A DNA stretch of 64,000 nucleotides from Planctomycetaceae bacterium (lineage in GTDB: Bacteria > Planctomycetota > Planctomycetia > Planctomycetales > Planctomycetaceae): positions 1 to 64,000 of the forward strand of contig JAKFWA010000024.1 in assembly GCA_021732995.1 (NCBI GenBank), written 5' to 3'. Shown in pieces: positions 1 to 64,000 of this stretch (within the stretch, counting starts at the first letter, position 1; every line of letters begins with the position of its first letter). Position numbers and translations under genes: made by a program. The notes under the pieces were generated by a model. That model ran no database searches and was not told the origin of the DNA. It saw only the letters and a list, made by a program, of their open reading frames with translations.

Positions 1-39
1 CTCCTCAGTGCTCAACTCAATCACCACTGCACGTCTCAT
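1..39 (-). CDS. Partial N-terminus, possibly IS630-type transposase
   Basis: Thirteen codons of a minus-strand gene are visible before the window ends, beginning MRRAVVIELSTEE. A very strong Shine-Dalgarno (GGGAGGAAG) lies five bases before the ATG, so this is a real start. The opening (basic residues, hydrophobic strand, then a 'LSxEE' helix start) resembles the N-terminus of IS630-family transposases, where a helix-turn-helix follows. Only 13 residues are available, so the family call is tentative. If right, an insertion sequence lies directly downstream of the OleD-like gene. Confidence 0.4.
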   Translation of the reverse strand, partial: MRRAVVIELSTEE

Positions 40-117
40 GGCAACTTCCTCCCGGTTGCCAGATCAATACCATTCCTAAACACAAAGGTTTCAATAATTA
101 ACTTTATTTAGGCGTCA

Positions 118-1080
118 CTACACTAGCGTGCGTTCGACTCCCTCTGCCAGTGGCACGCGAGGAACGTAGCCCAGGTCGCGCCTTGCGGCAGTAATGTCAT
201 ATGTCTGCGTGCGGGCCAGAATTGCCGCCGTGTAGCGGGTCAGAGTTGGCTCACGCCGTGTGAACAACGCTTGAAACTCAAGAAATCCGGCGACTGCTGA
301 CACGACTGGATACGGCACTGACCGCAATGGCTTCGTGACACCGCAGCGTTGCAGCACGGTTGCAATGACGTCCCACAGCAGCGGGCTTTCCCCGTTGGTA
401 ATGAAATAAGTTCGCCCTGCCGCCATCGGACTGCGGAGCGATAGCAACAACGCATCCACAACGTTGTCGACATAGGTCAGATCGACTCGATTCAAACCAT
501 CACCGATACGCGGCAAACGCCCGGCGCGAGCGGCCTCAACAATACGCGGCAACAGCGTCGTATCACCCGGCCCGAAGATGGCCTTTGGTCTCAGGATGAC
601 GGTTTCCAAGGTGCTGCTGCCAGCAGCGCGCACCAGCTCTTCTGCCTGCTTCTTCGTTTCGGAGTAAACCGACATCAGCCGCCTCGGAAACGGAGTTGTC
701 TCGTCGACGTTGATGTGGTCGCGGCCGTCGAACACGACGCTCGGCGATGACGCATACACAAGGCGTCGCACGCCCTGCTGCTGACATCCCGCTGACACAT
801 TCGCGGTACCCGTCACGTTATCCGCATAGAAGTCGGCAGCCGGTCCCCACGGCGCGGACCGAGCCCCCAAGTGCAGCACAGCCTCCATGCCCGCACAGGC
901 GGTGTTCATCGCAGCCGGGTCCCGCAAATCTGCAGCAACAACTTCAGCGCAGAGTGTGGCCAGCTTCGCCAGTTGATCGGCGCGACGCCCGACCGCTCGC
1001 ACGACGTCGCCTTGCCGCACGAGTGCAGCCACGGTCGCCTGTCCGAGAAAGCCGGTTGCTCCGGTCACCATCACGCGCAT
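118..1080 (-). CDS. NAD(P)-dependent 3-beta-HSD/epimerase-type dehydrogenase, OleD-like
   Basis: This 320-aa extended SDR has the N-terminal Rossmann motif TGATGFLG (about residues 6-13) and a catalytic YxxxK in 'YSETKK'. Internal stretches such as 'APWGPAADFYADNVTGT', 'LRPKAIFGPGD', 'RVDLTYVDNV' and 'YFITNGE', and the C-terminal 'RDLGYVPRVPLAEG', follow the pattern of OleD, the 2-alkyl-3-ketoacid reductase of bacterial long-chain olefin synthesis, and related 3-beta-hydroxysteroid dehydrogenase-type enzymes. It is the last gene of a minus-strand group behind a KASIII-like synthase and a classical SDR, which fits reduction of a condensed acyl product. No OleB or OleC partner is visible here, so the exact substrate is unproven; a sterol or sugar-nucleotide role is possible. 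Confidence 0.8.
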   Translation of the reverse strand: MRVMVTGATGFLGQATVAALVRQGDVVRAVGRRADQLAKLATLCAEVVAADLRDPAAMNTACAGMEAVLHLGARSAPWGPAADFYADNVTGTANVSAGCQQQGVRRLVYASSPSVVFDGRDHINVDETTPFPRRLMSVYSETKKQAEELVRAAGSSTLETVILRPKAIFGPGDTTLLPRIVEAARAGRLPRIGDGLNRVDLTYVDNVVDALLLSLRSPMAAGRTYFITNGESPLLWDVIATVLQRCGVTKPLRSVPYPVVSAVAGFLEFQALFTRREPTLTRYTAAILARTQTYDITAARRDLGYVPRVPLAEGVERTLV

Positions 1081-1099
1081 CTGAGATTCCTCAAGTCAC

Positions 1100-1894
1100 T
1101 CACAGCTTGGCATCCGCCGCAGCCATCATCCGTTGAAAGCGTTTCCGCTGGTGACGCATTAGCGCCTGCATCAACCTCGGAGCCACGCCTTCCAGACTGG
1201 CCAGCAGCCAGTCTGTCCACGAGCACCACAACTCCCGCTTACCTGCATTCAGTGCCTTGACGATGCGCCGTCCTACAAGGTCTGCAGGTGCCAGCGAGAC
1301 TTGCACGCCTGCTCCATCCGAGATGCCGCTGGTCATCGAAGTCGCGGTGAACGGCGGATAGGCAATCAACAGGCGAGCCCCCTGAGCTTCCAGTTCAGCT
1401 CGAAACGCTTCACCCCACATCCGCAATCCGGCCTTCGTCGCGACGTACAGCGAGGTGTAAGGAAACGGCACCCAGCCGGCGGTACTAGCCACCAGAACTA
1501 CCGTTCCCGAAGTAGCGACCAAGTCGGGCAGAAAGGCTCGCACCAGTTGCAGCGGAGCCGTCAGATTCACGGTCACCGCACGTTCGATATCCGCCAGCTC
1601 AAATGTTTCGACCGGCCCCTGAGCCAGTACCGCCGCGTTGTTGATAAGGACACTTACGCGGCCGCATTGTTCATGCACTTTGCCGACCAGTTCCGCAACC
1701 GCACCCTGCGCGCCGAGATCCAGATCGATCACGCAACAGGTTGCTCCGAGTGCTTGAGCATCAGCCGCCGCCTGTTCGAGCAGTTCACGACGTCGCCCGA
1801 CCAGGACGATGCGTCGCCGTTCGCGAGCCAACGCCAGCACGATCTCGCGACCGATGCCGCTGCCAGCGCCTGTGACCACTACCCACGACTCCAT
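1100..1894 (-). CDS. Short-chain dehydrogenase/reductase (SDR)
   Basis: A classical SDR of 264 aa: cofactor motif TGAGSGIG at residues 8-15, NNAA at 85-88, structural Asn110, and catalytic Ser137, Tyr150 and Lys154 (YVATK). The reading frame extends to a TTG at 1918, but the ATG at 1894 is preceded by AGGGG at good spacing and puts the Rossmann motif at its usual distance from the N-terminus, so this start is preferred. It lies 40 bp after the KASIII-like gene and 19 bp before the OleD-like gene, consistent with one operon and a shared acyl or ketone intermediate. The substrate cannot be read from sequence. Confidence 0.85.
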   Translation of the reverse strand: MESWVVVTGAGSGIGREIVLALARERRRIVLVGRRRELLEQAAADAQALGATCCVIDLDLGAQGAVAELVGKVHEQCGRVSVLINNAAVLAQGPVETFELADIERAVTVNLTAPLQLVRAFLPDLVATSGTVVLVASTAGWVPFPYTSLYVATKAGLRMWGEAFRAELEAQGARLLIAYPPFTATSMTSGISDGAGVQVSLAPADLVGRRIVKALNAGKRELWCSWTDWLLASLEGVAPRLMQALMRHQRKRFQRMMAAADAKL

Positions 1895-1934
1895 GTTGCG
1901 TTCGCCCCTGCGGATCAACTTGATACATCAAAGA

Positions 1935-2921
1935 TCAATAAGTCAGAGCCAGTGCTCCCATCGAGAATCCTGCGCCGGTCCCCAGCAGCAGAACTCGATC
2001 ACCGCGCTGCACGCGTCCGGCCGCGACCGCTTCGCTGAGAGCCAGCGGAATCGACGCCGCCACGCAGTTGCCGCGCGTGGCCAGATTCGAAAAGACCTGC
2101 TCTTCGCGAAACCCGCAGCGGGCCGTCAGCAGCTCCAGGCCGATACGACTGGCTTGATGAGGGATCACGACATCTACGTCTGAACGCTGCCAGCCACTAC
2201 TGCCGAAGAAGGTGTCGAGGAACGGCGGCAGTTCGCGCGCGGCGACTCTAAAGATGGACCGTCCCTGCATCGAAAAGAGATTCATCTCCGCCGTTGTGGC
2301 GGGATCGTTCGGATGATGCAGCGTGCCCGCGCCGAGAAACTGAGTCAGATCGGCGCCGCTGCTGTGAGTCGCCCACTGCGCGTACACGAGTTCGCTCTCC
2401 GACGATCCAGCAGCAACCAGCACTGCCGCCGCCGCACCATCACCGATCAGCGAAAAACTCTCTGATTCGGCCGGGTTGAGGCTTTGACGCGTCGTTTCAC
2501 TGCTGAAGATCAGGGCTGATTGGCTCGCCCCAGAACTGATCCACTTCGCTGCGAGATCCACTGCGACCAGAAAACTCAGGCACGTCGCATTCACGTCCAG
2601 ACAAAAACTGCGACCGTTCTCCAGTCCCAATGCCCGTTGCAGCAGAGCCGCCGTGCAGGGAATCGCCTGTTGCGGCGCGGATGAGGCACCGATGATGAGA
2701 TCAATCGACGGAACGTTTCCGGCGGCCTGAATAGCGGCGTTCGCGGCGTCGGCCGCCATGCTGAGTGTTGTTTCGGAAATCGCCCGTCGGCGTTCACGGA
2801 CTCCGGTCGTGCGTTCGCACCAACCGTCCGGCAAACCGAGTTCCTGCTCGATCTGCGAACTGGCCACCACTCGCGCCGGCAATGCGGTTCCCAGCCCCGC
2901 GATACGCACTCGAGATTTCAT
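1935..2921 (-). CDS. 3-oxoacyl-ACP synthase III (FabH/OleA-type thiolase fold)
   Basis: 328 aa with the complete KASIII triad: nucleophile Cys114 in 'VNATCLSF', His255 in 'IPHQAS' and Asn285 in 'TRGNCVAAS'. The C-terminal Gly-rich 'LLGTGAGFSMGA' is typical of the family. The enzyme should form a C-C bond by decarboxylative or non-decarboxylative Claisen condensation of acyl thioesters. The H-to-N spacing matches FabH. Its operon with an SDR and an OleD-like dehydrogenase argues for a secondary lipid or hydrocarbon product rather than routine fatty acid initiation, but a FabH paralogue with another role cannot be excluded. First gene of a three-gene minus-strand group. Confidence 0.88.
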   Translation of the reverse strand: MKSRVRIAGLGTALPARVVASSQIEQELGLPDGWCERTTGVRERRRAISETTLSMAADAANAAIQAAGNVPSIDLIIGASSAPQQAIPCTAALLQRALGLENGRSFCLDVNATCLSFLVAVDLAAKWISSGASQSALIFSSETTRQSLNPAESESFSLIGDGAAAAVLVAAGSSESELVYAQWATHSSGADLTQFLGAGTLHHPNDPATTAEMNLFSMQGRSIFRVAARELPPFLDTFFGSSGWQRSDVDVVIPHQASRIGLELLTARCGFREEQVFSNLATRGNCVAASIPLALSEAVAAGRVQRGDRVLLLGTGAGFSMGALALTY

Positions 2922-3116
2922 GGTTGCTCCGCCGAACGTTGCCGATGTCGGGCAGCGGTTCGGCTTTATGTCATTTATCAGCGATCCATCGCCACATCTT
3001 GACGTTGTGGGCGTAATCCCGGCAGTTCTGTAACGCGATTTGTTTGGTTTTAGAGGCCCCGCTCCTAACTTACCGGCTGCAGCTTCACTTCTTTACTCGT
3101 CGAGCAGGCAGTTCTC

Positions 3117-4409
3117 ATGGCCAGAATGGTTTCGCTTGCAATCATCACCGTCCTGATCGTCGCCCTGGGAATGACGTTCTATCAGTTGATTGCACCGTTC
3201 CTGATGCCGTTGTTTCTGGCGGGACTGACGGCGCTGCTGGCTCAGCCCGTGTTTCGGTACTTCATGCGACGTTGCAAAGACCGCCGGAACTGGGCCGCGT
3301 TCTTCGCCACCAGCACCATCATGGGTGCTGTGATGCTACCGCTGCTGGTTGCGACCGTGCTGGGCGTGCTCGAACTGTTTGTGCTCGCCGCTGGCACTGG
3401 AGATCGCATGCAAACCGTCATGCTGTGGGCTCAAGGTAACCTGCTGCAGCCATCGCACGTTGAGCCAGAGACCGAAGATCCCGCCCGCATTCAAGCCATC
3501 AAACCCGTGCTGGACCAGTGCCTCGATGCCGTCGAAAAGCACGTCGGCCCCGAAGTCTCAAACTTCGAAGTGGATATTCTGCACATCGTGAATCGGGACG
3601 ACGTGCCGCATTTGAACGCTGAACCGCAGGAGTTGCGTCGGCTGCGCGGCATCTGGGTTCAAGAGCAACTCATTCGCGTGCAAGGTCTGCTGAAAGCCGT
3701 CGCCGTGCAGACGGTCGGAGTCATTGGACGAGTGCTGGGCCAGGCTCCCAGCCTGATCGCCGCCTGCGGTGCGCTGTTGATCGCGATCACCGTGTATGCA
3801 CTCGCTCTCTATTATTTCTTCGCCGACGGCCCGGATTTGATCCTCGCCGCGCAGACTCTGATTCCGGTTGAGAAGCAACACCAGGAGGACCTGATCAGCC
3901 TGTTTGCAGCGTCCGTGCGTGCACTGGTACTCGCCACATTTCTGGCGGCTGTCGGGCAAGGTCTGGCGACGGCCATTGGCATGAAGATGTTGGGACTAGG
4001 ACCCTTCTTCCTGCTGCTGATCGCGGCCACGTTGTCAGCTCTGATTCCGATGGCAGGCACGTGGCTGGTGTGGTGCCCCTATGCCATCTGGCTATTCTGG
4101 AACGGTCGCTGGGGTGCGGGCATCTTCCTGACGATCTACGGCATCGGCTTTGTGGGAATGCTCGACAACGTGATCCGCACCTATGTCCTGCAGAACGGCA
4201 CGCGGCTGCATCCTCTGCTGGCCATTATCAGCGTCTTCGGCGGGTTGCAGGTGATGGGCCTGTGGGGCGTCTTCATCGGCCCCATCGTCGCCTGCTGTCT
4301 GCACGCACTCCTGGAGATCTTTAATCAGGAAGTGCGAATCATGTCGCAACCGAAGCCCGCACCAGAAGTCGCTCAATCCGCGCCCGTACCAACGCCGCCG
4401 GTGCTGTGA
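3117..4409 (+). CDS. AI-2E/PerM family transporter
   Basis: 430-aa polytopic membrane protein. Hydrophobic segments run from the first residues ('SLAIITVLIVALGMTFYQLI'), and a soluble region of roughly 100 residues (about 115-200) follows the first membrane cluster, then a C-terminal run of helices with 'LIPMAGTWLVWCPYAIWL', as in the AI-2E exporter/PerM (UPF0118) family. Members export small molecules or act as Na+/H+ antiporters; the substrate here is unknown. The C-terminus is a short Pro/Ala tail. Divergent from the KASIII-like operon (195 bp between them) and convergent with the DUF1501 gene. Confidence 0.87.
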   Translation: MARMVSLAIITVLIVALGMTFYQLIAPFLMPLFLAGLTALLAQPVFRYFMRRCKDRRNWAAFFATSTIMGAVMLPLLVATVLGVLELFVLAAGTGDRMQTVMLWAQGNLLQPSHVEPETEDPARIQAIKPVLDQCLDAVEKHVGPEVSNFEVDILHIVNRDDVPHLNAEPQELRRLRGIWVQEQLIRVQGLLKAVAVQTVGVIGRVLGQAPSLIAACGALLIAITVYALALYYFFADGPDLILAAQTLIPVEKQHQEDLISLFAASVRALVLATFLAAVGQGLATAIGMKMLGLGPFFLLLIAATLSALIPMAGTWLVWCPYAIWLFWNGRWGAGIFLTIYGIGFVGMLDNVIRTYVLQNGTRLHPLLAIISVFGGLQVMGLWGVFIGPIVACCLHALLEIFNQEVRIMSQPKPAPEVAQSAPVPTPPVL

Positions 4410-4437
4410 GCGCCGCCTCAAGCAGCAAGCCATAGAG

Positions 4438-5832
4438 TTACGTCAGTCCGGCAATCGGAATCCATTCGGCGGCGACGCGGGAAACTTCACCCGGCGTGCC
4501 TTGAGCGATGCGCAGATCGCCCACGTGGAAGAGCGTGTGCATGATGGTGGCGATGAGATGCTTGATCTCGACGGGTTCGGTGCGCGGCTCGCCCGCATCG
4601 CGCGTGGACTGGCCGATGACCTGTCCCATTTTCAGGCCGCCGCCGTAGAGCATCAGTGGCGCTAAACCGCCCCAGTGGTCTCGACCGCCCCGGCTATTAA
4701 TACGCGGTGTCCGACCCATCTCTCCGCAACAAACCAGCAAGATTTTTTCGCCGAGGCCGCGGGCTTCGCAATCTTCAATGAACGCGGACACAGCATGGTC
4801 GAATGGCGTTCCCATATAGCGCATGCCTTCTTCGACCGTCGCGTTGTTCACATCCGCGTGCATATCCCACACGAAGTTTGTTGTGACCGTCACGAACCCT
4901 GCGCCGCGTTCGCACAACCGCCGCGACAGCAACAGCAGCTTGCCGAGCGACTTGGCGTTGTCGACATAGTTCTTGTAGTTGTTCCAGTGACGACTGATGT
5001 CCTGAGGCTTGAGCAGCGGCGCGGTGTCGTAGCGGGAAACCGTCGCGGGATCCTCCTTCTTCAAATCGAACGCATCCGCCACACCACCCAAGATGGTTGA
5101 GAATGCCTGCTCGCGGACTTTGTCGAGCGGTGCTTTGTCTCCGAACTTGTCGAAAGCCCACTTCACCTGATCGAGACCACTCAGCAAGAGCTTGCGATCG
5201 TCGAGCCGATCTTGAGGCACCCGCATGCGCAGGTTCTCCTGCGCTTCGCCGCCAGTACCGGGAACGAAGGGTGCGAAGACGTTGCCGAAAGAACCGGTCT
5301 GACTGAAGTTGCCGAAAGCCGCTGTTCCGGGCTGAGTGGTTGCGTCCACGGCTTGCGGAAACAGCGCTACGTTGGTCGGCATGCCATTCGTCGGGTTGTT
5401 CGAACCAACGATGCGCGAGTACAGAGAACCCAGATTCGCATTGAAGCTGTCACGCCCCACGATCGGCTTGATGTCGTGATTGCCGTCGCCAGTGCGAAAC
5501 GAGCGGACGATCGAAAACTTGTCGGCCAGAGCGGCCAGCTTCGGCATGGTTCCGCCGAACGTGATCCCCGGGAGCTTCGTGGCTAGTTCGCCCGTCGCAC
5601 TGCGAATCTCGGACGGAGCTGTCATTTTCGGATCGAACAGCTCAACCTGCGACGGGCCTCCATGCATGAACAGGAAGATAATCGACTTGCCTGTCGTCAA
5701 AGGGTTTCCGGTGGCTCCCGAAGCCTGCGACGCCAGCAGATCAGCCAGCGTCAGTCCACCCAGCGCGAGACCGCCGACCTGCAGAAAGTCCCTGCGTCCG
5801 CCGCGTGAACTCAGATCACCAATCGTCAGCAT
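4438..5832 (-). CDS. DUF1501 protein, Tat-exported
   Basis: 464 aa. The N-terminus carries a twin-arginine signal (RRDFLQVGG followed by a hydrophobic stretch). 'FMHGGPSQVELFDPK' near residues 54-68 and 'GEMGRTPRINSRGGRDHWG' in the C-terminal half are hallmarks of DUF1501, an alkaline-phosphatase/sulfatase-fold family strongly expanded in planctomycetes and usually paired with a DUF1549/DUF1553 cytochrome-like gene. No such partner is adjacent here. The biochemical activity of the family is not established. The start ATG directly precedes the Tat signal, so it is well supported. Confidence 0.9.
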   Translation of the reverse strand: MLTIGDLSSRGGRRDFLQVGGLALGGLTLADLLASQASGATGNPLTTGKSIIFLFMHGGPSQVELFDPKMTAPSEIRSATGELATKLPGITFGGTMPKLAALADKFSIVRSFRTGDGNHDIKPIVGRDSFNANLGSLYSRIVGSNNPTNGMPTNVALFPQAVDATTQPGTAAFGNFSQTGSFGNVFAPFVPGTGGEAQENLRMRVPQDRLDDRKLLLSGLDQVKWAFDKFGDKAPLDKVREQAFSTILGGVADAFDLKKEDPATVSRYDTAPLLKPQDISRHWNNYKNYVDNAKSLGKLLLLSRRLCERGAGFVTVTTNFVWDMHADVNNATVEEGMRYMGTPFDHAVSAFIEDCEARGLGEKILLVCCGEMGRTPRINSRGGRDHWGGLAPLMLYGGGLKMGQVIGQSTRDAGEPRTEPVEIKHLIATIMHTLFHVGDLRIAQGTPGEVSRVAAEWIPIAGLT

Positions 5833-6042
5833 GGCTCGGCTCCGAGCAGGTGCATCGATCGAAACGCGCGTCCCGAAAATGAGAACTGTTTAGTCGTAAT
5901 CGGCCGGTTGGACAGTATTCAAGAGCGAGAAGCCCCGGCGCCGGTTTTCGCGCAGGATCGGCAGGATTACACTCCGGGCGTCCTACTCTGACGGGCGGCT
6001 CGGGCCCGGACACAACACTGCTAACGCACAGGAGATATTCGC

Positions 6043-8709
6043 ATGGCTTCCGCGAACCCGTTCGGCGCTGAAGGAACACTCAAGACGAAGAGCGGTGACT
6101 ACAAATTCTTTCGGCTGCGGAAGTTGATCGACGACCGGATTGGCGACATCGAAACGCTCCCCTATTCGATCCGCGTGCTGCTGGAAGCCTGCCTGCGTAA
6201 TGTCGACGGCTTCATCGTGAACGATTTCGATGTGAAGGAACTCGCACACTGGACGGCCAAGCCGAAGGAAGTCGAGATCCCCTTCATGCCCGGTCGCGTT
6301 GTGCTGCAGGACTTCACCGGTGTTCCGGCCGTCGTCGACCTCGCGGCTTTGCGAGCGGCCATGGTTCGCATGGGCGGCGACCCCAAGAAGATCAATCCGC
6401 TGGTACCGTGCGATCTGGTCATCGACCACTCGGTACAGGTTGACTCGTTCGGTACCGCAGGTGCCTTGCAAGAGAACATTGACCTCGAGTTCCAACGCAA
6501 CGTCGAACGCTACAAGTTCCTGCGTTGGGGGCAGCAAGCCTTCAACAACTTCCGCGTCGTGCCACCGGCTACCGGCATCGTGCATCAGGTCAATCTGGAA
6601 TACCTCGCGAAGGGCGTGTTGACCAAGGACGGCGTGGCGTTTCCGGACTCGCTGGTTGGTACCGATTCGCACACCACCATGATTAACGGTCTGGGCGTTG
6701 TGGGTTGGGGCGTCGGTGGTATCGAGGCTGAGGCTGTGATGCTCGGCCAGCCGATCTACATGCTCACGCCGGAAGTAGTCGGCTTTGAACTGAAGGGCTC
6801 CGTTCGCGAAGGCGTCACTGCGACCGACCTCGTGCTGACGGTTACTCAGATGCTGCGTAAGCACGGCGTGGTCGGGAAGTTCGTGGAGTTCTTTGGGCAC
6901 GGCCTGGAGCACATGTCGCTTGCCGATCGCGCGACCATTGCCAACATGGCTCCGGAATACGGCGCAACGATGGGCTTCTTCCCCGTTGACGATGAGACCT
7001 TGAACTACATGCGCCGCACCGGTCGCACCGAGAATGAAGTCGATCTCGTCGAGCGGTACTACAAAGAGCAAGGCCTGTTCCGCACGTCGGCATCACCAAC
7101 TCCGCGCTTCAGCAGCACGCTGTTCCTGGATCTCGCAACTGTGGAACCATCACTCGCAGGACCCAAGCGGCCGCAAGATCGCGTGTTGCTCAAGGACATG
7201 CAGAGCACGTGGCGCGATCAGCTCTCAAAGGGTTTCAACCGCACGGGCGCGAGCCCAACGGTTAAGGTGAACGATGCCAGCAACAGCACGATTACCGACG
7301 GTGCTGTCGTGATTGCAGCCATCACCAGTTGCACCAACACCAGCAACCCCAGCGTCCTGATGGCGGCCGGATTGCTGGCTCGCAATGCGGTGAAAAAGGG
7401 CCTCAGCAGCAAGCCGTGGGTGAAGACCAGCTTGGCCCCAGGAAGCCGCGTTGTGACTGATTACCTGAGTAAGTCAGGACTCGACACGTATCTCAACAAG
7501 CTGGGTTTCAACACGGTGGGTTACGGCTGCACGACGTGCATCGGCAACAGTGGACCATTGCCAGATGCAGTCTCCAAGGCTGTCATCGAAGGCGACTTGG
7601 TGGCATCGGCTGTGTTGTCCGGCAACCGCAATTTCGAAGGTCGAGTCAATCCGCAAGTGAAGGCGAACTATCTCGCCAGCCCACCGCTCGTTGTGGCTTA
7701 CGCCATCGCCGGAACGACTGACATCGATATGACGACGGAGCCATTGGGTAAAGGCAGCGACGGCGCCGATGTCTATCTGAAAGACATTTGGCCGACTCAA
7801 GCGGAAGTCGCGAAAACCATCGACGAATCCATGTCTCCTGAGACGTACCTCAGAGAGTACGGCCAAGCGACCAACGGAACTATCGAATGGCAATCCATTC
7901 CCAGTTCCACCGGCGATCTCTACGAGTGGGATCTCGCGAGCACGTACATCCAAGAGCCGCCGTTCTTCGTCGACATGCCGGTGACTCCCGCCCCGATTAA
8001 GTCGATCAACAACGCACGCTGCTTGGTGTCAGTCGCCGACTCGGTCACGACCGACCACATCAGCCCCGCAGGCTCCATCAAGAAAGATTCGCCCGCTGGC
8101 AAGTTCTTGCTGGATAGCGGAGTACCCGTGTCTGACTTCAATCAGTACGGAGCTCGCCGTGGCAACGATCGCGTGATGACCCGCGGCACCTTCGCGAACA
8201 TCCGCCTGAAGAACCTGCTGGCTCCCGGTACCGAAGGTGGAGTGACCAAGTACCTGCCGACCGGCGAGGTCATGTCGATCTATGACGCATCGGTTAAGTA
8301 CAAGGCGACGCAAACCCCGCTGGTCGTGCTGGCCGGTGCTGAATACGGCACCGGTTCATCACGCGACTGGGCGGCGAAGGGGACTTATCTGCTTGGCATT
8401 CGCGCGGTGATCGCCACTTCGTTTGAACGTATCCATCGTTCCAACCTCGTGGGTATGGGCGTGTTACCGTTGCAGTTCCGCGAAGGCGAGAACCGCGATT
8501 CCCTGGACCTCGACGGCACCGAAGTCTTTGAGTTTGCTCTCGATGACAGTCTGAAGCCGCGCCAAGCGATTGAAGTCACCGCGAAGAAGGCGGACGGCAG
8601 CGAAGTGCATTTCGTCACCACGTGCCGCATCGATACGCCGGTCGAAGTGAAGTACTACCGCAACGGCGGCATCCTGCACACGGTCTTGCGAGACCTCGCC
8701 AAGAGCTGA
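6043..8709 (+). CDS. acnA: Aconitate hydratase AcnA
   Basis: 888 aa, the usual length for AcnA/IRP-type aconitase, which converts citrate to isocitrate in the TCA cycle via a [4Fe-4S] cluster. Cluster ligands are visible in 'SCTNTSNPS' and '[11 protein letters not shown]'. Other signatures are '[15 protein letters not shown]', '[10 protein letters not shown]' and the C-terminal swivel-domain '[10 protein letters not shown]' and '[15 protein letters not shown]'. The ATG is preceded by CAGGAGA at good spacing. It is a single-gene unit bounded downstream by a strong hairpin at 8726-8761. Confidence 0.98.
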
Positions 8710-8725
8710 TCGCCAGCGTATGCGT

Positions 8726-8761
8726 CACGGCTGAATCGACCGTAGATACGATTCAGCCGTG
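8726..8761 (+). terminator. Hairpin terminator after acnA
   Basis: Perfect 13-bp inverted repeat (arms 8726-8738 and 8749-8761, 10-nt loop) 17 bp after the acnA stop. No strong U-run follows, so it may end transcription only partly or protect the mRNA 3' end. Confidence 0.6.
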
Positions 8762-8861
8762 GCATACTTGCAAATGTGCACTCGTAATCGCATTATCGTT
8801 TCTCCGTGGCCGCCATCCGTTGGGCCATCTTGTCTGGTGAATCCATCAACAGGAGTAACGT

Positions 8862-9287
8862 ATGAAGTTGCGCAATGCGTCTGTGGCAGCGTTGGTTCTG
8901 GCTGGTTTGATGGTCGGTGCTCAGGTGAATTCACCGTCGAGCCTCGCTCAGGAAAAGACCGCTGAAACAAAGGCGGAAGCCAAAGTTGCCAAGAAGGCCG
9001 AAGGTCGAGTGCCGCAGTACTACGGCCAGGTCGGCATCAGCGATGAACAGAAGAAAAAGATCTACACGATCCAGGGCGGCTACGAAGACAAGATCGCGGC
9101 CTTGAGGAAAGAGATCGCCGCGCTGGAAGAAAAGCGAGACGACGAGGTGAAGGGCGTCCTCACCGCCGATCAGCAGAAGAAACTCGCTGAGTTGCAGGAA
9201 GCCGGCAAGAAGAAGGCTGCTGAAACTCGCACGAAGAAGAAGCCTGAAGCGAGCGAGAAAAGCTCGAGCTCCGACGCCAAATCGTAA
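8862..9287 (+). CDS. Small exported Lys/Glu-rich helical protein
   Basis: 141 aa with an N-terminal signal peptide (basic start, hydrophobic core 'VAALVLAGLMVGA', likely cut near SLAQ-EK). The mature part is very rich in Lys, Glu and Ala and predicted helical or coiled coil ('KIAALRKEIAALEEKRDDE', 'LTADQQKKLAELQEAGKKK'). The 'ISDEQKKKIYTIQ...VLTADQQKKL' layout resembles Spy/CpxP-like periplasmic helical proteins, which have LTxxQ motifs, but I do not claim homology. A good Shine-Dalgarno (CAGGAG) precedes the ATG and a strong terminator follows, so it is a real monocistronic gene. Function unknown; periplasmic chaperone-like or surface-associated are possibilities. Confidence 0.8.
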   Translation: MKLRNASVAALVLAGLMVGAQVNSPSSLAQEKTAETKAEAKVAKKAEGRVPQYYGQVGISDEQKKKIYTIQGGYEDKIAALRKEIAALEEKRDDEVKGVLTADQQKKLAELQEAGKKKAAETRTKKKPEASEKSSSSDAKS

Positions 9288-9316
9288 CTCGCTTCGTCCG
9301 TGAATCTGAACCCCTC

Positions 9317-9358
9317 AACGGTTCGAGCGACTCTGATTGCTCGAACCGTTTTCGTTTG
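9317..9358 (+). terminator. Rho-independent terminator
   Basis: Perfect 12-bp stem (9317-9328 with 9339-9350, 10-nt loop) followed by TTTTCGTTT, 30 bp after the stop of the small exported protein gene. Confidence 0.85.
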
Positions 9359-9536
9359 GTGAGTCGACAACTCAGCGGCGCATCCATCAATTCAACCTGT
9401 GGTTCGATGAAGGCATTCTCCGCAGGATTGGCCGCCAAATAACGCCGGCTAGAAACCGCTCTCCGCAAGGGTTCGCTCAGTTCCTATTCTTTGACGGTTC
9501 GGAGTCTTCTTCGTCGGTCAGTTGAGCGTGGACTTT

Positions 9537-10733
9537 ATGAATCGCACGGATGTCATTGTGTTGGGCGGCGGGATTGTGGGTCTGGCGACGGCGTATCGGC
9601 TGTCTCAACGATACCCGGACAAGTCCATTCGGCTCATCGAGAAAGAAGCGTCGCTGGCGTTTCATCAGACCGGACGGAACTCGGGCGTGTTGCACTCGGG
9701 CATCTACTACAAGCCCAGCACTCTGCGAGCCAAGAACTGCCGCACGGGCAAGCAGGCCATGGAGCAGTTCTGCGCCGAGCAGAACATCGCTTACGAGATC
9801 TGCGGCAAGGTCATTGTCGCGGTGGACGATTCCGAGATTCCGAATCTGGAAAAGATCTTCGAACGCGGTCAGGCGAATGGCGTGAGCTGTGCCATGATCG
9901 GCGCGGAGCGGCTGAAGGAGATTGAACCACACGTGGCTGGAGTCCGCGCAATTCACGTGCCTGAAGCAGGCATCGTGGACTACGTCGGCGTCTGCCTGAA
10001 GCTGGGAGAACTGCTGCAACAACACGGCGCGGACGTTCGGCTCTCCACGAAGGTGATCGGCTTGCGGACGGGCACCGATGAAGTCGTGGTGCAGACCAAT
10101 CAAGGTGACTTTGCGACCTCGTACGTGGTGAACTGCACCGGCCTGCATGCGGACCGTGTCACCAGCATGAGCGGCCAGCGGCCCGAGGCTCAGGTCGTGC
10201 CATTTCGCGGTGAGTATTTTGAACTGAAGCCCGATGCTCAGCACCTGTGCCGCGCTTTGATCTATCCCGTACCCGATCCGAAGTTCCCGTTCCTCGGAGT
10301 GCACTTCACCAAGCTGGTGAAGGGCGGCGTGGAGTGCGGTCCGAACGCGGTGCTGGCGTTCGCTCGCGAGGGCTACACGAAGCGCGACATCAACCTTCGC
10401 GATCTGGTGGAATCGCTGACCTATGTGGGCTTCCTGCGAATGGCGTCGCGCCATTGGCGAACCGGCTGCCATGAGATGTGGCGATCCTTCAGCAAGCAAG
10501 CCTTCGTGAAAGCTCTGCAACGACTTATTCCCGAGATTCGATCAGAACAACTCGAACACGCCCCCGCAGGTGTGCGCGCTCAAGCACTGGGCCGCGACGG
10601 CAACCTGCTCGACGATTTCTTGATTCAGGACACTTCGCGCGTTGTGAACGTCGGCAATGCACCGTCACCGGCAGCAACCGCCGCGCTGAACGTTGGCAAT
10701 CTGATCGTGGACCGCCTGGCAACGAAGTTCTGA
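9537..10733 (+). CDS. lhgO: L-2-hydroxyglutarate oxidase (LhgO-type FAD oxidase)
   Basis: 398-aa FAD-dependent DAO-family oxidoreductase. The dinucleotide motif 'VLGGGIVGLATAYRL' sits at the N-terminus, followed by the LhgO signature 'SLAFHQTGRNSGVLHSGIYY' and 'GPNAVLAFAREGY' in the C-terminal half. The enzyme oxidises L-2-hydroxyglutarate to 2-oxoglutarate and passes electrons to the respiratory chain. The frame opens at a TTG (9522), but the ATG at 9537 lies immediately before the Rossmann motif and is preferred. It ends just before a 26-bp-arm palindrome. Confidence 0.92.
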   Translation: MNRTDVIVLGGGIVGLATAYRLSQRYPDKSIRLIEKEASLAFHQTGRNSGVLHSGIYYKPSTLRAKNCRTGKQAMEQFCAEQNIAYEICGKVIVAVDDSEIPNLEKIFERGQANGVSCAMIGAERLKEIEPHVAGVRAIHVPEAGIVDYVGVCLKLGELLQQHGADVRLSTKVIGLRTGTDEVVVQTNQGDFATSYVVNCTGLHADRVTSMSGQRPEAQVVPFRGEYFELKPDAQHLCRALIYPVPDPKFPFLGVHFTKLVKGGVECGPNAVLAFAREGYTKRDINLRDLVESLTYVGFLRMASRHWRTGCHEMWRSFSKQAFVKALQRLIPEIRSEQLEHAPAGVRAQALGRDGNLLDDFLIQDTSRVVNVGNAPSPAATAALNVGNLIVDRLATKF

Positions 10734-10762
10734 TCACTTCCGTATGCAACACGAATGAGATC

Positions 10763-10828
10763 TCACGCGAAGGCGCGGAGCCGCGAAGAAAAGAAGTCAA
10801 ACCTTCGCGGCTCCGCGCCTTCGCGTGA
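10763..10828. repeat. Long perfect palindrome, dispersed-repeat type
   Basis: Perfect inverted repeat with 26-bp arms (10763-10788 and 10803-10828) and a 14-nt AG-rich loop, placed between the convergent lhgO and queA genes. The arm consists of alternating GAAG/GGAG and GCGC units (for example GAAGGCGCGGAGCCGC), a composition familiar from dispersed palindromic repeats in many bacterial genomes. It can act as a bidirectional terminator for the convergent pair. Confidence 0.85.
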
Positions 10829-10854
10829 CACTTCTGCTTGATCAAGCGGCGCCT

Positions 10855-11925
10855 TCAGAGAATCAGCATCGCGTCGCCATAGCTGTAGAAGCGGTAGCCT
10901 TCGTCGATCGCGGTTTGATACGCGTGGCGAATGAAGTCATGACCTGCCAGCGTGCTGACCAGCACGAGCAGCGTAGACTTCGGCAGATGAAAATTGGTCA
11001 GCAGGCAATCGACCGTGCGGAATTGATACGGCGGTCGAATGAAGAGCCGCGTATGTCCGCTCCACGGTTCGAGCGTTCCTGACTGGCTGGCCGATTCCAG
11101 AGTCCTCACAGACGTTGTTCCAATCACCACAACTCGCCCGCCGCGAGCTTTGGCCGCACGGATCTTCTGCACGGTTTCAGTACTGACTTCGCACCACTCC
11201 GAGTGCATCTGATGCTCGGACAGTTTCTCGACGGCGATCGGTTTGAACGTGCCAATGCCGACGTGCAGGGTCACGCGCGCAATCTCAACACCGGCGGCGC
11301 GGCAGCGAACGAGCAACTCGGGCGTGAAGTGCAGACCGGCCGTCGGAGCAGCAATCGAACCGAGTCGCTCTGAGTAGGTCGTCTGATACCGCTCCCAGTC
11401 GGTGGCATCCGCCACCTTGCGCTGCATGTAAGGTGGCAACGGTAAGGTTCCATACTGCTGCAACACGACTTCTGCCGGTTCCGTCTGAGAGGGCACTGCA
11501 TCCCAGACCCCTTCATCCGATCGCTGCACTAATCGCAGTTCCAGCGGCGGCAGGTCTGACGCATGATGAATCGATGCGACCGAGATCGTTTCTCCCGGCT
11601 GCAACTTGCCGCGCGTTTGGGCGATCAGTTGCCACACGCCGTCCGACGTCGACGCAAGAAACAACCCTTCCCACTTGCCGCCCGTTGCCGATCGAGTTCC
11701 CAGCAATCTGGCTGGCAGAACTCGAGTGTCATTGAGCACCAGACAATCGCCCGGTTTCAGGAACGAAGGCAGGTCCGCGACGGTCCGGTGCTGAATCGAC
11801 TGAGTCGCGCGATCCAGAACCAGCAGCCGAGCCTGATCTCGCTGCTCGGCAGGTTGCTTGGCGATCAAATGCTCAGGCAGATGATAGTCGTAGGCCGAAA
11901 GATCATCGGAAGACGTCACATCCAT
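10855..11925 (-). CDS. queA: S-adenosylmethionine:tRNA ribosyltransferase-isomerase QueA
   Basis: 356 aa, standard length for QueA, which transfers and isomerises the ribose of SAM onto preQ1 in tRNA to give epoxyqueuosine. Signatures: 'LSAYDYHLPEHLIAKQPAEQR' region at the N-terminus, 'LVLNDTRVLPARL', 'GSIAAPTAGLHFT', 'LHVGIGTFKPI' and 'NFHLPKSTLLVLVS'. The frame opens with GTG GTG at 11931 and 11928; the ATG at 11925 is taken as start. Close upstream on the same strand is tRNA-Glu. Glu tRNA is not a queuosine substrate, so the neighbourhood is probably coincidental. Confidence 0.97.
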   Translation of the reverse strand: MDVTSSDDLSAYDYHLPEHLIAKQPAEQRDQARLLVLDRATQSIQHRTVADLPSFLKPGDCLVLNDTRVLPARLLGTRSATGGKWEGLFLASTSDGVWQLIAQTRGKLQPGETISVASIHHASDLPPLELRLVQRSDEGVWDAVPSQTEPAEVVLQQYGTLPLPPYMQRKVADATDWERYQTTYSERLGSIAAPTAGLHFTPELLVRCRAAGVEIARVTLHVGIGTFKPIAVEKLSEHQMHSEWCEVSTETVQKIRAAKARGGRVVVIGTTSVRTLESASQSGTLEPWSGHTRLFIRPPYQFRTVDCLLTNFHLPKSTLLVLVSTLAGHDFIRHAYQTAIDEGYRFYSYGDAMLIL

Positions 11926-11954
11926 CACCACATGCCTGAGCTGACAAACCCAAC

Positions 11955-11990
11955 GAAAAAAGCCCTGTCCGATTGCGTCGGACAGGGCTT
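11955..11990 (-). terminator. Rho-independent terminator of tRNA-Glu
   Basis: Perfect 12-bp stem (11961-11972 with 11978-11989, 5-nt loop) followed on the minus strand by six T residues, directly 3' of the tRNA gene and upstream of queA. Confidence 0.9.
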
Positions 11991-11993
11991 AGG

Positions 11994-12066
11994 CACCCCT
12001 ACGGGGATTCGAACCCCGGTCTAAGGAATGAGAATCCTTTATCCTGGGCCTCTAGACGATAGGGGC
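11994..12066 (-). tRNA. tRNA-Glu (anticodon CUC)
   Basis: 73-nt cloverleaf on the minus strand. The acceptor stem GCCCCTA pairs with TAGGGGT (the first pair is G-U), the D-arm reads GTCTAGAGGCCCAGGAT as in E. coli tRNA-Glu, the anticodon stem AAGGA/TCCTT encloses loop TTCTCAT (anticodon CTC), and the T-arm is CGGGG-TTCGAAT-CCCCG. The discriminator base is G and a complete CCA is not encoded. A strong terminator follows at once, so it is transcribed alone. Confidence 0.96.
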
Positions 12067-12358
12067 AGACAACTCGGCGTGACTCCGAAAAGTCACGTTG
12101 CAGCGCTTCGCCCAAGTGAAGCGCGGACAGAATGTTGATGAATGAAAGACACCAACGCAAGCATCCAAGGTTCACGCGGGAAAGACCTGGCTGCGGCCAA
12201 GTGAACCACTTGCAACAAAGACAAGTAGCTGGTCAGTTCCCTGACAATTCGCCCTGCAGGGATTCAGACCCCGGTCTAAGGAATGAGAATTCTTTATCCT
12301 GGGCCTCACGACCACACGAATGCTGGGTGTGCCAACTTTTGATCCCTCAATACCACGA
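12067..12358. other. Intergenic region with decayed tRNA copy
   Basis: 292 bp between tRNA-Glu and coaX. Apart from the partial tRNA-Glu copy at about 12251-12310 I see no gene or site. The promoter for tRNA-Glu should lie just above 12066 on the minus strand, but no clear -10/-35 pair can be assigned. Confidence 0.6.
12251..12310 (-). pseudogene. Degenerate partial tRNA-Glu copy
   Basis: About 50 nt here nearly match positions 12004-12053 of the intact tRNA-Glu: D-loop through anticodon loop, variable region and into the T-arm, with only a few differences. The T-loop TTCGAAT has become TCTGAAT, one anticodon-stem C is changed, and the acceptor stem and 5' D-arm are absent, so it cannot fold as a tRNA. 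It is a scar of a local tandem duplication or of a past recombination event at the tRNA 3' half. Confidence 0.85.
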
Positions 12359-13198
12359 TCACAACGATTCTGAGCAAGACGCACGACCTGCGGCCGCGAC
12401 GATGACGAGCCCTTGCAAGGCCAGGTAGGGGTAGTGCGTGGCCGTCGTCAGGTGAGGTAGCAGCAGTCGTGAGCCGCCGCCGGACAGTAGGAGTTGTGGA
12501 TCGTCACCCAGCGAAGCGCCGAGTCGCAACACCAGTTCGCGGATGGCGCCGATCTGGCCCCAGAAGATGCCGCTCATGATGGCTTCGCGAGTGTTCTTGC
12601 CCACGGCGGGATGGCCGCCGCTGTCGGGTTGAACATTGACGATCTCTTCAATCGAAACCAGCGGCAAGACTTCGGTGTAGTGATGCAGGGCCTGTGAACT
12701 CAGGGCGAAACCGGGCATGATCGCGCCGCCGAGAAAGGCTCCGTCGGCTCGCACGAGGTCCACCGTCGTCGCCGTCCCGCAGTCCACGATGACCGCTGAT
12801 TTCTGGCCGCCCGTGACGATCGGCGCGGCGACGGCGTTCAACAGTCGATCCAGGCCGACTCGACGCGGCTGGTCGACCAGAATCTCCAGCGGAAATCCAT
12901 CGGAACTCCGCACCAGGCACGGCTTACGAGACAGTGTTTCCGGCCAGGCCGCGACGACTCGATCCACGCCACGCTGATTTGAACCGGCAATCACTCCCCG
13001 TACGCCACTCGTGAGTTGCTGGACGGCCAGATGCAGATCCTGCCACGGCAGCGGCTGATCCAGCGCCACCGTCCACGCCGCCAGACAACGTGGCAACGCG
13101 CGCGGCGCGTTCGCCTGTTCCGCGTACTGGAACAAGGCAAACTTCACGCGGCTGTTTCCAACATCCACCGCCAACCAGGCAGGAGCGAGACTCGGCAT
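12359..13198 (-). CDS. coaX: Type III pantothenate kinase CoaX
   Basis: 279 aa from the preferred ATG. CoaX phosphorylates pantothenate in the first step of coenzyme A synthesis. The phosphate-binding 'AVDVGNSRVKFALF' is close to the N-terminus, 'RVGLDRLLNAVAA' carries the GxDR motif, and 'VIVDCGTATTVDLV' with 'GGAIMPGFALS' forms the ASKHA core. The frame continues upstream to a GTG at 13255, adding about 19 hydrophobic residues atypical for the family; neither start has a strong Shine-Dalgarno, so the start is less certain than the identity. It follows the kinase-WD40 gene on the same strand. Confidence 0.93.
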   Translation of the reverse strand: MPSLAPAWLAVDVGNSRVKFALFQYAEQANAPRALPRCLAAWTVALDQPLPWQDLHLAVQQLTSGVRGVIAGSNQRGVDRVVAAWPETLSRKPCLVRSSDGFPLEILVDQPRRVGLDRLLNAVAAPIVTGGQKSAVIVDCGTATTVDLVRADGAFLGGAIMPGFALSSQALHHYTEVLPLVSIEEIVNVQPDSGGHPAVGKNTREAIMSGIFWGQIGAIRELVLRLGASLGDDPQLLLSGGGSRLLLPHLTTATHYPYLALQGLVIVAAAGRASCSESL

Positions 13199-13306
13199 CG
13201 TTGAACTCAGAAAGGAACGTGGCGACAGGAACGACAGAATTGAAGCCATCCACACGACGCATGACTAGCGCCGGGCCGAACTTCGATACAGGACACTTCA
13301 GATTCT

Positions 13307-16300
13307 TCAGCGGCTCGGTCGGGCGTCCCACAGTTTCACGGTGCGATCCCAACTGGCAGAGATGATTCTGGAACCGTCCGAATTCATCGCCACGTCGCGA
13401 ACTCCGGCGGTGTGACCTTTCAAGGTCAGCAGTTCCTGGCCACTGAGCATGTCCCACAGTTTGATGGTGTGGTCGTCGCCGGTGGAGATCAGCCTTCGGC
13501 CATCCCGGCTGAAAGTCACTCGATTCACGTCGTCCACGTGACCGCGAAGCACCCTGTGTTCCACTCCGGTGCGAGAATCCCACACCCGCACCGTTTCGTC
13601 CTGGCCAGCCGAGGCGACGTAACGTCCATCCGGACTGAAGGCCACGCCGAACAAGACTCCTGTGTGGCCTTCGAACACCAGCAGTTCACGACCGCTGGTA
13701 AGATCCCAGACTCGGGCGGTGCGATCGTCGCTGACAGTGGCAAGCCTCAACCCATCGGGGCTGAATGACACATCATTCACTTCGTTCGTATGACCGCGCA
13801 GCGTGAGAAGTTCTCGACCATCCCGGGAGTCCCAGATACGAACCGTCCGGTCCGCACTGGCAGATGCCAGTTGGCTGCCGTCAGGACTGAAGTCTGTGGA
13901 GTAAACCCAGCCGAGTTTTCCTCCGAGGGTCAGCAGCAGTTCCCCCGACTCGACCTGCCAAACCTTGACGGTCTGATCGCATCCGCAGGTGGCCAGCCTC
14001 TGGCCGTCGGGACTGAACGCCACTTCGTAGACGCCGCTGGTGTGAGCCTTCAGCGTCCTCAGTTCCCGATTGGTCGCGGCATCCCAGATCTTGACGAATT
14101 CATCCTTGCTGCCGGATGCGAAGTATCTTCCATCAAGGCTGAAATCGACACAGACGGCCCAGTGACGATGTGCTCGCAAAGTGGTGCTTTCCAGATTGCC
14201 GTCTCCGACCAGAGTGCAATCCAGCCGGGCAACTTCCTTGCGGTTCGCTACATCCCAGGTACGAACAGTTTGGTCCCAGCTCGCGGAGATCAGCCGCTGA
14301 CCGTCACTAGCCAACACCAGGCTGCGGACTTCGCCGCCATGCCCCGAAAGAGTGGCCTGCTCCTTGCCGGTTTCGACATCCCAGATCTTGATCAACTGAT
14401 CCTGGCCCGCAGATGCCAACTCACGACCGTCAGACACGAACACGGCTCCAAAGACGGTCCCATCATGACCAGTCAATGTCGACTGATGAGTGGCGGTCTC
14501 CGCATCCCAGACCTTCAAGGTGCCGTCTTCACTGGCGGAAGCCAGCTTCTTGCCATCAGGCGAGAAGGCGACGCCCTGCACCTCTTTCGTGTGACCTTTG
14601 AACGTCGCCAGTTCTGAACCCGTCCTGGTATTCCAAAGCTTGATCGTGGTATCCGCGCTCGCCGAGGCCAACCGTGAACCATCCTGGTTGAATACCAGAC
14701 CACGGACCCAACCGGTATGTCCGGGGAGCACAGCAATTTCCTTACCCGACGCCACGTCCCACAAACGAACCGCGTTATCGCGACCGCCCGTAGCCAACTG
14801 CGTGCCATCCGCACTGAGAGCCAGGCAAACCACAAAGTTCGTATGGCCACCCAAGACGCGCACCAGGTGACCATCCAGAGCGTCCCACAGTCGAGCGGTG
14901 CCATCCTCGCTGACCGTGGCCACCAGAGTCCCCTGCCGATTGAACGCGACATCGTTCACATCCCCCGTGTGCCCGGCCAAGGTCATCAGCACGCGCCCGG
15001 TAGACAGATCCCAGATCTTCGCCGTGGCATCACCGCTGGCCGTCGCCAGTCGGGTTCCATTGGGATGAACCGCAACCGACTTGATGTCGCCGGTGTGTCC
15101 TTTGAGTGGCAACTCGGCTCTGTGCCGCAACTGGTTCCAGAAGTGCCACTCAAAGCCCCGCAGGTCTTCTCCGCCCGTACTGGCAGCTTCAGTCTGCCGC
15201 AGACGTTCCTCCAGGTGATTGATATCCGCCTTCTCCCAGTCGCGCTGGGCGAGATTGATTTGTGAAGCGTAATAGTTTCGAAAAGCGCGCCGCGATTCTG
15301 CCGCGAGGCGTTCGTTGGAAGCGGAAACCACGACCAGCATGATTCCCAAACCTACCAGAGTCGCAAAGACCAGAGCCGCAGACGTTGCAGCCAGCGTCTG
15401 ATGCCGTCGCACCGCACGCCGCAAGCGGGTCGTCCAGACTTCCGGATAGGCCTTCACCGGCTCATCCGCGAGCCAACGTTCCAGTTCGACCGCCAGGGCT
15501 CTCGCAGACCGGTAGCGATCAACCGCTGCCAGAGACATGGCTTTCAGGCACACGGCTTCTAAAGGGCGCGGCGTTTCCGGATTGATGCTGCTCGGCTTAG
15601 GGAACTGACCAGTTCGCGCCCGCTGAAGTAGTTCAGCCAATCCTAGACGCTCTGACGATTCCTCGGTGCGGGCTCCAATCGGCGGCACTCCCGTCATGAG
15701 TTGAAACAACGTTGCCCCGAGGCTGTAGATATCGGTCGCCGGGCCAAGATCATCCAGTTGTCCGGAAGCCTGTTCGGGGCTCATGAAAGCTGGCGTGCCG
15801 ATTGCCTTGCCCATCATGGTGGGCGTTACGAGTTTGTCCGACGCTGGAACCAGCGGTCGCTCAGTATCGGCGGTTCCCAGTTGAGTTGACTCAGGACTGG
15901 AATGCAGATCGCGTCCGAGGACTTTGGCCAATCCCCAATCAACGACCAATGTCTCCCCGTATCGGCCCAGCATGATGTTGCCAGGCTTCAGATCGCGGTG
16001 CAGCACCCCGCGACTATGGGCATATTCAATTGCATTGCAGACGTCGATCAGGCGATTGATCAGCGCTCGAAACTCAAGATCGCTGACATAAGGCGTACGC
16101 GTCGAGTTCTTCCGCTTGCTGACGTTGTTGGGGGCATGAATCGCAGACCCTGAGGAATTGGGATCGGTATCGTGGCCATGAGGAGACAACGCCGGTGGAC
16201 TCGACGAACTCGCTGGCACAAGGCGACCTCGATGCTCATGAAACCTCTTGATGGCATCGTGCAGACTGTCTCCGCGAATGAACCTCATCGCGTAATAGGG

Positions 16301-16918
16301 ACGTCCATCTGAGAACGCTCCCAACGCGTACACGGGAACAATTCCGGGATGTTCGAGACCTCCCGTGACCTCCGCTTCGAGCACGAAACGACTCTGGGCA
16401 TTTGCGTCTTTGGCGAACGCACGTTTGACCTCTTTGAACGCCACTTCGCGTTTCAATTCAGTATCCAGCGCAACTGAAACCGTCCCCAAACCGCCCTCGG
16501 CATGTGGGCGCAGAACCTGAAAACGTCCCTGCTGGCGATGGCTTTCCAACTGAGTGGCTTCGATCACCGTTTCGGGACCGTGATCGTCAGCGCCGGCTTG
16601 TTGAACAGGCAGGCAGGCGCGAATGTCAGGGTCTGCCAACTGGCTCAATTGATTGAGTACACTTGAGTCGAGGCAGAGTAACTCAACCACCTCACGCGCT
16701 GCTCCCTGGTGCTCGGCAAGCTGCACATCGACCAGACGCGTCAGGAGATCCCGCCGTTCTGGCGACAGCAATCGTTGTTCAACGAGCAGTTCACCCAGAG
16801 GCCGCGACTTGTCCGCGCTCCAGCTCCTCAGTCTGTCGACGAGATCTCGCGCTGTAACACATCCCAGCCGCGACGCCAGAATGCCCAGCAAGACCTCGCG
16901 TTCTCCAACAGAAGCCAT
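13307..16918 (-). CDS. Membrane Ser/Thr protein kinase with 14 WD40 repeats
   Basis: 1203 aa. An N-terminal helical region (1-130) precedes a Hanks-type kinase domain: Gly-rich loop near 140-146, VAFK Lys162, catalytic 'HRDLKPGN' at 307-314 (Asp309), DWG at 327-329 instead of DFG, and 'GTPAFMSPEQA' at 374-384. Two low-complexity insertions (about 234-276 and 338-368) interrupt the kinase. One membrane helix follows (about 509-532), then a helical linker and 14 WD40 repeats from about 604, arranged 7+7 around a short irregular insert after repeat 7, so two beta-propellers are likely. Topology suggests a cytosolic kinase with extracytoplasmic propellers. Strong Shine-Dalgarno at the ATG. Divergent from an FHA-domain gene. 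The ligand is unknown. Confidence 0.95.
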   Translation of the reverse strand: MASVGEREVLLGILASRLGCVTARDLVDRLRSWSADKSRPLGELLVEQRLLSPERRDLLTRLVDVQLAEHQGAAREVVELLCLDSSVLNQLSQLADPDIRACLPVQQAGADDHGPETVIEATQLESHRQQGRFQVLRPHAEGGLGTVSVALDTELKREVAFKEVKRAFAKDANAQSRFVLEAEVTGGLEHPGIVPVYALGAFSDGRPYYAMRFIRGDSLHDAIKRFHEHRGRLVPASSSSPPALSPHGHDTDPNSSGSAIHAPNNVSKRKNSTRTPYVSDLEFRALINRLIDVCNAIEYAHSRGVLHRDLKPGNIMLGRYGETLVVDWGLAKVLGRDLHSSPESTQLGTADTERPLVPASDKLVTPTMMGKAIGTPAFMSPEQASGQLDDLGPATDIYSLGATLFQLMTGVPPIGARTEESSERLGLAELLQRARTGQFPKPSSINPETPRPLEAVCLKAMSLAAVDRYRSARALAVELERWLADEPVKAYPEVWTTRLRRAVRRHQTLAATSAALVFATLVGLGIMLVVVSASNERLAAESRRAFRNYYASQINLAQRDWEKADINHLEERLRQTEAASTGGEDLRGFEWHFWNQLRHRAELPLKGHTGDIKSVAVHPNGTRLATASGDATAKIWDLSTGRVLMTLAGHTGDVNDVAFNRQGTLVATVSEDGTARLWDALDGHLVRVLGGHTNFVVCLALSADGTQLATGGRDNAVRLWDVASGKEIAVLPGHTGWVRGLVFNQDGSRLASASADTTIKLWNTRTGSELATFKGHTKEVQGVAFSPDGKKLASASEDGTLKVWDAETATHQSTLTGHDGTVFGAVFVSDGRELASAGQDQLIKIWDVETGKEQATLSGHGGEVRSLVLASDGQRLISASWDQTVRTWDVANRKEVARLDCTLVGDGNLESTTLRAHRHWAVCVDFSLDGRYFASGSKDEFVKIWDAATNRELRTLKAHTSGVYEVAFSPDGQRLATCGCDQTVKVWQVESGELLLTLGGKLGWVYSTDFSPDGSQLASASADRTVRIWDSRDGRELLTLRGHTNEVNDVSFSPDGLRLATVSDDRTARVWDLTSGRELLVFEGHTGVLFGVAFSPDGRYVASAGQDETVRVWDSRTGVEHRVLRGHVDDVNRVTFSRDGRRLISTGDDHTIKLWDMLSGQELLTLKGHTAGVRDVAMNSDGSRIISASWDRTVKLWDARPSR

Positions 16919-17214
16919 GAGGAGCCCCCTACGACGCGCCCGGACGAACCAGAGATTTCTTTTTCGCGAATGCTATTGTCAGTTTGTGCGCTAGTGCGAT
17001 GGACGCTGAAATACTCCTGCAGCCCAGCATGTTACAAGTCCACGGAGATAGGCACCAAGGAACCGGGATGGAACTCAGCACTTGGAGCGAACCTGACAAA
17101 ACAATGTTTTCGCAACTTTGGTGAAGGTTCTCGTGCGATGCCGTTTGAGAATGGTTTGGTGCTGTGGCTAAGCTGTTTGGGCCAAGTCATCTCTTTGCGC
17201 TCAAGGGCAGTCAG
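16919..17214. other. Divergent promoter region, kinase/FHA
   Basis: 296 bp between the divergently transcribed kinase-WD40 gene and the FHA gene. It should hold both promoters. I cannot assign specific -10/-35 boxes or operators by eye. Confidence 0.5.
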
Positions 17215-18591
17215 ATGGAAGTTCAGCTTCGAGTTAAGACTGAGGGCAAGCCGGATCAAAAGGTCACCATCAGCAAGAACGTGACCGTCGGGCGCAGCAA
17301 GACGTGTCAGTTCCGCGTGATGTCGAACGACGTCAGTCGCGAGCACTGTCAGTTCATCCTGGGCGAAGGATCGCTGGCAGTCCGGGATCTGGGCAGCGCG
17401 AATGGGACTCAAGTCAACGGCCAGACGATTCCGCCTCAGACGGACTTTCCTGTGCCTTCGGGCGGCATGGTCGACATCGGGCCGCTGAAGTTTGTGGTGA
17501 AATATCAGTCCGCCCAGGCAGCTCCCGCCGCCGAAGATTCTGCCCCACCGTCGGTGGAGCCTGTTCCGGACACCATCATTGAGTCACGTCGACCTGCAGC
17601 GGCTGAAAAGACGGAGGCACCGAAGCCAGCCGCTCAACCCAAACCGGCGAAGGCAGCTCAGAAGCCTGCTAAGCCTGACCCGGCCGTTGTGCCCGAGCCA
17701 GCAGCCGAGGCTGATGAACCTCAATGGCCCAGCTTCGGTGACGATGCCGATGAAGGTCCCACCGTTGCCAGGACTCCAGTGGCAGCTCCAGCGGAATCGA
17801 AGAGCGATTTTTCGTTAGAAGACCTGAACGTCGAATCCGCGCCCGACACACTCCTCGAAATGCCCAAGAAGGCCGCCGAGCCGAAGCAGGCGGCAGAACC
17901 ACCAGCGGCTCCCGCAGTCGCTGCGAAACCTGCGGAACCGGTGGCTGAAGCTCCCGCCGCGACCGCAGCAGCTACTGAAGAGTTGCCCGGCTTTTTTGGA
18001 GGATCGGAAGATGGTCCCGGCTTCTCGTTTGATTTCGAAGAAGCCGCCGAGTCCGCGCCGACGGCAGACGCTTCGGCCATTCCCGCTCCGGTTGAACCTA
18101 CGGCAACTCAACCAACGGCGGAGAAGCCCGGCAAGTTGAAGTCTCTGTTCGGCCTGTTTGCGAAGGGCAAGAAGGAGGCTGCGTCGCCCGCTCCAAAGGC
18201 GGAAGCACCAGCACCAGAAGTCGAAACACCTGCAACGCCGGCGGCAACTGATTCGGAGGAAGCGGCATGGTTCAGCGGCGGGGGTAATGACGCTGGCGAT
18301 GTGCCCTACTTCCTGTCACAAGTGACAGAGACCGTTGTCGAGCCGGTCTCCCCTGTGGCGGCGCCTGCGCCCAAAGCGGAGGCTCCGAAAGCAGCGAGTG
18401 CTGCACCGGCGAAAGCCAAAGCGAAACCCGCCGGCGCCGCCGAGAAGAAAGCGGCTCCAAAACCGGCTCCTGCCGCAGCACCCGCACCGGCGGAAGAACC
18501 AGCGGCATTCCCCTTCGGTGGCGAGGTCGCTGGCGGCGAAGAGTCAGCGAATCCAGAATTCGCTGACTTCCTGAATCAACTCGGTAAATAG
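17215..18591 (+). CDS. FHA-domain protein with Ala/Pro-rich tail
   Basis: 458 aa. The FHA domain occupies about residues 1-100: 'TVGRSKTCQF' (GR at 26-27), 'VSREHCQF' (SREH at 41-44) and 'DLGSANGTQVNG' (58-69), the residues that hold phosphothreonine peptides. The remaining 350 residues are low complexity, rich in Ala, Pro, Glu and Lys, with short recurring 'FGGxxx', 'PGFFGG' and 'SLFGLFAKG' segments, and probably disordered. A GTG at 17164 opens the frame, but the ATG at 17215 follows AAGGGC and starts directly at the first FHA strand, as usual in the family. Divergent from a Ser/Thr kinase, it may be that kinase's substrate or reader. Confidence 0.9.
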   Translation: MEVQLRVKTEGKPDQKVTISKNVTVGRSKTCQFRVMSNDVSREHCQFILGEGSLAVRDLGSANGTQVNGQTIPPQTDFPVPSGGMVDIGPLKFVVKYQSAQAAPAAEDSAPPSVEPVPDTIIESRRPAAAEKTEAPKPAAQPKPAKAAQKPAKPDPAVVPEPAAEADEPQWPSFGDDADEGPTVARTPVAAPAESKSDFSLEDLNVESAPDTLLEMPKKAAEPKQAAEPPAAPAVAAKPAEPVAEAPAATAAATEELPGFFGGSEDGPGFSFDFEEAAESAPTADASAIPAPVEPTATQPTAEKPGKLKSLFGLFAKGKKEAASPAPKAEAPAPEVETPATPAATDSEEAAWFSGGGNDAGDVPYFLSQVTETVVEPVSPVAAPAPKAEAPKAASAAPAKAKAKPAGAAEKKAAPKPAPAAAPAPAEEPAAFPFGGEVAGGEESANPEFADFLNQLGK

Positions 18592-18617
18592 GCCCGGTCG
18601 TCGGGCGGAGCTGTCAC

Positions 18618-19490
18618 TTGAGTTTCACGCCTTCATTGCTGTCCTGGTCGTTTGGCACTCATCGGTTGGAACTGGGACGTTTGCCCTTGCTGATGGGCAT
18701 CGTCAACGTGACGCCCGACAGCTTTTCCGACGGCGGTAAGTTCCTGAATCGCGATGCCGCAGTTCAACACGCGCTGCAACTCGCCGCAGACGGAGCCGAC
18801 ATTCTGGATATCGGCGGCGAGTCCACCCGCCCCGGTGCTGCAATTGTGTCCGTTGACGAAGAACTGCAACGAGTCGTTCCGGTCATCGAGAGGTTGCGGT
18901 CTCAAACGGACAAGCTGATTTCGATCGACACCACCAAAGCCGCTGTTGCCAGACAAGCGCTGGCGGCCGGTGCGGACATCGTCAACGACATCTCCGGGCT
19001 GACCTTCGATGCGGAGATGATTCCCGTGTGTGCGGCGTCCGATTGCGGAATCATCGCCATGCACATTCAGGGCACTCCGAAAACCATGCAGTTGAACCCG
19101 ACTTACGAAGACGTCGTGGCCGAGGTCAGCCAATTCCTGAAGGATCGGCTCGCTGCCATGCAGGCAGCTGGCATCGCTCAGGAGCGAGTCGCGTTCGATC
19201 CCGGCATTGGCTTCGGCAAGACGGCTCAACACAACGTGCAATTGCTCGCCAACGTCAACCACCTGAGATCCAGCGGACGGCCGGTGCTCATCGGACATTC
19301 ACGCAAGCGGTTCATGTCGAAGGTCCTGGGGCGACCTGTCGATGAACTTTCGGCGGGCACATTAGGAGTAGCGATTGCCGTCGCGGCACAGGGGGCTGAT
19401 ATCATCCGGGTGCATGAGGTCCGTGAGACGCGCGACGCGTTGCTGGCCTGGCACACTATCACGCACGGTGTGCGATTGAAGGATGAATGA
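18618..19490 (+). CDS. folP: Dihydropteroate synthase FolP
   Basis: 290 aa TIM-barrel enzyme condensing 6-hydroxymethyl-dihydropterin pyrophosphate with p-aminobenzoate in folate synthesis. Signatures: 'MGIVNVTPDSFSDGG', 'DIGGESTRPGA', 'DIVNDISGL', 'DPGIGFGKT' and 'LIGHSRKRF'. The start is a TTG with GGAG eight bases upstream; no ATG lies at the right distance before the first motif. Its stop overlaps the folC start (ATGA), so the two are translationally coupled. Confidence 0.97.
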   Translation: MSFTPSLLSWSFGTHRLELGRLPLLMGIVNVTPDSFSDGGKFLNRDAAVQHALQLAADGADILDIGGESTRPGAAIVSVDEELQRVVPVIERLRSQTDKLISIDTTKAAVARQALAAGADIVNDISGLTFDAEMIPVCAASDCGIIAMHIQGTPKTMQLNPTYEDVVAEVSQFLKDRLAAMQAAGIAQERVAFDPGIGFGKTAQHNVQLLANVNHLRSSGRPVLIGHSRKRFMSKVLGRPVDELSAGTLGVAIAVAAQGADIIRVHEVRETRDALLAWHTITHGVRLKDE

Positions 19491-20890
19491 GCATGGCCAA
19501 CTTGCCACCGCGCGAGCTGCCCGTCTTGATTGAAACGTACGAGCAAGCGTTGGCGTTCCTGCATGGACGCATCAACTACGAACGTGTTTCGACGGCGTTG
19601 TCGGCGACGGACTTCAAACTCGACCGCATGCGCCACTTGCTGGCGCTGATGGGCGATCCGCAAGAACGCATTCCTGTCGTGCACATCGCCGGGACTAAGG
19701 GCAAGGGCTCAACCGCGGTCATGATCGAGGCCGGACTGCGTGCGTCTGGCTATTGCGTCGGACTATTTACCTCGCCGCACATCGAACATTTTGAAGAACG
19801 CATCCAGGTCAACGGCGAGATGATCCCGAAGGATGCTCTGGTGCGGCACGTGGCTCGGCTTGCTCATTTCGTCGAGCGCATTGATCGGGAGCATGCCGGA
19901 CTGAACCCCACGTTCTTTGAGCTGACGACGGCTCTAGGCTGGCTCTACTTCGAAGAGATGCAAACCGACATCGTCGTGCTTGAAGTGGGGCTCGGCGGTC
20001 GGTTGGATTCGACGAACGTCTGCCAACCTGAAGTGGCGGTCATCACGACGATCAGCCGCGACCACGTGAACGTGCTTGGCCATCGACTCGCGGAGATCGC
20101 CGCTGAGAAGTGCGGCATCATCAAACCGGGCATTCCGGTTGTCAGTGGCGTGCTGGCGTCGGACGCGCGATCCGTGGTCGCAGAGTTTGCGAAGACTCGA
20201 AACTCGCCGTTGAACCAACTGAGCGAACATTTTTCCTACGAGGTTCAAACCGAGGCCGCAGCATCGCACGTGACTGTTCACTGCGGAGATGAACGGCTCA
20301 AGGTGAGCTTGCCACTGCTGGGCTCGCATCAGGGGCACAATGCCGCGCTCGCGGTAACCGCGTTGCTGCAACTCCGACAACGCGGCTGGAAAATCGATGC
20401 GCAGCGAGTTGCCGAGGCGCTCTCGCACATCAGTTGGCCGGTGCGGATTGAATGCCTCAGCACCGCTCCGTATGTGATTCTGGATGCCGCTCACAACTGG
20501 GCCTCGGCTCAGGCACTGGTGCGTACCATCAACGATCTGCCTGTTCGAGGACGCCGCTACCTGATCATTGGGGGGACACTCGACAAAGACACGCCTGGGC
20601 TGTTGCGCGTCTTCCTGCAGGCGTTCGATACGATCATCGTCACGCAGTACATCTCCAATCCCCGTGCTGTGCCTTACCGCGATCTCGCCCGCACTGTCGC
20701 GTCAATGACCGCTCGAGAAGTACATGCCTTGCCGAGCCCTGTAGAAGCCTGGCACACCGCACGCAAGCTGATTTCTCCGGACGATCTGGTCTGCATTGCG
20801 GGGTCGTTCTTCCTGGCATCCGAGCTAAGACCACTGTTGCTGAGCGAGCTGAAATCAAGCGGTTTATTCAGCGATCCAGCAAAATCTTGA
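19487..20890 (+). CDS. folC: Folylpolyglutamate/dihydrofolate synthase FolC
   Basis: 467 aa Mur-ligase-type enzyme that adds Glu to dihydropteroate and folates. The ATP-binding loop 'HIAGTKGKGSTAVMIEA' and 'GLFTSPHIEHFEERIQV' are diagnostic, with 'EVGLGGRLDSTNV' and 'ISRDHVNVLG' further on and 'VILDAAHNWASAQAL' at the C-terminal domain start. Overlaps the folP stop by four bases, giving a two-gene folate operon. Confidence 0.97.
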   Translation: MSMANLPPRELPVLIETYEQALAFLHGRINYERVSTALSATDFKLDRMRHLLALMGDPQERIPVVHIAGTKGKGSTAVMIEAGLRASGYCVGLFTSPHIEHFEERIQVNGEMIPKDALVRHVARLAHFVERIDREHAGLNPTFFELTTALGWLYFEEMQTDIVVLEVGLGGRLDSTNVCQPEVAVITTISRDHVNVLGHRLAEIAAEKCGIIKPGIPVVSGVLASDARSVVAEFAKTRNSPLNQLSEHFSYEVQTEAAASHVTVHCGDERLKVSLPLLGSHQGHNAALAVTALLQLRQRGWKIDAQRVAEALSHISWPVRIECLSTAPYVILDAAHNWASAQALVRTINDLPVRGRRYLIIGGTLDKDTPGLLRVFLQAFDTIIVTQYISNPRAVPYRDLARTVASMTAREVHALPSPVEAWHTARKLISPDDLVCIAGSFFLASELRPLLLSELKSSGLFSDPAKS

Positions 20891-21053
20891 GGCATTCTGA
20901 GGCTTGAAAAAAGAATCTCACAGATTTGATCTATTCGTGTTTCAAGCATCTCGCTTAAACACCGCAACAATGATCTGTCAGCCTGCGCGAATTGGGAGAA
21001 CGCTTTATCAGGGATGAGGCGTAGCGCGGGGCGACTCAGGGAAGGGTGGGATC

Positions 21054-24000
21054 ATGCTTGGTTTTTCGATCCGCGGCGGTAATCGTCGCTGGGTAGCGGC
21101 GTTGTTGTTGGGCGGTTCAGTCCTGGGTTCGGTCGCTTATGCGCCGGCCGCAGATGACACTCAACTGCGCCCCATTCGTCGTCCGACGGACACGCAGGAC
21201 CTGACGACTGCGGTGATTCGTTCGCGAGCGGACGAAGCGGCCCGCTCGACTGAGCTGGATGCGCAGACGAAAGCGCGCATCGCGGACCTCTATCAGAACG
21301 CGCATGCCGAGTTGCTCAACAGTGAGGAAGAGTTGCGATCTGCTCGCACCTTCCAGACGCGCACCGATCAGCAGCGACTCAGTCGTATTGCGACGGAGAA
21401 ACGCGCCGAGATCGAACGCCTGAAGACGACCGAGCCCTGGCTGCCGACCTATCGCGATCAGGCGCAACTGCAAGAAGCGATCGGCGAGAAGGACGACGAA
21501 CTCAAGAAGCTGAAGTTCGCGGTCAATGAGTCCGAACGAGATATCAAGCAACGCGTCACTCGGCGGAACGAGATCCTTAAGGCTCTGCCGACTGCTCGAG
21601 CACAGCTCGACGACGCCACCGAGCAACTCGACTTCTCCAATACACCGGCCGAGCATCCGCTGCTGATGCTGGCTCACAAGACAGAGTTGCGGGCTCGCAA
21701 GCGCTTCCTGGAATACCACGTCGCGCGTCTGGAGCTGGAACAGGAAACCTACGACCAGGAAGACGCCTACGACGTACCGCGTTTGAACCGGTATGTGCTG
21801 TACCGTCGACTGGAACTGGCTGAGGCCGAGAAAGCCAAGCTCGACGAACGGCATCAAAAGTACGTCAGCGATCAGTCGCGGCTGTCCCTGCTAAAGGCCA
21901 ACGAAGAATTCGCACGGACCCATCCGCTGCTGAAACCGTATGCGGAGAAGAACGTCCAGCTCGCGAAGGAAACTCAAGAGCTATCCGAGCAGGTGACGGA
22001 ACTCGAAGCCAACGTGAAGAAGATGAAAGTTCTTCGCGAGGAGACCGAGGAGAAATTCGCGTACGTCAAGCAGAAAGAGAAAGCCATCGGCCAGACCGGT
22101 CCGATTGGCCTGCTGTTGCGCAAGACAAAAGCGGATCTGCCCGATCTGGCTCAACTGCAACGCAACGTAGCGACTCGCCGCGAGCAGATTGACGACTTGA
22201 ACTTCAAGATCCTCGGGATCGAAGACGATCTCAAGAAGTTTGTTGATATCTCCGCCATCGTTGCCCGGATTGTCGCGGAAGCGCCGGTGCTGGCCACGAG
22301 CGATGAATGGTCGACAACGCGCAATGACCCCATTGCCGAACTGCGACGCGGTGCGAAGTTCGCCATTGAACGGCAACACCAATACCTGAAGGCACTCAAG
22401 AACAAGTACAACCAGCAGTATCAGTTGTTGTGGGAGCTGGATGCCCACGAGCGTGAAGTCGTCAACACGACCTCCAAGTTCGCGAGCTACATCGACGAGC
22501 GAGTCCTGTGGATTCGCAGCGGTCGCCTGCTGGGACCATGGGATCTCGAACACGCGTCGAAGCAAGAGCTCGCGATGTTCGTGCCCGCCAACTGGGCGGG
22601 TGTCTTCAAGGCCTTGCACGCCGACTTCCGCCGCAGCCCCGAGATCACACTCGTCGCACTGCTAGTGTTCTTCTCAATGCTGCGGATGAACCGGATTGTG
22701 TCCCGGCATCTGGCTGAGATCAGCAGCGAAGCCGCCAAGCCAACCTGCACGGATCTGTGGCTGACGGCTCAAGTGCTTGGCCTGTCGGTCGTGCGATCCT
22801 TCGTGTTCCCGGTGGTGCCAGCGTTCTTTGGCTGGCGACTGCTGCAAGCGACTTCCGCCAGCACTTTCCCGATCACAGTGGCACAAGGCCTGTTGACCAT
22901 CGCCATCGTCGGATGGCCGATGCGACTGGTCTCCTTGCTCTGCAAACACGATGGTCTCGCCGAAGCACACCTGCAATGGTCTCACCATGCGTGTGACCTG
23001 GTTCGTCGCCACATGCGCTGGCTGATGGGTGCGGGACTAACGCTGGTCTTCGTCGGCGTGATTCTCGACAGGACCAGCCACGATGCCGATTACTCAGCAA
23101 TTGAACGCATGCTCTTCATTGGCGGCATGCTCGTGACTGCGGGCTTCTTCCGTCGGCTCTTCAAGCCGGAAACGGGAGTTCTGAAAGACGACGAACAGAC
23201 CGACAACGACGCGGAACCATCCTGGAATCTGCGAGTTCGTCAGGCTTGGTACTACGCCGCTCAGGCTGTTCCGGTCACGCTCGCCGTGATGTCGGTCCTG
23301 GGTTACGACTACACAGCGCGTCAGCTGAGTTGGAAGTTGATGACAACCAGCTGGCTCGCTTTCGGACTGGTGATCATCGCTGGCGTGATGATGCGGCAGG
23401 TCACTATTCGCCATCGCAAGCTGACCTACCAACTGACGGGCGCGTTCCCGGTTACGGGAACGTTCGGCAACGACGATACCGCCCGGCTGTATTACAGCAG
23501 CTCGACGGAATCCAACTTCGCACCGCGTGTCGCAGCGGAAGCAACTTCGCTTAACCGCATGCTGCATCAGACGACGAAACTGATTCGCACGATGGCTGTC
23601 GTGGGCTTCATGGCCGGCTGCTGGATGGTCTGGAGCGACGTCATTCCGGCACTCAAGATCTTCGATCAATGGCCGTTGTGGATGGTCGAAACAACGCAGA
23701 TCGACGACGCTGGCAAGTCCATCATCGTCAACGAACCTGTGACGATCCCGAACGTGGTGATGGCAATCATCCTCGCGACTTGCACCTGGGTCGCCGTTCG
23801 CAACCTGTCCGGTTTGCTGAACTTCACGCTGCTCGAAAAACTGCCAATCGACAAGGCCAGCCGCTATGCCGTGAACGCTCTCGCGAGCTACGCGGTGATG
23901 GTGTTGGGCACAATGGCCGTGTTCGGAACGCTCGGCGTGAGCTGGTCCAAAGTGCAATGGCTGGTAACCGCCCTCACCTTTGGTCTGGCGTTCGGCTTGC

Positions 24001-24608
24001 AGGAAGTATTCGCCAACTTTGTCTCGGGCATCATCATCCTGTTTGAACGTCCGTTGCGGATCGGTGATGTGGTGACGATTGGCGATGTCTCAGGCACCGT
24101 CAGCCAGATTCGTATGCGAGCCACGACGATCACCAACGGTGACCGTCAGGAATTCATTGTTCCCAACAAGGAATTCATTACTGGCCGCCTGCTGAATTGG
24201 ACGCTGTCTGACGAAGTGAATCGCATTATCCTGAATGTAGGTGTGGCTTACGGGTCTGACGTGGACAAGGTTCGCAACTTGATCCTGCAAGTCGCGAGTC
24301 GCCATATCCACCTGCTCCGTGATCCCGAGCCGACTGTCACCTTCGAAAGCTTCGGCGACAGCTCGTTGCTGTTCACTCTGCGAGCGTTCCTACCGACCAT
24401 GGAACATCGCCGACAAACTTCGAGCGACCTGCATACGCAGATCTACAAAGCACTCAACGAGCACGGCATCGAGATGGCCTTCCCGCAGCAGGATATCCAT
24501 ATCAAGACCCTGCCGCCGGAGCTGACTCGAGCATTCAGCGCTACGACTCCTCAGCAAGGTAAGCAGGAACCGCCGAAACCCGGCACTCCGATCAGCCGCG
24601 TGGCGTAG
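21054..24608 (+). CDS. Large MscS-family mechanosensitive channel (MscK-like)
   Basis: 1184 aa. Signal peptide at the N-terminus (cleavage near SVAYAPAADD), then a periplasmic region of about 500 residues rich in Glu, Lys and Leu that reads as coiled coil, then about ten membrane segments, and the MscS core in the last 250 residues: 'FGLAFGLQEVFANFVSGI', 'ERPLRIGDVVTIG', 'GTVSQIRMRATTI' and 'VPNKEFITGRLLNWTL'. Size and layout match MscK/KefA-type channels that release solutes on hypo-osmotic shock. The C-terminal 50 residues are Pro/Gln-rich. Terminator at 24693-24735. Confidence 0.93.
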   Translation: MLGFSIRGGNRRWVAALLLGGSVLGSVAYAPAADDTQLRPIRRPTDTQDLTTAVIRSRADEAARSTELDAQTKARIADLYQNAHAELLNSEEELRSARTFQTRTDQQRLSRIATEKRAEIERLKTTEPWLPTYRDQAQLQEAIGEKDDELKKLKFAVNESERDIKQRVTRRNEILKALPTARAQLDDATEQLDFSNTPAEHPLLMLAHKTELRARKRFLEYHVARLELEQETYDQEDAYDVPRLNRYVLYRRLELAEAEKAKLDERHQKYVSDQSRLSLLKANEEFARTHPLLKPYAEKNVQLAKETQELSEQVTELEANVKKMKVLREETEEKFAYVKQKEKAIGQTGPIGLLLRKTKADLPDLAQLQRNVATRREQIDDLNFKILGIEDDLKKFVDISAIVARIVAEAPVLATSDEWSTTRNDPIAELRRGAKFAIERQHQYLKALKNKYNQQYQLLWELDAHEREVVNTTSKFASYIDERVLWIRSGRLLGPWDLEHASKQELAMFVPANWAGVFKALHADFRRSPEITLVALLVFFSMLRMNRIVSRHLAEISSEAAKPTCTDLWLTAQVLGLSVVRSFVFPVVPAFFGWRLLQATSASTFPITVAQGLLTIAIVGWPMRLVSLLCKHDGLAEAHLQWSHHACDLVRRHMRWLMGAGLTLVFVGVILDRTSHDADYSAIERMLFIGGMLVTAGFFRRLFKPETGVLKDDEQTDNDAEPSWNLRVRQAWYYAAQAVPVTLAVMSVLGYDYTARQLSWKLMTTSWLAFGLVIIAGVMMRQVTIRHRKLTYQLTGAFPVTGTFGNDDTARLYYSSSTESNFAPRVAAEATSLNRMLHQTTKLIRTMAVVGFMAGCWMVWSDVIPALKIFDQWPLWMVETTQIDDAGKSIIVNEPVTIPNVVMAIILATCTWVAVRNLSGLLNFTLLEKLPIDKASRYAVNALASYAVMVLGTMAVFGTLGVSWSKVQWLVTALTFGLAFGLQEVFANFVSGIIILFERPLRIGDVVTIGDVSGTVSQIRMRATTITNGDRQEFIVPNKEFITGRLLNWTLSDEVNRIILNVGVAYGSDVDKVRNLILQVASRHIHLLRDPEPTVTFESFGDSSLLFTLRAFLPTMEHRRQTSSDLHTQIYKALNEHGIEMAFPQQDIHIKTLPPELTRAFSATTPQQGKQEPPKPGTPISRVA

Positions 24609-24627
24609 GACTGGCATGCCAAGTGCT

Positions 24628-24735
24628 CCGGACATCTTGTCCGGCTGTCGAACAGGATTGTCCGACCTACGAAACAGTTGAAACCGAAACTCAGAACCTC
24701 GCACGATCATCACGATCTGCGAGGTTCTTTTATTT
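24628..24735 (+). terminator. Terminator region after the MscS-family gene
   Basis: A small 7-bp hairpin (24628-24644, CCGGACA/TGTCCGG) is followed by the main terminator: an 11-bp perfect stem (24693-24703 with 24718-24728) and TTTTATTT. The intervening CCGGACA/TTGTCCG elements look like a short dispersed repeat. Confidence 0.8.
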
Positions 24736-26136
24736 CGCGGGTGCGCACGACGCGGGCTCGGCCGGTACCTGCGCTCCCGTGCCAGTGCTCCGAGCCCTGC
24801 CGATCTGCGCCTCGAGCAGTTTGTGGCGACGCACCTTGCGGACAACGAAACGCAATCCATCGCGCTCAAAGATATCCGCTCCGCGCGGCGGGCGACCGAG
24901 TTGAGCGATCACCCACTCGTTGAGGTTGCGTGCAGCACCCATCTCTGATTCAACCGAGGGCAGTGTTAAGCCGGTTGCCTCGTGCAGCTTGGACAGCGAG
25001 ATTCCGCCGCCCACGATCCATGCCGCGCCCGCAGAAATCACTTGAGCAGGCAGGCGGTCGTACTCGTCCTGAATGTCTCCGATCAGTTCCTCGACGATGT
25101 CCTCAACGGTGATCATGCCGACGATCTGGCGCTGCTCGTCACGCACCAGAGCGATGTGCGTATGATTGTGAGCCATCAGCTCCAGACACGCCGCCAGGGA
25201 CAGGTTGTCAGCCATTGACGGCAATGTTCGCAGTACGCCACGCAACGATGGTTCATCAGGATTCAATCGCAGTTCCGCGACGACATCCTTGAAGTTCACG
25301 TAGCCAATGATCGATTGCGGATCGTGCTCGCGTTCGCAGACGGGATATCGCGTGTGCATGTCGAGATGCGCTTTGATCAGCGCGTCCAGCATGGAACTGT
25401 CCGCCGAGAGCATCGCAATGTGCTCAGCCGGCAGCATGATCTCATTCACCTTCCGGCTCGAGAGTCGCACGGCCTGCAGAATGATGCCCTCTTCACGTCC
25501 GCCGATAAGTCGCGATGTCCGAGCCAGCGCGGCGATGGCTCGCAGTTCCTGCAGCTCGGCTTCTTCGTCTTTATGCTGTCCCGGAACTTTGGGCTGCCAG
25601 CGTTCGCTCCAGCTCATAATGGACATGACGGCCGCTTCCAACAGCCAGACAGCGGGCCAGACACTGGATGAGAACAAACGCATGGGCGGCGATAGCTTGA
25701 GGCACACCCATTCTTTGTTGCGTAGAGCAAACACCTTCGGAATCAGCTCACCAAAGACGATGGTGACGATGCTCAACGGCACGACCACGATCCCGATGGC
25801 CATGACGTCCGCGGCCATCGGAGGCAGACCGAGAGTTTCGAAATAGGGCGACAGACTCTCTTCGGCACCTGCACCACCTGTGGCAGCAGCGATAGCGCCC
25901 ACCAGCGTGATGCCCAATTGGACGACGGCCAGACTGGCCTCCATGTTCTGCTTCATCCAGCGTGCAGCGGATGCGCCGCGGCGATGCTCATCGGCCAGCA
26001 ATTGCAAGCGGGCCAATGTGACTGACGCCAACGCAATCTCGTAAGCGGCGAAGACCGCGTTCACGGCCACCATCGCGGCAATTACGACCCATTCAATTCC
26101 AAACACAGTTGAATCCTTAGTCCGTGCCGCATTCAT
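24730..26136 (-). CDS. CNNM/CorC-type membrane protein (DUF21 + CBS pair)
   Basis: 468 aa. The N-terminal DUF21 transmembrane domain starts with 'FGIEWVVIAAMVAVNAVFAA' and includes 'AVVQLGITLVGAIAAATGG' and 'FGELIPKVFALRNKEW'. A CBS-domain pair follows ('MLPAEHIAMLSADSSMLDAL', 'DEQRQIVGMITVEDIVEEL'), then a C-terminal CorC_HlyC domain. The family includes Mg2+/Co2+ efflux proteins related to eukaryotic CNNM; the older label is hemolysin C-type. The stop codon lies within the T-tract of the opposite-strand terminator, so the two genes converge tightly. Confidence 0.92.
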   Translation of the reverse strand: MNAARTKDSTVFGIEWVVIAAMVAVNAVFAAYEIALASVTLARLQLLADEHRRGASAARWMKQNMEASLAVVQLGITLVGAIAAATGGAGAEESLSPYFETLGLPPMAADVMAIGIVVVPLSIVTIVFGELIPKVFALRNKEWVCLKLSPPMRLFSSSVWPAVWLLEAAVMSIMSWSERWQPKVPGQHKDEEAELQELRAIAALARTSRLIGGREEGIILQAVRLSSRKVNEIMLPAEHIAMLSADSSMLDALIKAHLDMHTRYPVCEREHDPQSIIGYVNFKDVVAELRLNPDEPSLRGVLRTLPSMADNLSLAACLELMAHNHTHIALVRDEQRQIVGMITVEDIVEELIGDIQDEYDRLPAQVISAGAAWIVGGGISLSKLHEATGLTLPSVESEMGAARNLNEWVIAQLGRPPRGADIFERDGLRFVVRKVRRHKLLEAQIGRARSTGTGAQVPAEPASCAPAK

Positions 26137-26309
26137 GTCTGCGAATGCAACAACTTCTGGCTAATAGATTCAAGCAGCGCGCAAAGGTTCGCTCCAGCTA
26201 ACTCCGTAATGTTCATGCAGGAGAACGGAAAAGGGTCAGCAGGCCCCTGCAATATCCAGGCACGTGAATGACTGGAGCGGCTAATTGCAGGAAGCCTGCG
26301 ACTCTCACG

Positions 26310-27773
26310 TCACTTCACTAAACGGGGTGAGGTGTAGACGCCATCGCTCATATTATTGCCGGATCGCCAGGCTTCGGTGCCGGTTGCGCCGCAAACGCTG
26401 TAGCGGGAATAGATTGCCGGCTGCAGTTTGAGAAAACGAATCGGGCCAGTGAGGTTCACATCAGTCACCACCACCGCGCCCCAGCCCACAAACTTGAACG
26501 TATGCGAAGCTCCGAGCGCGTCGGTCACTTTCTGCACGGTTCCTGGCAGGGTGGCATACAGTGGCAAAATACGCGGCTGGCCGATGATGCTGCGTAACGA
26601 GGCTTCGCATTCATCAGGAAGTTCAAAGAACCCTTTCGCTTCGAACGGCAGCCAGACGCGCTGATCGCTGGTGGTGCTCAAGGATTGAATATCGCTCTGC
26701 GACAAGCCGTTTATGATGATCTGATTCAACAGAGCGGCGTTGGGGGTGGATCGGCTCGACCGGGGGATGTCGAGCGTCACCACCGTGCTGGGGACTCTTT
26801 CAACTGTCGATAGCAACTGACCAAGGAGGCCAGTCTTCTTGACGATTCGTAACTGATCCGCGAGTAGTAACACTTCCCAGATGCCATCCGGCTCCTGGGT
26901 CACAGTCGTCATGCCGCGTTGCCACTTGGCGTCGTCGAGCACATGAATGGGCGACCCTAATAGATCGACTGGCAGTGATTGCGTCAGTCCGCCCAGTAAA
27001 CCGAGCAACGACGTGCCACCGAGGAGTTGATCCAGAGACAGTAAGTCGACATCAATGCCGAGCGGCGTGAGATCCAGTGCATTGACTTCGCCATTCGTGA
27101 AGCGGATCGCGTTCCAGATGGTGATATCCATCGCCAGCGGCAGCACCTTGTCTCCGGTCGCAACGCCATAGCCACGCAGCACAGTCGCCGAAGATCGCGC
27201 CGCAATGCGCGTATTGCTGGTCCCGAGCGCCGGTGCGAAGAAGAGTTTCAGACAACCGTTCGTCTGCTCGTCCAGGCGGACCGTCGCTTGCACGGAGTTC
27301 ACGAATCCCTGATCTGAAGTCCGCAACTGCAACATTTCCAGCAGCGAATCGACCTGATCGATCGTGCTGGGTGGACCAAGCATGATGCCTCCATCATCGA
27401 TCGAGAACCGCAGGTCGTCTCTCAGCAGCGACGGATTGGTCACGTCAGCCACGCGATTCTTTGCGGCCAGTTGCTGAGCCGACGTGATCGCGGGTTCCAA
27501 GTCTTGTTCAGGGAGCACCGGCTTATAGATCGGCAACGCGAGCGGCAACTTGATCGCCGTTTGAGGATGCGGATCCGGGTACAGTTCCTGCGCCGCGGCC
27601 AATGCCGCTGCGTCAGCGGAATTCTGAGCAGCAGCCTTCGACACGGCGATATGGCCGATGTCGACAGACAGCGCAAGGAACGCAACGACAAGACACAGGC
27701 AGAGTGCGGCCAGTACAACCACAGCTCCGCAGGGATGTGCATGAGCTCTGTGGGGGAAACGAGAGCTTTGCAT
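26310..27773 (-). CDS. TadG-like protein (Flp pilus-type, vWA-less)
   Basis: 487 aa. One N-terminal membrane helix ('AVVVLAALCLCLVVAFLALS') is followed by 'VDIGHIAVSKAAAQNSADAAALAAAQEL', the pattern of the TadE/TadG pseudopilin-like N-terminus. The rest is a large extracytoplasmic domain with an 'AARSSATVLRGYG' segment also usual in this family. The longest frame begins at a GTG (27818), but the ATG at 27773 has GGGAG eight bases upstream and is chosen. No other tad genes are nearby. Likely anchored outside the membrane; role unknown. Confidence 0.85.
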   Translation of the reverse strand: MQSSRFPHRAHAHPCGAVVVLAALCLCLVVAFLALSVDIGHIAVSKAAAQNSADAAALAAAQELYPDPHPQTAIKLPLALPIYKPVLPEQDLEPAITSAQQLAAKNRVADVTNPSLLRDDLRFSIDDGGIMLGPPSTIDQVDSLLEMLQLRTSDQGFVNSVQATVRLDEQTNGCLKLFFAPALGTSNTRIAARSSATVLRGYGVATGDKVLPLAMDITIWNAIRFTNGEVNALDLTPLGIDVDLLSLDQLLGGTSLLGLLGGLTQSLPVDLLGSPIHVLDDAKWQRGMTTVTQEPDGIWEVLLLADQLRIVKKTGLLGQLLSTVERVPSTVVTLDIPRSSRSTPNAALLNQIIINGLSQSDIQSLSTTSDQRVWLPFEAKGFFELPDECEASLRSIIGQPRILPLYATLPGTVQKVTDALGASHTFKFVGWGAVVVTDVNLTGPIRFLKLQPAIYSRYSVCGATGTEAWRSGNNMSDGVYTSPRLVK

Positions 27774-28079
27774 GGGATTATCTCCCGCAGTAAACGCGAC
27801 ACGACGCATTCGGAACACACCAACTAGAGCACATATTTAAAAGTACACTAGTGATATCGCGTCAATATCCAGGCGGCAATCCGCAGAACGGTCCGGCGGC
27901 GCCGACCTTGCGGGATGCGCGGTTCCGCCGTGCGGGGATTTCGCTCAGCGGACGCAAGATTCAGCGATTTCCCCGCAGTCCATCGCGTCGCCGTAGCGGG
28001 CCTGTATCCTGCGTGTACAGCGGCGAGATCACTAGCCGCGATTCTTCTCAGAGTTCATCAAACAACTGGACGTCACGGC
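27774..28079. other. Divergent intergenic region
   Basis: 306 bp between the TadG-like and ATP-grasp genes. An AT-rich patch near 27830-27870 (CATATTTAAAAGTACACTAGTGA core) is the only likely promoter zone. The plus-strand frame of the ATP-grasp gene stays open through much of it, but the codon content (Arg/Ala-rich) does not look coding. Confidence 0.5.
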
Positions 28080-28988
28080 ATGAAGCTGGGTGTACTGGCC
28101 AACTCGACAAGCTGGTATTGGCATGAATTGGAACGCGTCGCCGTCGCACGCGGCCATCAATGTCAGCGATATGAGTTCGGTCTGTTGCACGCGCGTTGCG
28201 GGTTCGAGTCTGGCAATGTTGAACAAGCAGAATTGTCTCTGAGCCAACTGGATACGCTGGTCATTCGGACGATGCCGCCGGGAACTCTGGAACAAGTTGT
28301 CTTCCGCATGGACGCGTTGGCGCAACTACAGCGGGATGGTGTCGACATCATTAACCCGCCGAAGTCGATTGAATGCGCGACTGACAAGTACCTGACGACG
28401 GCCAGACTGGAAGCGGCTGGCCTGCCGGTGCCGCGCACCATCGTCTGTCAGGAAACAGAGTCCGCGATGGCGGCTTTTGAAGCACTTGGCGGCGATGTGG
28501 TCATCAAGCCGATCTTTGGCGCCGAAGGTCGGGGCATCTGCCGAGTCAGTGATCCAGATCTCGCCTTTCGTACGTTCCGCACGCTCGAACGCACCGGTGC
28601 GGTCATCTACGCGCAGAAGTTCATTCCTCATGCGGGCTTTGATGTCCGCGTGCTAGTGCTCAGAGGGCGGGTGCTCGGCGGCATGAAGCGTTTCGGTGCC
28701 GATGGTGACTTCCGCACAAACTGTTCGCGGAACGGTCGCGGCGAGGCTTATCAGCCATCCAACACGGAATGCGAGTGGGCTCTGCGTGCGGCAGACGCGT
28801 GCGGTGCGGTCATCGCCGGGATTGACCTGCTCTACGATGCGGCTGGTCGCGGCTATGTCATCGAGGTCAATGCGGTACCCGGCTGGCAGGCATTCAATCG
28901 CGCCAACCGAGTGAACATTGCTGAGGCCCTGATTGAGGATCTCGAACAGCATGTCGACACTACCAGATCCAGCGCCGCACGCGCCTGA
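28080..28988 (+). CDS. RimK/MptN-type ATP-grasp ligase
   Basis: 302 aa from the chosen ATG; the frame is open 165 bp further up but homology-like content starts here (MKLGVLANSTSWYW). ATP-grasp features: 'NPPKSIECATDKYLT', 'GGDVVIKPIFGAEGRGI', 'YAQKFIPHAGFDVRVLVL' and the metal/ATP site 'AGIDLLYDAAGRGYVIEVNA'. Members ligate glutamate to protein S6 (RimK), coenzyme F420 or tetrahydromethanopterin (CofF/MptN). Because planctomycetes often carry the H4MPT C1 pathway, an MptN-like role is plausible, but nothing next to it proves this. It ends 7 bp from the converging upp gene. Confidence 0.88.
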   Translation: MKLGVLANSTSWYWHELERVAVARGHQCQRYEFGLLHARCGFESGNVEQAELSLSQLDTLVIRTMPPGTLEQVVFRMDALAQLQRDGVDIINPPKSIECATDKYLTTARLEAAGLPVPRTIVCQETESAMAAFEALGGDVVIKPIFGAEGRGICRVSDPDLAFRTFRTLERTGAVIYAQKFIPHAGFDVRVLVLRGRVLGGMKRFGADGDFRTNCSRNGRGEAYQPSNTECEWALRAADACGAVIAGIDLLYDAAGRGYVIEVNAVPGWQAFNRANRVNIAEALIEDLEQHVDTTRSSAARA

Positions 28989-28995
28989 GGACGAG

Positions 28996-29637
28996 CTACT
29001 GGCAGATGGTGTTGAACTGCCGGTCGCCCGCGTCGCCCAATCCTGGCACGATGAACTTGCGATCGTTCAGGCACTCGTCGATCGACCCGACAAAGATCTC
29101 AACTTCTGGATCGTGCTTCGTCACCAGCGCAAGCCCTTCTGGCGCCGAGATCAGGGAGATCACCTTGATGTGCGGAACAGACCAGCGTCGCAGTACTTCA
29201 ATGGCAGCCACAGCAGAACCGCCGGTAGCGAGCATGGGGTCCAACACAATGGCGACATCGACGGGATTGGACTTCGGCAGCTTCTGGTAGTACTCGACGG
29301 GCTCTGCGGTGGCCTCATCGCGATAGATGCCCAGATGCCAGACCTCGGCGGTGGGAATCAAGTCCAGTAACGGATCAACTAGCCCCAATCCGGCCCGCAG
29401 AATCGGCACCAGTCCGATCCGCTGAGACAGTTGCCGTCCGACGGTCTGCTTCAGCGGTGTGGTAACCGTCAGATCTTTAGTAGCGAGCCCCGCAGTGGCT
29501 GGCCCTGCGAGCAGCATGGCCAGTCGACGAACGATCGCGCGAAACTCAACCGGGGTCGTGCTGACGTCTCGCAAACGGGCGAGGTGATGCTGAACAAGCG
29601 GGTGATCGACAACATGGATGCGATCAGAAATCGACAT
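28996..29637 (-). CDS. upp: Uracil phosphoribosyltransferase Upp
   Basis: 213 aa. Upp converts uracil and PRPP to UMP (pyrimidine salvage). 'PILRAGLGLVDPLLDLIP' and 'LDPMLATGGSAVAAIEVL' (PRPP loop) are diagnostic, with 'HLGIYRDEATAEPVEYYQKL' between them and the C-terminal 'FIVPGLGDAGDRQFNT'. The frame opens upstream, but the ATG at 29637 has AAGGAG at ideal spacing and matches the family's N-terminus. Confidence 0.97.
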   Translation of the reverse strand: MSISDRIHVVDHPLVQHHLARLRDVSTTPVEFRAIVRRLAMLLAGPATAGLATKDLTVTTPLKQTVGRQLSQRIGLVPILRAGLGLVDPLLDLIPTAEVWHLGIYRDEATAEPVEYYQKLPKSNPVDVAIVLDPMLATGGSAVAAIEVLRRWSVPHIKVISLISAPEGLALVTKHDPEVEIFVGSIDECLNDRKFIVPGLGDAGDRQFNTICQ

Positions 29638-29827
29638 GCGGGGCTCCTTGCCGGTGCATTCTGGTGACTGCGCAAATCCGAGCGTGCGGCATCTCAGCAC
29701 AGCCGTCGCGTGAAAACCATCGATCTCGCTCAGAAGTCCGTCGCGGTAGAACGGAGTTGGTCGAAACCGCGCGGCGACTTACAACTCGGTCCTGTGAGTT
29801 TGATCGATTCGAGTCCCGGAACTTTGC

Positions 29828-30613
29828 ATGACAGCGACATCCCTGATTTCTGCACGGCACATCGACATGCAGTTCGATGGCCAGCCACACGTGCTGAGAG
29901 ATCTGAATGTCGAGATCGAGGCCGGGGCGTTCGTGTCGATCGTTGGCCCATCAGGATGTGGTAAGTCGACGTTCTTGCGGCTGGTCGCGGGCCTGCGTCA
30001 ACAGACCGCCGGCACATTATTAATTGAGAATCAGGCGCCGGACGTCGCGGATCAGAAGCGCGCGTTCGTCTTTCAGGATCCCAACCTGTTGCCGTGGCGC
30101 ACGGTCGCCAGCAACGTGTTGCTGCCGCTGGAACTCAATGGCGAAGCCCACCGCGACCAGCGCAAGCAGACTGCGGCACACGTTGCGACCACCTTGCGAC
30201 TGGTCGGACTTTCCGAGGACGACTCACAAAAACGGCCGCGGCAACTTTCCGGCGGCATGCGGATGCGCGTTTCGCTGGCACGGGCGCTGGTCACGAATCC
30301 AGACATCATGTTATTGGATGAGCCGTTCGCGGCGCTGGATGACATCCTGCGACAACAACTTAATGAAGAGCTGCAGCGCATCTGGTGGGAGAAACGCTGG
30401 ACGGGCCTGTTCGTCACGCACAATGTTTCGGAAGCTGTGTTCCTCAGTCAGCGAGTGCTGGTCATGAGCCGCTGGCCGGGCACGTTCCTGTCGGACATCA
30501 CTGTCCCGTTTGCCTTTCCGCGAACTGCAGAACTGCGGGCTGAGCCTGAGTTCGCGCGACTCTGCGGACAGGTGAGCCAGCAACTGCGTCGAGCTGCGGG
30601 GATCGCGTCATGA
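29828..30613 (+). CDS. ABC transporter ATP-binding protein (NitT/TauT type)
   Basis: 261 aa. Walker A 'GPSGCGKST', Q-loop in 'FVFQDPNLLPWRTV', signature 'LSGGMRMRVSLARAL', Walker B 'IMLLDEPFAALDD' and switch His in 'FVTHNVSEAVFL'. 'LLPWRTVASNVLLPLEL' and 'MRMRVSLARAL' are typical of the nitrate/sulfonate/taurine importer group. Its stop overlaps the permease start (ATGA), so the two form one transporter. No substrate-binding protein gene is present on either side. Confidence 0.95.
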   Translation: MTATSLISARHIDMQFDGQPHVLRDLNVEIEAGAFVSIVGPSGCGKSTFLRLVAGLRQQTAGTLLIENQAPDVADQKRAFVFQDPNLLPWRTVASNVLLPLELNGEAHRDQRKQTAAHVATTLRLVGLSEDDSQKRPRQLSGGMRMRVSLARALVTNPDIMLLDEPFAALDDILRQQLNEELQRIWWEKRWTGLFVTHNVSEAVFLSQRVLVMSRWPGTFLSDITVPFAFPRTAELRAEPEFARLCGQVSQQLRRAAGIAS

Positions 30614-31395
30614 AGCTCCGCACGCTCGTTACTCGCGTCCTCCCGCCTCTGCTCACACTGCTGATGGTAGTCGTGGTATGGGACGTTGCTGTTCGCTGGT
30701 TTCAGATCAAGCCGTTTCTGTTGCCGAGCCCAGCAGCCGTCGCGCAGGCCGCATGGAAGAAAAAACTCGTTTTGGGACAGGCGACAGCGGTCACGGCTCT
30801 CGGCGCCATCTGCGGGTTCGCATCCAGCCTGCTGGTCGGAACCGCGATCGCGTTCATGTTTTCGCAGTCGCGAGCCATCCGCGCGAGCGGCTATCCCTAC
30901 GCGATCTTTCTGCAGACCGTACCGGTTGTGGCGATTGCGCCGTTGATCGTGAACTGGTTCGGTAACGGACTGCAGAGCGTCATGCTAGTCGCGTTCATCG
31001 TCAGTTTGTTCCCTGTCATTACAAACGCGACGACCGGCATGCTCGCAGTCGATCCCGACCTGCTCGATCTCTTTCGACTGCATCACGCGAGTCGCTGGCA
31101 GCAGTGGATCAAATTGCGTCTGCCGAACGCCGTGCCGCACATCCTGACCGGGGCTCGAACGGCGAGCGGCCTGTCCGTGATCGGTTCGATCGTCGGCGAG
31201 TTCTTTGTGGGCTATGGCAATGAGTGGGTTGGCTTGGGTTATCTCATCAGTTCGAGTCAGGGACAGTTGAAGACGTCAGAACTGCTGGCCGCCGTGTTTG
31301 CATCAACTCTGCTGGGCCTGGTGATCTTTGGCTCAATGAATCTGCTGAGCCGCACGGTGCTGAGCCGCTGGTACGAATCCAACGACTCGCTGTGA
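30610..31395 (+). CDS. ABC transporter permease (NitT/TauT/SsuC type)
   Basis: 261 aa with about six membrane helices. 'FLLPSPAAVAQAAW' near the N-terminus, 'ALGAICGFASSLLVGTAIA' and the EAA-loop region 'FRLHHASRWQQWIKLRLPNA' are typical of SsuC/TauC-like permeases. Translationally coupled to the ATPase gene. The substrate is unknown; sulfonates, thiamine precursors, nitrate and riboflavin are all handled by this family. Confidence 0.94.
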   Translation: MKLRTLVTRVLPPLLTLLMVVVVWDVAVRWFQIKPFLLPSPAAVAQAAWKKKLVLGQATAVTALGAICGFASSLLVGTAIAFMFSQSRAIRASGYPYAIFLQTVPVVAIAPLIVNWFGNGLQSVMLVAFIVSLFPVITNATTGMLAVDPDLLDLFRLHHASRWQQWIKLRLPNAVPHILTGARTASGLSVIGSIVGEFFVGYGNEWVGLGYLISSSQGQLKTSELLAAVFASTLLGLVIFGSMNLLSRTVLSRWYESNDSL

Positions 31396-31777
31396 GCGTA
31401 AACACTCTGCGAACTGCGCGGAGCTTGTCGCAGATTGCCGCAACGGTCATGCGCTGCCGTCTTGATGTAACGGATGTAGGTGCGACCTCGGCAAATCGTG
31501 ACGGTCAACGAAGGATGAGAAGCAATTCCGGTTGGTCAAATTGGCGATAGAAGAGAAGGCAAACGCATTCACGAGCCTCGCCTGATCGCAATGGATTGAG
31601 TGGTTCCAATCGACGCAACGATTGCAGCGATACCGCAAGCAGAACCGCAATGCGACAAAGGCTGAGGCATGCCGTCCCGCTGTGTTACTTCTCTGATCGT
31701 CGGCTCTTGCCGCGATACGTCGCTGCGAAGCCGCTCTCAACGCGATTCACCGACTCATAGCTTCTGGAGGTGCAGCC
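31396..31777. other. Intergenic region without recognised features
   Basis: 382 bp between the permease and the coiled-coil gene. I see no convincing ORF, hairpin or RNA gene. It ends with the strong GGAGG ribosome-binding site of the next gene and should hold its promoter. Confidence 0.5.
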
Positions 31778-33067
31778 TTGTCGAACAAAGATCGCTATTC
31801 ATCGTCTGCGGGGGTCGAATCCGCCGCGTCACTGCGATGGAGTGCAATCGTCGTCTGTTTCACGATTGGTCTTGTCGCTGTTGAATTCATGATTCGTCGG
31901 CCCATGATGCGCGAAATGGCATTGCTGCGATCGAACATCAACAGCATGCAGCGCGACATGGAAAGTCTGGTTGGCGTCCACAACCAGGCGTGGGAAACCA
32001 ACAACCTGCTGAGCAGCTTGAAGGCTCAGTACCGTCAGATCGAAGACGGCCGTGCGAGCATTGAGTCCATCAAACGGCTCACTGAAGAACTCGAAACGGA
32101 AACCTCAAAGCTCTCGAAGGCCTTCGCGTCACTCGATCAACTCATCAACATCAAGAATCGCGTGTTGAAGCAGTCGGAAACCAATCCGATGGCCCAAACC
32201 AATCTTGATCAGATGGTCTCTCTGCAAGAGCGCATCTCGAACAACAGCGAAGGTACTCAGCATGCCTTCGTGGCAGTCAATGGCCTGCTGCGTTTGCGAG
32301 ACACTGCGAAGGTCGAAATCGAAAGTGTTGATTCGGCGATCACGTCCGTGCGTCAGCTCGGCGAGCTGAAACGCGAAGTCATTGAGAAGGGTGATTCCGT
32401 CGTGACGGCTCGTGAGCAACTGTCCGATTTGGTGGCCCTTAAGAACGACCTGTACGAAGAAGCCAGCAACATTCCTGAAGCGCGTAAGGTTGCGGATGAT
32501 CTGCTCTCTCTGAAGAACGAGATGCGTTCCAAGGCTGCGGTGCAGCAGGCTGAGCAGTTGATCGCTCTGCGAAATACGCTGTCCTCAATCGATTCGACAT
32601 CCGCGAAGTCCAACCTGGAGCAACTGGTCGGACTGCAGGACACGTTGAACTCGCAGACCAAGCAGGTTTCCGAAGCCGTGCAGACTCTGGAACTGCTGAC
32701 GGATCTCGGCGATCAGTTGAAAGAGCAGGTCGATGCGACCAGTTCAATGCGTAAGAGTCTGATGGAAATCGTGCTGCTCGAGAGTACGGTCCATCGAGTT
32801 GCCCGCGTGCTCGAACCGCTAACTCAGCTCGGCAATCTTCGCCGACTGAGCGATGAGGACCTGCGTGAAGCAGCTCGCACCGTGATTGATTCCCGTCAGT
32901 CCCGCGTTGCTCGTCGTCCGGTCGAAGGCCGTGTTGAACAACGCGATGGTGATTCTCTTAAGCTCAACAACCTCCGCCTCTTCCCGGACGAGCCGAGCAA
33001 AGACGTCCCGGTGCCAATGCCGCCGAGCGAAGATATCGGTCAACTGATTGATGGCCTGCAGAAGTAA
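31778..33067 (+). CDS. Coiled-coil membrane-anchored protein
   Basis: 429 aa starting at TTG, supported by a consensus GGAGG seven bases upstream. A single membrane helix (about residues 20-38, 'WSAIVVCFTIGLVAVEFMI') is followed by some 350 residues of Leu/Glu/Gln/Lys-rich heptads with recurring 'LxxLxxLKxxL' units ('DQLINIKNR', 'DQMVSLQER', 'SDLVALKND', 'DDLLSLKNE', 'EQLVGLQDT'), a long coiled coil built of roughly similar segments. The final 70 residues are Arg/Pro-rich. I recognise no enzymatic domain. A periplasmic structural or cell-envelope spacer role is possible. Confidence 0.8.
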   Translation: MSNKDRYSSSAGVESAASLRWSAIVVCFTIGLVAVEFMIRRPMMREMALLRSNINSMQRDMESLVGVHNQAWETNNLLSSLKAQYRQIEDGRASIESIKRLTEELETETSKLSKAFASLDQLINIKNRVLKQSETNPMAQTNLDQMVSLQERISNNSEGTQHAFVAVNGLLRLRDTAKVEIESVDSAITSVRQLGELKREVIEKGDSVVTAREQLSDLVALKNDLYEEASNIPEARKVADDLLSLKNEMRSKAAVQQAEQLIALRNTLSSIDSTSAKSNLEQLVGLQDTLNSQTKQVSEAVQTLELLTDLGDQLKEQVDATSSMRKSLMEIVLLESTVHRVARVLEPLTQLGNLRRLSDEDLREAARTVIDSRQSRVARRPVEGRVEQRDGDSLKLNNLRLFPDEPSKDVPVPMPPSEDIGQLIDGLQK

Positions 33068-33205
33068 CCTGCTGATGGCGTACTTTGAAGATTGACAACA
33101 ACGACGAACCTCTCTGCTGATAGACCTCTGTGTTACCACTACTGATTGACCTGCTCTGACTAATCCCCTCTGAAGTTCTTCATCATGTCTCCCGAGCACG
33201 GGACG

Positions 33206-33245
33206 AACGGCGAGATCGGTTCACCGACCTCGCCGTTTTCGTTTT
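33206..33245 (+). terminator. Rho-independent terminator
   Basis: 9-bp outer stem (33206-33214 with 33229-33237), an inner 5-bp stem (TCGGT/ACCGA) and a TTTTCGTTTT tract. It lies 140 bp after the coiled-coil gene. Confidence 0.85.
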
Positions 33246-33485
33246 CACACCATCAAGCTGAAGAATTCTGTGATCCGTGCACCTCGTCCAGAGAGCTGAC
33301 TGGCAGACAATTTCCCGCAGAGGGGCAGAGGTTAGGAGAGCAAAAGCCAGTAGCAGTGCCGCGACCGCGAGGGAGCGGCTTCCAGAATCGCGGCCAGAGC
33401 CGCTCCGTCACAGTCGCGGTACTGACTGGTCCTCCTTCTCTGCGGAGAATGCGAATGAGGACCAGACGCGGAACTTAAGCCTCAC
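33246..33485. repeat. Intergenic inverted repeat, dispersed-repeat type
   Basis: The gap between the two terminators holds an imperfect inverted repeat with 25-nt arms (33355-33379 and 33399-33423, 21 of 25 pairs) of the CCGCGACCGCGAGGGAGCGG type, plus outer GCAGAG/CTCTGC-like matches near 33315-33325 and 33435-33445. No coding frame is convincing. It may be a non-autonomous or REP-like repeat. Confidence 0.65.
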
Positions 33486-33523
33486 TAAAACAAAACGCCC
33501 GATGATTAACCCACCGGGCGTTC
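33486..33523 (-). terminator. Rho-independent terminator of rho
   Basis: 8-bp stem AACGCCCG/CGGGCGTT (33494-33501 with 33515-33522) followed on the minus strand by TTTTGTTTT, about 30 bp beyond the rho stop. Confidence 0.85.
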
Positions 33524-33551
33524 TGAATTAACAGCTCAAACAAGCAGAGGC

Positions 33552-35888
33552 TTACAGCAGCGATTTGACTCGCGCCAGGAACTCCTTGTTGGTCGGGAAC
33601 TTCTCCAGCGTGCGCGTGAGATGTTCCATCGCTTCGATCGGGCTCAGCGAGATCAGGCTGCGACGCAGCATGGTCACGCTTTCGAGGATCTCGGGCGCGA
33701 AGAGCTTTTCTTCGTGCCGAGTGCCCGAACGGGTGATGTCGATGGCTGGCCAGATTCGCCGGTCGGCGAGGTCACGGCTCAGCACGAGTTCCATGTTTCC
33801 AGTGCCCTTGAACTCCTGGAAGATGACTTCGTCCATCTTGCTGCCAGTATCAATCAGGGCGGTCGCCACAATGGTGAGCGAACCACCTTCATCGAACTGA
33901 CGCGCGGTGCCGAACAACTTCTTGGGAATGTCGAGTGCCTTCACGTGCAAACCACCACTCATCGTGCGTGTCTCGTGAGCACCGCCACCGCCACTCCACT
34001 TGTTGAAGGCCCGGGCCATACGGGTGATCGAGTCCATCAGAATGAAGACATCCTGACCGGTCTCGGCCAGTCGCTTACCGCGTTCGATAATGAGCTGGCT
34101 CATCCGAACGTGGCTTTCGACTTCGCGGTCCATCGACGACGCGATGACTTCGCCTTTGACCTTGCGACGCATTTCAGTCACTTCTTCCGGACGCTCATCA
34201 ATGAGCAGCACCATCAGGTGCATTTCCGGATGGTTGTGACTGACCGAGTCAGCAATGTCCTGCAGCAGCATGGTCTTGCCGGTACGCGGAGGAGCAACCA
34301 GCAACGCTCGCTGTCCCTTGCCCACCGGAGTGACCAGGTCCATCACACGCATGGTGAGAGGACGTGATGTAGTCTCCAGCTTGATCTGACGGAACGGCGT
34401 GATGGCCGTCAGTTCGTCGAAGCTTTTGATCTTTGCGTAGTCTTCGGGACTCCGACTTTCAATCTGCAGGATCTCACGAACGCGCGGTCCCTGATTACGT
34501 ACACCGGAACCCACTTCAGCGCGAAGCAGTACGCCTTCACGCAAAAAGTTCTTCTCGATGAACGAACTGGGAACGAACGGATCGCTCTCCTGAGCCAGGT
34601 AGTTCTTCTTCGGATCGCGGAGGAAGCCGTAGCCCTTGGGATGCAGTTCCAGCACGCCGTCAATCACGCCTTCAATAACTTCAGTGCTCGGCGCGACGCT
34701 GCGAACGCGCTGCTGTGGCCGTTGTCGGCGGTTCTGCGGAGGGCCAGACATCTGGTTACGACCGCCACCTGGCATGGGACCTCGACGATCGCCGCGGCGT
34801 CCACGGAAGTTCCCGCCGCCCTGATAGCCCTGACCGCCACCGCCCTGATAGCCCGGACCGCCGCCGCCTTGGTAGCCTTGTCCGCCACCGCCCTGATAGC
34901 CCGGACCACCACCACCCTGGTAGCCTTGGCCACCCTGATAGCCGGCTTGCCCGCCGCCGCCTTGGTAACCCTGACCGCCGGCGTAGCCGCCACCAAAGTC
35001 ACCTTCGCCACCACGACGGCGACGACGACGACGACGACGACGTCTTGGACCGAATTCACCTTCCCCGCCGTCTGGTCCTTCACCACCACCGTCCGGCCCT
35101 TCGCCGTCTGGTCCCTCGCCATCGAAGAACTCGCCGCCAGCGTCGGGGCCGAAATCATCGCCACCCGCGACCTGGAAATCTCGAGCTTCACTCAAGACGT
35201 CGTCATTCGCGTGGGAGCCAACGTCATCCTGATCGAAGCGTTCGACGCGTTCCTCAGGGTTGTAGTTGCGATCACGAAGGCTGTTGCGACCGCGACCTCG
35301 TGGATTGCGACCACGCGGACCGCGCCCCCGTGGGGTGCCCTCGGCGTCTGCTGACGGCTGCGGTTCGGAAGCACCTTCCGATTCGTAGTCATCGTTGAAG
35401 CTTGGTGCCGGGGTGAAGCTTGGTGCTGGCTCGCGGCGACGTTCGTCCGGAGCTTCAGCAGCGGGTTCACGACGTCGACTGGGGCGTTCGTCCGAAGCCT
35501 CGGCAGCTGGTTCGCGACGTCGACTGGGGCGTTCGTCCGAAGCCTCGGCAGCTGGTTCGCGACGTCGACTCGGACGTTCATCCGAAGCCTCGGCCACAGG
35601 TTCGCGACGTCGGCTAGGACGCGCGGGAGGAGCTTCGGGCTCTTCGGGAAAGCTGACTTCGGCATCCACAGGAGCAGCAGCTTCATCGGCTGTCGCGCGA
35701 CGGCGCCGCGTAGTAGCAGCAGCGGCCTTCTTACGTCGCGGCTTGGGAGCCTCAGCCTCATCATTTTCTTCGAAGATGACATCCAGCGCATCATCTGAGG
35801 AAGCCTTTTCGACCGGCTCCAGGTCATCTTTTTTGGTGCGACGCCGAACTCGGGGAGTCCGGGACGACTCTGGCTTATTTACCGCCAT
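33552..35888 (-). CDS. rho: Transcription termination factor Rho with long disordered extension
   Basis: 778 aa from the ATG at 35888 (GGAAAG upstream); a longer frame to 35957 is judged non-coding. The C-terminal 400 residues are standard Rho: RNA-binding CSD 'GVLELHPKGYGFLRDPKKNY', Walker A 'APPRTGKTMLLQDIA', 'LIDERPEEVTEMRR', Q-loop 'FILMDSITRMARAFNKWSG' and R-loop 'GSLTIVATALIDTGSKMDEV'. The N-terminal 350 residues are an acidic/basic low-complexity extension: tandem 15-residue 'RRREPAAEASDERPS' units, an Asp/Glu/Gly stretch, a run of Arg, and repeated 'GGQGYQGGGGPGYQ' units. Such RGG-like extensions can bind RNA or condense; here that is inference. Terminated by 33486-33523. Confidence 0.97.
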   Translation of the reverse strand: MAVNKPESSRTPRVRRRTKKDDLEPVEKASSDDALDVIFEENDEAEAPKPRRKKAAAATTRRRRATADEAAAPVDAEVSFPEEPEAPPARPSRRREPVAEASDERPSRRREPAAEASDERPSRRREPAAEASDERPSRRREPAAEAPDERRREPAPSFTPAPSFNDDYESEGASEPQPSADAEGTPRGRGPRGRNPRGRGRNSLRDRNYNPEERVERFDQDDVGSHANDDVLSEARDFQVAGGDDFGPDAGGEFFDGEGPDGEGPDGGGEGPDGGEGEFGPRRRRRRRRRRRGGEGDFGGGYAGGQGYQGGGGQAGYQGGQGYQGGGGPGYQGGGGQGYQGGGGPGYQGGGGQGYQGGGNFRGRRGDRRGPMPGGGRNQMSGPPQNRRQRPQQRVRSVAPSTEVIEGVIDGVLELHPKGYGFLRDPKKNYLAQESDPFVPSSFIEKNFLREGVLLRAEVGSGVRNQGPRVREILQIESRSPEDYAKIKSFDELTAITPFRQIKLETTSRPLTMRVMDLVTPVGKGQRALLVAPPRTGKTMLLQDIADSVSHNHPEMHLMVLLIDERPEEVTEMRRKVKGEVIASSMDREVESHVRMSQLIIERGKRLAETGQDVFILMDSITRMARAFNKWSGGGGAHETRTMSGGLHVKALDIPKKLFGTARQFDEGGSLTIVATALIDTGSKMDEVIFQEFKGTGNMELVLSRDLADRRIWPAIDITRSGTRHEEKLFAPEILESVTMLRRSLISLSPIEAMEHLTRTLEKFPTNKEFLARVKSLL
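34805..35046. repeat. Gly/Gln/Tyr-coding repeats and CGA microsatellite inside rho
   Basis: 34805-34985 holds near-identical short units coding for 'GYQGGGG' and related repeats on the minus strand. 35010-35046 is a nearly pure (CGA)n tract coding for a run of about eleven arginines. Both are prone to slippage in multiples of three. Confidence 0.85.
35439..35618. repeat. Four 45-bp tandem repeats inside rho
   Basis: Units at 35439-35483, 35484-35528, 35529-35573 and 35574-35618. The middle two differ by one base and the outer ones are diverged. Each encodes one 15-aa Arg/Glu/Ser/Ala-rich unit, so copy number can change in frame. Confidence 0.9.
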
Positions 35889-36689
35889 AGAAACTTTCCA
35901 GCAGTTCAAGATAACAGGTGTCAGACCACAGAGCTGACAATCCAGGTGCGTGCCCACACGAGGAACGCGCTGCGACGAGAGCGGTCACCGAAGCCGCTTC
36001 TTCGACGCAAAGGAACACATTGCGACGGTTCAAAATTTCGTTGGTCTCTGAGTCCAGACGTCACCCACGAATTTGCAACACACGCTGTCTGGCGGGACCA
36101 CTGAAGGACCAGCCTTAGACACGGAAACAATCGCCAAAACTTCCACCTAACGAGCAACACAGCTGTTGATCACTAGCTGACAAGCGGCGCCAACAAGAAC
36201 ACTCTTCAGAGTATTCACGAACAGAGTTCCCAAGACTGAAGAACTATCGCCAAGCGAGCTGACCGTCAAAAAGAGCGGCCTGAAGCGGGGTTGGCAGATG
36301 CGTTTGCCTGGGAAAGCCAACCGTTAAACGTCAACTCTTGGTTACGACAATCGCTTCGGCACTGGCGACTGCCTTCGAAGAGGCATCAGAAGCTAACGGT
36401 TGATGGGATATTACTCGTGCTCCGAATCGTGTCAATTCAACTCTGGCGTAAGACAGTCAACAGAATCCTAAAGCCGCTGAAGAAATGCTTTCTAAGTGCC
36501 CCGCAGTCTGCAAGGATCGAACCAATCTGTCCGTTCGTAACAATTTGGCAGGATTTGTCGAAGAAAACCATATTGACCACTTGTTCGGACCCGCGTAGCA
36601 TCGCTGCGCGCGTTTAGGATGAGATCCGCTGTTTTTTAACGGCGGGCGTTTGCGAACAGGCTGAGCTGGATCACGGGACGTGACGCCTC
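35889..36689. other. 801-bp intergenic region between rho and ispE
   Basis: Longest non-coding stretch of the window. It must contain the divergent promoters for rho and ispE. Around 36318-36405 the sequence CAACCGTTA recurs inverted as TAACGGTTG, with a TGCCTTCGAAGAGGCA stem-like core between, suggesting a structured RNA or leader. The 108-aa frame at 36291-36617 shows no protein-like pattern. No known riboswitch, tmRNA, 6S or SRP motif was recognised. Confidence 0.5.
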
Positions 36690-37598
36690 ATGCGGCTGAA
36701 ACATATTGACGACAACTGGGTCGTTCATGCCCCGGCGAAACTGAACTTGTTTCTGGAGGTCATCGGCAAGCGAGCTGATGGCTACCATGACATTGAAACT
36801 GTCATGGCCGCGGTGGATTTACACGACACACTGGTTTTCCGAGCGACATCGTCCGACGAAATCGTCTTGCGGTGTCATCACTCAGGCAGCCATCCGGCTG
36901 GAAATTCAGCACCCGACTTTGTACCCGAAGGAAGCGAGAACTTAGTCGTTCGAGCGGCGGAATTACTGAGAGCTCAAGGCAAGCTCACCAGTGGGATTCG
37001 CATTGATCTCTTCAAACGCATCCCGGCCGCAGCAGGAATGGCAGGAGGTTCAAGCAACGCGGCTGCCAGCCTCTTTGCGTTGAACCAGCTCTGGAACTTG
37101 CGGTTAGACCTAACTGAACTTCAACAACTGGCGTCGCAACTGGGAAGTGACGTGAGTTTTTTCCTCTCGCCGTCGCCTCTGGCGCTGTGCCAGGGTCGAG
37201 GTGAAATCCTGCGTCCCATTCACTCACCGGCACGACTGCATTTCGTGATTGTCCGTCCTGAAAGTGGTCTCTCAACAGCTCTCGTCTACAAGCACTGCGT
37301 TCCCGAACCAAACCCTCGCGGCGCCGAAGGTTTGATTCAGAGTCTACAACGAGGAGATCTGAAGAAGGCTTGCGAGTTGATGTGCAACTCCTTGCAGCGA
37401 CCTGCGGAACTTCTCAATTCGGAAATTCATCGATTGAAAGCAGCGTTTTCGAAACTACCCGTTTGCGGCCACATGATGACCGGAAGCGGCACGGCATATT
37501 TTGGCGTTTGTCAGAATCGGCTGCAGGCCATGACGGCTGCGGCGAGGCTCAAAGCCTGGGGGCTTGGGCGAGTGTTTGTGGCAGCTAGTCCGCCATAA
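36690..37598 (+). CDS. ispE: 4-diphosphocytidyl-2-C-methyl-D-erythritol kinase IspE
   Basis: 302 aa GHMP kinase of the MEP isoprenoid pathway. 'VHAPAKLNLFLEVIGKRADGYHDIETV' region is the N-terminal signature, 'RIPAAAGMAGGSSNAAASLFA' the ATP loop, and 'GHMMTGSGTAYFGV' the C-terminal motif 3. It is followed 26 bp later by spoVG on the same strand. The ispE-to-spoVG proximity is also known from Bacillus, where purR and yabJ lie between, so the linkage may be old. Confidence 0.97.
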   Translation: MRLKHIDDNWVVHAPAKLNLFLEVIGKRADGYHDIETVMAAVDLHDTLVFRATSSDEIVLRCHHSGSHPAGNSAPDFVPEGSENLVVRAAELLRAQGKLTSGIRIDLFKRIPAAAGMAGGSSNAAASLFALNQLWNLRLDLTELQQLASQLGSDVSFFLSPSPLALCQGRGEILRPIHSPARLHFVIVRPESGLSTALVYKHCVPEPNPRGAEGLIQSLQRGDLKKACELMCNSLQRPAELLNSEIHRLKAAFSKLPVCGHMMTGSGTAYFGVCQNRLQAMTAAARLKAWGLGRVFVAASPP

Positions 37599-37624
37599 CA
37601 CGGAATCGTTTCAGGAGGGCAGCA

Positions 37625-38266
37625 GTGGAAATCTCCGAAGTCCGGATCAAACTGATGGATGATCCCAACGAACGGCTGTTGGGATTCTGTTCCGTCACTT
37701 TCGATGGCTGGTTTGTGATTCGCGACCTCAAGATCATTCAAGGATCGAAGGGCCCCTTCGTCGCGATGCCCAGCCGCAAGCTCACGGATCGCTGCCCACG
37801 CTGCGGAACCAAGAATCATCTCCGAGCCCGCTTCTGCAACGACTGCGGAGTGGAACTCGATGAAGACCGGGCCATCAAGGACGACGATGGCCGCGCCAAG
37901 TTATACGCCGATATCGCCCATCCCATTAACTCGATTTGCCGCGACGCTATTCAAAGGCGCGTCATCGAGTCCTGGGATAAAGAGAAGGTCCTCGCGAAGC
38001 AACCGGGCTACATCTGCACCTACGACGATTACGGCGAGGATCGCATCGCCAAGCTGAAGCACCCGCAGAAAGCGGCGCCGGCTCGCGGCACGCCCACGAT
38101 TCGCTTCGACGGGCCGAACGACTCCACTCGACGTATTGAACCCGGCCAGTCCGAGGTCGCGAGACCACACCATCTCGACAGCCCCAACGTCACGCCGTCC
38201 AAACTCTCAGCCGAATCCAACTGGGAAAGCGGCTTCGACGAAGGCTTTGGTGTTGGAGTTCAATAA
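37625..38266 (+). CDS. spoVG: SpoVG-family RNA/DNA-binding regulator with inserted zinc ribbon
   Basis: 213 aa from a GTG preceded by consensus AGGAGG. Residues 1-52 match SpoVG: 'EVRIKLMDDPNERLLGFCSV', 'WFVIRDLKIIQGSKGPFVAMPSRK'. The conserved fold then resumes at about 94 with 'YADIAHPINSICRDAIQRRV'. Between them a four-Cys knuckle (C57-x2-C60 and C71-x2-C74) reads as a zinc ribbon replacing the short loop of ordinary 85-100-aa SpoVG. The C-terminal 80 residues are low complexity and probably disordered. Classical SpoVG binds nucleic acid and controls gene expression post-transcriptionally; the zinc module may alter specificity. Confidence 0.9.
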   Translation: MEISEVRIKLMDDPNERLLGFCSVTFDGWFVIRDLKIIQGSKGPFVAMPSRKLTDRCPRCGTKNHLRARFCNDCGVELDEDRAIKDDDGRAKLYADIAHPINSICRDAIQRRVIESWDKEKVLAKQPGYICTYDDYGEDRIAKLKHPQKAAPARGTPTIRFDGPNDSTRRIEPGQSEVARPHHLDSPNVTPSKLSAESNWESGFDEGFGVGVQ

Positions 38267-38319
38267 CGCGGTTCGGTGTCGCTGCCAGCTACCGGGCTGT
38301 TTCCTACCTACGTGCTGAC

Positions 38320-39351
38320 ATGTCACGAAGACCGAACGTGCGAGTCGACCAGTTCGGGCTGCCGTTTCTGGTGCTCGAAGAGAATCGATTCGCCTTCGCG
38401 AGCGTCACTGCCCTCATTGAGGAAGCTCCGAAGTCGTATGGTCGCCAAGTGCTGATCTACGGCCCCACCGGCTGCGGCAAATCTCATTTGGCCGAACTGC
38501 TCGTGCGCGAACTGCGACGCACGGGGAAGCCTGAGATCACGAGCCTGTCCGCGTCAGAACTCCTCGTGGAAGACGCCGAGTCTTTGGATCAGAGGCTGAA
38601 GCTCGAAGCCGCGCCGCGCGGCAGCAAAGTGCGACGGGCCATCATCTGCAGCGACATTCAGGCGATCGTGAATCAGCAGGCGGCTCAGGCAAATCTGGTC
38701 CGCATCATGGACGACTGCCGCACCCTCAGCATTGATCTGCTGATGACGTCCAACAGGTCGCCGGGCGACCTTTCTGGATTGTCGGCGCGACTGAGAAACC
38801 GTTTGCAAAGCGGAGTCTGCGCGGCTGTTCGCAAGCCAGGGCCGACGGCTCGCCAAGCGTTGATCGAGCACTCTTGCAGCCACCTGCAGATCGCCATTCT
38901 GCCCGAAGCCATCAGGTTGCTGGCCAAGCAACTGCCGGTTTCGCCGCGTGAGCTGTTCGGTGCCGTGCAACGCTTCGATCAATTAGCCAGACAGCATCGA
39001 CAACAGCTCGATGCGTCCTTTGCCAAGGTCTTTCTGACACACGAAATCGCGCCGAAGACTCTGACGATTGATGATATCGCCAAAGCCGTCTCCAGAGAGT
39101 TCGGACTCAAACTCGTCGATGTGCGTTCTGACTTGCGCGACCAACAGCTCAAGACTGCCCGCCAGTGCGCAATGTTTCTGGCCCGCGAAATCGCTCGTGA
39201 ACCGTTAACCGTCATCGGTGCGTACTTCGGCAACCGCAGCCACAGCACCGTGCTGCACAGCTGCCATCGCATTCAGGAATCGCTGGGCGAAGACGCCAAG
39301 CTGCGGCAGCGTTTGGAGATCATCCGGCAGTCACTCGGCAGCGGTTTGTAA
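38320..39351 (+). CDS. DnaA-like AAA+ ATPase (domains III and IV only)
   Basis: 343 aa, shorter than replication initiator DnaA (about 450) because domains I and II are missing. Walker A 'YGPTGCGKSHLAE' (residues 47-59); the Walker B position reads 'AIICSDIQAI', with Ser111-Asp112 in place of Asp-Asp. Sensor I region 'LLMTSNRSPGDLSGLSARLRNRL' matches DnaA. The C-terminal domain IV has 'ARQCAMFLAREIAREPL' and 'IGAYFGNRSHSTVLHSCHRI', the DnaA-box-binding signature with N-R-S-H for the usual G-R-D-H. So it is a paralogue of DnaA, not an Hda, and may bind DNA and influence replication or transcription. Follows spoVG by 53 bp. Confidence 0.88.
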   Translation: MSRRPNVRVDQFGLPFLVLEENRFAFASVTALIEEAPKSYGRQVLIYGPTGCGKSHLAELLVRELRRTGKPEITSLSASELLVEDAESLDQRLKLEAAPRGSKVRRAIICSDIQAIVNQQAAQANLVRIMDDCRTLSIDLLMTSNRSPGDLSGLSARLRNRLQSGVCAAVRKPGPTARQALIEHSCSHLQIAILPEAIRLLAKQLPVSPRELFGAVQRFDQLARQHRQQLDASFAKVFLTHEIAPKTLTIDDIAKAVSREFGLKLVDVRSDLRDQQLKTARQCAMFLAREIAREPLTVIGAYFGNRSHSTVLHSCHRIQESLGEDAKLRQRLEIIRQSLGSGL

Positions 39352-39391
39352 GCGCAGAGGAAACAAGCTGGCGTGCCGCTCGCTCATCACA

Positions 39392-39943
39392 TCAATTGGG
39401 CGGAGTGCCTTCGATTAATCGCCGCAACAGGATCTCGTCCACTCGACCTTTGAAACGCACCTTGCCATCGATCTCGACGACAGGGACGTCAGTCGTAAAC
39501 TTCGCAATCAGGATCGCGTCCTTGTCGATGTCCACTTCATGCACCGCCGGCAAATAGTGTCCGTATCGCTCCAGCACGTCCTTGGCGATGTCACACAAGT
39601 GACACTCCTGACGCGTGTAGAGAATCAACTTACGGAACCGTCGGCCCGGTCGCTGCGGAGCCCAGTCCAGCAGCCCCGCCCGCATCCGATGTCCGGCATA
39701 ACATAAGGCCAGCCCGACGAACGGCCAGACCAGCCGCACCGGATACCAGAAGTGCGGCAGCCGGGCGGGCAGCTTTCCAGCCAGATCCATGCCCGATATC
39801 ACGGCGATCGCCACACCAAAATAAAACACCGCGCCTGCGATGGTCGCACGCCACTGAAAAATCGACCGGGAAAACCCCGACCGCGTCGCGGCTGGCATTT
39901 CGGCGGTGTCAATTTCAGTTTCTGCTTCGAATGAATCATCCAC
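39392..39943 (-). CDS. Membrane protein with glutaredoxin-like domain
   Basis: 183 aa. Two hydrophobic helices (about residues 33-54 and 68-85) precede a C-terminal thioredoxin-fold domain with redox motif CHLC in 'LYTRQECHLCDIAKDVL' and the cis-Pro region 'TTDVPVVEIDGKVRFKGRVDE', typical of glutaredoxin/DUF836 proteins. The redox domain is probably cytosolic and membrane-tethered. Convergent with the DnaA-like gene. Confidence 0.85.
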   Translation of the reverse strand: MDDSFEAETEIDTAEMPAATRSGFSRSIFQWRATIAGAVFYFGVAIAVISGMDLAGKLPARLPHFWYPVRLVWPFVGLALCYAGHRMRAGLLDWAPQRPGRRFRKLILYTRQECHLCDIAKDVLERYGHYLPAVHEVDIDKDAILIAKFTTDVPVVEIDGKVRFKGRVDEILLRRLIEGTPPN

Positions 39944-40229
39944 GACATGTACCCGTCAAAAGAGAGCCGACCTCCGAATACGCCGGCGAGAGATCTATAG
40001 ATGAAATCATTCTCGGCGCCACTACCGGACTTCGACGTCGACCTTGCCGGTTGCAACACACAGAGGGCGTTTAGGGACGACATATGATTTTGCCTTGATG
40101 TGCGGCGAGCCGAGAGGACTCGCTGAATCTTAATAAGTTTCTGCCTGAGCCCCTGATGAGCCGAAAGACGCCTTCCACGTTCTTGAAGCAGACGTTCATG
40201 ATTCGCGAAGACACAGACAAGGAGCCTAT

Positions 40230-41765
40230 ATGCAAACGCATTCGAAGCTTCCTGCGACACAGAACCGCGCTGAATTTCATGACTGCTGGCAGCGGCTCGT
40301 TCGCTGGTCGCCAGACGATCAAGAGTCCGCATCCCCGTTCGCAATGCGACTGGCCAAGGAAGAGGGTTGGTCATTGGCCTTCGCTCGGCGAGCTATTGAG
40401 GAATACAAACGCTTCGTATTCCTGAGCGTCGTTGCCGGACACGTGGTCTGCCCTTCTGAAGAAGTCGATCAGGTCTGGCACATGCACCTGACCTTCACGA
40501 TGTCTTACTGGAGTGACTTGTGCGACCAGGTACTGCAACAACCGTTGCATCACCATCCATCGAAAGGCGGTCGCGCGGAACACGACAAGCATGTGGCGCT
40601 CTACGAACAAACGCTGGCGAGCTATCGCTTCTGGTTCGGTGAAGAACCACCCGAGGAGATCTGGCCAACGCCGGCACGACGCTTTGAGGATGATGACGCC
40701 CGGCGCGTGAGTCTGCGGCGCTATTGGCTATTGAAAAAGCCCGCCCCGAGACTGCTCGCAGTTGTGAGCGAGAAGCTGCAACAAGCCGGTCAGATAGCCG
40801 CACGTCATTTGTGGTTCCCTGGACGACGTATGCGATGGGCAGGTGCTCTGGCGATCCTGCCTCTGGCTGCAACAGGGAATCCCCTGAACTGGTCGGGAGT
40901 GGAGTTTCTCGGCCTCTACGCCGCGGTATTGGCAGGCGTCATCAGCCTCGGCTCGATGATCCGATATGCATGGTGGCCTGAGGACGAAGAGCCGACCGAG
41001 AACCTCACGCCGGAAGAAGTGGCGTGCCTGCAGGGCAACGACAAGCTGGCCATTCATACGGCATTGGCACGCCTGATGACGACGAATGTCATTCAATGCA
41101 TTCCATTCGGATCAGAAGAACACTTCCGGATCAGCGGCCCGTTGCCAGAGCAGCCTTCGCAGCTTGAGTCGGCACTCATCAGCAAGATCAGCAACAGTCA
41201 AGACGTCACGCTCGCAGACCTGCATGCAACAGGTTCACCCGTCACCCAGTCGCTGGAATCCGCGTTGCGTGATCGCGGCTGGCTGACGACCGAAGACTAC
41301 GCATCGACCGCGCGCTTCGTTCCCTTCGTGATGACCGCCGGTGTCGCCATTGTTGGCGCCGCCAAAGTGGCGGTGGGACTAAGCCGTGAGAAGCCCGTCG
41401 GGTTCTTGACCGTGGCCGTTGTGGTCACGTTCGTCATCGCGCTGATGTTCCTGAAAAGGCCTCGCGTTACTCACGCCGTGCATCGCTGGTTGAAAGAGCA
41501 GCGCGCGACGCACAGCCCGCTTAAGGACGTGCGCAGCATGTCCAATCCCACCAGCCAGGATGTAGCCTTGGCGACCGCGCTATTTGGATCACTCGCGTTG
41601 ACCGGCACCGTCTGCGAGCCACTGCAAGCCGCGTGGCTTCGTAACCGGAAGACAGCCGGGTCGAGTGGCTGCGGAACAAGCGGCTGTGGTGCCAGTGGCT
41701 GCGGCGGAGGCGGGTGTGGAGGTGGAAGCGGCTGCGGAGGTTGTGGCGGCGGTGGTGGTGACTGA
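40230..41765 (+). CDS. TIGR04222-type membrane protein with Cys/Gly-rich tail
   Basis: 511 aa from an ATG with AAGGAG. The N-terminal 130 residues carry 'YKRFVFLSVVAG', 'EEVDQVWHMHLTFT' and 'HHHPSKGG', the pattern of the plant-type glycine-rich-domain (GRDP) module. Membrane helices lie near 205-250 and 365-410. The last 35 residues are only Gly, Cys, Ser and Ala with Cys every third to fifth position (GCGTSGCGASGCGGGG and onward), the typical end of TIGR04222 proteins. Function of the family is unknown; a cysteine-rich extracytoplasmic tail suggests metal binding or cross-linking. Confidence 0.82.
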   Translation: MQTHSKLPATQNRAEFHDCWQRLVRWSPDDQESASPFAMRLAKEEGWSLAFARRAIEEYKRFVFLSVVAGHVVCPSEEVDQVWHMHLTFTMSYWSDLCDQVLQQPLHHHPSKGGRAEHDKHVALYEQTLASYRFWFGEEPPEEIWPTPARRFEDDDARRVSLRRYWLLKKPAPRLLAVVSEKLQQAGQIAARHLWFPGRRMRWAGALAILPLAATGNPLNWSGVEFLGLYAAVLAGVISLGSMIRYAWWPEDEEPTENLTPEEVACLQGNDKLAIHTALARLMTTNVIQCIPFGSEEHFRISGPLPEQPSQLESALISKISNSQDVTLADLHATGSPVTQSLESALRDRGWLTTEDYASTARFVPFVMTAGVAIVGAAKVAVGLSREKPVGFLTVAVVVTFVIALMFLKRPRVTHAVHRWLKEQRATHSPLKDVRSMSNPTSQDVALATALFGSLALTGTVCEPLQAAWLRNRKTAGSSGCGTSGCGASGCGGGGCGGGSGCGGCGGGGGD

Positions 41766-42006
41766 ACCCCGGTCGTGTCTTGCTTTCAGATCCAGTCTGA
41801 ACTCAAGAAGTGAGTAGAAGCTCGCTTCATCTTGCTCTCGCCGATCGAGTCCCGGCCCTCAGTTCGAAAACGGCCTTGTCTTCGGTTGCCAACTGGCTGC
41901 CCCGAACTCATCGTTCTACCGGTAAGTTTGTACTCGTTCTGAGGCAGACTCGTGAATCTGCTTCGCGAGGCAATCGATGACCAGCGCACCGGTGGAAGGA
42001 TTGCTC

Positions 42007-43458
42007 ATGGCTGATCTGGCGGATGGCGAATCAGTGGAAGTGAAGGGGTCGGCGGCGAAGCCGTATGTCATCAAGAACACGGGTGGAGTTTACTCGTGTT
42101 CGTGCCCGGCCTGGCGGAATCAGTCGATCGCGATCGAGCAGCGGACCTGCAAGCACATCCGCAAGATTCGCGGCGACGAAGCTGAGAACGCACGCATCGG
42201 CTCCGCGCTGCCGCAGAAGCCTGTGAAGGCATCGAAGAGTACGACTGAAGGTGAAGAAGACGCGGGCAGCACGGAACCTCCAATTCTGCTCGCCGAGTCT
42301 TGGGACAATGCACTCGACCTCGCCGGCTGGTGGATGAGCGAGAAGCTCGATGGTGTCCGGGCCTATTGGGACGGCAAGCAATTCATCTCGCGGCAAGGCA
42401 ATTTGTACCACGCTCCGGACTGGTTCATTGAAGGTCTGCCAAGTGTGCCGCTGGACGGTGAGTTGTGGCTTGATCGCAAGGCGTTTCAGCGAACAGTCAG
42501 CATCGTGCGGAGGCAAGACAAGAGCGACCAGTGGAAGAGCATTCGCTATCTGGTATTCGATGCTCCGTCGCAGACAGGACGATTTGAGGAACGTTTGGAG
42601 TTCCTCAAGGATGGTGCGTCTTCCTGGAAAAACGAGTTCCTGCAGGTTCATCAGCAAGAGCTGTGTCGCGATGTAATTCAACTGCGCGAAGAATTGAGAC
42701 GCATCGAGTCAGTGGGTGGCGAGGGGCTCATGCTGCGCGAGCCAGGCTCGTTGTATGTTGCGGGCCGCTCCACAACGCTGCTGAAGGTCAAGACCTTCCA
42801 TGATGCGGAGGCCGTTGTGATCGGTCACGAACCCGGCAAAGGTCGACATGCGGGCCGATTGGGGGCGCTCGTCGCACAGTTGCCAAGCGGAAAACAGTTC
42901 TCTGTTGGTACCGGCTTCAGCGACCGCCAGCGCGAGAATCCGCCAGCCATCGGCAGCCTGATTCAGTTCCGCTATCAGGAGCTGAGCGACGCCGGCATCC
43001 CACGTTTCCCGAGCTACGTCGGCCTTCGCACGGATGTCGATCTCGGATCGGCAACTCCAACAACTGCCGAGCCTGTGAAGAAGCAGGCGGCTGATGTCAT
43101 CAAGGTGCCAGCCCCTCGCGCGAAGAGTCAGGCGACGACTAAGTCGGAAAAGGCAGTTGCCGCCGCTTCTACCCCGGCTGCACCTCCTGTCGCGCCCGGC
43201 GGACCGCGGCTCTTCGAGTTTGTGGAAGGAACGTCCAGCAAGTTCTGGGAGATCAGCCTTGCGGGCAGTGATGTTACGACTCGTTGGGGTCGTATCGGAA
43301 CCGATGGACAATCCAAAACAAAACCCTTTGGCAGTCCCGAGAAGGCCCGCGCTGAATACGACAAGCTCGTCGCCGAGAAGACCGGTAAGGGATATGTGGA
43401 AGTTGGTGGAAGCGCTGCACCTGAAGGTCTCGTGGAGACTTCCTTGCGTGTCTTATAG
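42007..43458 (+). CDS. ATP-dependent DNA ligase fused to SWIM and WGR domains
   Basis: 483 aa. Residues 31-50 form a SWIM zinc finger (C31-x-C33, C48-x-H50). The nucleotidyltransferase core follows, with adenylation Lys113 in 'SEKLDGVRAYWDG', 'LDGELWLDRK', 'VGGEGLMLREPGS' and 'LLKVKTFHDAEAVVIG', then a small OB-fold with 'LIQFRYQELSDAGIPRFP'. After a Pro/Ala linker, a WGR domain ends the protein ('SKFWEISLAGSDVTTRWGRIG'). An ATG at 41977 also has a fair ribosome site; 42007 has the stronger GGAAGGA and starts at the SWIM module. Such ligases seal nicks with ATP, and the extra domains likely guide it to damaged DNA. The neighbouring fragment also belongs to a WGR-associated family. Confidence 0.93.
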   Translation: MADLADGESVEVKGSAAKPYVIKNTGGVYSCSCPAWRNQSIAIEQRTCKHIRKIRGDEAENARIGSALPQKPVKASKSTTEGEEDAGSTEPPILLAESWDNALDLAGWWMSEKLDGVRAYWDGKQFISRQGNLYHAPDWFIEGLPSVPLDGELWLDRKAFQRTVSIVRRQDKSDQWKSIRYLVFDAPSQTGRFEERLEFLKDGASSWKNEFLQVHQQELCRDVIQLREELRRIESVGGEGLMLREPGSLYVAGRSTTLLKVKTFHDAEAVVIGHEPGKGRHAGRLGALVAQLPSGKQFSVGTGFSDRQRENPPAIGSLIQFRYQELSDAGIPRFPSYVGLRTDVDLGSATPTTAEPVKKQAADVIKVPAPRAKSQATTKSEKAVAAASTPAAPPVAPGGPRLFEFVEGTSSKFWEISLAGSDVTTRWGRIGTDGQSKTKPFGSPEKARAEYDKLVAEKTGKGYVEVGGSAAPEGLVETSLRVL

Positions 43459-43501
43459 ATGGAGCAGCTCGATCGCACACAAGACGACGAGGATCTCGGT
43501 G

Positions 43502-44035
43502 ACGTGCTGGATACCGTATCGTGAGTATGCACCCGATGATGACGTGATGGCGCTAAACGATGTTCCGCCGCTGGCGCTGTCCGAGATCATGCGCGACGCT
43601 GATTTGTTCGTCGGAGTATCCAGTCTGGGCAACGATCCCAACTGGCACGACGGTGGGCAGGGCGGCTACTACCGCGACTACTGGACTGGGTACTCGTTCG
43701 GAACGTTGTCGGAGTCCGCGAAGACTCGTCGCGAGGTCCTGCAGCGACTGATCCCGCGATTGAAGATCGCAGGCCGTTGCACGTTCGAGAATCGCTTCCT
43801 GGTGGTCCGGGGAGATCTGCGGACGTACCGCATCCACTTCGGCAGCGGCAATATTCAGATGGAGCCGAACGATCAATACCTGTGCATCGTCCCTAAGCCA
43901 GACGCGGGTGAGGATGTCTTCCTGCCCTTCGAAGGAGATCGCACGCTGTCGATCATCTTGAGCAAAGCCCTGATGCTGGCTGACGACAAGAAGATCAAAG
44001 ACCCGACGATCCTGTCACAGATTCAACTGCGTTGA
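43502..44035 (+). pseudogene. C-terminal remnant of DUF4132/DUF7737 (MolR-like) protein
   Basis: About 175 codons match my recollection of the C-terminal end of WGR-DUF4132-DUF7737 proteins: 'PPLALSEIMRDADLFVGVSSLGNDPNW', 'GYYRDYWTGYSFG', 'RLIPRLKIAGRCTFENRFLVVRGDLRTY' split across the region and 'HFGSGNIQMEPNDQYLCIVP'. The full proteins exceed 1000 aa; everything N-terminal is missing because the DNA ligase gene ends 43 bp upstream. The first in-frame ATG is at 43547 with no clear ribosome site. Either a decayed remnant or a stand-alone domain. The frame continues upstream into the ligase gene only by chance. Confidence 0.75.
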
Positions 44036-44098
44036 GCCGCATGAATCTCTTTGCCGCGGTTAGCGGACTAAATCTCTGGATAACTCAAAGGACACCGC

Positions 44099-44896
44099 AT
44101 GGACTACAGCAAGATTGACAGCTTCGCTGGGTGGGTCGGCATTGGGCTGGCCGTGTATTTCCTGCTGCCCACCTTGCTGATTTACTTCATGCAGGTCTTT
44201 CGTGCCGAGAACATGGCTCAGCCGCTAAAACCAGACGTTCTGCTACCTCCGACGGTCAACTCTGAACTCTCGATGTATCGTCGAGATCTGGTGCAACTGG
44301 GGTTCGAGTCGCGTGGCATCCTCCTCATCTCCGGCATGGTCAACAATGTCACCGCGCTGTCGGAACTTTATGTGAATTCAGCGTCAGGCGACCTCGCGCT
44401 CGTCAGCTACATCTATAGCATCGTCAACGGGGAGTTGGGTGAGACAACTCAGTACACCGAGTACGTCCGCCGATTTCGCTCGGCCGATCTGGTACTGCTG
44501 CAGACCAACAACGCGGATCGGCGTGGTGCGTTTCTGGATGATCCTGGAGAGCTTTCATTCCGACTGCCTTCCGTGGCTGACATCCGCGAACTTTACGCTT
44601 TGCACTTGCGACTCCTGGAACGCCACGCGGCGGGCATGAGGCCATTCATCCGAGTGGATGAAGAGTTTGGCGGTGATCGACTGAAGTACCTGGAAGCGAT
44701 CACGCGCGAGTGCTTTGAACGTCAGACGGAGCGCGGCTGGATGAAGTACAACGAGCAAGGCAAATACTGGAAGCCGACGCTGTGGGGTGCATTTCGCATG
44801 GTGGCTCAGGAACTGCCCCCGATTAAGCAGATCCGCGCGATGCGACATCGAACGCTAGGCCGTCGCCACCTGATGGAACTCAGCGAGGCGTTCTGA
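44099..44896 (+). CDS. Uncharacterised membrane-anchored protein
   Basis: 265 aa with AAAGGA before the ATG. One membrane helix (about 12-33) follows a short polar start. The rest is a soluble, mixed alpha/beta-looking domain with no motif I recognise ('MYRRDLVQLGFESRGILLISGM', 'FRLPSVADIRELYALHLRLLERH', 'GRRHLMELSEAF'). It sits between the DUF4132 remnant and the beta-grasp-like gene, 55 bp before the latter, so it may belong to the same functional unit, but this is inference. Confidence 0.7.
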   Translation: MDYSKIDSFAGWVGIGLAVYFLLPTLLIYFMQVFRAENMAQPLKPDVLLPPTVNSELSMYRRDLVQLGFESRGILLISGMVNNVTALSELYVNSASGDLALVSYIYSIVNGELGETTQYTEYVRRFRSADLVLLQTNNADRRGAFLDDPGELSFRLPSVADIRELYALHLRLLERHAAGMRPFIRVDEEFGGDRLKYLEAITRECFERQTERGWMKYNEQGKYWKPTLWGAFRMVAQELPPIKQIRAMRHRTLGRRHLMELSEAF

Positions 44897-44951
44897 GAAC
44901 GCGCTGCGAACCGATGTGTTTCGACGACTCGATTAGATGTGCGAGGATGCC

Positions 44952-45350
44952 ATGACGACACTGTTGATTCGCGACGAGGACCTGAGCACCGGTAAGGCCA
45001 TTCAGGAGTTCTCGCTCGACTTCCTGACGGAGCACATCACGGTCAGGGAGCTCATTCGCAGCCGCGTCTATCAGGAAGTCAACGACTTCAATCTTCGCGG
45101 AAGTAAAGGCGAGTTTCGTGGCATCATCGCGTCTGCGAACTCTGAGCGTACGGCGACGGGCTATCGCATGAAGACCTCGCGAAGCATTGATTGGAAGGAA
45201 CAGTTCGTGTTGGCGACGCAGGCCTTTGAGCAGGGACGAGTGCTGATTCTCGTGAACGATCAGCAGATGCAGTCGCTGGATGAAGAGATCACAGTTGCTG
45301 CTCAGACCGTCGTCACGTTCGTGAAGCTTGTATTACTGGTTGGTGGTTGA
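44952..45350 (+). CDS. Putative ubiquitin/MoaD-like beta-grasp protein ending in Gly-Gly
   Basis: 132 aa from the ATG at 44952 (GAGG six bases upstream); an ATG at 44937 is weaker. An N-terminal beta-hairpin-like part (residues 3-28), helix 'VRELIRSRVYQEVNDF' (31-46), an insert of about 45 residues, then 'RVLILVNDQQMQSLDEEITV' and the final strand 'VTFVKLVLLVGG' ending exactly at Gly131-Gly132. Order and spacing recall ubiquitin and MoaD/ThiS. Proteins of this pattern, as I recall, neighbour DUF4132 genes. Family recognition is from memory; the beta-grasp fold is inference from pattern, and the free C-terminal diglycine is seen directly. Confidence 0.7.
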   Translation: MTTLLIRDEDLSTGKAIQEFSLDFLTEHITVRELIRSRVYQEVNDFNLRGSKGEFRGIIASANSERTATGYRMKTSRSIDWKEQFVLATQAFEQGRVLILVNDQQMQSLDEEITVAAQTVVTFVKLVLLVGG

Positions 45351-45994
45351 ACGCGGCGGACTAAAGTCCCATCAATGGTGGTCCCACAGGCTTCATCGCA
45401 ATCAATCTTCAGTAACGAATCGCATGTTGAGGCGTGGAAAACGCCATGCTGCCGGTTGCTTAGGACATGACGCGCGCAAGTTAGGCTGATGGTTGCAGTC
45501 ACGGTCTTGAGTGCCTCGCTTCAAGAGAATTTCTCTGAATGAGGAATCGCTGACCCTTCAGATTAACAGTGCCGTCGTCTGATCTTCGCTGAGTCATTGA
45601 GCAATCGTCGGAAAGACAACGCTATCAAATGAGTTCCGTCGAGTTCTCAGTCATGTGCACCCTGCATCCTGTGTGCAGTTTGTTGAACGGTGTGCTGTGA
45701 AATCTCTGGATCTCCACACGTGGAAAGCGTCAGCCAGCGAGATCTGATCACTGGCAAATCAGGATGCGTCAACGCATCGGCATGCGGCTACGGAACGGAA
45801 ATCGCTTTCCACCTTTCACGACGCCGATCCTGAAAGCACGACATCACGAGCAGTCAGGAGCTGCATCATCTGATGCAGACGCTTCAGCAAGCGCTCGGTC
45901 TTTGGTTCGCGCCCTGATGTGCGATCTCAAACCGATGCGAAGCCTGCGTCACCAATAGTGTCTGATGAGTAACGTCGTTTGTAGAGGAGCAGAA
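45351..45994. other. Intergenic region upstream of the DUF1559 gene
   Basis: 644 bp with no convincing gene. The only notable element is a perfect 8-bp inverted repeat CTGCATCA-TC-TGATGCAG at 45861-45878, which could be an operator. The ribosome-binding site GAGGAG for the DUF1559 gene ends the region. Confidence 0.5.
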
Positions 45995-46954
45995 ATGCCC
46001 ATTCCGAAGCGGAGAGTTCGCGGGTTTACGTTGATCGAATTGCTGGTCGTGATTGCCATCATCGCTGTCCTGGTGGCGTTGCTGTTGCCCGCCGTGCAAC
46101 AGGCTCGCGAGGCTGCCCGTCGATCGCAGTGCAAGAACAATCTGAAGCAGTTGGGGCTCGCGGTGCACGACTATCACGGCACTCACAGCACTTGGCCGAT
46201 GGGTTCGTTCGCCCCGTGGAACACAACGCCTAACTGGCGCGCTCACATTCTCCCGTTTATCGATCAAGGTCCTCTGTACGACACGTTGAACTTCAACGGC
46301 GTGTCGTGGGCCGGAAATCTTGCTGCTGGTGCCAGTGTGAACGTTGATAAGCTGGCTGGCCTGATCATCCCGGTCTACGTGTGTCCTTCGAGCCCGCTGG
46401 ATCCCGTTGCGGACCTGACGAATAACTCCCGCAAGATTCAGACGCCGATGTATGTCGGAATTGCCGGCGCCACGCCTGATCCGTCAGCAGCAGTGGTCGG
46501 GTCGAACAGTAACTACGGCGGATTCTATGCCAACAACGGCGTTCTGATTCACAATCAGATCACACGCGAGCGTGACATCACCGACGGTACGTCCAACACC
46601 ATCATCATCGCAGAGCAGTCTGGTAAGATCGGTACCAACGACATCCGCAGCGGCTACTACGGTGGCTACACCGGCACGACCTTCGGCGGCGCTGTTTCAG
46701 CGGCGAACCCGAATGGTGCGGACTCTTGGAGTTCCGGCGTGACCACGGTGCGGTATGCGATCAACTCCCCGACGACTGCTGGCGGTTCTGACAATCCGTG
46801 GGACGCGAACACCGTGATCAACTCGTACCACACAGGCGGCATTCACATTCTGCTGAGCGATGGTTCGGCTCGATTCCTGTCGGAGCAGACGAACTTCACA
46901 ACGGTGCTGCAGTTGTGCTCGCGTAACGATGCCGTACCACTGAACGACTACTAA
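45995..46954 (+). CDS. DUF1559 prepilin-like protein
   Basis: 319 aa. A type IV prepilin-like N-terminus (basic leader then 'GFTLIELLVVIAIIAVLVALLLPA', cleavage after Gly) is followed by 'AREAARRSQCKNNLKQLGLAVHDY', and the C-terminus carries the H-X9-DG signature ('HTGGIHILLSDG'). This is the large DUF1559 family expanded in planctomycetes; members are thought to be exported pseudopilin-like proteins of unknown role. Start chosen at the ATG with GAGGAG. It is followed by a small lipoprotein gene, a frequent pairing. Confidence 0.95.
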   Translation: MPIPKRRVRGFTLIELLVVIAIIAVLVALLLPAVQQAREAARRSQCKNNLKQLGLAVHDYHGTHSTWPMGSFAPWNTTPNWRAHILPFIDQGPLYDTLNFNGVSWAGNLAAGASVNVDKLAGLIIPVYVCPSSPLDPVADLTNNSRKIQTPMYVGIAGATPDPSAAVVGSNSNYGGFYANNGVLIHNQITRERDITDGTSNTIIIAEQSGKIGTNDIRSGYYGGYTGTTFGGAVSAANPNGADSWSSGVTTVRYAINSPTTAGGSDNPWDANTVINSYHTGGIHILLSDGSARFLSEQTNFTTVLQLCSRNDAVPLNDY

Positions 46955-47061
46955 CCAAGAACTCCTCGAACGCTTCGAAGCGACGCTCTTACGTTTGATC
47001 TCAAGTCGCTCGACCTGCCCGCAACCCACCCTCACGTAATCACACCTCAATTTCTGGACGC

Positions 47062-47490
47062 ATGATGAAACAAGTGCGAAACACACTCTGGGTCGCAGCC
47101 ACCGTGGCTGTGGCAATGACTGGCATCGGATGCGGAGGAAGTTCCGGAGGACGACCGGCTCCATCCGCTTCCGTCGAAGGGACGTTGACGTTCAATGGAT
47201 CCGCTGTGGCGAAAGGAATCGTCAACTTCTATCAGCGGGAAACCGGCTTCGCTGCCAGCTCCCCCGTCGAGTCTGGAAGCTTCAAGCTGCCTGATAAACT
47301 GCCGGAAGGCAACTTTCAGGTTTATGTGACAGCTCCGACGATCACACAGGCGCCCGAGCCCGGTAAGACTCCTCCGCCAATCGAAGATCCCAAGGATATT
47401 CCGCAGAAGTATCGAGTCGCCGAAACCAGCCCGCTGACGGCCGATCTCAAGTCTGGAACGAACTCGTTGAAGTTGGAACTGGCGCCGTAA
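47062..47490 (+). CDS. Small lipoprotein with transthyretin-like fold
   Basis: 142 aa. Signal peptide with a lipobox-like 'GIGCGG' (Cys about residue 24), then a domain of the carboxypeptidase-regulatory/transthyretin pattern: 'VEGTLTFNGSAVAKGIVNFY', 'ESGSFKLPDKLPEGNFQVYV' and a Pro-rich 'PGKTPPPIEDPKDIPQKYR'. Such proteins routinely follow DUF1559 genes in planctomycetes. Probably anchored at a membrane surface. Begins 107 bp after the DUF1559 gene. Confidence 0.88.
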   Translation: MMKQVRNTLWVAATVAVAMTGIGCGGSSGGRPAPSASVEGTLTFNGSAVAKGIVNFYQRETGFAASSPVESGSFKLPDKLPEGNFQVYVTAPTITQAPEPGKTPPPIEDPKDIPQKYRVAETSPLTADLKSGTNSLKLELAP

Positions 47491-47640
47491 TACGGTTCGC
47501 TCGTCGACATCAACATGGATCTGATCGTGCCTCGTCAGTTCCAAGCTCTTTGGAGCCTGGCGACGAGGCACGCTCTCGTATGGGATTCCCGGTACCCCTG
47601 CAAAACGCCCTGTGAGTGCTCCGGAACAAAAGCGTCGCTC

Positions 47641-50613
47641 ATGCACCGCGTACTCTGGATTGGTAATTCATACCGCAGCGGCAGAGTTCTGCGGGGTTGG
47701 ATGATCGCCGCTGCTGTCGTCGTCGTGCTGACGACCGGATTCGCGGTCCTCAAACTGTCAGGCCCAACTGCTGAACAATTGCTGGCTCAAGGCGTAGTTG
47801 CATTCTCTGAGAAGCAGTTCGATCGGGCACTCGCATGCGCACGTGCCGCTGTCGCACAGAAGCCGACACTTATTGAAGCTCATCGACTCGGTGCCGAAGC
47901 TGCGGCCGCACTCAATCAGTTCGATGTCTGCGTCCAATCGCTGCGTCAAATTGTCGAGCACGGCAATCAAACTCAAGCTGCGGAAGCCGCATGGAAAGCA
48001 GCAGACATTCTGCTGATGAAACTGCACCGGCCTTCTGAAGCGGAGCCCCTCTTTAAGATCGCAGTCAGTGGTGATGCGGTGCCTGCAGGGGCACGCCGTG
48101 AGTATGCCTCACTCTTAGGCATGTGCGGGCGAACGTCGGAAGCGAACGCCTTGCGTATTGCGTGTCTGAAGGCGGGCGACATTCACGATGTGGATCTGTT
48201 GTTACTCGGCCTGGGTGATACGGCTAGTGAGAACGTTGAGGTTCTGCGGGCGGTCGCAAAGACAACACCCGACGACCCATTGGTCAAGCTCGGTCTTGCG
48301 CGAGCTGCGTTTCAAGCTCACGATCTGACGAAAACGGAAAGTCTGCTCCGCGAAGTCCTGCGAGACCGAGTGGATCTGGTGGAGGCTCACGCGCTGCACG
48401 GGCTCGTATTGGTTGCGACGAATCAGAAATCCGCTTGGACCACGTGGCAGAGTCAACTCCCGGCCGCGGCTGACGAATCAGCGGCGATCTGGTTCGCGCG
48501 CGGTGAGATGGCGGACCAACTCGGTCAGACCGCAGCGGCCTGCCGATGCTTCTGGGAAGCAACCCGACGCGATGCGGCTCATCAGCGAGCCCACTATCGG
48601 CTCGGCCAGTTGCTGGCTGGAGTTAACCGTGCTGACGCGGCGAAAGACTTTGCACAGCGCGGCGCAGATCTGCAGCAACTCGTACTGGCTGTGAAGGCAT
48701 ACAGCCTCGATTACAACCTCAGCGCCGCCGGTCGCATCATCCCCCTCTGCTTAAGTTGCGGGCTGCAGTGGGAGGCTCAAGGCTGGGCAGCACTCGCGCG
48801 ATCCAAAAACATCAAGATCGCGGCTGTTACTCCAGACGCCTCATCGCCGCGTGTCGCGATGACTCACGACCTGGCGCGGCGCTGGAAGCTGGATGACCTG
48901 CCGCTGCCGGTTTGGCCAAACACTTCGCAGCCGCTGCCCTCCCCTACTGAAGCCATCGCATCGAACGACGAGCAGACGATTCATTTCGAAGATCAAGCTG
49001 AGCTAGCGGGGCTCAACTTCCGCTTCGTCAGCGGCGACGATCCTGAGAAGCCGGGCATGCGCACGTTCGAGTTCACCGGTGGTGGCGTCGGTGTGATCGA
49101 CTTCGATATGGATGGCTGGCCCGATCTGTATCTGACGCAGGGCGGCGAATGGCCGCTGGATACTCCCGACCGCGCGCCGCTGGATCGACTTTTTCGCAAT
49201 GATGGCCAAGGTCACTTTCGCGATGTCACGACAACTGCGGCTCTCGTTGAAGACCGCTACAGCCAGGGGCTCACGGTGGGCGACATCAATCAGGACGGTT
49301 TCCCTGATGTGTATGTTGCGAACCTCGGACTCGACCGTGTGTTCCTGAATCAGGGTGACGGCACCTTTGAGGACATCACCGACTCTGCTGGCCTGCGCGA
49401 TGACGATTGGTCGACGAGTTGTGTGCTGGCGGACTTCAACAGCGACGCCTTGCCCGACTGCTTCGTCGTCAACTACATGCTAGGACCGGATCTGGCGACG
49501 AAGGTTTGCAAGAACGGTGACGGTCGAATTCGTGCCTGCACGCCGCACGAATTCGCAGCGTCGCCCGATCGACTGCTACTCAACACCGGCGATGGCCGTT
49601 TCACCGACATCACTCAATCGGCGGATATCAAGGACACCCACGGCAAGGGACTCGGTGTTGTCGCACTGGATGTGGATGGGTCGGGGCGTTTGAGCATCTT
49701 TGTGGCCAATGACACAACCGGGAATTCGTTGTGGACTCCCGAACCAACATCGGCGGATGGCATGCCCAAGTTTGTTGATCGAGCCTTGCTGGCTGGTGTC
49801 GCCCTGGATCGCGATGGGCGCTCACAAGCTTGCATGGGAGTTGGTGCTGATGACGTTGACGGAGATGGGCAGATCGACATCTTCGTCACCAACTACTACG
49901 ACGAGTCCAACACATTCTTCCGTCAGATGACTGCCGGTCTGTTTGAAGACGCAACGCTCGACACTCGCCTGCGTGAGCCAAGTCTGAAGCAGCTCGGCTT
50001 TGGGACTCAGTTCCTGGATGCGGACCGCGATGGATGGCTCGACCTGATCGTGCTCAATGGTCACGTGGACGATGAGCGCTATCGCGGCATTCCGTACCAG
50101 ATGCGACCACAGTGCTTCCGCAATCTGGAAGCTGGACGGTTTGCCGAAGTCCCGCAGGACAAGTGCGGCGACTGGTTCACAAAGCCTACTTTGGGACGCT
50201 CGCTGGCTCGACTCGACTGGAACCGCGACGGTCGTGATGACTTCGTGGCCACTCATCGTGATGAACCTGTCGGGCTGCTGACGAATCAAACTCAGCCGCA
50301 AGGCCACGGAATCTCCTTGCGGCTGATCGGCACGAGATCAAACCGCGATGCCATCGGCGCAAAGATCCAGTTGCAGATAGGCTCACGAACTTTGACGCGG
50401 CAACTTGTGGCGGGTGACGGTTACCAGGCCAGCAACGACCGACGCATCCTGATGCCCGTCGGGATGCAAGAAAGTATCAAGGCACTCACCGTCACCTGGC
50501 CGTCCGGCGAATCGCAAGAGTTCCATGACATCCCAAGCAACCACGAGTACACGCTCGTCGAAGGCGCCCTGCCTCACGTCGACCGCGAGTATCCGCCAGC
50601 GGCAGCGCCTTAA
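47641..50613 (+). CDS. CRTAC1 family protein: TPR, FG-GAP repeats and ASPIC/UnbV domain
   Basis: About 990 aa from the ATG at 47641; the frame opens at 47515 and an ATG at 47701 is also possible. A membrane helix (about 20-40) precedes 350 residues of TPR-like helices ('LAQGVVAFSEKQFDRALACARAAV' region and onward). From about 450 on, FG-GAP/VCBS repeats have Asp-rich Ca2+ loops such as 'DFDMDGWPDLYLT', 'DINQDGFPDVYVA' and 'DVDGDGQIDIFV'. The C-terminus 'GTRSNRDAIGAKIQLQ' to 'LTVTWPSG' is ASPIC/UnbV. Likely a surface beta-propeller for protein or glycan binding. Its stop overlaps the stop of the converging metalloprotease gene. Confidence 0.9.
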   Translation: MHRVLWIGNSYRSGRVLRGWMIAAAVVVVLTTGFAVLKLSGPTAEQLLAQGVVAFSEKQFDRALACARAAVAQKPTLIEAHRLGAEAAAALNQFDVCVQSLRQIVEHGNQTQAAEAAWKAADILLMKLHRPSEAEPLFKIAVSGDAVPAGARREYASLLGMCGRTSEANALRIACLKAGDIHDVDLLLLGLGDTASENVEVLRAVAKTTPDDPLVKLGLARAAFQAHDLTKTESLLREVLRDRVDLVEAHALHGLVLVATNQKSAWTTWQSQLPAAADESAAIWFARGEMADQLGQTAAACRCFWEATRRDAAHQRAHYRLGQLLAGVNRADAAKDFAQRGADLQQLVLAVKAYSLDYNLSAAGRIIPLCLSCGLQWEAQGWAALARSKNIKIAAVTPDASSPRVAMTHDLARRWKLDDLPLPVWPNTSQPLPSPTEAIASNDEQTIHFEDQAELAGLNFRFVSGDDPEKPGMRTFEFTGGGVGVIDFDMDGWPDLYLTQGGEWPLDTPDRAPLDRLFRNDGQGHFRDVTTTAALVEDRYSQGLTVGDINQDGFPDVYVANLGLDRVFLNQGDGTFEDITDSAGLRDDDWSTSCVLADFNSDALPDCFVVNYMLGPDLATKVCKNGDGRIRACTPHEFAASPDRLLLNTGDGRFTDITQSADIKDTHGKGLGVVALDVDGSGRLSIFVANDTTGNSLWTPEPTSADGMPKFVDRALLAGVALDRDGRSQACMGVGADDVDGDGQIDIFVTNYYDESNTFFRQMTAGLFEDATLDTRLREPSLKQLGFGTQFLDADRDGWLDLIVLNGHVDDERYRGIPYQMRPQCFRNLEAGRFAEVPQDKCGDWFTKPTLGRSLARLDWNRDGRDDFVATHRDEPVGLLTNQTQPQGHGISLRLIGTRSNRDAIGAKIQLQIGSRTLTRQLVAGDGYQASNDRRILMPVGMQESIKALTVTWPSGESQEFHDIPSNHEYTLVEGALPHVDREYPPAAAP

Positions 50614-51533
50614 CTCAGCAGCTTGAGGCAGTCCTGCCAGATCTTTTGCTCAGCCAAGTCGTGCTTCTTCGCAAAGTCCAGCAGCCCTGCGTACCAGTCT
50701 GCAGGATCAATGCGGGATGCCCAGCAGACTTTCGCGACGCATTGCGGACAGAACTCGAGCGGTCCGTCATCGGTCTCGTCCAGGCTGTTGCTGCCATTCA
50801 TACCGCATTGATAGTGCACACAGTGCCGAATTCCGAACATGTGACCGGTCTCGTGCGTCGCCAGCTTTAAGGCTCGCAACTGAAACTTCCTGGCTTCGTC
50901 CTCGCCTTTGGACGGATCACCAAAGCGGTAGAGCGACCAGACGCCAACCCGTTCAGACAGCGAGGCCTGACCGAACACAAAGTTCCAATCCTTGCCGGGC
51001 CAGAGGTCCATCGCGGTGAGTCCCAGCACTGCTACTGCGTCATCCGGGCGGCGCGGCTTGAGCATGCTCTGCAGCACATAGGTCGTTAGAATCTGATCCA
51101 TGCCCCAGTCCGGACGATTGCGACGAGCCGTTGCCGGAATCGCATCCAGCGAGATCGGCTTGAGCGTCTTTACCTGGACGCCAAAGACTTTCGCCAGCAG
51201 CTCCGCGGACGCGTCCACTGCCGGCTGATAGCTCTTGGGAAGTTCTCCCAACGGTTGGATGTAGAGCTTGTCGCGTTCGGCCGTCGGTCGATTCGGCTTG
51301 CTGCCGATGTAGGCATCCAGACTCTGCGGCCGCTCGTCGGGATGATTCCGACTCCAACTCGTCGCCTTGAACGGTTTGAACGTCGCATGCAGCTTGCCCA
51401 TCATCGCCCTGAGCGACGACACCGACAGCGGATCAACTTTCGATTGTGCCGGCTTCTCAGCCCCGATCGCGACTCCGGGCAAGCCGATCGCCATCAGTGT
51501 TACGAGCGCGTGCCGTCGTGTAATTCTCGACAT
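50610..51533 (-). CDS. Tat-exported archaemetzincin-type zinc metalloprotease
   Basis: 307 aa from the ATG at 51533 (AGGA upstream). Tat-like signal 'RRHALVTLMAIGLPG' with twin Arg. The C-terminal third shows the archaemetzincin signature: zinc site 'HETGHMFGIRHC', then 'CGMNGSNSLDETDDGPLEFC' and 'CPQCVAKV', where additional Cys pairs bind a second zinc. This separates it from ordinary metzincins. Archaemetzincins are usually cytosolic, so a Tat signal is notable; folded, metal-loaded export would fit. Substrate unknown. Confidence 0.9.
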   Translation of the reverse strand: MSRITRRHALVTLMAIGLPGVAIGAEKPAQSKVDPLSVSSLRAMMGKLHATFKPFKATSWSRNHPDERPQSLDAYIGSKPNRPTAERDKLYIQPLGELPKSYQPAVDASAELLAKVFGVQVKTLKPISLDAIPATARRNRPDWGMDQILTTYVLQSMLKPRRPDDAVAVLGLTAMDLWPGKDWNFVFGQASLSERVGVWSLYRFGDPSKGEDEARKFQLRALKLATHETGHMFGIRHCVHYQCGMNGSNSLDETDDGPLEFCPQCVAKVCWASRIDPADWYAGLLDFAKKHDLAEQKIWQDCLKLLS

Positions 51534-51580
51534 AGCATGTCCTGGGGGTACCGCGAACTTGATTGATCGTTTCACGGCGA

Positions 51581-53086
51581 TCAGTTGCGGCGTTCGATCA
51601 ACTCGTTGAACTCAATCGATTCAATCTTCACTCTCAAACCTGAAGGTCGCACGATAGCAGCGAGCGGCACGTCGCTGGGAAGAGGAATCGTTGGTTGATA
51701 GAGAACACGCTGATTGTCCAGAAAGGCTTCACCTTGTCCGCTGCAACAAATAACGCGGATGGTGTGCTGCCGGTTCAGAGCTAGGGGAAAAGAGGGCGCG
51801 TCGATGAGCGTCGTGTCCGCTCTCGGGACGTGATGAAGCATGACACGAGACGACTCAAAGCATTGCACTCCGAAGAGTCGAGCTTCCTCGGATGTCGTAA
51901 GTTGTCTTTCGTCGCCTCGGCCATGCGGAAAGAACGCCACGAGAAGAGTACTCTCAGCTTGTCCTGCAGCGATTTCCAGCACGCTAAACTTCACCACGAA
52001 CTCCAGATCGCGAGCCGGTTCAGGTGGCAGAAAGGCCAACGGATGGTGGTGCCCATTCCCCTCTTTCAGTGTCACTCCGTTGCGCTCGCGAAGTTTGGGT
52101 GCATAATCAATGGCATCGCGAGTCAGTGGAATGCAGCGCGGAAACAAGTCGTCACGGTACCGCTTCTCTGCAAGCAAACTCGGAGCATCCCGCATTCGTT
52201 CCGACTCAGGCCGTGCCCGATGCATATCGGCGAGTGCTCGAAAGAGTCGCGGCTCGTCTGTGAGCTGATCAGGAAACCGCTGGCATAATTCAAAGGCGTC
52301 GTCGAGTTTATAGTTAGCGAGCATGACGCGCAGCAGAATCATCGGTGAGACGAGTTTGGCTGCCTTCGGTTCGGCTTCGCGAGCCAGATAGGCAAAGTCG
52401 GCCGCGACTAGGGGGCGTCCCTGTCGCATGGCGATCGCCGCGCCACAGATGTTGGCCAGCTCATCCTGTTGATACCCGGCACGAATCGCCTGAAACCATG
52501 CGGTCTCAGCCAGGTCCGGATCGGCTTCATAGCTGCGACATCCGACAACCACGAACTCATCCCACTTGGAATTGCGCAGCTTCTTGGTTCTTAGATAAGC
52601 AAGTTCCGGCCGCCAGTGTGTCCCGATGAAGACCCCCACAGGGCCGGCGTCAGCACTCATGGTTTGAGTCCGTCCATCTGCGTAACGGAAAACGGTAACT
52701 CGACGCCGCGCGTCTGGATTGGGAAGTCCGCCTCCCCACAACTCATGCTGGTCAACTTTTGTCAAAACATCGCCGGGCTTCAGATTCCAGTTCCTGGCTG
52801 GACCATTATCAGCGATTCGGCTCACACTCGCGCCGTGATCAGGAATGGCAGATTGTTCCAGCTTCGAAAGATCCCCAAGCTCTGCCAAAACGGATTGGGA
52901 GCGAGTTTGGAATTCTGCGGTAGCGAGCTGCTCACGAAACATCGGCGTGTTAGTTGGTTTCTTCCAAACCAATGGATCGATCTCTGCCGCCATTCCCCGA
53001 ATCGAGACGAACAGCAATACGAGCGTTAGCGTGATTCGTTGCACAGTCTTGTGCCCCCGCAGTGTAGAGATCGTGCTCCAGTTCAT
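51581..53086 (-). CDS. Exported protein with PDZ-like domain
   Basis: 501 aa with a signal-like hydrophobic stretch 'ITLTLVLLFVSIRGMAA' at residues 18-34. A PDZ-like segment follows near 85-115 ('GASVSRIADNGPARNWNLKPGDVLTKVDQHEL'), then a helical repeat region (about 180-310) and a C-terminal beta-rich, jelly-roll-like part (about 345-495). No protease residues are seen. It is divergent, 70 bp apart, from a trypsin-LamG gene, and the two may act together outside the cell. Just downstream on the same strand is the archaemetzincin gene (48 bp to its start). Confidence 0.72.
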   Translation of the reverse strand: MNWSTISTLRGHKTVQRITLTLVLLFVSIRGMAAEIDPLVWKKPTNTPMFREQLATAEFQTRSQSVLAELGDLSKLEQSAIPDHGASVSRIADNGPARNWNLKPGDVLTKVDQHELWGGGLPNPDARRRVTVFRYADGRTQTMSADAGPVGVFIGTHWRPELAYLRTKKLRNSKWDEFVVVGCRSYEADPDLAETAWFQAIRAGYQQDELANICGAAIAMRQGRPLVAADFAYLAREAEPKAAKLVSPMILLRVMLANYKLDDAFELCQRFPDQLTDEPRLFRALADMHRARPESERMRDAPSLLAEKRYRDDLFPRCIPLTRDAIDYAPKLRERNGVTLKEGNGHHHPLAFLPPEPARDLEFVVKFSVLEIAAGQAESTLLVAFFPHGRGDERQLTTSEEARLFGVQCFESSRVMLHHVPRADTTLIDAPSFPLALNRQHTIRVICCSGQGEAFLDNQRVLYQPTIPLPSDVPLAAIVRPSGLRVKIESIEFNELIERRN

Positions 53087-53156
53087 TTCAGTTGTTACTC
53101 ATGATTTATAAACTTGCATTCACAACAGCAATGCAGTTCAGCACCGCGAGGTCATC

Positions 53157-56100
53157 ATGCAGGTGGCAAGTCACAGAAGTTTAAGACTTACAGCAGCGGC
53201 GATCCTTAGCCTGTGGTTCTGTGGGAGCGTTCAAGCTCAAGCTCCCAAGCCAGCCCCAAAGAGTGCGCCCACACCTGCCACTGGCGTGGCGGCTTTCGTC
53301 AAGGTTTGCAAGGACGCAACCGCTCTGGTGAATGTCCACGAGCACGGTACCGGTTCAGCCTTCTGTGTCAGCAACGACGGAATCTTCCTGACGAATCGAC
53401 ATGTAGTCGAAAGTCTGGATGTCGGCGAATCGGTTGATCTGGTGCTTCACGCGGGCGAGAAGACGGAACGAGTTCTCAAGGCCAAAGTAGTCCACATTTC
53501 CAACGAAGACATTGTTGACTTGGCGATCTTGAAAACGGCGCCGGTAAAAGACATTCCCACACTGAAGCTGGGTGAGGATTCGCGACTTGAAGAAACGGCT
53601 GCAGTAACAGCTTTTGGATTTCCCTTTGGGCGTAGTCTGGCGGGTGGTAAGCAGCAATTCCCCAACGTCACGGTGACGTCCGGAAAGATCAGCGCATTGC
53701 GACGTCAGAGTGGCGAGTTGGCGGCCATTCAAGTGGACGCCGCAGTCAATCCCGGCTGTTCAGGCGGCCCCTTAGTCGACAAACAAGGTAAGGTCATTGG
53801 AATCATCTTCGGAGTAGTCCCGTTGTCGGGAATTGCGTTTGCTGTGCCAATCTCCAAGGCACGCGAGTACCTCAACACCCCACGGGTTGTGCTGAGTCAT
53901 CCCGAGATTCGGTACTCGAACCGGCATGAACGTCAGCCGCTGGAGATCGAGGTTGTCGAACTCACATCTTCTACAAAGCCGACTACGGTAGAACTGACCC
54001 TGGAGTCTGAGGACGGTAAGCCTCGAAAGTTGCCTGTGGTAAAAAAGGGAACTCAGTTTGAAGTCCAGACGGAGCTGTTCACGAAGCCAGCAACACCTGG
54101 CATGTTGCGACTGACGGTGTGGCAAGGTGCATCCGTGTTTGAGGCTCGAGTTGCCGATCAACCCTTGCGATTTGGAGCCAGTACGCTGCCGATGTCTGCG
54201 TGTGCCCTCATTCAACGGCGCGATGGCACGCACGTTGTGACGACCGTCGAAAGAGAGAAGTTCGCCGCTACACTAATCAATCTGCCCAAAGCCAAGCCCA
54301 TCAACGGTGCTGGCCAACTGGACCTTGCCCTGATGGATCGAGTGCAAGTTTTTGTTGAGGACAGTTCGGAGGCGGAGGTTACTTACGATGTGAAAGCGAG
54401 TCGTGGTGGCGAAGTCATCGCCACGACTGCCGGTTCAATTCGATGCTCGGGAAGTCCGCGTCGAGCCACCGAAGAATACCCCGAGGAGGAAGACCCGGAT
54501 GCCGTTCCGCTCAAGGGCTTAACCATCGAAGCCGCTGTGGATGGGAAGTCATCGTTGATGGTTACTCCTGACGGCTTGTATTGGGAGCATCATGAGCACG
54601 GATTACCAGGGACGCCTGAGGGAACTCGCTCGTTTGTCCTGGTCAACGGACGCAAGTGGCACCTCCACTGGCAAATAAATCCAGACGGCACAGCCACGTC
54701 GGAGACCCTTCCGTTGAAGGTGGGAGGGCTGTCTCATGATGCGCGATTGCTGTCACTGAGAGATAGTTCGCAAGGTCCACACAATCCGAAACGGGGTGGT
54801 ACCAAGTTCGAAGAACATCCCCTTGGTGCTCAGCCAAGCCGCATCACATTCGATGATCACGCTGTCGGAGCGGGGCTGTATAACGTTCGCCTGACGCCCA
54901 AAGTAAAGATCCCGGTTCCCGCATCTGTTACGGACAGGCTGAAGAAGCCGACATCGTCTCACTGGAGTTTTGACTCGGATGCTCCCGATACCATCCGCGA
55001 CATGACCGGTAACGGGCATGTGGGCCGAGGCCCTGTCGCCAAGGTGATCGACGGCCCTGTCGGCAAGGCGATGGCCTTTGATGGCAGCAGCGTGAACTGT
55101 GGCAACATCGGAGACTTCGAGCGTACAGATGCGTTTTCCATGGGAGGGTGGGTTTATACGACGCGGTTTGATTATGCCCACGAAATCTGCGGCCGTATGG
55201 AACCGAAGAAATTTCGCGGGCACGACCTCATGGTTATCAAGGACAGGCTTGTATTTCACCTGATTCATGATTTCGGGGCTGGTAATGGAATCAAGGTTGT
55301 TAGCGCCGATCCCATCAAGCCATTTCAGTGGCATCACTACTTTGCGACCTACAACGGAAATGGAAATTCATCAGGAACGCGGCTCTACATCGATGGCACT
55401 CCGGTGGAGTGTGCCGTCGAGATGGATAACTTGACGGAGACACCCAGCACTGACGTGCCATTTCGTATCGGTATGCGTGAGCCGGGCTCGCTGCTCGAAA
55501 ACCTTCGAGGCCAATTGGATGAAATCCGGCTCTATGCTCGCGAGTTAGATCCACAAGAAGTTCGCGAACTCGCGCGGAGCAAGGAGCCCGGCCAGGTGCG
55601 CGAAGAGTTGAAGTCGCTGCGTGAAAAATTGGCTGGAGTTTGGTCGTTCGACGAACTCAGGCAAGGCAAGCAAATCGTGGTACAGGATGGCAGCGGCTTG
55701 GACCATCATGGAACTGTGGAATTCGTTGAGCAGAACATCGAGTTCGAAACTGGACGATTCGGCAAGGCGGTCCGACTCAACAATCGAGTGATTCAATTCG
55801 GATCAGCAACAGGTGACTTCGAACGCACGGATGCATTTTCTTATGGGGCCTGGATCAATCGCACCGACAGGCCAGTCCAAAGTCTCATCTCAAAGCTAGA
55901 GCAACGCCCTCCTTATCGGGGCTTCGATCTCATGGTTCACAACGGCCAGCCTCGGACGGGACTCACTTCCGTCTGGGATGGCGGCCAAGACGAACCCCAA
56001 CGCTCGCTGGCAATCGTCGGCCAGGAAACAGTCCCACCGAATGAGTGGCACCACCTGATTGTCACCTATGATGGATCAAGCAAGGCTGCTGGTGTCACGA

Positions 56101-56312
56101 TCTATCTGGATGGCAGAGCCGTTCCATTAAAAGTTGAACACGACAATCTCGATGGAACGATTCGCACGGTGGCTCCTCTCTGTCTCGGCAATCGCTTCAA
56201 TGACACCAGGGGTGTCTATGACGGCCTCTTAGATGAAGCGGTCATCTTCGCTCGATGTCTAACGGCAGAGGAAGTCAGCAACCTCGTCGCAGGCAAGCCC
56301 GTCAAACCGTAA
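53157..56312 (+). CDS. Secreted trypsin-like serine protease with two LamG domains
   Basis: 1051 aa. Signal peptide (to about residue 28), then a trypsin/HtrA-type domain with His82 ('TNRHVVE'), Asp121 ('DIVDLAILK') and Ser202 ('NPGCSGGPLV', with Cys where Asn is usual before SGG). A central beta region follows (about 245-600), then two LamG/concanavalin-like domains: about 605-810 ('AFDGSSVNCGNIGDFERTDA') and 830-1050 ('VRLNNRVIQFGSATGDFERT'). No PDZ domain is present on this protein, but the divergent neighbour has one. GAGG before the ATG supports the start. Probably cell surface or secreted, with LamG modules binding glycans. Confidence 0.9.
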   Translation: MQVASHRSLRLTAAAILSLWFCGSVQAQAPKPAPKSAPTPATGVAAFVKVCKDATALVNVHEHGTGSAFCVSNDGIFLTNRHVVESLDVGESVDLVLHAGEKTERVLKAKVVHISNEDIVDLAILKTAPVKDIPTLKLGEDSRLEETAAVTAFGFPFGRSLAGGKQQFPNVTVTSGKISALRRQSGELAAIQVDAAVNPGCSGGPLVDKQGKVIGIIFGVVPLSGIAFAVPISKAREYLNTPRVVLSHPEIRYSNRHERQPLEIEVVELTSSTKPTTVELTLESEDGKPRKLPVVKKGTQFEVQTELFTKPATPGMLRLTVWQGASVFEARVADQPLRFGASTLPMSACALIQRRDGTHVVTTVEREKFAATLINLPKAKPINGAGQLDLALMDRVQVFVEDSSEAEVTYDVKASRGGEVIATTAGSIRCSGSPRRATEEYPEEEDPDAVPLKGLTIEAAVDGKSSLMVTPDGLYWEHHEHGLPGTPEGTRSFVLVNGRKWHLHWQINPDGTATSETLPLKVGGLSHDARLLSLRDSSQGPHNPKRGGTKFEEHPLGAQPSRITFDDHAVGAGLYNVRLTPKVKIPVPASVTDRLKKPTSSHWSFDSDAPDTIRDMTGNGHVGRGPVAKVIDGPVGKAMAFDGSSVNCGNIGDFERTDAFSMGGWVYTTRFDYAHEICGRMEPKKFRGHDLMVIKDRLVFHLIHDFGAGNGIKVVSADPIKPFQWHHYFATYNGNGNSSGTRLYIDGTPVECAVEMDNLTETPSTDVPFRIGMREPGSLLENLRGQLDEIRLYARELDPQEVRELARSKEPGQVREELKSLREKLAGVWSFDELRQGKQIVVQDGSGLDHHGTVEFVEQNIEFETGRFGKAVRLNNRVIQFGSATGDFERTDAFSYGAWINRTDRPVQSLISKLEQRPPYRGFDLMVHNGQPRTGLTSVWDGGQDEPQRSLAIVGQETVPPNEWHHLIVTYDGSSKAAGVTIYLDGRAVPLKVEHDNLDGTIRTVAPLCLGNRFNDTRGVYDGLLDEAVIFARCLTAEEVSNLVAGKPVKP

Positions 56313-56361
56313 GCGAAGTCCACATCGCCTGAGACGCACTGGTTGAGCAACCCCAAGCCGC

Positions 56362-58137
56362 TCAGACAATTCCGAGCAGGCCGCAAACTGCCATGACTCC
56401 CAGGAACGTGAAGTAGATTCCACCAAGGACCATGATGACTCGAATGGCCATGCAGGGTCGCAGTTCCTTGGGCAGCAGCGTGGTGTTGATGACCAGCGTA
56501 TGCCAGCAACTGATGGCGAAGGCAAAGTTGTAACCGGTGGTCGCAATCGACGATGCCATGCCGGGTTTGATGCCCAGCCAGATCACGATCAGGCCGCCGA
56601 TGCAGTAGGCCATCAACATCCCGAAGTAGACGTACTTAATGGCGCTCGTATCGAGCTTTCGCAGCTTGGCGCTGGCGGTCCAGAAGACATCCACCCAGCG
56701 TCGCACGAAGCCGTCCATGGTGGAGATCATGCTCGTGACCAGCACCAAAAAGCCGCAGAACAAAGTCATCCCGCGGAAGATGTCGGCGAGCGTCGCGCCT
56801 TGTAGAAAAGACGTGGACGCAGCCAGTGTTCCCTCGCTGGGATGCTCCACGGCGGAAGCAACACCAGCGGCAGTCATGGAGGCTACTGCATCGCGATTGA
56901 TGTCCATACCGCGCTGCAGGAAGCCGATCGAGAGGATGCTCGGCAGCGCCATGCCCACCAGACAAGCACCCATCCAGACACAGATCTGATCGCGACAAAT
57001 GTGTTTGTACCAGGCGCGCCAGCGAGGCAGCGATTCGTCCGTCACCTCAAAGACCGACCCCACGTGCGACAAAGTGATACCGTGTCCGCCAACGATGCTG
57101 GGAATGGCCCCCACGTGATGACCCATGCCCCAGCCCTGGTCGCGCGTGAAGTTGCTGATGGGCGTGTTTGTCAGGCCGCCATTGCCCGCGATTGCCGCCA
57201 GTCCTGCGATGAAAGCAATCAACGACCAGTCGACTTTCGGGAACCGGCCTTCGGTAAACAGTGTGACGAACAGATTCTCTACGTTGACACCATCACGCTT
57301 ACCGTCGCCGTCCACATCGTCAGTCTCCTTCACGAAGACCGGTTTGTTGTCTTTGGTGCCAGACTTTTTCTCGACCACGTCCAGCTTGCCATCGAGATCG
57401 AAGTCCTCTCCCGGATCCAGCACGCCGTTCCCGTTCGTGTCTTCAGCCTTCTCCACGGGCAGACTGCCGAACCTGAAGAGGCCACCCGCAATCTCGGCCC
57501 AATGAGAGGGGCGCGAATAGCACAGCCCAACAGTCAGCAGGAACCCGAACACCAGCACGAGCTTGATCGACATCACCCATTTCAGCGAGTTGTAGACTTT
57601 CCCGCCGACGAACAAGGGCACGGCCAAGCCGAAATAGATCGCGGTGGAGGTGAGCTTCAACTTGAAGTCAGCACCTTCGCCTGCTGTATCAAAATTGGTG
57701 TCTAAGAGTTTCAGGATTGCCACGGAAGCGTTCGTCGCCAGATAAGGCAGGAACGATCCCCAGTCGAGCAGCAGGTAGATGAAGACCCAAAACATCGGAC
57801 CGGGCATGACACGGAACTTGCCCGTGAAGATGGGCTCGCCCGTGTAGAGCGTGTAGCGGCTGATCTCAATATTGTAGAGCACCTGAAACAGGATGCTGAC
57901 GGTACCCACCCACAACAGAGCGGCACCGTACTTCGCGGTAACGGCAGGGCCGAACAGCCACTCGCCACCGCCGACCGCTGCCGCGCCCATTACCAGGCCC
58001 GGGCCAATCATGGCCAGGATGCTGCGCAACGTCAGTTGGAACTTGGGGGCATCGATCAACTCCGCAACATTCCAGCGTGGCATTGCGTGGGAGCCTGGCC
58101 ACGGAGCTTCTTTGCCTGAGGTCGTCGGTTCTGTCAC
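56362..58137 (-). CDS. Nramp-like divalent metal transporter with EF-hand-type insert
   Basis: 591 aa from a GTG with AAGGA upstream. About eleven membrane helices in the Nramp pattern ('MIGPGLVMGAAAVGGGEW' at 43-60, 'MSIKLVLVFGFLLTVGL'). The canonical Nramp metal motif DPGN in helix 1 is absent; GAAAVGGGEW stands in its place, so a different ion or substrate is likely. A soluble insert (about 228-290) holds three EF-hand-type Ca2+ loops: D233-E244, D245-E256 and D274-N285. Located convergent to the trypsin-LamG gene and divergent from the oxidoreductase. Confidence 0.88.
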   Translation of the reverse strand: MTEPTTSGKEAPWPGSHAMPRWNVAELIDAPKFQLTLRSILAMIGPGLVMGAAAVGGGEWLFGPAVTAKYGAALLWVGTVSILFQVLYNIEISRYTLYTGEPIFTGKFRVMPGPMFWVFIYLLLDWGSFLPYLATNASVAILKLLDTNFDTAGEGADFKLKLTSTAIYFGLAVPLFVGGKVYNSLKWVMSIKLVLVFGFLLTVGLCYSRPSHWAEIAGGLFRFGSLPVEKAEDTNGNGVLDPGEDFDLDGKLDVVEKKSGTKDNKPVFVKETDDVDGDGKRDGVNVENLFVTLFTEGRFPKVDWSLIAFIAGLAAIAGNGGLTNTPISNFTRDQGWGMGHHVGAIPSIVGGHGITLSHVGSVFEVTDESLPRWRAWYKHICRDQICVWMGACLVGMALPSILSIGFLQRGMDINRDAVASMTAAGVASAVEHPSEGTLAASTSFLQGATLADIFRGMTLFCGFLVLVTSMISTMDGFVRRWVDVFWTASAKLRKLDTSAIKYVYFGMLMAYCIGGLIVIWLGIKPGMASSIATTGYNFAFAISCWHTLVINTTLLPKELRPCMAIRVIMVLGGIYFTFLGVMAVCGLLGIV

Positions 58138-58264
58138 GGGGTCGATCCTTGGTGATTCAGAGACTACGGTCTATGGTCTGAAGTCGCAGGCTGCGCTGGC
58201 ACATGACTTCCGACCAGAACGGAAACTTTGGACTTTGGACTCCTCATTCACAAGGGACGCATCC

Positions 58265-59548
58265 ATGACGACCGAGATGAATCGCCGACAGTTTCTCGAC
58301 GGAGCCGTAGCAACTGCCACAACCGGCTATCTCGTCAGCAGCGGTTTGGCCCTCGCTCAGAACTCTCCGAACCGCAAAATCGTCGTGGGAGTGATGGGTT
58401 TGAGCCGTGGCCGGGCGCTCGCCACCAGCTTCGCCAAGCAGGAAAACGTCGAGGTCCGTTACGTCGCTGAAACGGACCAGAATCGTGGGGCTTCGGGAGC
58501 GAAATCCGTCGAGGACGCGGGTGGAAAAGCGCCAATCGTCGTCGGTGACTTCCGCAAGATTCTGGACGATCGCGAAGTCGACGCCCTGATCGTCGCCGCG
58601 CCCAATCACTGGCACGCACCCGCAACGATTCTGGCGTGCGCTGCGGGAAAACATGTCTACGTCGAGAAACCCTGCAGTCACAACCCGCGCGAGGGCGAAC
58701 TGATGGTGCAGGCGGCTCGTAAGTACAAGCGTGCCGTGCAAATGGGTACGCAGCGCCGTAGCTCGAAGACTATCATTGAAGGTCTGCAGAAAATGTGGGA
58801 AGGCAAGATCGGTCGCGTCTACCACTCTCGGGCTTGGTACGGTGCCGCACGCGGTCCCATCGGCAAAGGCAAGCCGGCTGAAGTGCCACAGAATCTCGAC
58901 TACGAACTCTGGCAAGGCCCCGCGCCGCGACGGCCATACATGGACAACGTCATTCCTTACAACTGGCACTGGTTCTGGCACTGGGGCAACGGCGAGCTTG
59001 GCAACAACGGGGTGCACTCGCTCGACATCTGCCGCTGGGGCCTGCAGGTCGACTATCCGACCAAGGTGATCTCTGCTGGCGGACGTTATGCCTTTGACGA
59101 CGATCAGCAGACGCCGGATACCCACAACGTGGCCTTTGAGTTTGAAGGCCGCAAATCAATTGCCTGGACAGCGATGAGCTGCAACCGGCACGCGGAAGAC
59201 TTCGTCGTGTTCTACGGCGAGAAGGGCACGCTCGTGATTGATGGCAACGGCGCGTACCACTTCTACAACGAGATCGACAAGGTCACCGAAGAGAACAAGA
59301 GCAACCAGGGCGACATCGAACACATCGTCGACTTTGTCACCGCGATCCGGAATGACACGCCGCTCAAGCTCAATCAGGAAATCCTGGAAGGTCACAAGAG
59401 CACGCTGCTGTGCCATCTCGGCAACATCTCGCAGCGCGTCAGCCGCACGCTGAAGTGCAACGCGAACGACGGCCACATCATCGGCGACGACGAGGCCATG
59501 CAACTCTGGTCCCGCGAGTACGCTCCGGGCTGGGAACCCAAGGTTTAG
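58265..59548 (+). CDS. Gfo/Idh/MocA family oxidoreductase, Tat-exported
   Basis: 427 aa from the ATG at 58265 with AAGGGA upstream. Twin-Arg signal 'NRRQFLDGAVATATTGYLVS' at the N-terminus, then a Rossmann domain ('IVVGVMGLSRGRALATSF') and 'AAPNHWHAPATILACAAGKH', 'VEKPCSHN' (EKP motif) and 'GNGELGNNGVHSLDICRWGL' as in this family, which oxidises or epimerises sugars and inositols with NAD(P). Periplasmic location follows from the Tat signal, a usual trait in planctomycetes. The frame is open further upstream but only as overlap of the divergent gene. Confidence 0.95.
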   Translation: MTTEMNRRQFLDGAVATATTGYLVSSGLALAQNSPNRKIVVGVMGLSRGRALATSFAKQENVEVRYVAETDQNRGASGAKSVEDAGGKAPIVVGDFRKILDDREVDALIVAAPNHWHAPATILACAAGKHVYVEKPCSHNPREGELMVQAARKYKRAVQMGTQRRSSKTIIEGLQKMWEGKIGRVYHSRAWYGAARGPIGKGKPAEVPQNLDYELWQGPAPRRPYMDNVIPYNWHWFWHWGNGELGNNGVHSLDICRWGLQVDYPTKVISAGGRYAFDDDQQTPDTHNVAFEFEGRKSIAWTAMSCNRHAEDFVVFYGEKGTLVIDGNGAYHFYNEIDKVTEENKSNQGDIEHIVDFVTAIRNDTPLKLNQEILEGHKSTLLCHLGNISQRVSRTLKCNANDGHIIGDDEAMQLWSREYAPGWEPKV

Positions 59549-59559
59549 TCGAACTCGGA

Positions 59560-59592
59560 GACTTCCGAAGTTTCGAAAACTTCGGAAGTCTT
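59560..59592. terminator. Bidirectional hairpin between convergent genes
   Basis: Perfect 14-bp inverted repeat (59560-59573 and 59577-59590, 3-nt loop) between the stops of the oxidoreductase and pdxJ. No clear U-tract on either side, but its position fits a shared terminator. Confidence 0.7.
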
Positions 59593-59608
59593 GTCCGGCG
59601 GCCTCAGA

Positions 59609-60325
59609 CTACAGAGTGATGAGCTCTTTCATCTCGCGTACCGCGCGTTCAAAGCCGACCATCACCGCGCGGGCGACGATGCTGTGACCGATGTTGAGTT
59701 CTGAAACTCCGGGAATGCTCGCGACGGGGATCACGTTGCGGTACGTCAATCCATGCCCCATGTGCAGCACGAGTCCTTGCTGGATAGCGAAGCCGCCGCA
59801 CTCTTTTAAGAGATGCAGTTCGCGAGCCTGCTCGGCTTCGTGCGTGGCATCGGCATAACGGCCAGTGTGCAGTTCGACGGCTTGCGCGCCCAATTCTTTG
59901 GATGCGGCAATCTGGTCCTGGTCGGCGTCGATAAAGAGGCTCACCTCGATGCCGAGATCCTGCAAACGACGAGTGACGTCACGCACGCGGTCGCGATTGC
60001 GGATCACGTCGAGGCCACCTTCCGTGGTGACTTCCGTGCGCTTCTCTGGCACCAACGACACTTGCGGCGGCTTCAACTGGCAGGCGATCTGCACGATCTC
60101 TTCGGCGATGGCCATCTCCAGGTTGAGTTTGACTTGAACCGTGTCCATCAACACGCGCACGTCGCGATCTTGAATGTGCCGACGATCCTCGCGGAGATGC
60201 ACCGTGATGCCATCCGCTCCCGCCAGTTCCGCTAAGGCCGCCGCCCACACCGGATCCGGCTCAATAGTCCTGCGGGCCTGACGAACAGTGGCCACGTGAT
60301 CGATGTTGACACCCAGCTTCGGCAT
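59609..60325 (-). CDS. pdxJ: Pyridoxine 5'-phosphate synthase PdxJ
   Basis: 238 aa from the ATG at 60325, directly before the family start '[17 protein letters not shown]'. PdxJ condenses 1-deoxyxylulose 5-phosphate with 3-amino-2-oxopropyl phosphate to give vitamin B6 phosphate. '[21 protein letters not shown]', '[19 protein letters not shown]', '[12 protein letters not shown]', '[10 protein letters not shown]' and '[11 protein letters not shown]' are diagnostic. The upstream open frame (to 60493) runs antisense-like into the kinase gene's 3' part and is judged non-coding. It follows the kinase gene on the same strand, 34 bp apart. Confidence 0.97.
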
Positions 60326-60359
60326 GTTGACTCCAAAACTCGTTTCGTTGTTCCAAACC

Positions 60360-62936
60360 TCACAGCCCAGACGGTTCAGCGCGATGACTGGTTCGCCACG
60401 TCTTGGCTTCGGGGCTGCGGCTCCATTTCTCGTAGGCGATGCCTGGGCCGATACGGTCGAGAGGCGCGCCGCGACCGGTGACGACTTTGCCATCGGGAGT
60501 GAGCACCGTCATGCGCAAGTCGTTCGCCGTTGTCTGATAGACCATCGTTGGCTCGAACGTCGGACGGTCGCCGACGAGCAGGACCTGGGCCGTTTCTGAA
60601 CTTGCCTCGCGACCAAACCAGCTCTGCTGCCACTGCGCAAAGTCCGCAATGATCGGCTTGCGCCCGTTCGGACCACCCACCGTAGCGAACGCGGCCAGGT
60701 CGTAAGAATTGCGACCGCCGGCCCAGTTGATCAGACGGTCCAGTGCAAAGTCGCTCGACGAATTGTTGGGCGCCGCTCCGGCAGGTCCCGGTCCGTGAAT
60801 ATCAAACATTTCGTGCCGGGCGTCGAAGACGCAATCCTCAGCGCGGAAGTTGATCTTTCGCATCGGCCGCGCCCCGTCATTGAACTCCGGGCCGTTGCGT
60901 CGCAGTTCGACATTCATCACGTGCGCGTTGATGAAGGTGCTACGGAGCATCTCAACGGCCGCCGGAGCCTGTCGCGGTTGGCCCATGAAGCGGATCGCTT
61001 CCACACCCGCGTTGCACGAATCCTGAATCACCAGCCGACCTTCGATCGGGCTTTCCCATTCAAATGCACAGCCACCGAGGATCTCTGTCGAGATAATTTC
61101 CGTCTGCTGCATCCTCTGCCCACGGATGGCAATCTGCATCGGGTGACCCGGTAACAAACGGAACCGGCAATGCGTGACGGCCAGCTTCCCGGCGTCGACT
61201 CGCACCGTGACCTCGGGATCCACGTGCGGTCCATGATCGAACACGTCCTTGATCGTCGGACTCTTCGACTTGAACTCCAGACCTTCCAGCACAACGTCCG
61301 CCGCAATTGTCAGCAGAGGTGCATCATTCGTCAGATGATCGGCGAGCGTCTCTACCAGGATGGGCTGAAAGCCCTCTTTCGCCTTCAGCGTCAGCGGCTT
61401 GTCGATGATCAACTTCGGAATCTCAAGTTCCCCGTTCGCCTCAATGGTGATCGTCTGACCGGCAACGGCTTCTCGATACGCGGCCAGCAGAGATTCAAAC
61501 CGCTTCTCTTTTTGATCCACCATCATCACGAACGGTGTCGCCTTCGCCGCAGGTGCTGGTTCTGCCGGTGCTTCAACGGCATCAGGTTGAACTACGTTCG
61601 GCACATTTGCCGTTGCTCCATCGGCCGTACTGGAAGAACGCGGGAACTTAGATACGCCAATGCTCACCAGCGTCACAGCCGCCGCAACTCCAACCGCCGC
61701 CAGGATCCAGCGACGTTGCATGCTCCTGGACGCAACCGACGTTTCGACGGGCTGCACCACTGTGTCGCCGTCGTCCTCATCATCGTGGGAGCCGACATGA
61801 ACAGCACTAACCTTGGCGCCCGGAGATCTGCCAGCGTGCTGCTTCAGCAACTTGGCCAAATCACGAGCCGACTGAAAGCGATCGACAGGACGTCGCTTGT
61901 GCAGCTTGTGAATGGTCGCCACCAGCCACTTCGGCAGCGCCGGATTGATAGACTCAATCGGCGGCACGTTGGCCTCAGCCACGTCTTTAATCAATTCCGA
62001 CTGCCGCTTCTTGTTGAACGGTGGCTGCCCGGCTGCCATGACGTACAACACGCTGCCCAGACTGAAGAGATCCGTGCGGTGGTCGAGTGTCTCGCCGCGA
62101 GCCTGTTCGGGCGACATGTACTTCGGCGTGCCCAGCAGAACGCCCGACCGAGTCAGCCGGATCGCGCCGTCGGCTTGAGCCAGGCCGAAGTCCGTAATTT
62201 TCACCTGATCGGTGCCGTTCACCAGCAAAATATTTTCCGGCTTGATGTCACGATGCACGACCTTGCGATCGTGAGCCGCGCCCAATCCAGCCGCGATCTG
62301 CGATCCGATGCGCGCGACCTGATCAACCGGCAGCAGACCCACGCGCTTCATGCGGCTCTGCAACGATTCACCATCGACGAACTCCATCACCAGATAGGGA
62401 GTGTCGCCGATCTCTTCGACGCTGTGCACGGTGACGACGTTCGGATGATTGATGGCTGCCGCAGTGCGGGCCTCGCGCAGGAAGCGATCCACGAAGCTAA
62501 TATCACGCGTGTACTCGGGCCGCAGAAACTTGATGGCCACATACCGGTCAAGGCGCGTGTCACGCGCCTTAACAACCGCCCCCATGCCACCGCGACCGAT
62601 CCGCGCCACAATCTCGTAAGGACCAATCTGGCCGAGACAGGTCGCTGACGGTCGGCAGATGCGCCGCAGGAAGTCCGTGAAGTCTTCTTCTTCGGATGGA
62701 ACAGTTTCCAGATCCCGCTTCGGACGTTCCGGAGCTTTGGCTTCGACTTCCGTCATCTGGGGATCACCCACGCCGGCGGACTCGGTCCCTTCATCCAGAA
62801 TGAGGTCCATCACTGCACGGCACTGAGCACACGTCTGAAGATGTTCCTCAATCCGTTGCTGTTCGTCGGCGTCCGTCGAGCCGCGCATGATCGCCCGCAG
62901 GAGATCACTATCTGGGCACGGTGACGGAAAAGTCAT
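60360..62936 (-). CDS. Membrane Ser/Thr protein kinase with anti-sigma-type zinc finger
   Basis: 858 aa. An N-terminal HxxxCxxC finger (H32, C36, C39) of the anti-sigma/zinc-ribbon type precedes a Hanks kinase domain: Gly-rich 'GRGGMGAV' 114-121, Lys136, 'HRDIKPEN' 228-235 with Asp230, DFG 249-251 and '[13 protein letters not shown]'. Residues 415-435 form a membrane helix ('[19 protein letters not shown]'), and the last 400 residues are beta-rich and read like a right-handed parallel beta-helix or pectate-lyase-type repeat domain. Likely a receptor-type kinase sensing an envelope signal. Divergent from the BatA-like gene. Confidence 0.93.
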
Positions 62937-63117
62937 GGCGAACTCGGGACGGGGTTTGGGAGCGCGACCGGTCGAGAACAGAATGGTAGCCGGAAGCGGC
63001 CCGGTTCAACCCCTGACAACCAGAAATAAGAACAGCGGAGTCGCTTGCAGGACAGGTCGGACGGCAAGGAAGATCGCACGACATGACGAAAATGACTTCT
63101 CACCTGAGACTTCGCAC

Positions 63118-64000
63118 ATGCTGAAATTCCTGGCAGGTAGTTTTGCGGTGGCCGGACTGATTGCAGCCTCGGCACCGATCATCATCCATCTGCTCAACCG
63201 GCGACGCTTTCGAGTCGTCGAGTGGGCGGCGATGAACTTTCTGCGCCAGGCCATGCAGCGAAACCGCCGGGTTCTGCAGTTGCGGGATCTGGTCGTGCTG
63301 GTGCTGAGATGCCTGGCCGTCGCTCTGTTCGGTGCGGCACTGGCCCGTCCGTTCGTGTCGGGAGTTTCCACACTCGCCATCTTCGCGGCGGCTGTCGTCT
63401 TTCTGGCGGTGGTGACAGCGTTTACCTCGGCCGTAGCCGGGATTCTGACCTCGCAGAAGAAGGCGCGCGTGATGGCCTTCGGGACCTGCGCGGCCGCTGT
63501 AGTCGTCAGCCTGATCGGCATCGGAGCGATGCTCTCGAATCAGGACGATTCCACTGCGACAGCTCTCACCGGACGTCAGCCAGTACACGCAATCGTGCTG
63601 GTGGATAACAGCCAGAGCATGGGCTACGAAGCTCTCAATCGAACGCTGCTGGACGAAGCGAAAACCAAAGCTGGTGAATTCATCGACGCGCTGCCGTCCG
63701 ACAGCCAGATTCATGTCATCCCCTTGTGCGGTTCGGATGAGACGAGCGCGCTGAGTGCCTATCGCAGCAAGACCGACGCGCGAGCCGCCTTGGATCGTCT
63801 GGGCGTCGTGGACCGCATCGGCCGCGCATCGCACGGTCTGGATTTGGCGACTCAAGCCGCACGGCAGGTTCCGGAACTAGACACCAAACGCGTGGTCTTG
63901 ATCAGCGATCAGCAGCAGACGTTGTGGGAAGGCGGAGCGGCTAAGAATCAACTTGCGCAACTCCCCGACGTGCAACTGGTCCACATCCCGATCGAGAAAC
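63118..64000 (+). CDS. BatA-like double-TM/vWA domain protein (runs off the window)
   Basis: Partial, 294 codons visible, no stop before the window ends. It starts MLKFLAGSFAVAGLIAA, followed by 'APIIIHLLNRRRFRVVEWAA', the BatA N-terminal double-transmembrane domain of the Bacteroides aerotolerance-like family, with further helices near residues 57-80 and 85-140. From about residue 160 a vWA domain begins, with the MIDAS motif DNSQS in 'VLVDNSQSMGY'. In planctomycetes such proteins are usually encoded beside MoxR ATPases and DUF58 proteins, which would be expected just beyond the edge. The start has no strong ribosome site. Confidence 0.88.
   Translation, partial: MLKFLAGSFAVAGLIAASAPIIIHLLNRRRFRVVEWAAMNFLRQAMQRNRRVLQLRDLVVLVLRCLAVALFGAALARPFVSGVSTLAIFAAAVVFLAVVTAFTSAVAGILTSQKKARVMAFGTCAAAVVVSLIGIGAMLSNQDDSTATALTGRQPVHAIVLVDNSQSMGYEALNRTLLDEAKTKAGEFIDALPSDSQIHVIPLCGSDETSALSAYRSKTDARAALDRLGVVDRIGRASHGLDLATQAARQVPELDTKRVVLISDQQQTLWEGGAAKNQLAQLPDVQLVHIPIEK

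Follow-up and report, generated by a model that had tools for sequence, protein, structure and literature searches.

The question raised by this locus is whether a small protein whose reading frame stops directly behind two glycines is a ubiquitin-like (Ubl) protein and, if so, with which partner it works. The window, that is the whole stretch of 64,000 nucleotides analysed here, is derived from a Planctomycetaceae bacterium, and the first-pass annotation had taken the protein for a possible small modifier of an undescribed conjugation or sulfur-relay system partnered with DUF4132 and WGR proteins. The features concerned are the following:

41977..43458, + strand: neighbouring gene encoding DNA ligase domains and a C-terminal WGR domain (Pfam DNA_ligase_OB_2, DNA_ligase_A_M, WGR)
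about 43547..44035, + strand: remnant of a DUF4132 gene bearing DUF7737, 162 aa from the ATG nearest the homologous part (Pfam PF24879)
43883..43885, + strand: TGC codon, retained in the remnant, for the DUF7737 cysteine linked to Gly-Gly by covariation (motif QYLCIVP)
44099..44896, + strand: ORF of 265 aa separating the remnant from the Ubl gene, with no family over the cut-off (Pfam, NCBIfam)
44952..45350, + strand: Ubl protein of 132 aa ending in Gly-Gly-stop (translation, family alignments, AlphaFold2)
45342..45347, + strand: codons of the terminal Gly-Gly (translation; stop codon at 45348-45350)

The open frame of the Ubl gene is real: it codes for 132 aa with Gly-Gly before the stop, it has a paralogue, and relatives are present in 30 of the 170 Planctomycetaceae genomes. 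The protein ends in ...VTFVKLVLLVGG, directly followed by TGA (Val-Gly-Gly-stop), and a second possible in-frame ATG lies 15 bases upstream, at 44937. No Pfam or NCBIfam model matched it over the cut-off. The open frame of the remnant is listed from 43094, and the frame 43094-44035 matched PF24879 with an E-value of 1.8e-42. The window was described at first sight as a DUF4132-WGR neighbourhood; a DUF7737 end, just behind the ligase-WGR gene, and a WGR domain are indeed there, but the rest of the DUF4132 protein is absent. The product of 41977-43458, which also carries a SWIM-like zinc finger motif at its N-terminus according to a reading by eye, probably lies outside the Ubl system, and the 265-aa ORF fell into no cluster with ORFs of 35 other neighbourhoods. 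Further upstream, the window encodes a SpoVG-zinc-ribbon protein (37625-38266) adjoining a 343-aa DnaA-type ATPase with the DnaA C-terminal helix-turn-helix (38320-39351), and a TIGR04222 membrane protein with a Gly/Cys-rich end (40230-41765) precedes the ligase-WGR gene.

The AlphaFold2 model of the window Ubl (79-row alignment) reached a pLDDT of 85.8 and a pTM of 0.81. The model begins with two strands and a helix; after an insert predicted with low confidence (about residues 50-80) come another helix and further strands, followed by an unstructured tail whose residues 130-132 have pLDDT values below 50. The layout read from the letters alone, with its long insert, is common to 30 aligned members, as is the tail, and has only to be extended by the second helix before the last strands. 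A Foldseek search of the PDB with the model gave no match at E <= 0.001. The top row by E-value was a staphylococcal enterotoxin, which contains another beta-grasp domain (probability 0.57), and the rows of highest probability included the MoaD-type 5mpo_A (0.99, E 0.025) and SAMP1 (0.96). The best 50 rows of VIA-align were nearly all ubiquitin, ISG15, NEDD8, SAMP1, MoaD-type or other ubiquitin-like proteins, the SAMP1 chain 3po0 being among the best, with Z values of 6.9-8.2 (8.2 for 5mpo_A) that are near the background of this tool. The assignment is persuasive because the matches are uniform in kind, not because of the Z values, and the proposal that the protein is a beta-grasp of ubiquitin-like type holds for the predicted structure.

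Relatives of the Ubl are widespread. Twenty of 392 genomes in an even draw from the Planctomycetota contained them, and when 84,980 species genomes were scanned with a pattern, at least 493 relatives emerged and 80 loci were kept; a scan of species-genome contigs with a single Ubl protein as query gave no match. According to the record titles, the family occurs in 14 phyla. The 80 loci, many of which are metagenome bins, belong to Planctomycetota (36), Actinomycetota (20), Bacteroidota (4), no named phylum (4), Verrucomicrobiota, Cyanobacteriota and Armatimonadota (3 each), Chloroflexota (2) and Gemmatimonadota, Nitrospirota, Calditrichota, Omnitrophota and Acidobacteriota (one each); members from Deinococcota and Pseudomonadota came from plasmid records. 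Two branches can be distinguished. In branch A the Ubl has about 130 aa, its tail is usually L-V-G-G and the partner protein usually has about 800-1100 aa, and in branch B the respective features are about 140 aa, usually L-A-G-G and about 1700 aa, one scanned branch B partner carrying DUF5724 and HEAT-like repeats. None of 79 Ubl members matched a Pfam model at E <= 0.01, and the comparison of 30 members with NCBIfam produced only stray matches to three unrelated models, with one or two members each. No relatives were found in viral contigs (one pattern scan) or in phages (single Ubl query).

The gene that neighbours the Ubl gene encodes a DUF4132 protein whose end is formed by DUF7737. In the first clustering, this partner was present in 68 of the 80 loci and every other neighbour cluster in 10 at most. 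By the profile count, the same 80 species-genome loci comprised 61 with the Ubl gene followed by the DUF4132 gene, seven with the reverse order, four with an overlap not scored as adjacent and eight with the Ubl only; the corresponding numbers for the 35 Ubl-anchored loci of the host family were 25, three, one (an overlap missed as adjacency by the script) and six. Among 40 loci found via DUF7737, the Ubl came first in 24 and second in four, two showed an unscored overlap and ten had no Ubl in the stretch. Several of the single-gene loci are contig ends, and in some loci the two genes overlap by a few bases. Both genes were found in 28 of the 170 Planctomycetaceae genomes, the Ubl only in two and DUF7737 only in four. 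Since adjacency is kept in both gene orders, the two genes apparently form a working pair, and the suggested partnership with DUF4132 proteins was borne out in most of the loci examined. No Ubl-DUF4132 fusion occurred among the ORFs scanned. In one genome (G152), the Ubl (L043) and the DUF4132 partner (L206) lie on two contigs, each alone in its stretch.

The other proposed associations fared differently. WGR was rejected as a partner in the system, as a simple pattern applied to the called ORFs found a WGR-like motif in only two of 116 partly overlapping neighbourhoods, one of them being a fusion (L048 10267-13365) of such a motif to a DUF4132 protein adjoining a Ubl. A molybdate connection, suggested by the name MolR, was also rejected; no cluster but the partner recurred in more than 10 of 80 loci, so that nothing points to molybdopterin genes, and the idea survives only within the sulfur-relay alternative. 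The same count argues against an E2-like gene as a regular neighbour. E. coli MolR/YehI shares the DUF4132 domain (tblastn, about 240-300 residues) but differs with respect to DUF7737, which was present in none of 14 control genomes, E. coli among them. The E1-like or JAB gene that the first-pass annotation would have looked for among the neighbours did not appear either. A phmmer comparison with 3708 called ORFs of the 116 partly overlapping neighbourhoods (E <= 1e-3) gave no match but the controls, and among six-frame ORFs of at least 80 aa from these neighbourhoods only the two positive controls, both recovered, matched at the same threshold. The queries were two ThiF-family proteins of the bacterium's own genome, one of them with a JAB-like part (by eye).

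Most members of the Ubl family and the paralogue on contig C24 of the same genome are paired, whereas the window keeps the DUF7737 end only. The paralogue is 63% identical to the window Ubl and belongs to an intact pair (L032). As the partner gene in the window is truncated, the window Ubl would need an intact partner elsewhere in the genome, or it is decaying. It is plausible, if not quite probable, that the window copy is a functionless leftover of a broken pair: the partner is cut down to its DUF7737 end and another contig has the intact pair. On the other hand, the Ubl frame is unbroken and its Gly-Gly retained, and the changes towards the paralogue are mostly silent (dN 0.29, dS 1.78), a ratio that cannot date the selection.

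What the pair may do is suggested by a cysteine in the DUF7737 motif [LVI]C[IV][VI]P. In 148 Ubl-partner pairs, the cysteine was present with all 138 Gly-Gly tails and absent with all ten tails without Gly-Gly (Fisher 9.8e-16; all Fisher counts given here ignore kinship). In 136 of the 138 the stop follows Gly-Gly immediately, and in the other two one or two residues intervene. Since the scan behind the 80 loci used a Gly-Gly pattern, the 64 pairs taken from it are uninformative on the frequency of Gly-Gly but valid for the cysteine side (64/64 with Cys). The remaining sample, obtained without this pattern, comprised 84 pairs, 74 with Gly-Gly and Cys and ten with neither (Fisher 3.6e-13). The claim of a free C-terminal Gly-Gly is thus well supported, 72 of these 84 Ubls having a terminal Gly-Gly and two having one or two extra residues behind it. 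Its invariance among orthologues, which the first-pass annotation had named as a check, is limited: Gly-Gly is kept in most but missing in ten of the 84. As these ten are exactly the pairs without the DUF7737 cysteine, the exceptions speak for a function of Gly-Gly rather than against it. In a table of 139 pairs, with duplicates and unreadable rows dropped, the cysteine was found in 129 of 129 readable Gly-Gly pairs and in none of nine non-Gly-Gly pairs. Among 60 columns conserved to at least 90% in the Gly-Gly set, the Cys column showed the strongest association (2.6e-14), nine orders of magnitude ahead of the next one (2.6e-5).

The link was noticed while reading the conserved DUF7737 residues in the partners of a few Ubls without Gly-Gly, and five non-Gly-Gly pairs read afterwards all fit it: the AGA-tailed L212, L213 (both copies of one genome) and L223 have Phe in place of Cys, L214 ends in Leu-Ser-Gly and also has Phe, and L233 ends in GRMW and has Asn. 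Three groups were dropped before the pairs were counted: loci with no DUF4132 within reach (15), duplicate Ubls (15) and loci lacking a Ubl (11). Two loci without a readable DUF7737 motif were dropped as well, of which L216 was restored by hand and L125 left out. L235 and L241, which have no Ubl, stand outside the count, L117 was left out since its motif is cut, and the tail of L237, whose Ubl frame is interrupted by a stop, was taken from the second piece. The cysteine is replaced by F, S, Y, A or N in the pairs without Gly-Gly, and five different replacements are to be expected if a constraint is released. Five B-type Ubls without Gly-Gly from Bacteroidota and Verrucomicrobiota end in Trp (L171 RLW, L174 and L175 SYW, L176 TYW, L233 RMW); this alternative ending is conserved, and the rows form one clade and count once. 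Two Chloroflexota Ubls (L238, L240) have one or two residues behind Gly-Gly and partners with the cysteine, which fits precursors that need trimming like the eukaryotic ones. A point against a reaction between tail and cysteine is that DUF7737 proteins without a Ubl in their stretch mostly carry the cysteine (10 of 11, plus L235 and L241); at least four of the genomes concerned (G014, G096, G152, G753) have a Ubl elsewhere, and some of the stretches are contig ends. The exception, which fits the link, is encoded on an Acetobacter plasmid (L170 3831-6629): a DUF4132+DUF7737-like protein with no adjoining Ubl and with Phe at the place of the cysteine (by eye), the ORF upstream of it being unrelated to Ubls. 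The His of the cysteine motif is not strictly kept (Asn in L216), and therefore a classical catalytic pair is not evident.

Kinship was considered with trees of the C-terminal part of the partner, from which the Cys column had been removed (36 rows, mostly branch B). The trees leave out most A-type pairs, and the final one also L216, L239 and five near copies. On the best tree, Gly-Gly and Cys each change four times, three losses being on well-supported branches. A single clade of all non-Gly-Gly rows was rejected (AU p 3.6e-6; 8.9e-5 and 0.011 with earlier row sets), and a Pagel-type test run with our own code preferred dependent change (LR 31.1, p 2.9e-6). The sign test on independent contrasts gave p 0.25 with three contrasts (four on the best tree), a value below which it cannot go with so few independent losses. 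If the glycine carboxyl and the thiol react, one expects Gly-Gly to be retained right up to the C-terminus, the cysteine to be retained wherever Gly-Gly is, and both to be released together, and this is the pattern observed. The link thus speaks for a covalent or hydrolytic reaction of the tail with the cysteine.

We consider it just about probable that the Ubl and the DUF4132-DUF7737 protein form a two-gene system in which the tail reacts with the DUF7737 cysteine, a thioester being the favoured product. A housekeeping E1 of the MoeB/ThiF type would first activate the Ubl, the Ubl tail would enter the DUF7737 site, and a thioester would form between its carboxyl end and the cysteine; the Ubl would then be transferred to a target or stay bound to the partner. 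Alternatively, the same cysteine may serve a hydrolase that processes or deconjugates. Lineages without Gly-Gly and Cys retain the pair, probably as a non-covalent complex, and these pairs suggest that the two proteins may also belong together without tail-cysteine chemistry. This is where a purely structural role has to be weighed, in which the tail would bind next to the cysteine without a covalent bond and the two positions would coevolve because they are in contact. Ten pairs do persist without Gly-Gly and Cys, and five of them, from the Trp-ended clade, show that tail conservation can have other causes. However, a cysteine that is constant in 138 of 138 Gly-Gly pairs across many phyla and otherwise gives way to F, S, Y, A or N resembles a loss of function and not a fitted contact, and the position of Gly-Gly exactly at the stop in 136 of 138 likewise argues against mere docking, which we hold to be unlikely. 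The Gly-Gly/Cys pattern together with the Chloroflexota tails places a thioester or hydrolytic step first, with a sulfur relay and the structural role behind it.

The pair can be connected with a physiological condition in Deinococcus. In D. radiodurans (L169), the DUF4132 gene is immediately preceded by a gene for a hypothetical protein, which is a B-type Ubl with the end LAGG. According to a study of the DdrO regulon, DRA0165, in a putative operon with drA0166, meets all three regulon criteria, with the motif GGTTATGCTATTTACATAAC (PMC8533742). A figure legend reports that tagged DRA0166 was induced by mitomycin C in dependence on IrrE and DdrO, although it once writes DRA0165, and the authors suggested a molybdopterin role for DUF4132 but found moeA and moeB unchanged (PMC8533742). 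The identical motif GGTTATGCTATTTACATAAC lies upstream of the Ubl in L169, and motif and gene order lead us to infer that the L169 pair is DRA0165-DRA0166. The Ubl genes of D. psychrotolerans and of Deinococcus sp. D7000 are preceded by similar sites, so that three of the four Deinococcus loci carry one. These sites were located with a second pattern, as a loose RDRM pattern had not picked up that of D. radiodurans itself; in D. ficus, inspection by eye shows no more than a degenerate palindrome. Outside Deinococcus, SOS-type boxes upstream of the Ubl were not enriched: LexA-type patterns occurred in none of 81 upstream regions, and a PafBC-like pattern in two of 81 compared with 0.4 expected, which is a weak signal. 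In L169 (1652-12469), the pair lies a few genes from modA, a thiazole synthase gene and thiS.

Proteins of the MoaD/ThiS family (PF02597) are the obvious relatives with which the Ubl is to be compared, as they share the beta-grasp fold and the C-terminal Gly-Gly, which was invariant in 12 ThiS-family rows from five genomes. They act with MoaE or ThiG, whereas the Ubl has DUF4132 as its partner and carries an insert of about 30 residues. The PF02597 search of the five genomes did not list their Ubl places, and hhalign gave the Ubl profile a probability of 1.8% (E 0.027). Descent of the Ubl from ThiS/MoaD was rejected as a claim, the profile comparison being too weak. The similarity raises the question of a sulfur relay, in which a MoaD/ThiS-like Ubl thiocarboxylate gives its sulfur to the DUF7737 cysteine or forms an acyl disulfide with it. 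Such a relay would be compatible with the Gly-Gly/Cys covariation, the most confident solved match is of the MoaD type (5mpo_A, probability 0.99, E 0.025, Z 8.2), and the genome encodes a ThiF-family E1. We nevertheless regard it as quite improbable, as the Ubl lies outside the ThiS family by profile, no sulfurtransferase or cofactor gene recurs beside it (the partner is the only cluster in more than 10 of 80 loci), and, in the Deinococcus study, DNA damage reportedly induced the pair without a change in moeA/moeB (PMC8533742).

The activation step postulated for the favoured thioester system could be provided from outside the locus, for ThiF-family E1 proteins are encoded at two other places of the same genome. 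One contig of the host (C51:55763-56287, L246) carries a 562-aa frame in which a JAB-like part (by eye) and a ThiF/E1 part seem to be fused; it looks like a separate prokaryotic Ubl-type system, located on another contig than the Ubl copies. The Haloferax SAMP proteins share the E1 UbaA, and Thermus TtuB is comparable. SAMPs are likewise small beta-grasp proteins ended by Gly-Gly, SAMP1 (3po0) is among the best structural matches of the Ubl, and dependence on a shared housekeeping E1 would be a further parallel; the dedicated DUF4132+DUF7737 partner with a linked cysteine distinguishes the Ubl from both. Bil, type II CBASS with Cap2/Cap3 and the E1-JAB operons, which contain E1/E2-like and JAB genes, represent Ubl-like tail chemistry in bacteria as well. 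They differ in that no E1/JAB-like gene was found beside the Ubl-DUF4132 pair and that two Ubls and two partners matched no PADLOC model at E <= 0.01.

A further step would be to regard DUF7737 as a catalytic cysteine domain, that is a new class of Ubl-handling enzyme unrelated in sequence to the known E1, E2, E3 and deubiquitinase families. With the Ubl and DUF4132 it would form a compact pathway, switched on by DNA damage in Deinococcus, whose Ubl is activated by a borrowed housekeeping E1 or by the system itself, and of which dead versions lacking Gly-Gly and Cys would have arisen several times. This extension is doubtful at present. In the predicted model of the partner, the N-terminal half resembles helical repeats of the HEAT/ARM type. 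No enzyme fold was recognised for DUF7737, and the structural matches listed cover the N-terminal helical part of the partner, so that the lack of an enzyme family among them excludes nothing for the C-terminal half. A sequence search for a solved relative of DUF7737 gave nothing convincing.

Prokaryotic Ubl systems are usually recognised via their E1, E2 or JAB genes. Beside the Ubl-DUF4132 pair no E1/JAB-like gene was found, and the Ubl has no family model. No publication naming DUF7737 was found in a search of the literature other than preprints and most subscription papers, and in the same search DUF4132 occurred in three papers, one of which, a Leptospira survey, also mentions ubiquitin. 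The Ubl is thus accompanied by an unrecognised partner, and the retention of Gly-Gly only alongside the cysteine of this partner points to unrecognised ubiquitin-like chemistry in bacteria. The link between Gly-Gly and the cysteine names two residues to mutate, for which D. radiodurans, harmless and established in the laboratory, is a suitable organism. Should DUF7737 turn out to be the enzyme, it would represent a new class, and the proposed system, if true, would provide the first mechanistic handle on the DUF4132 proteins, which have been known since molR.
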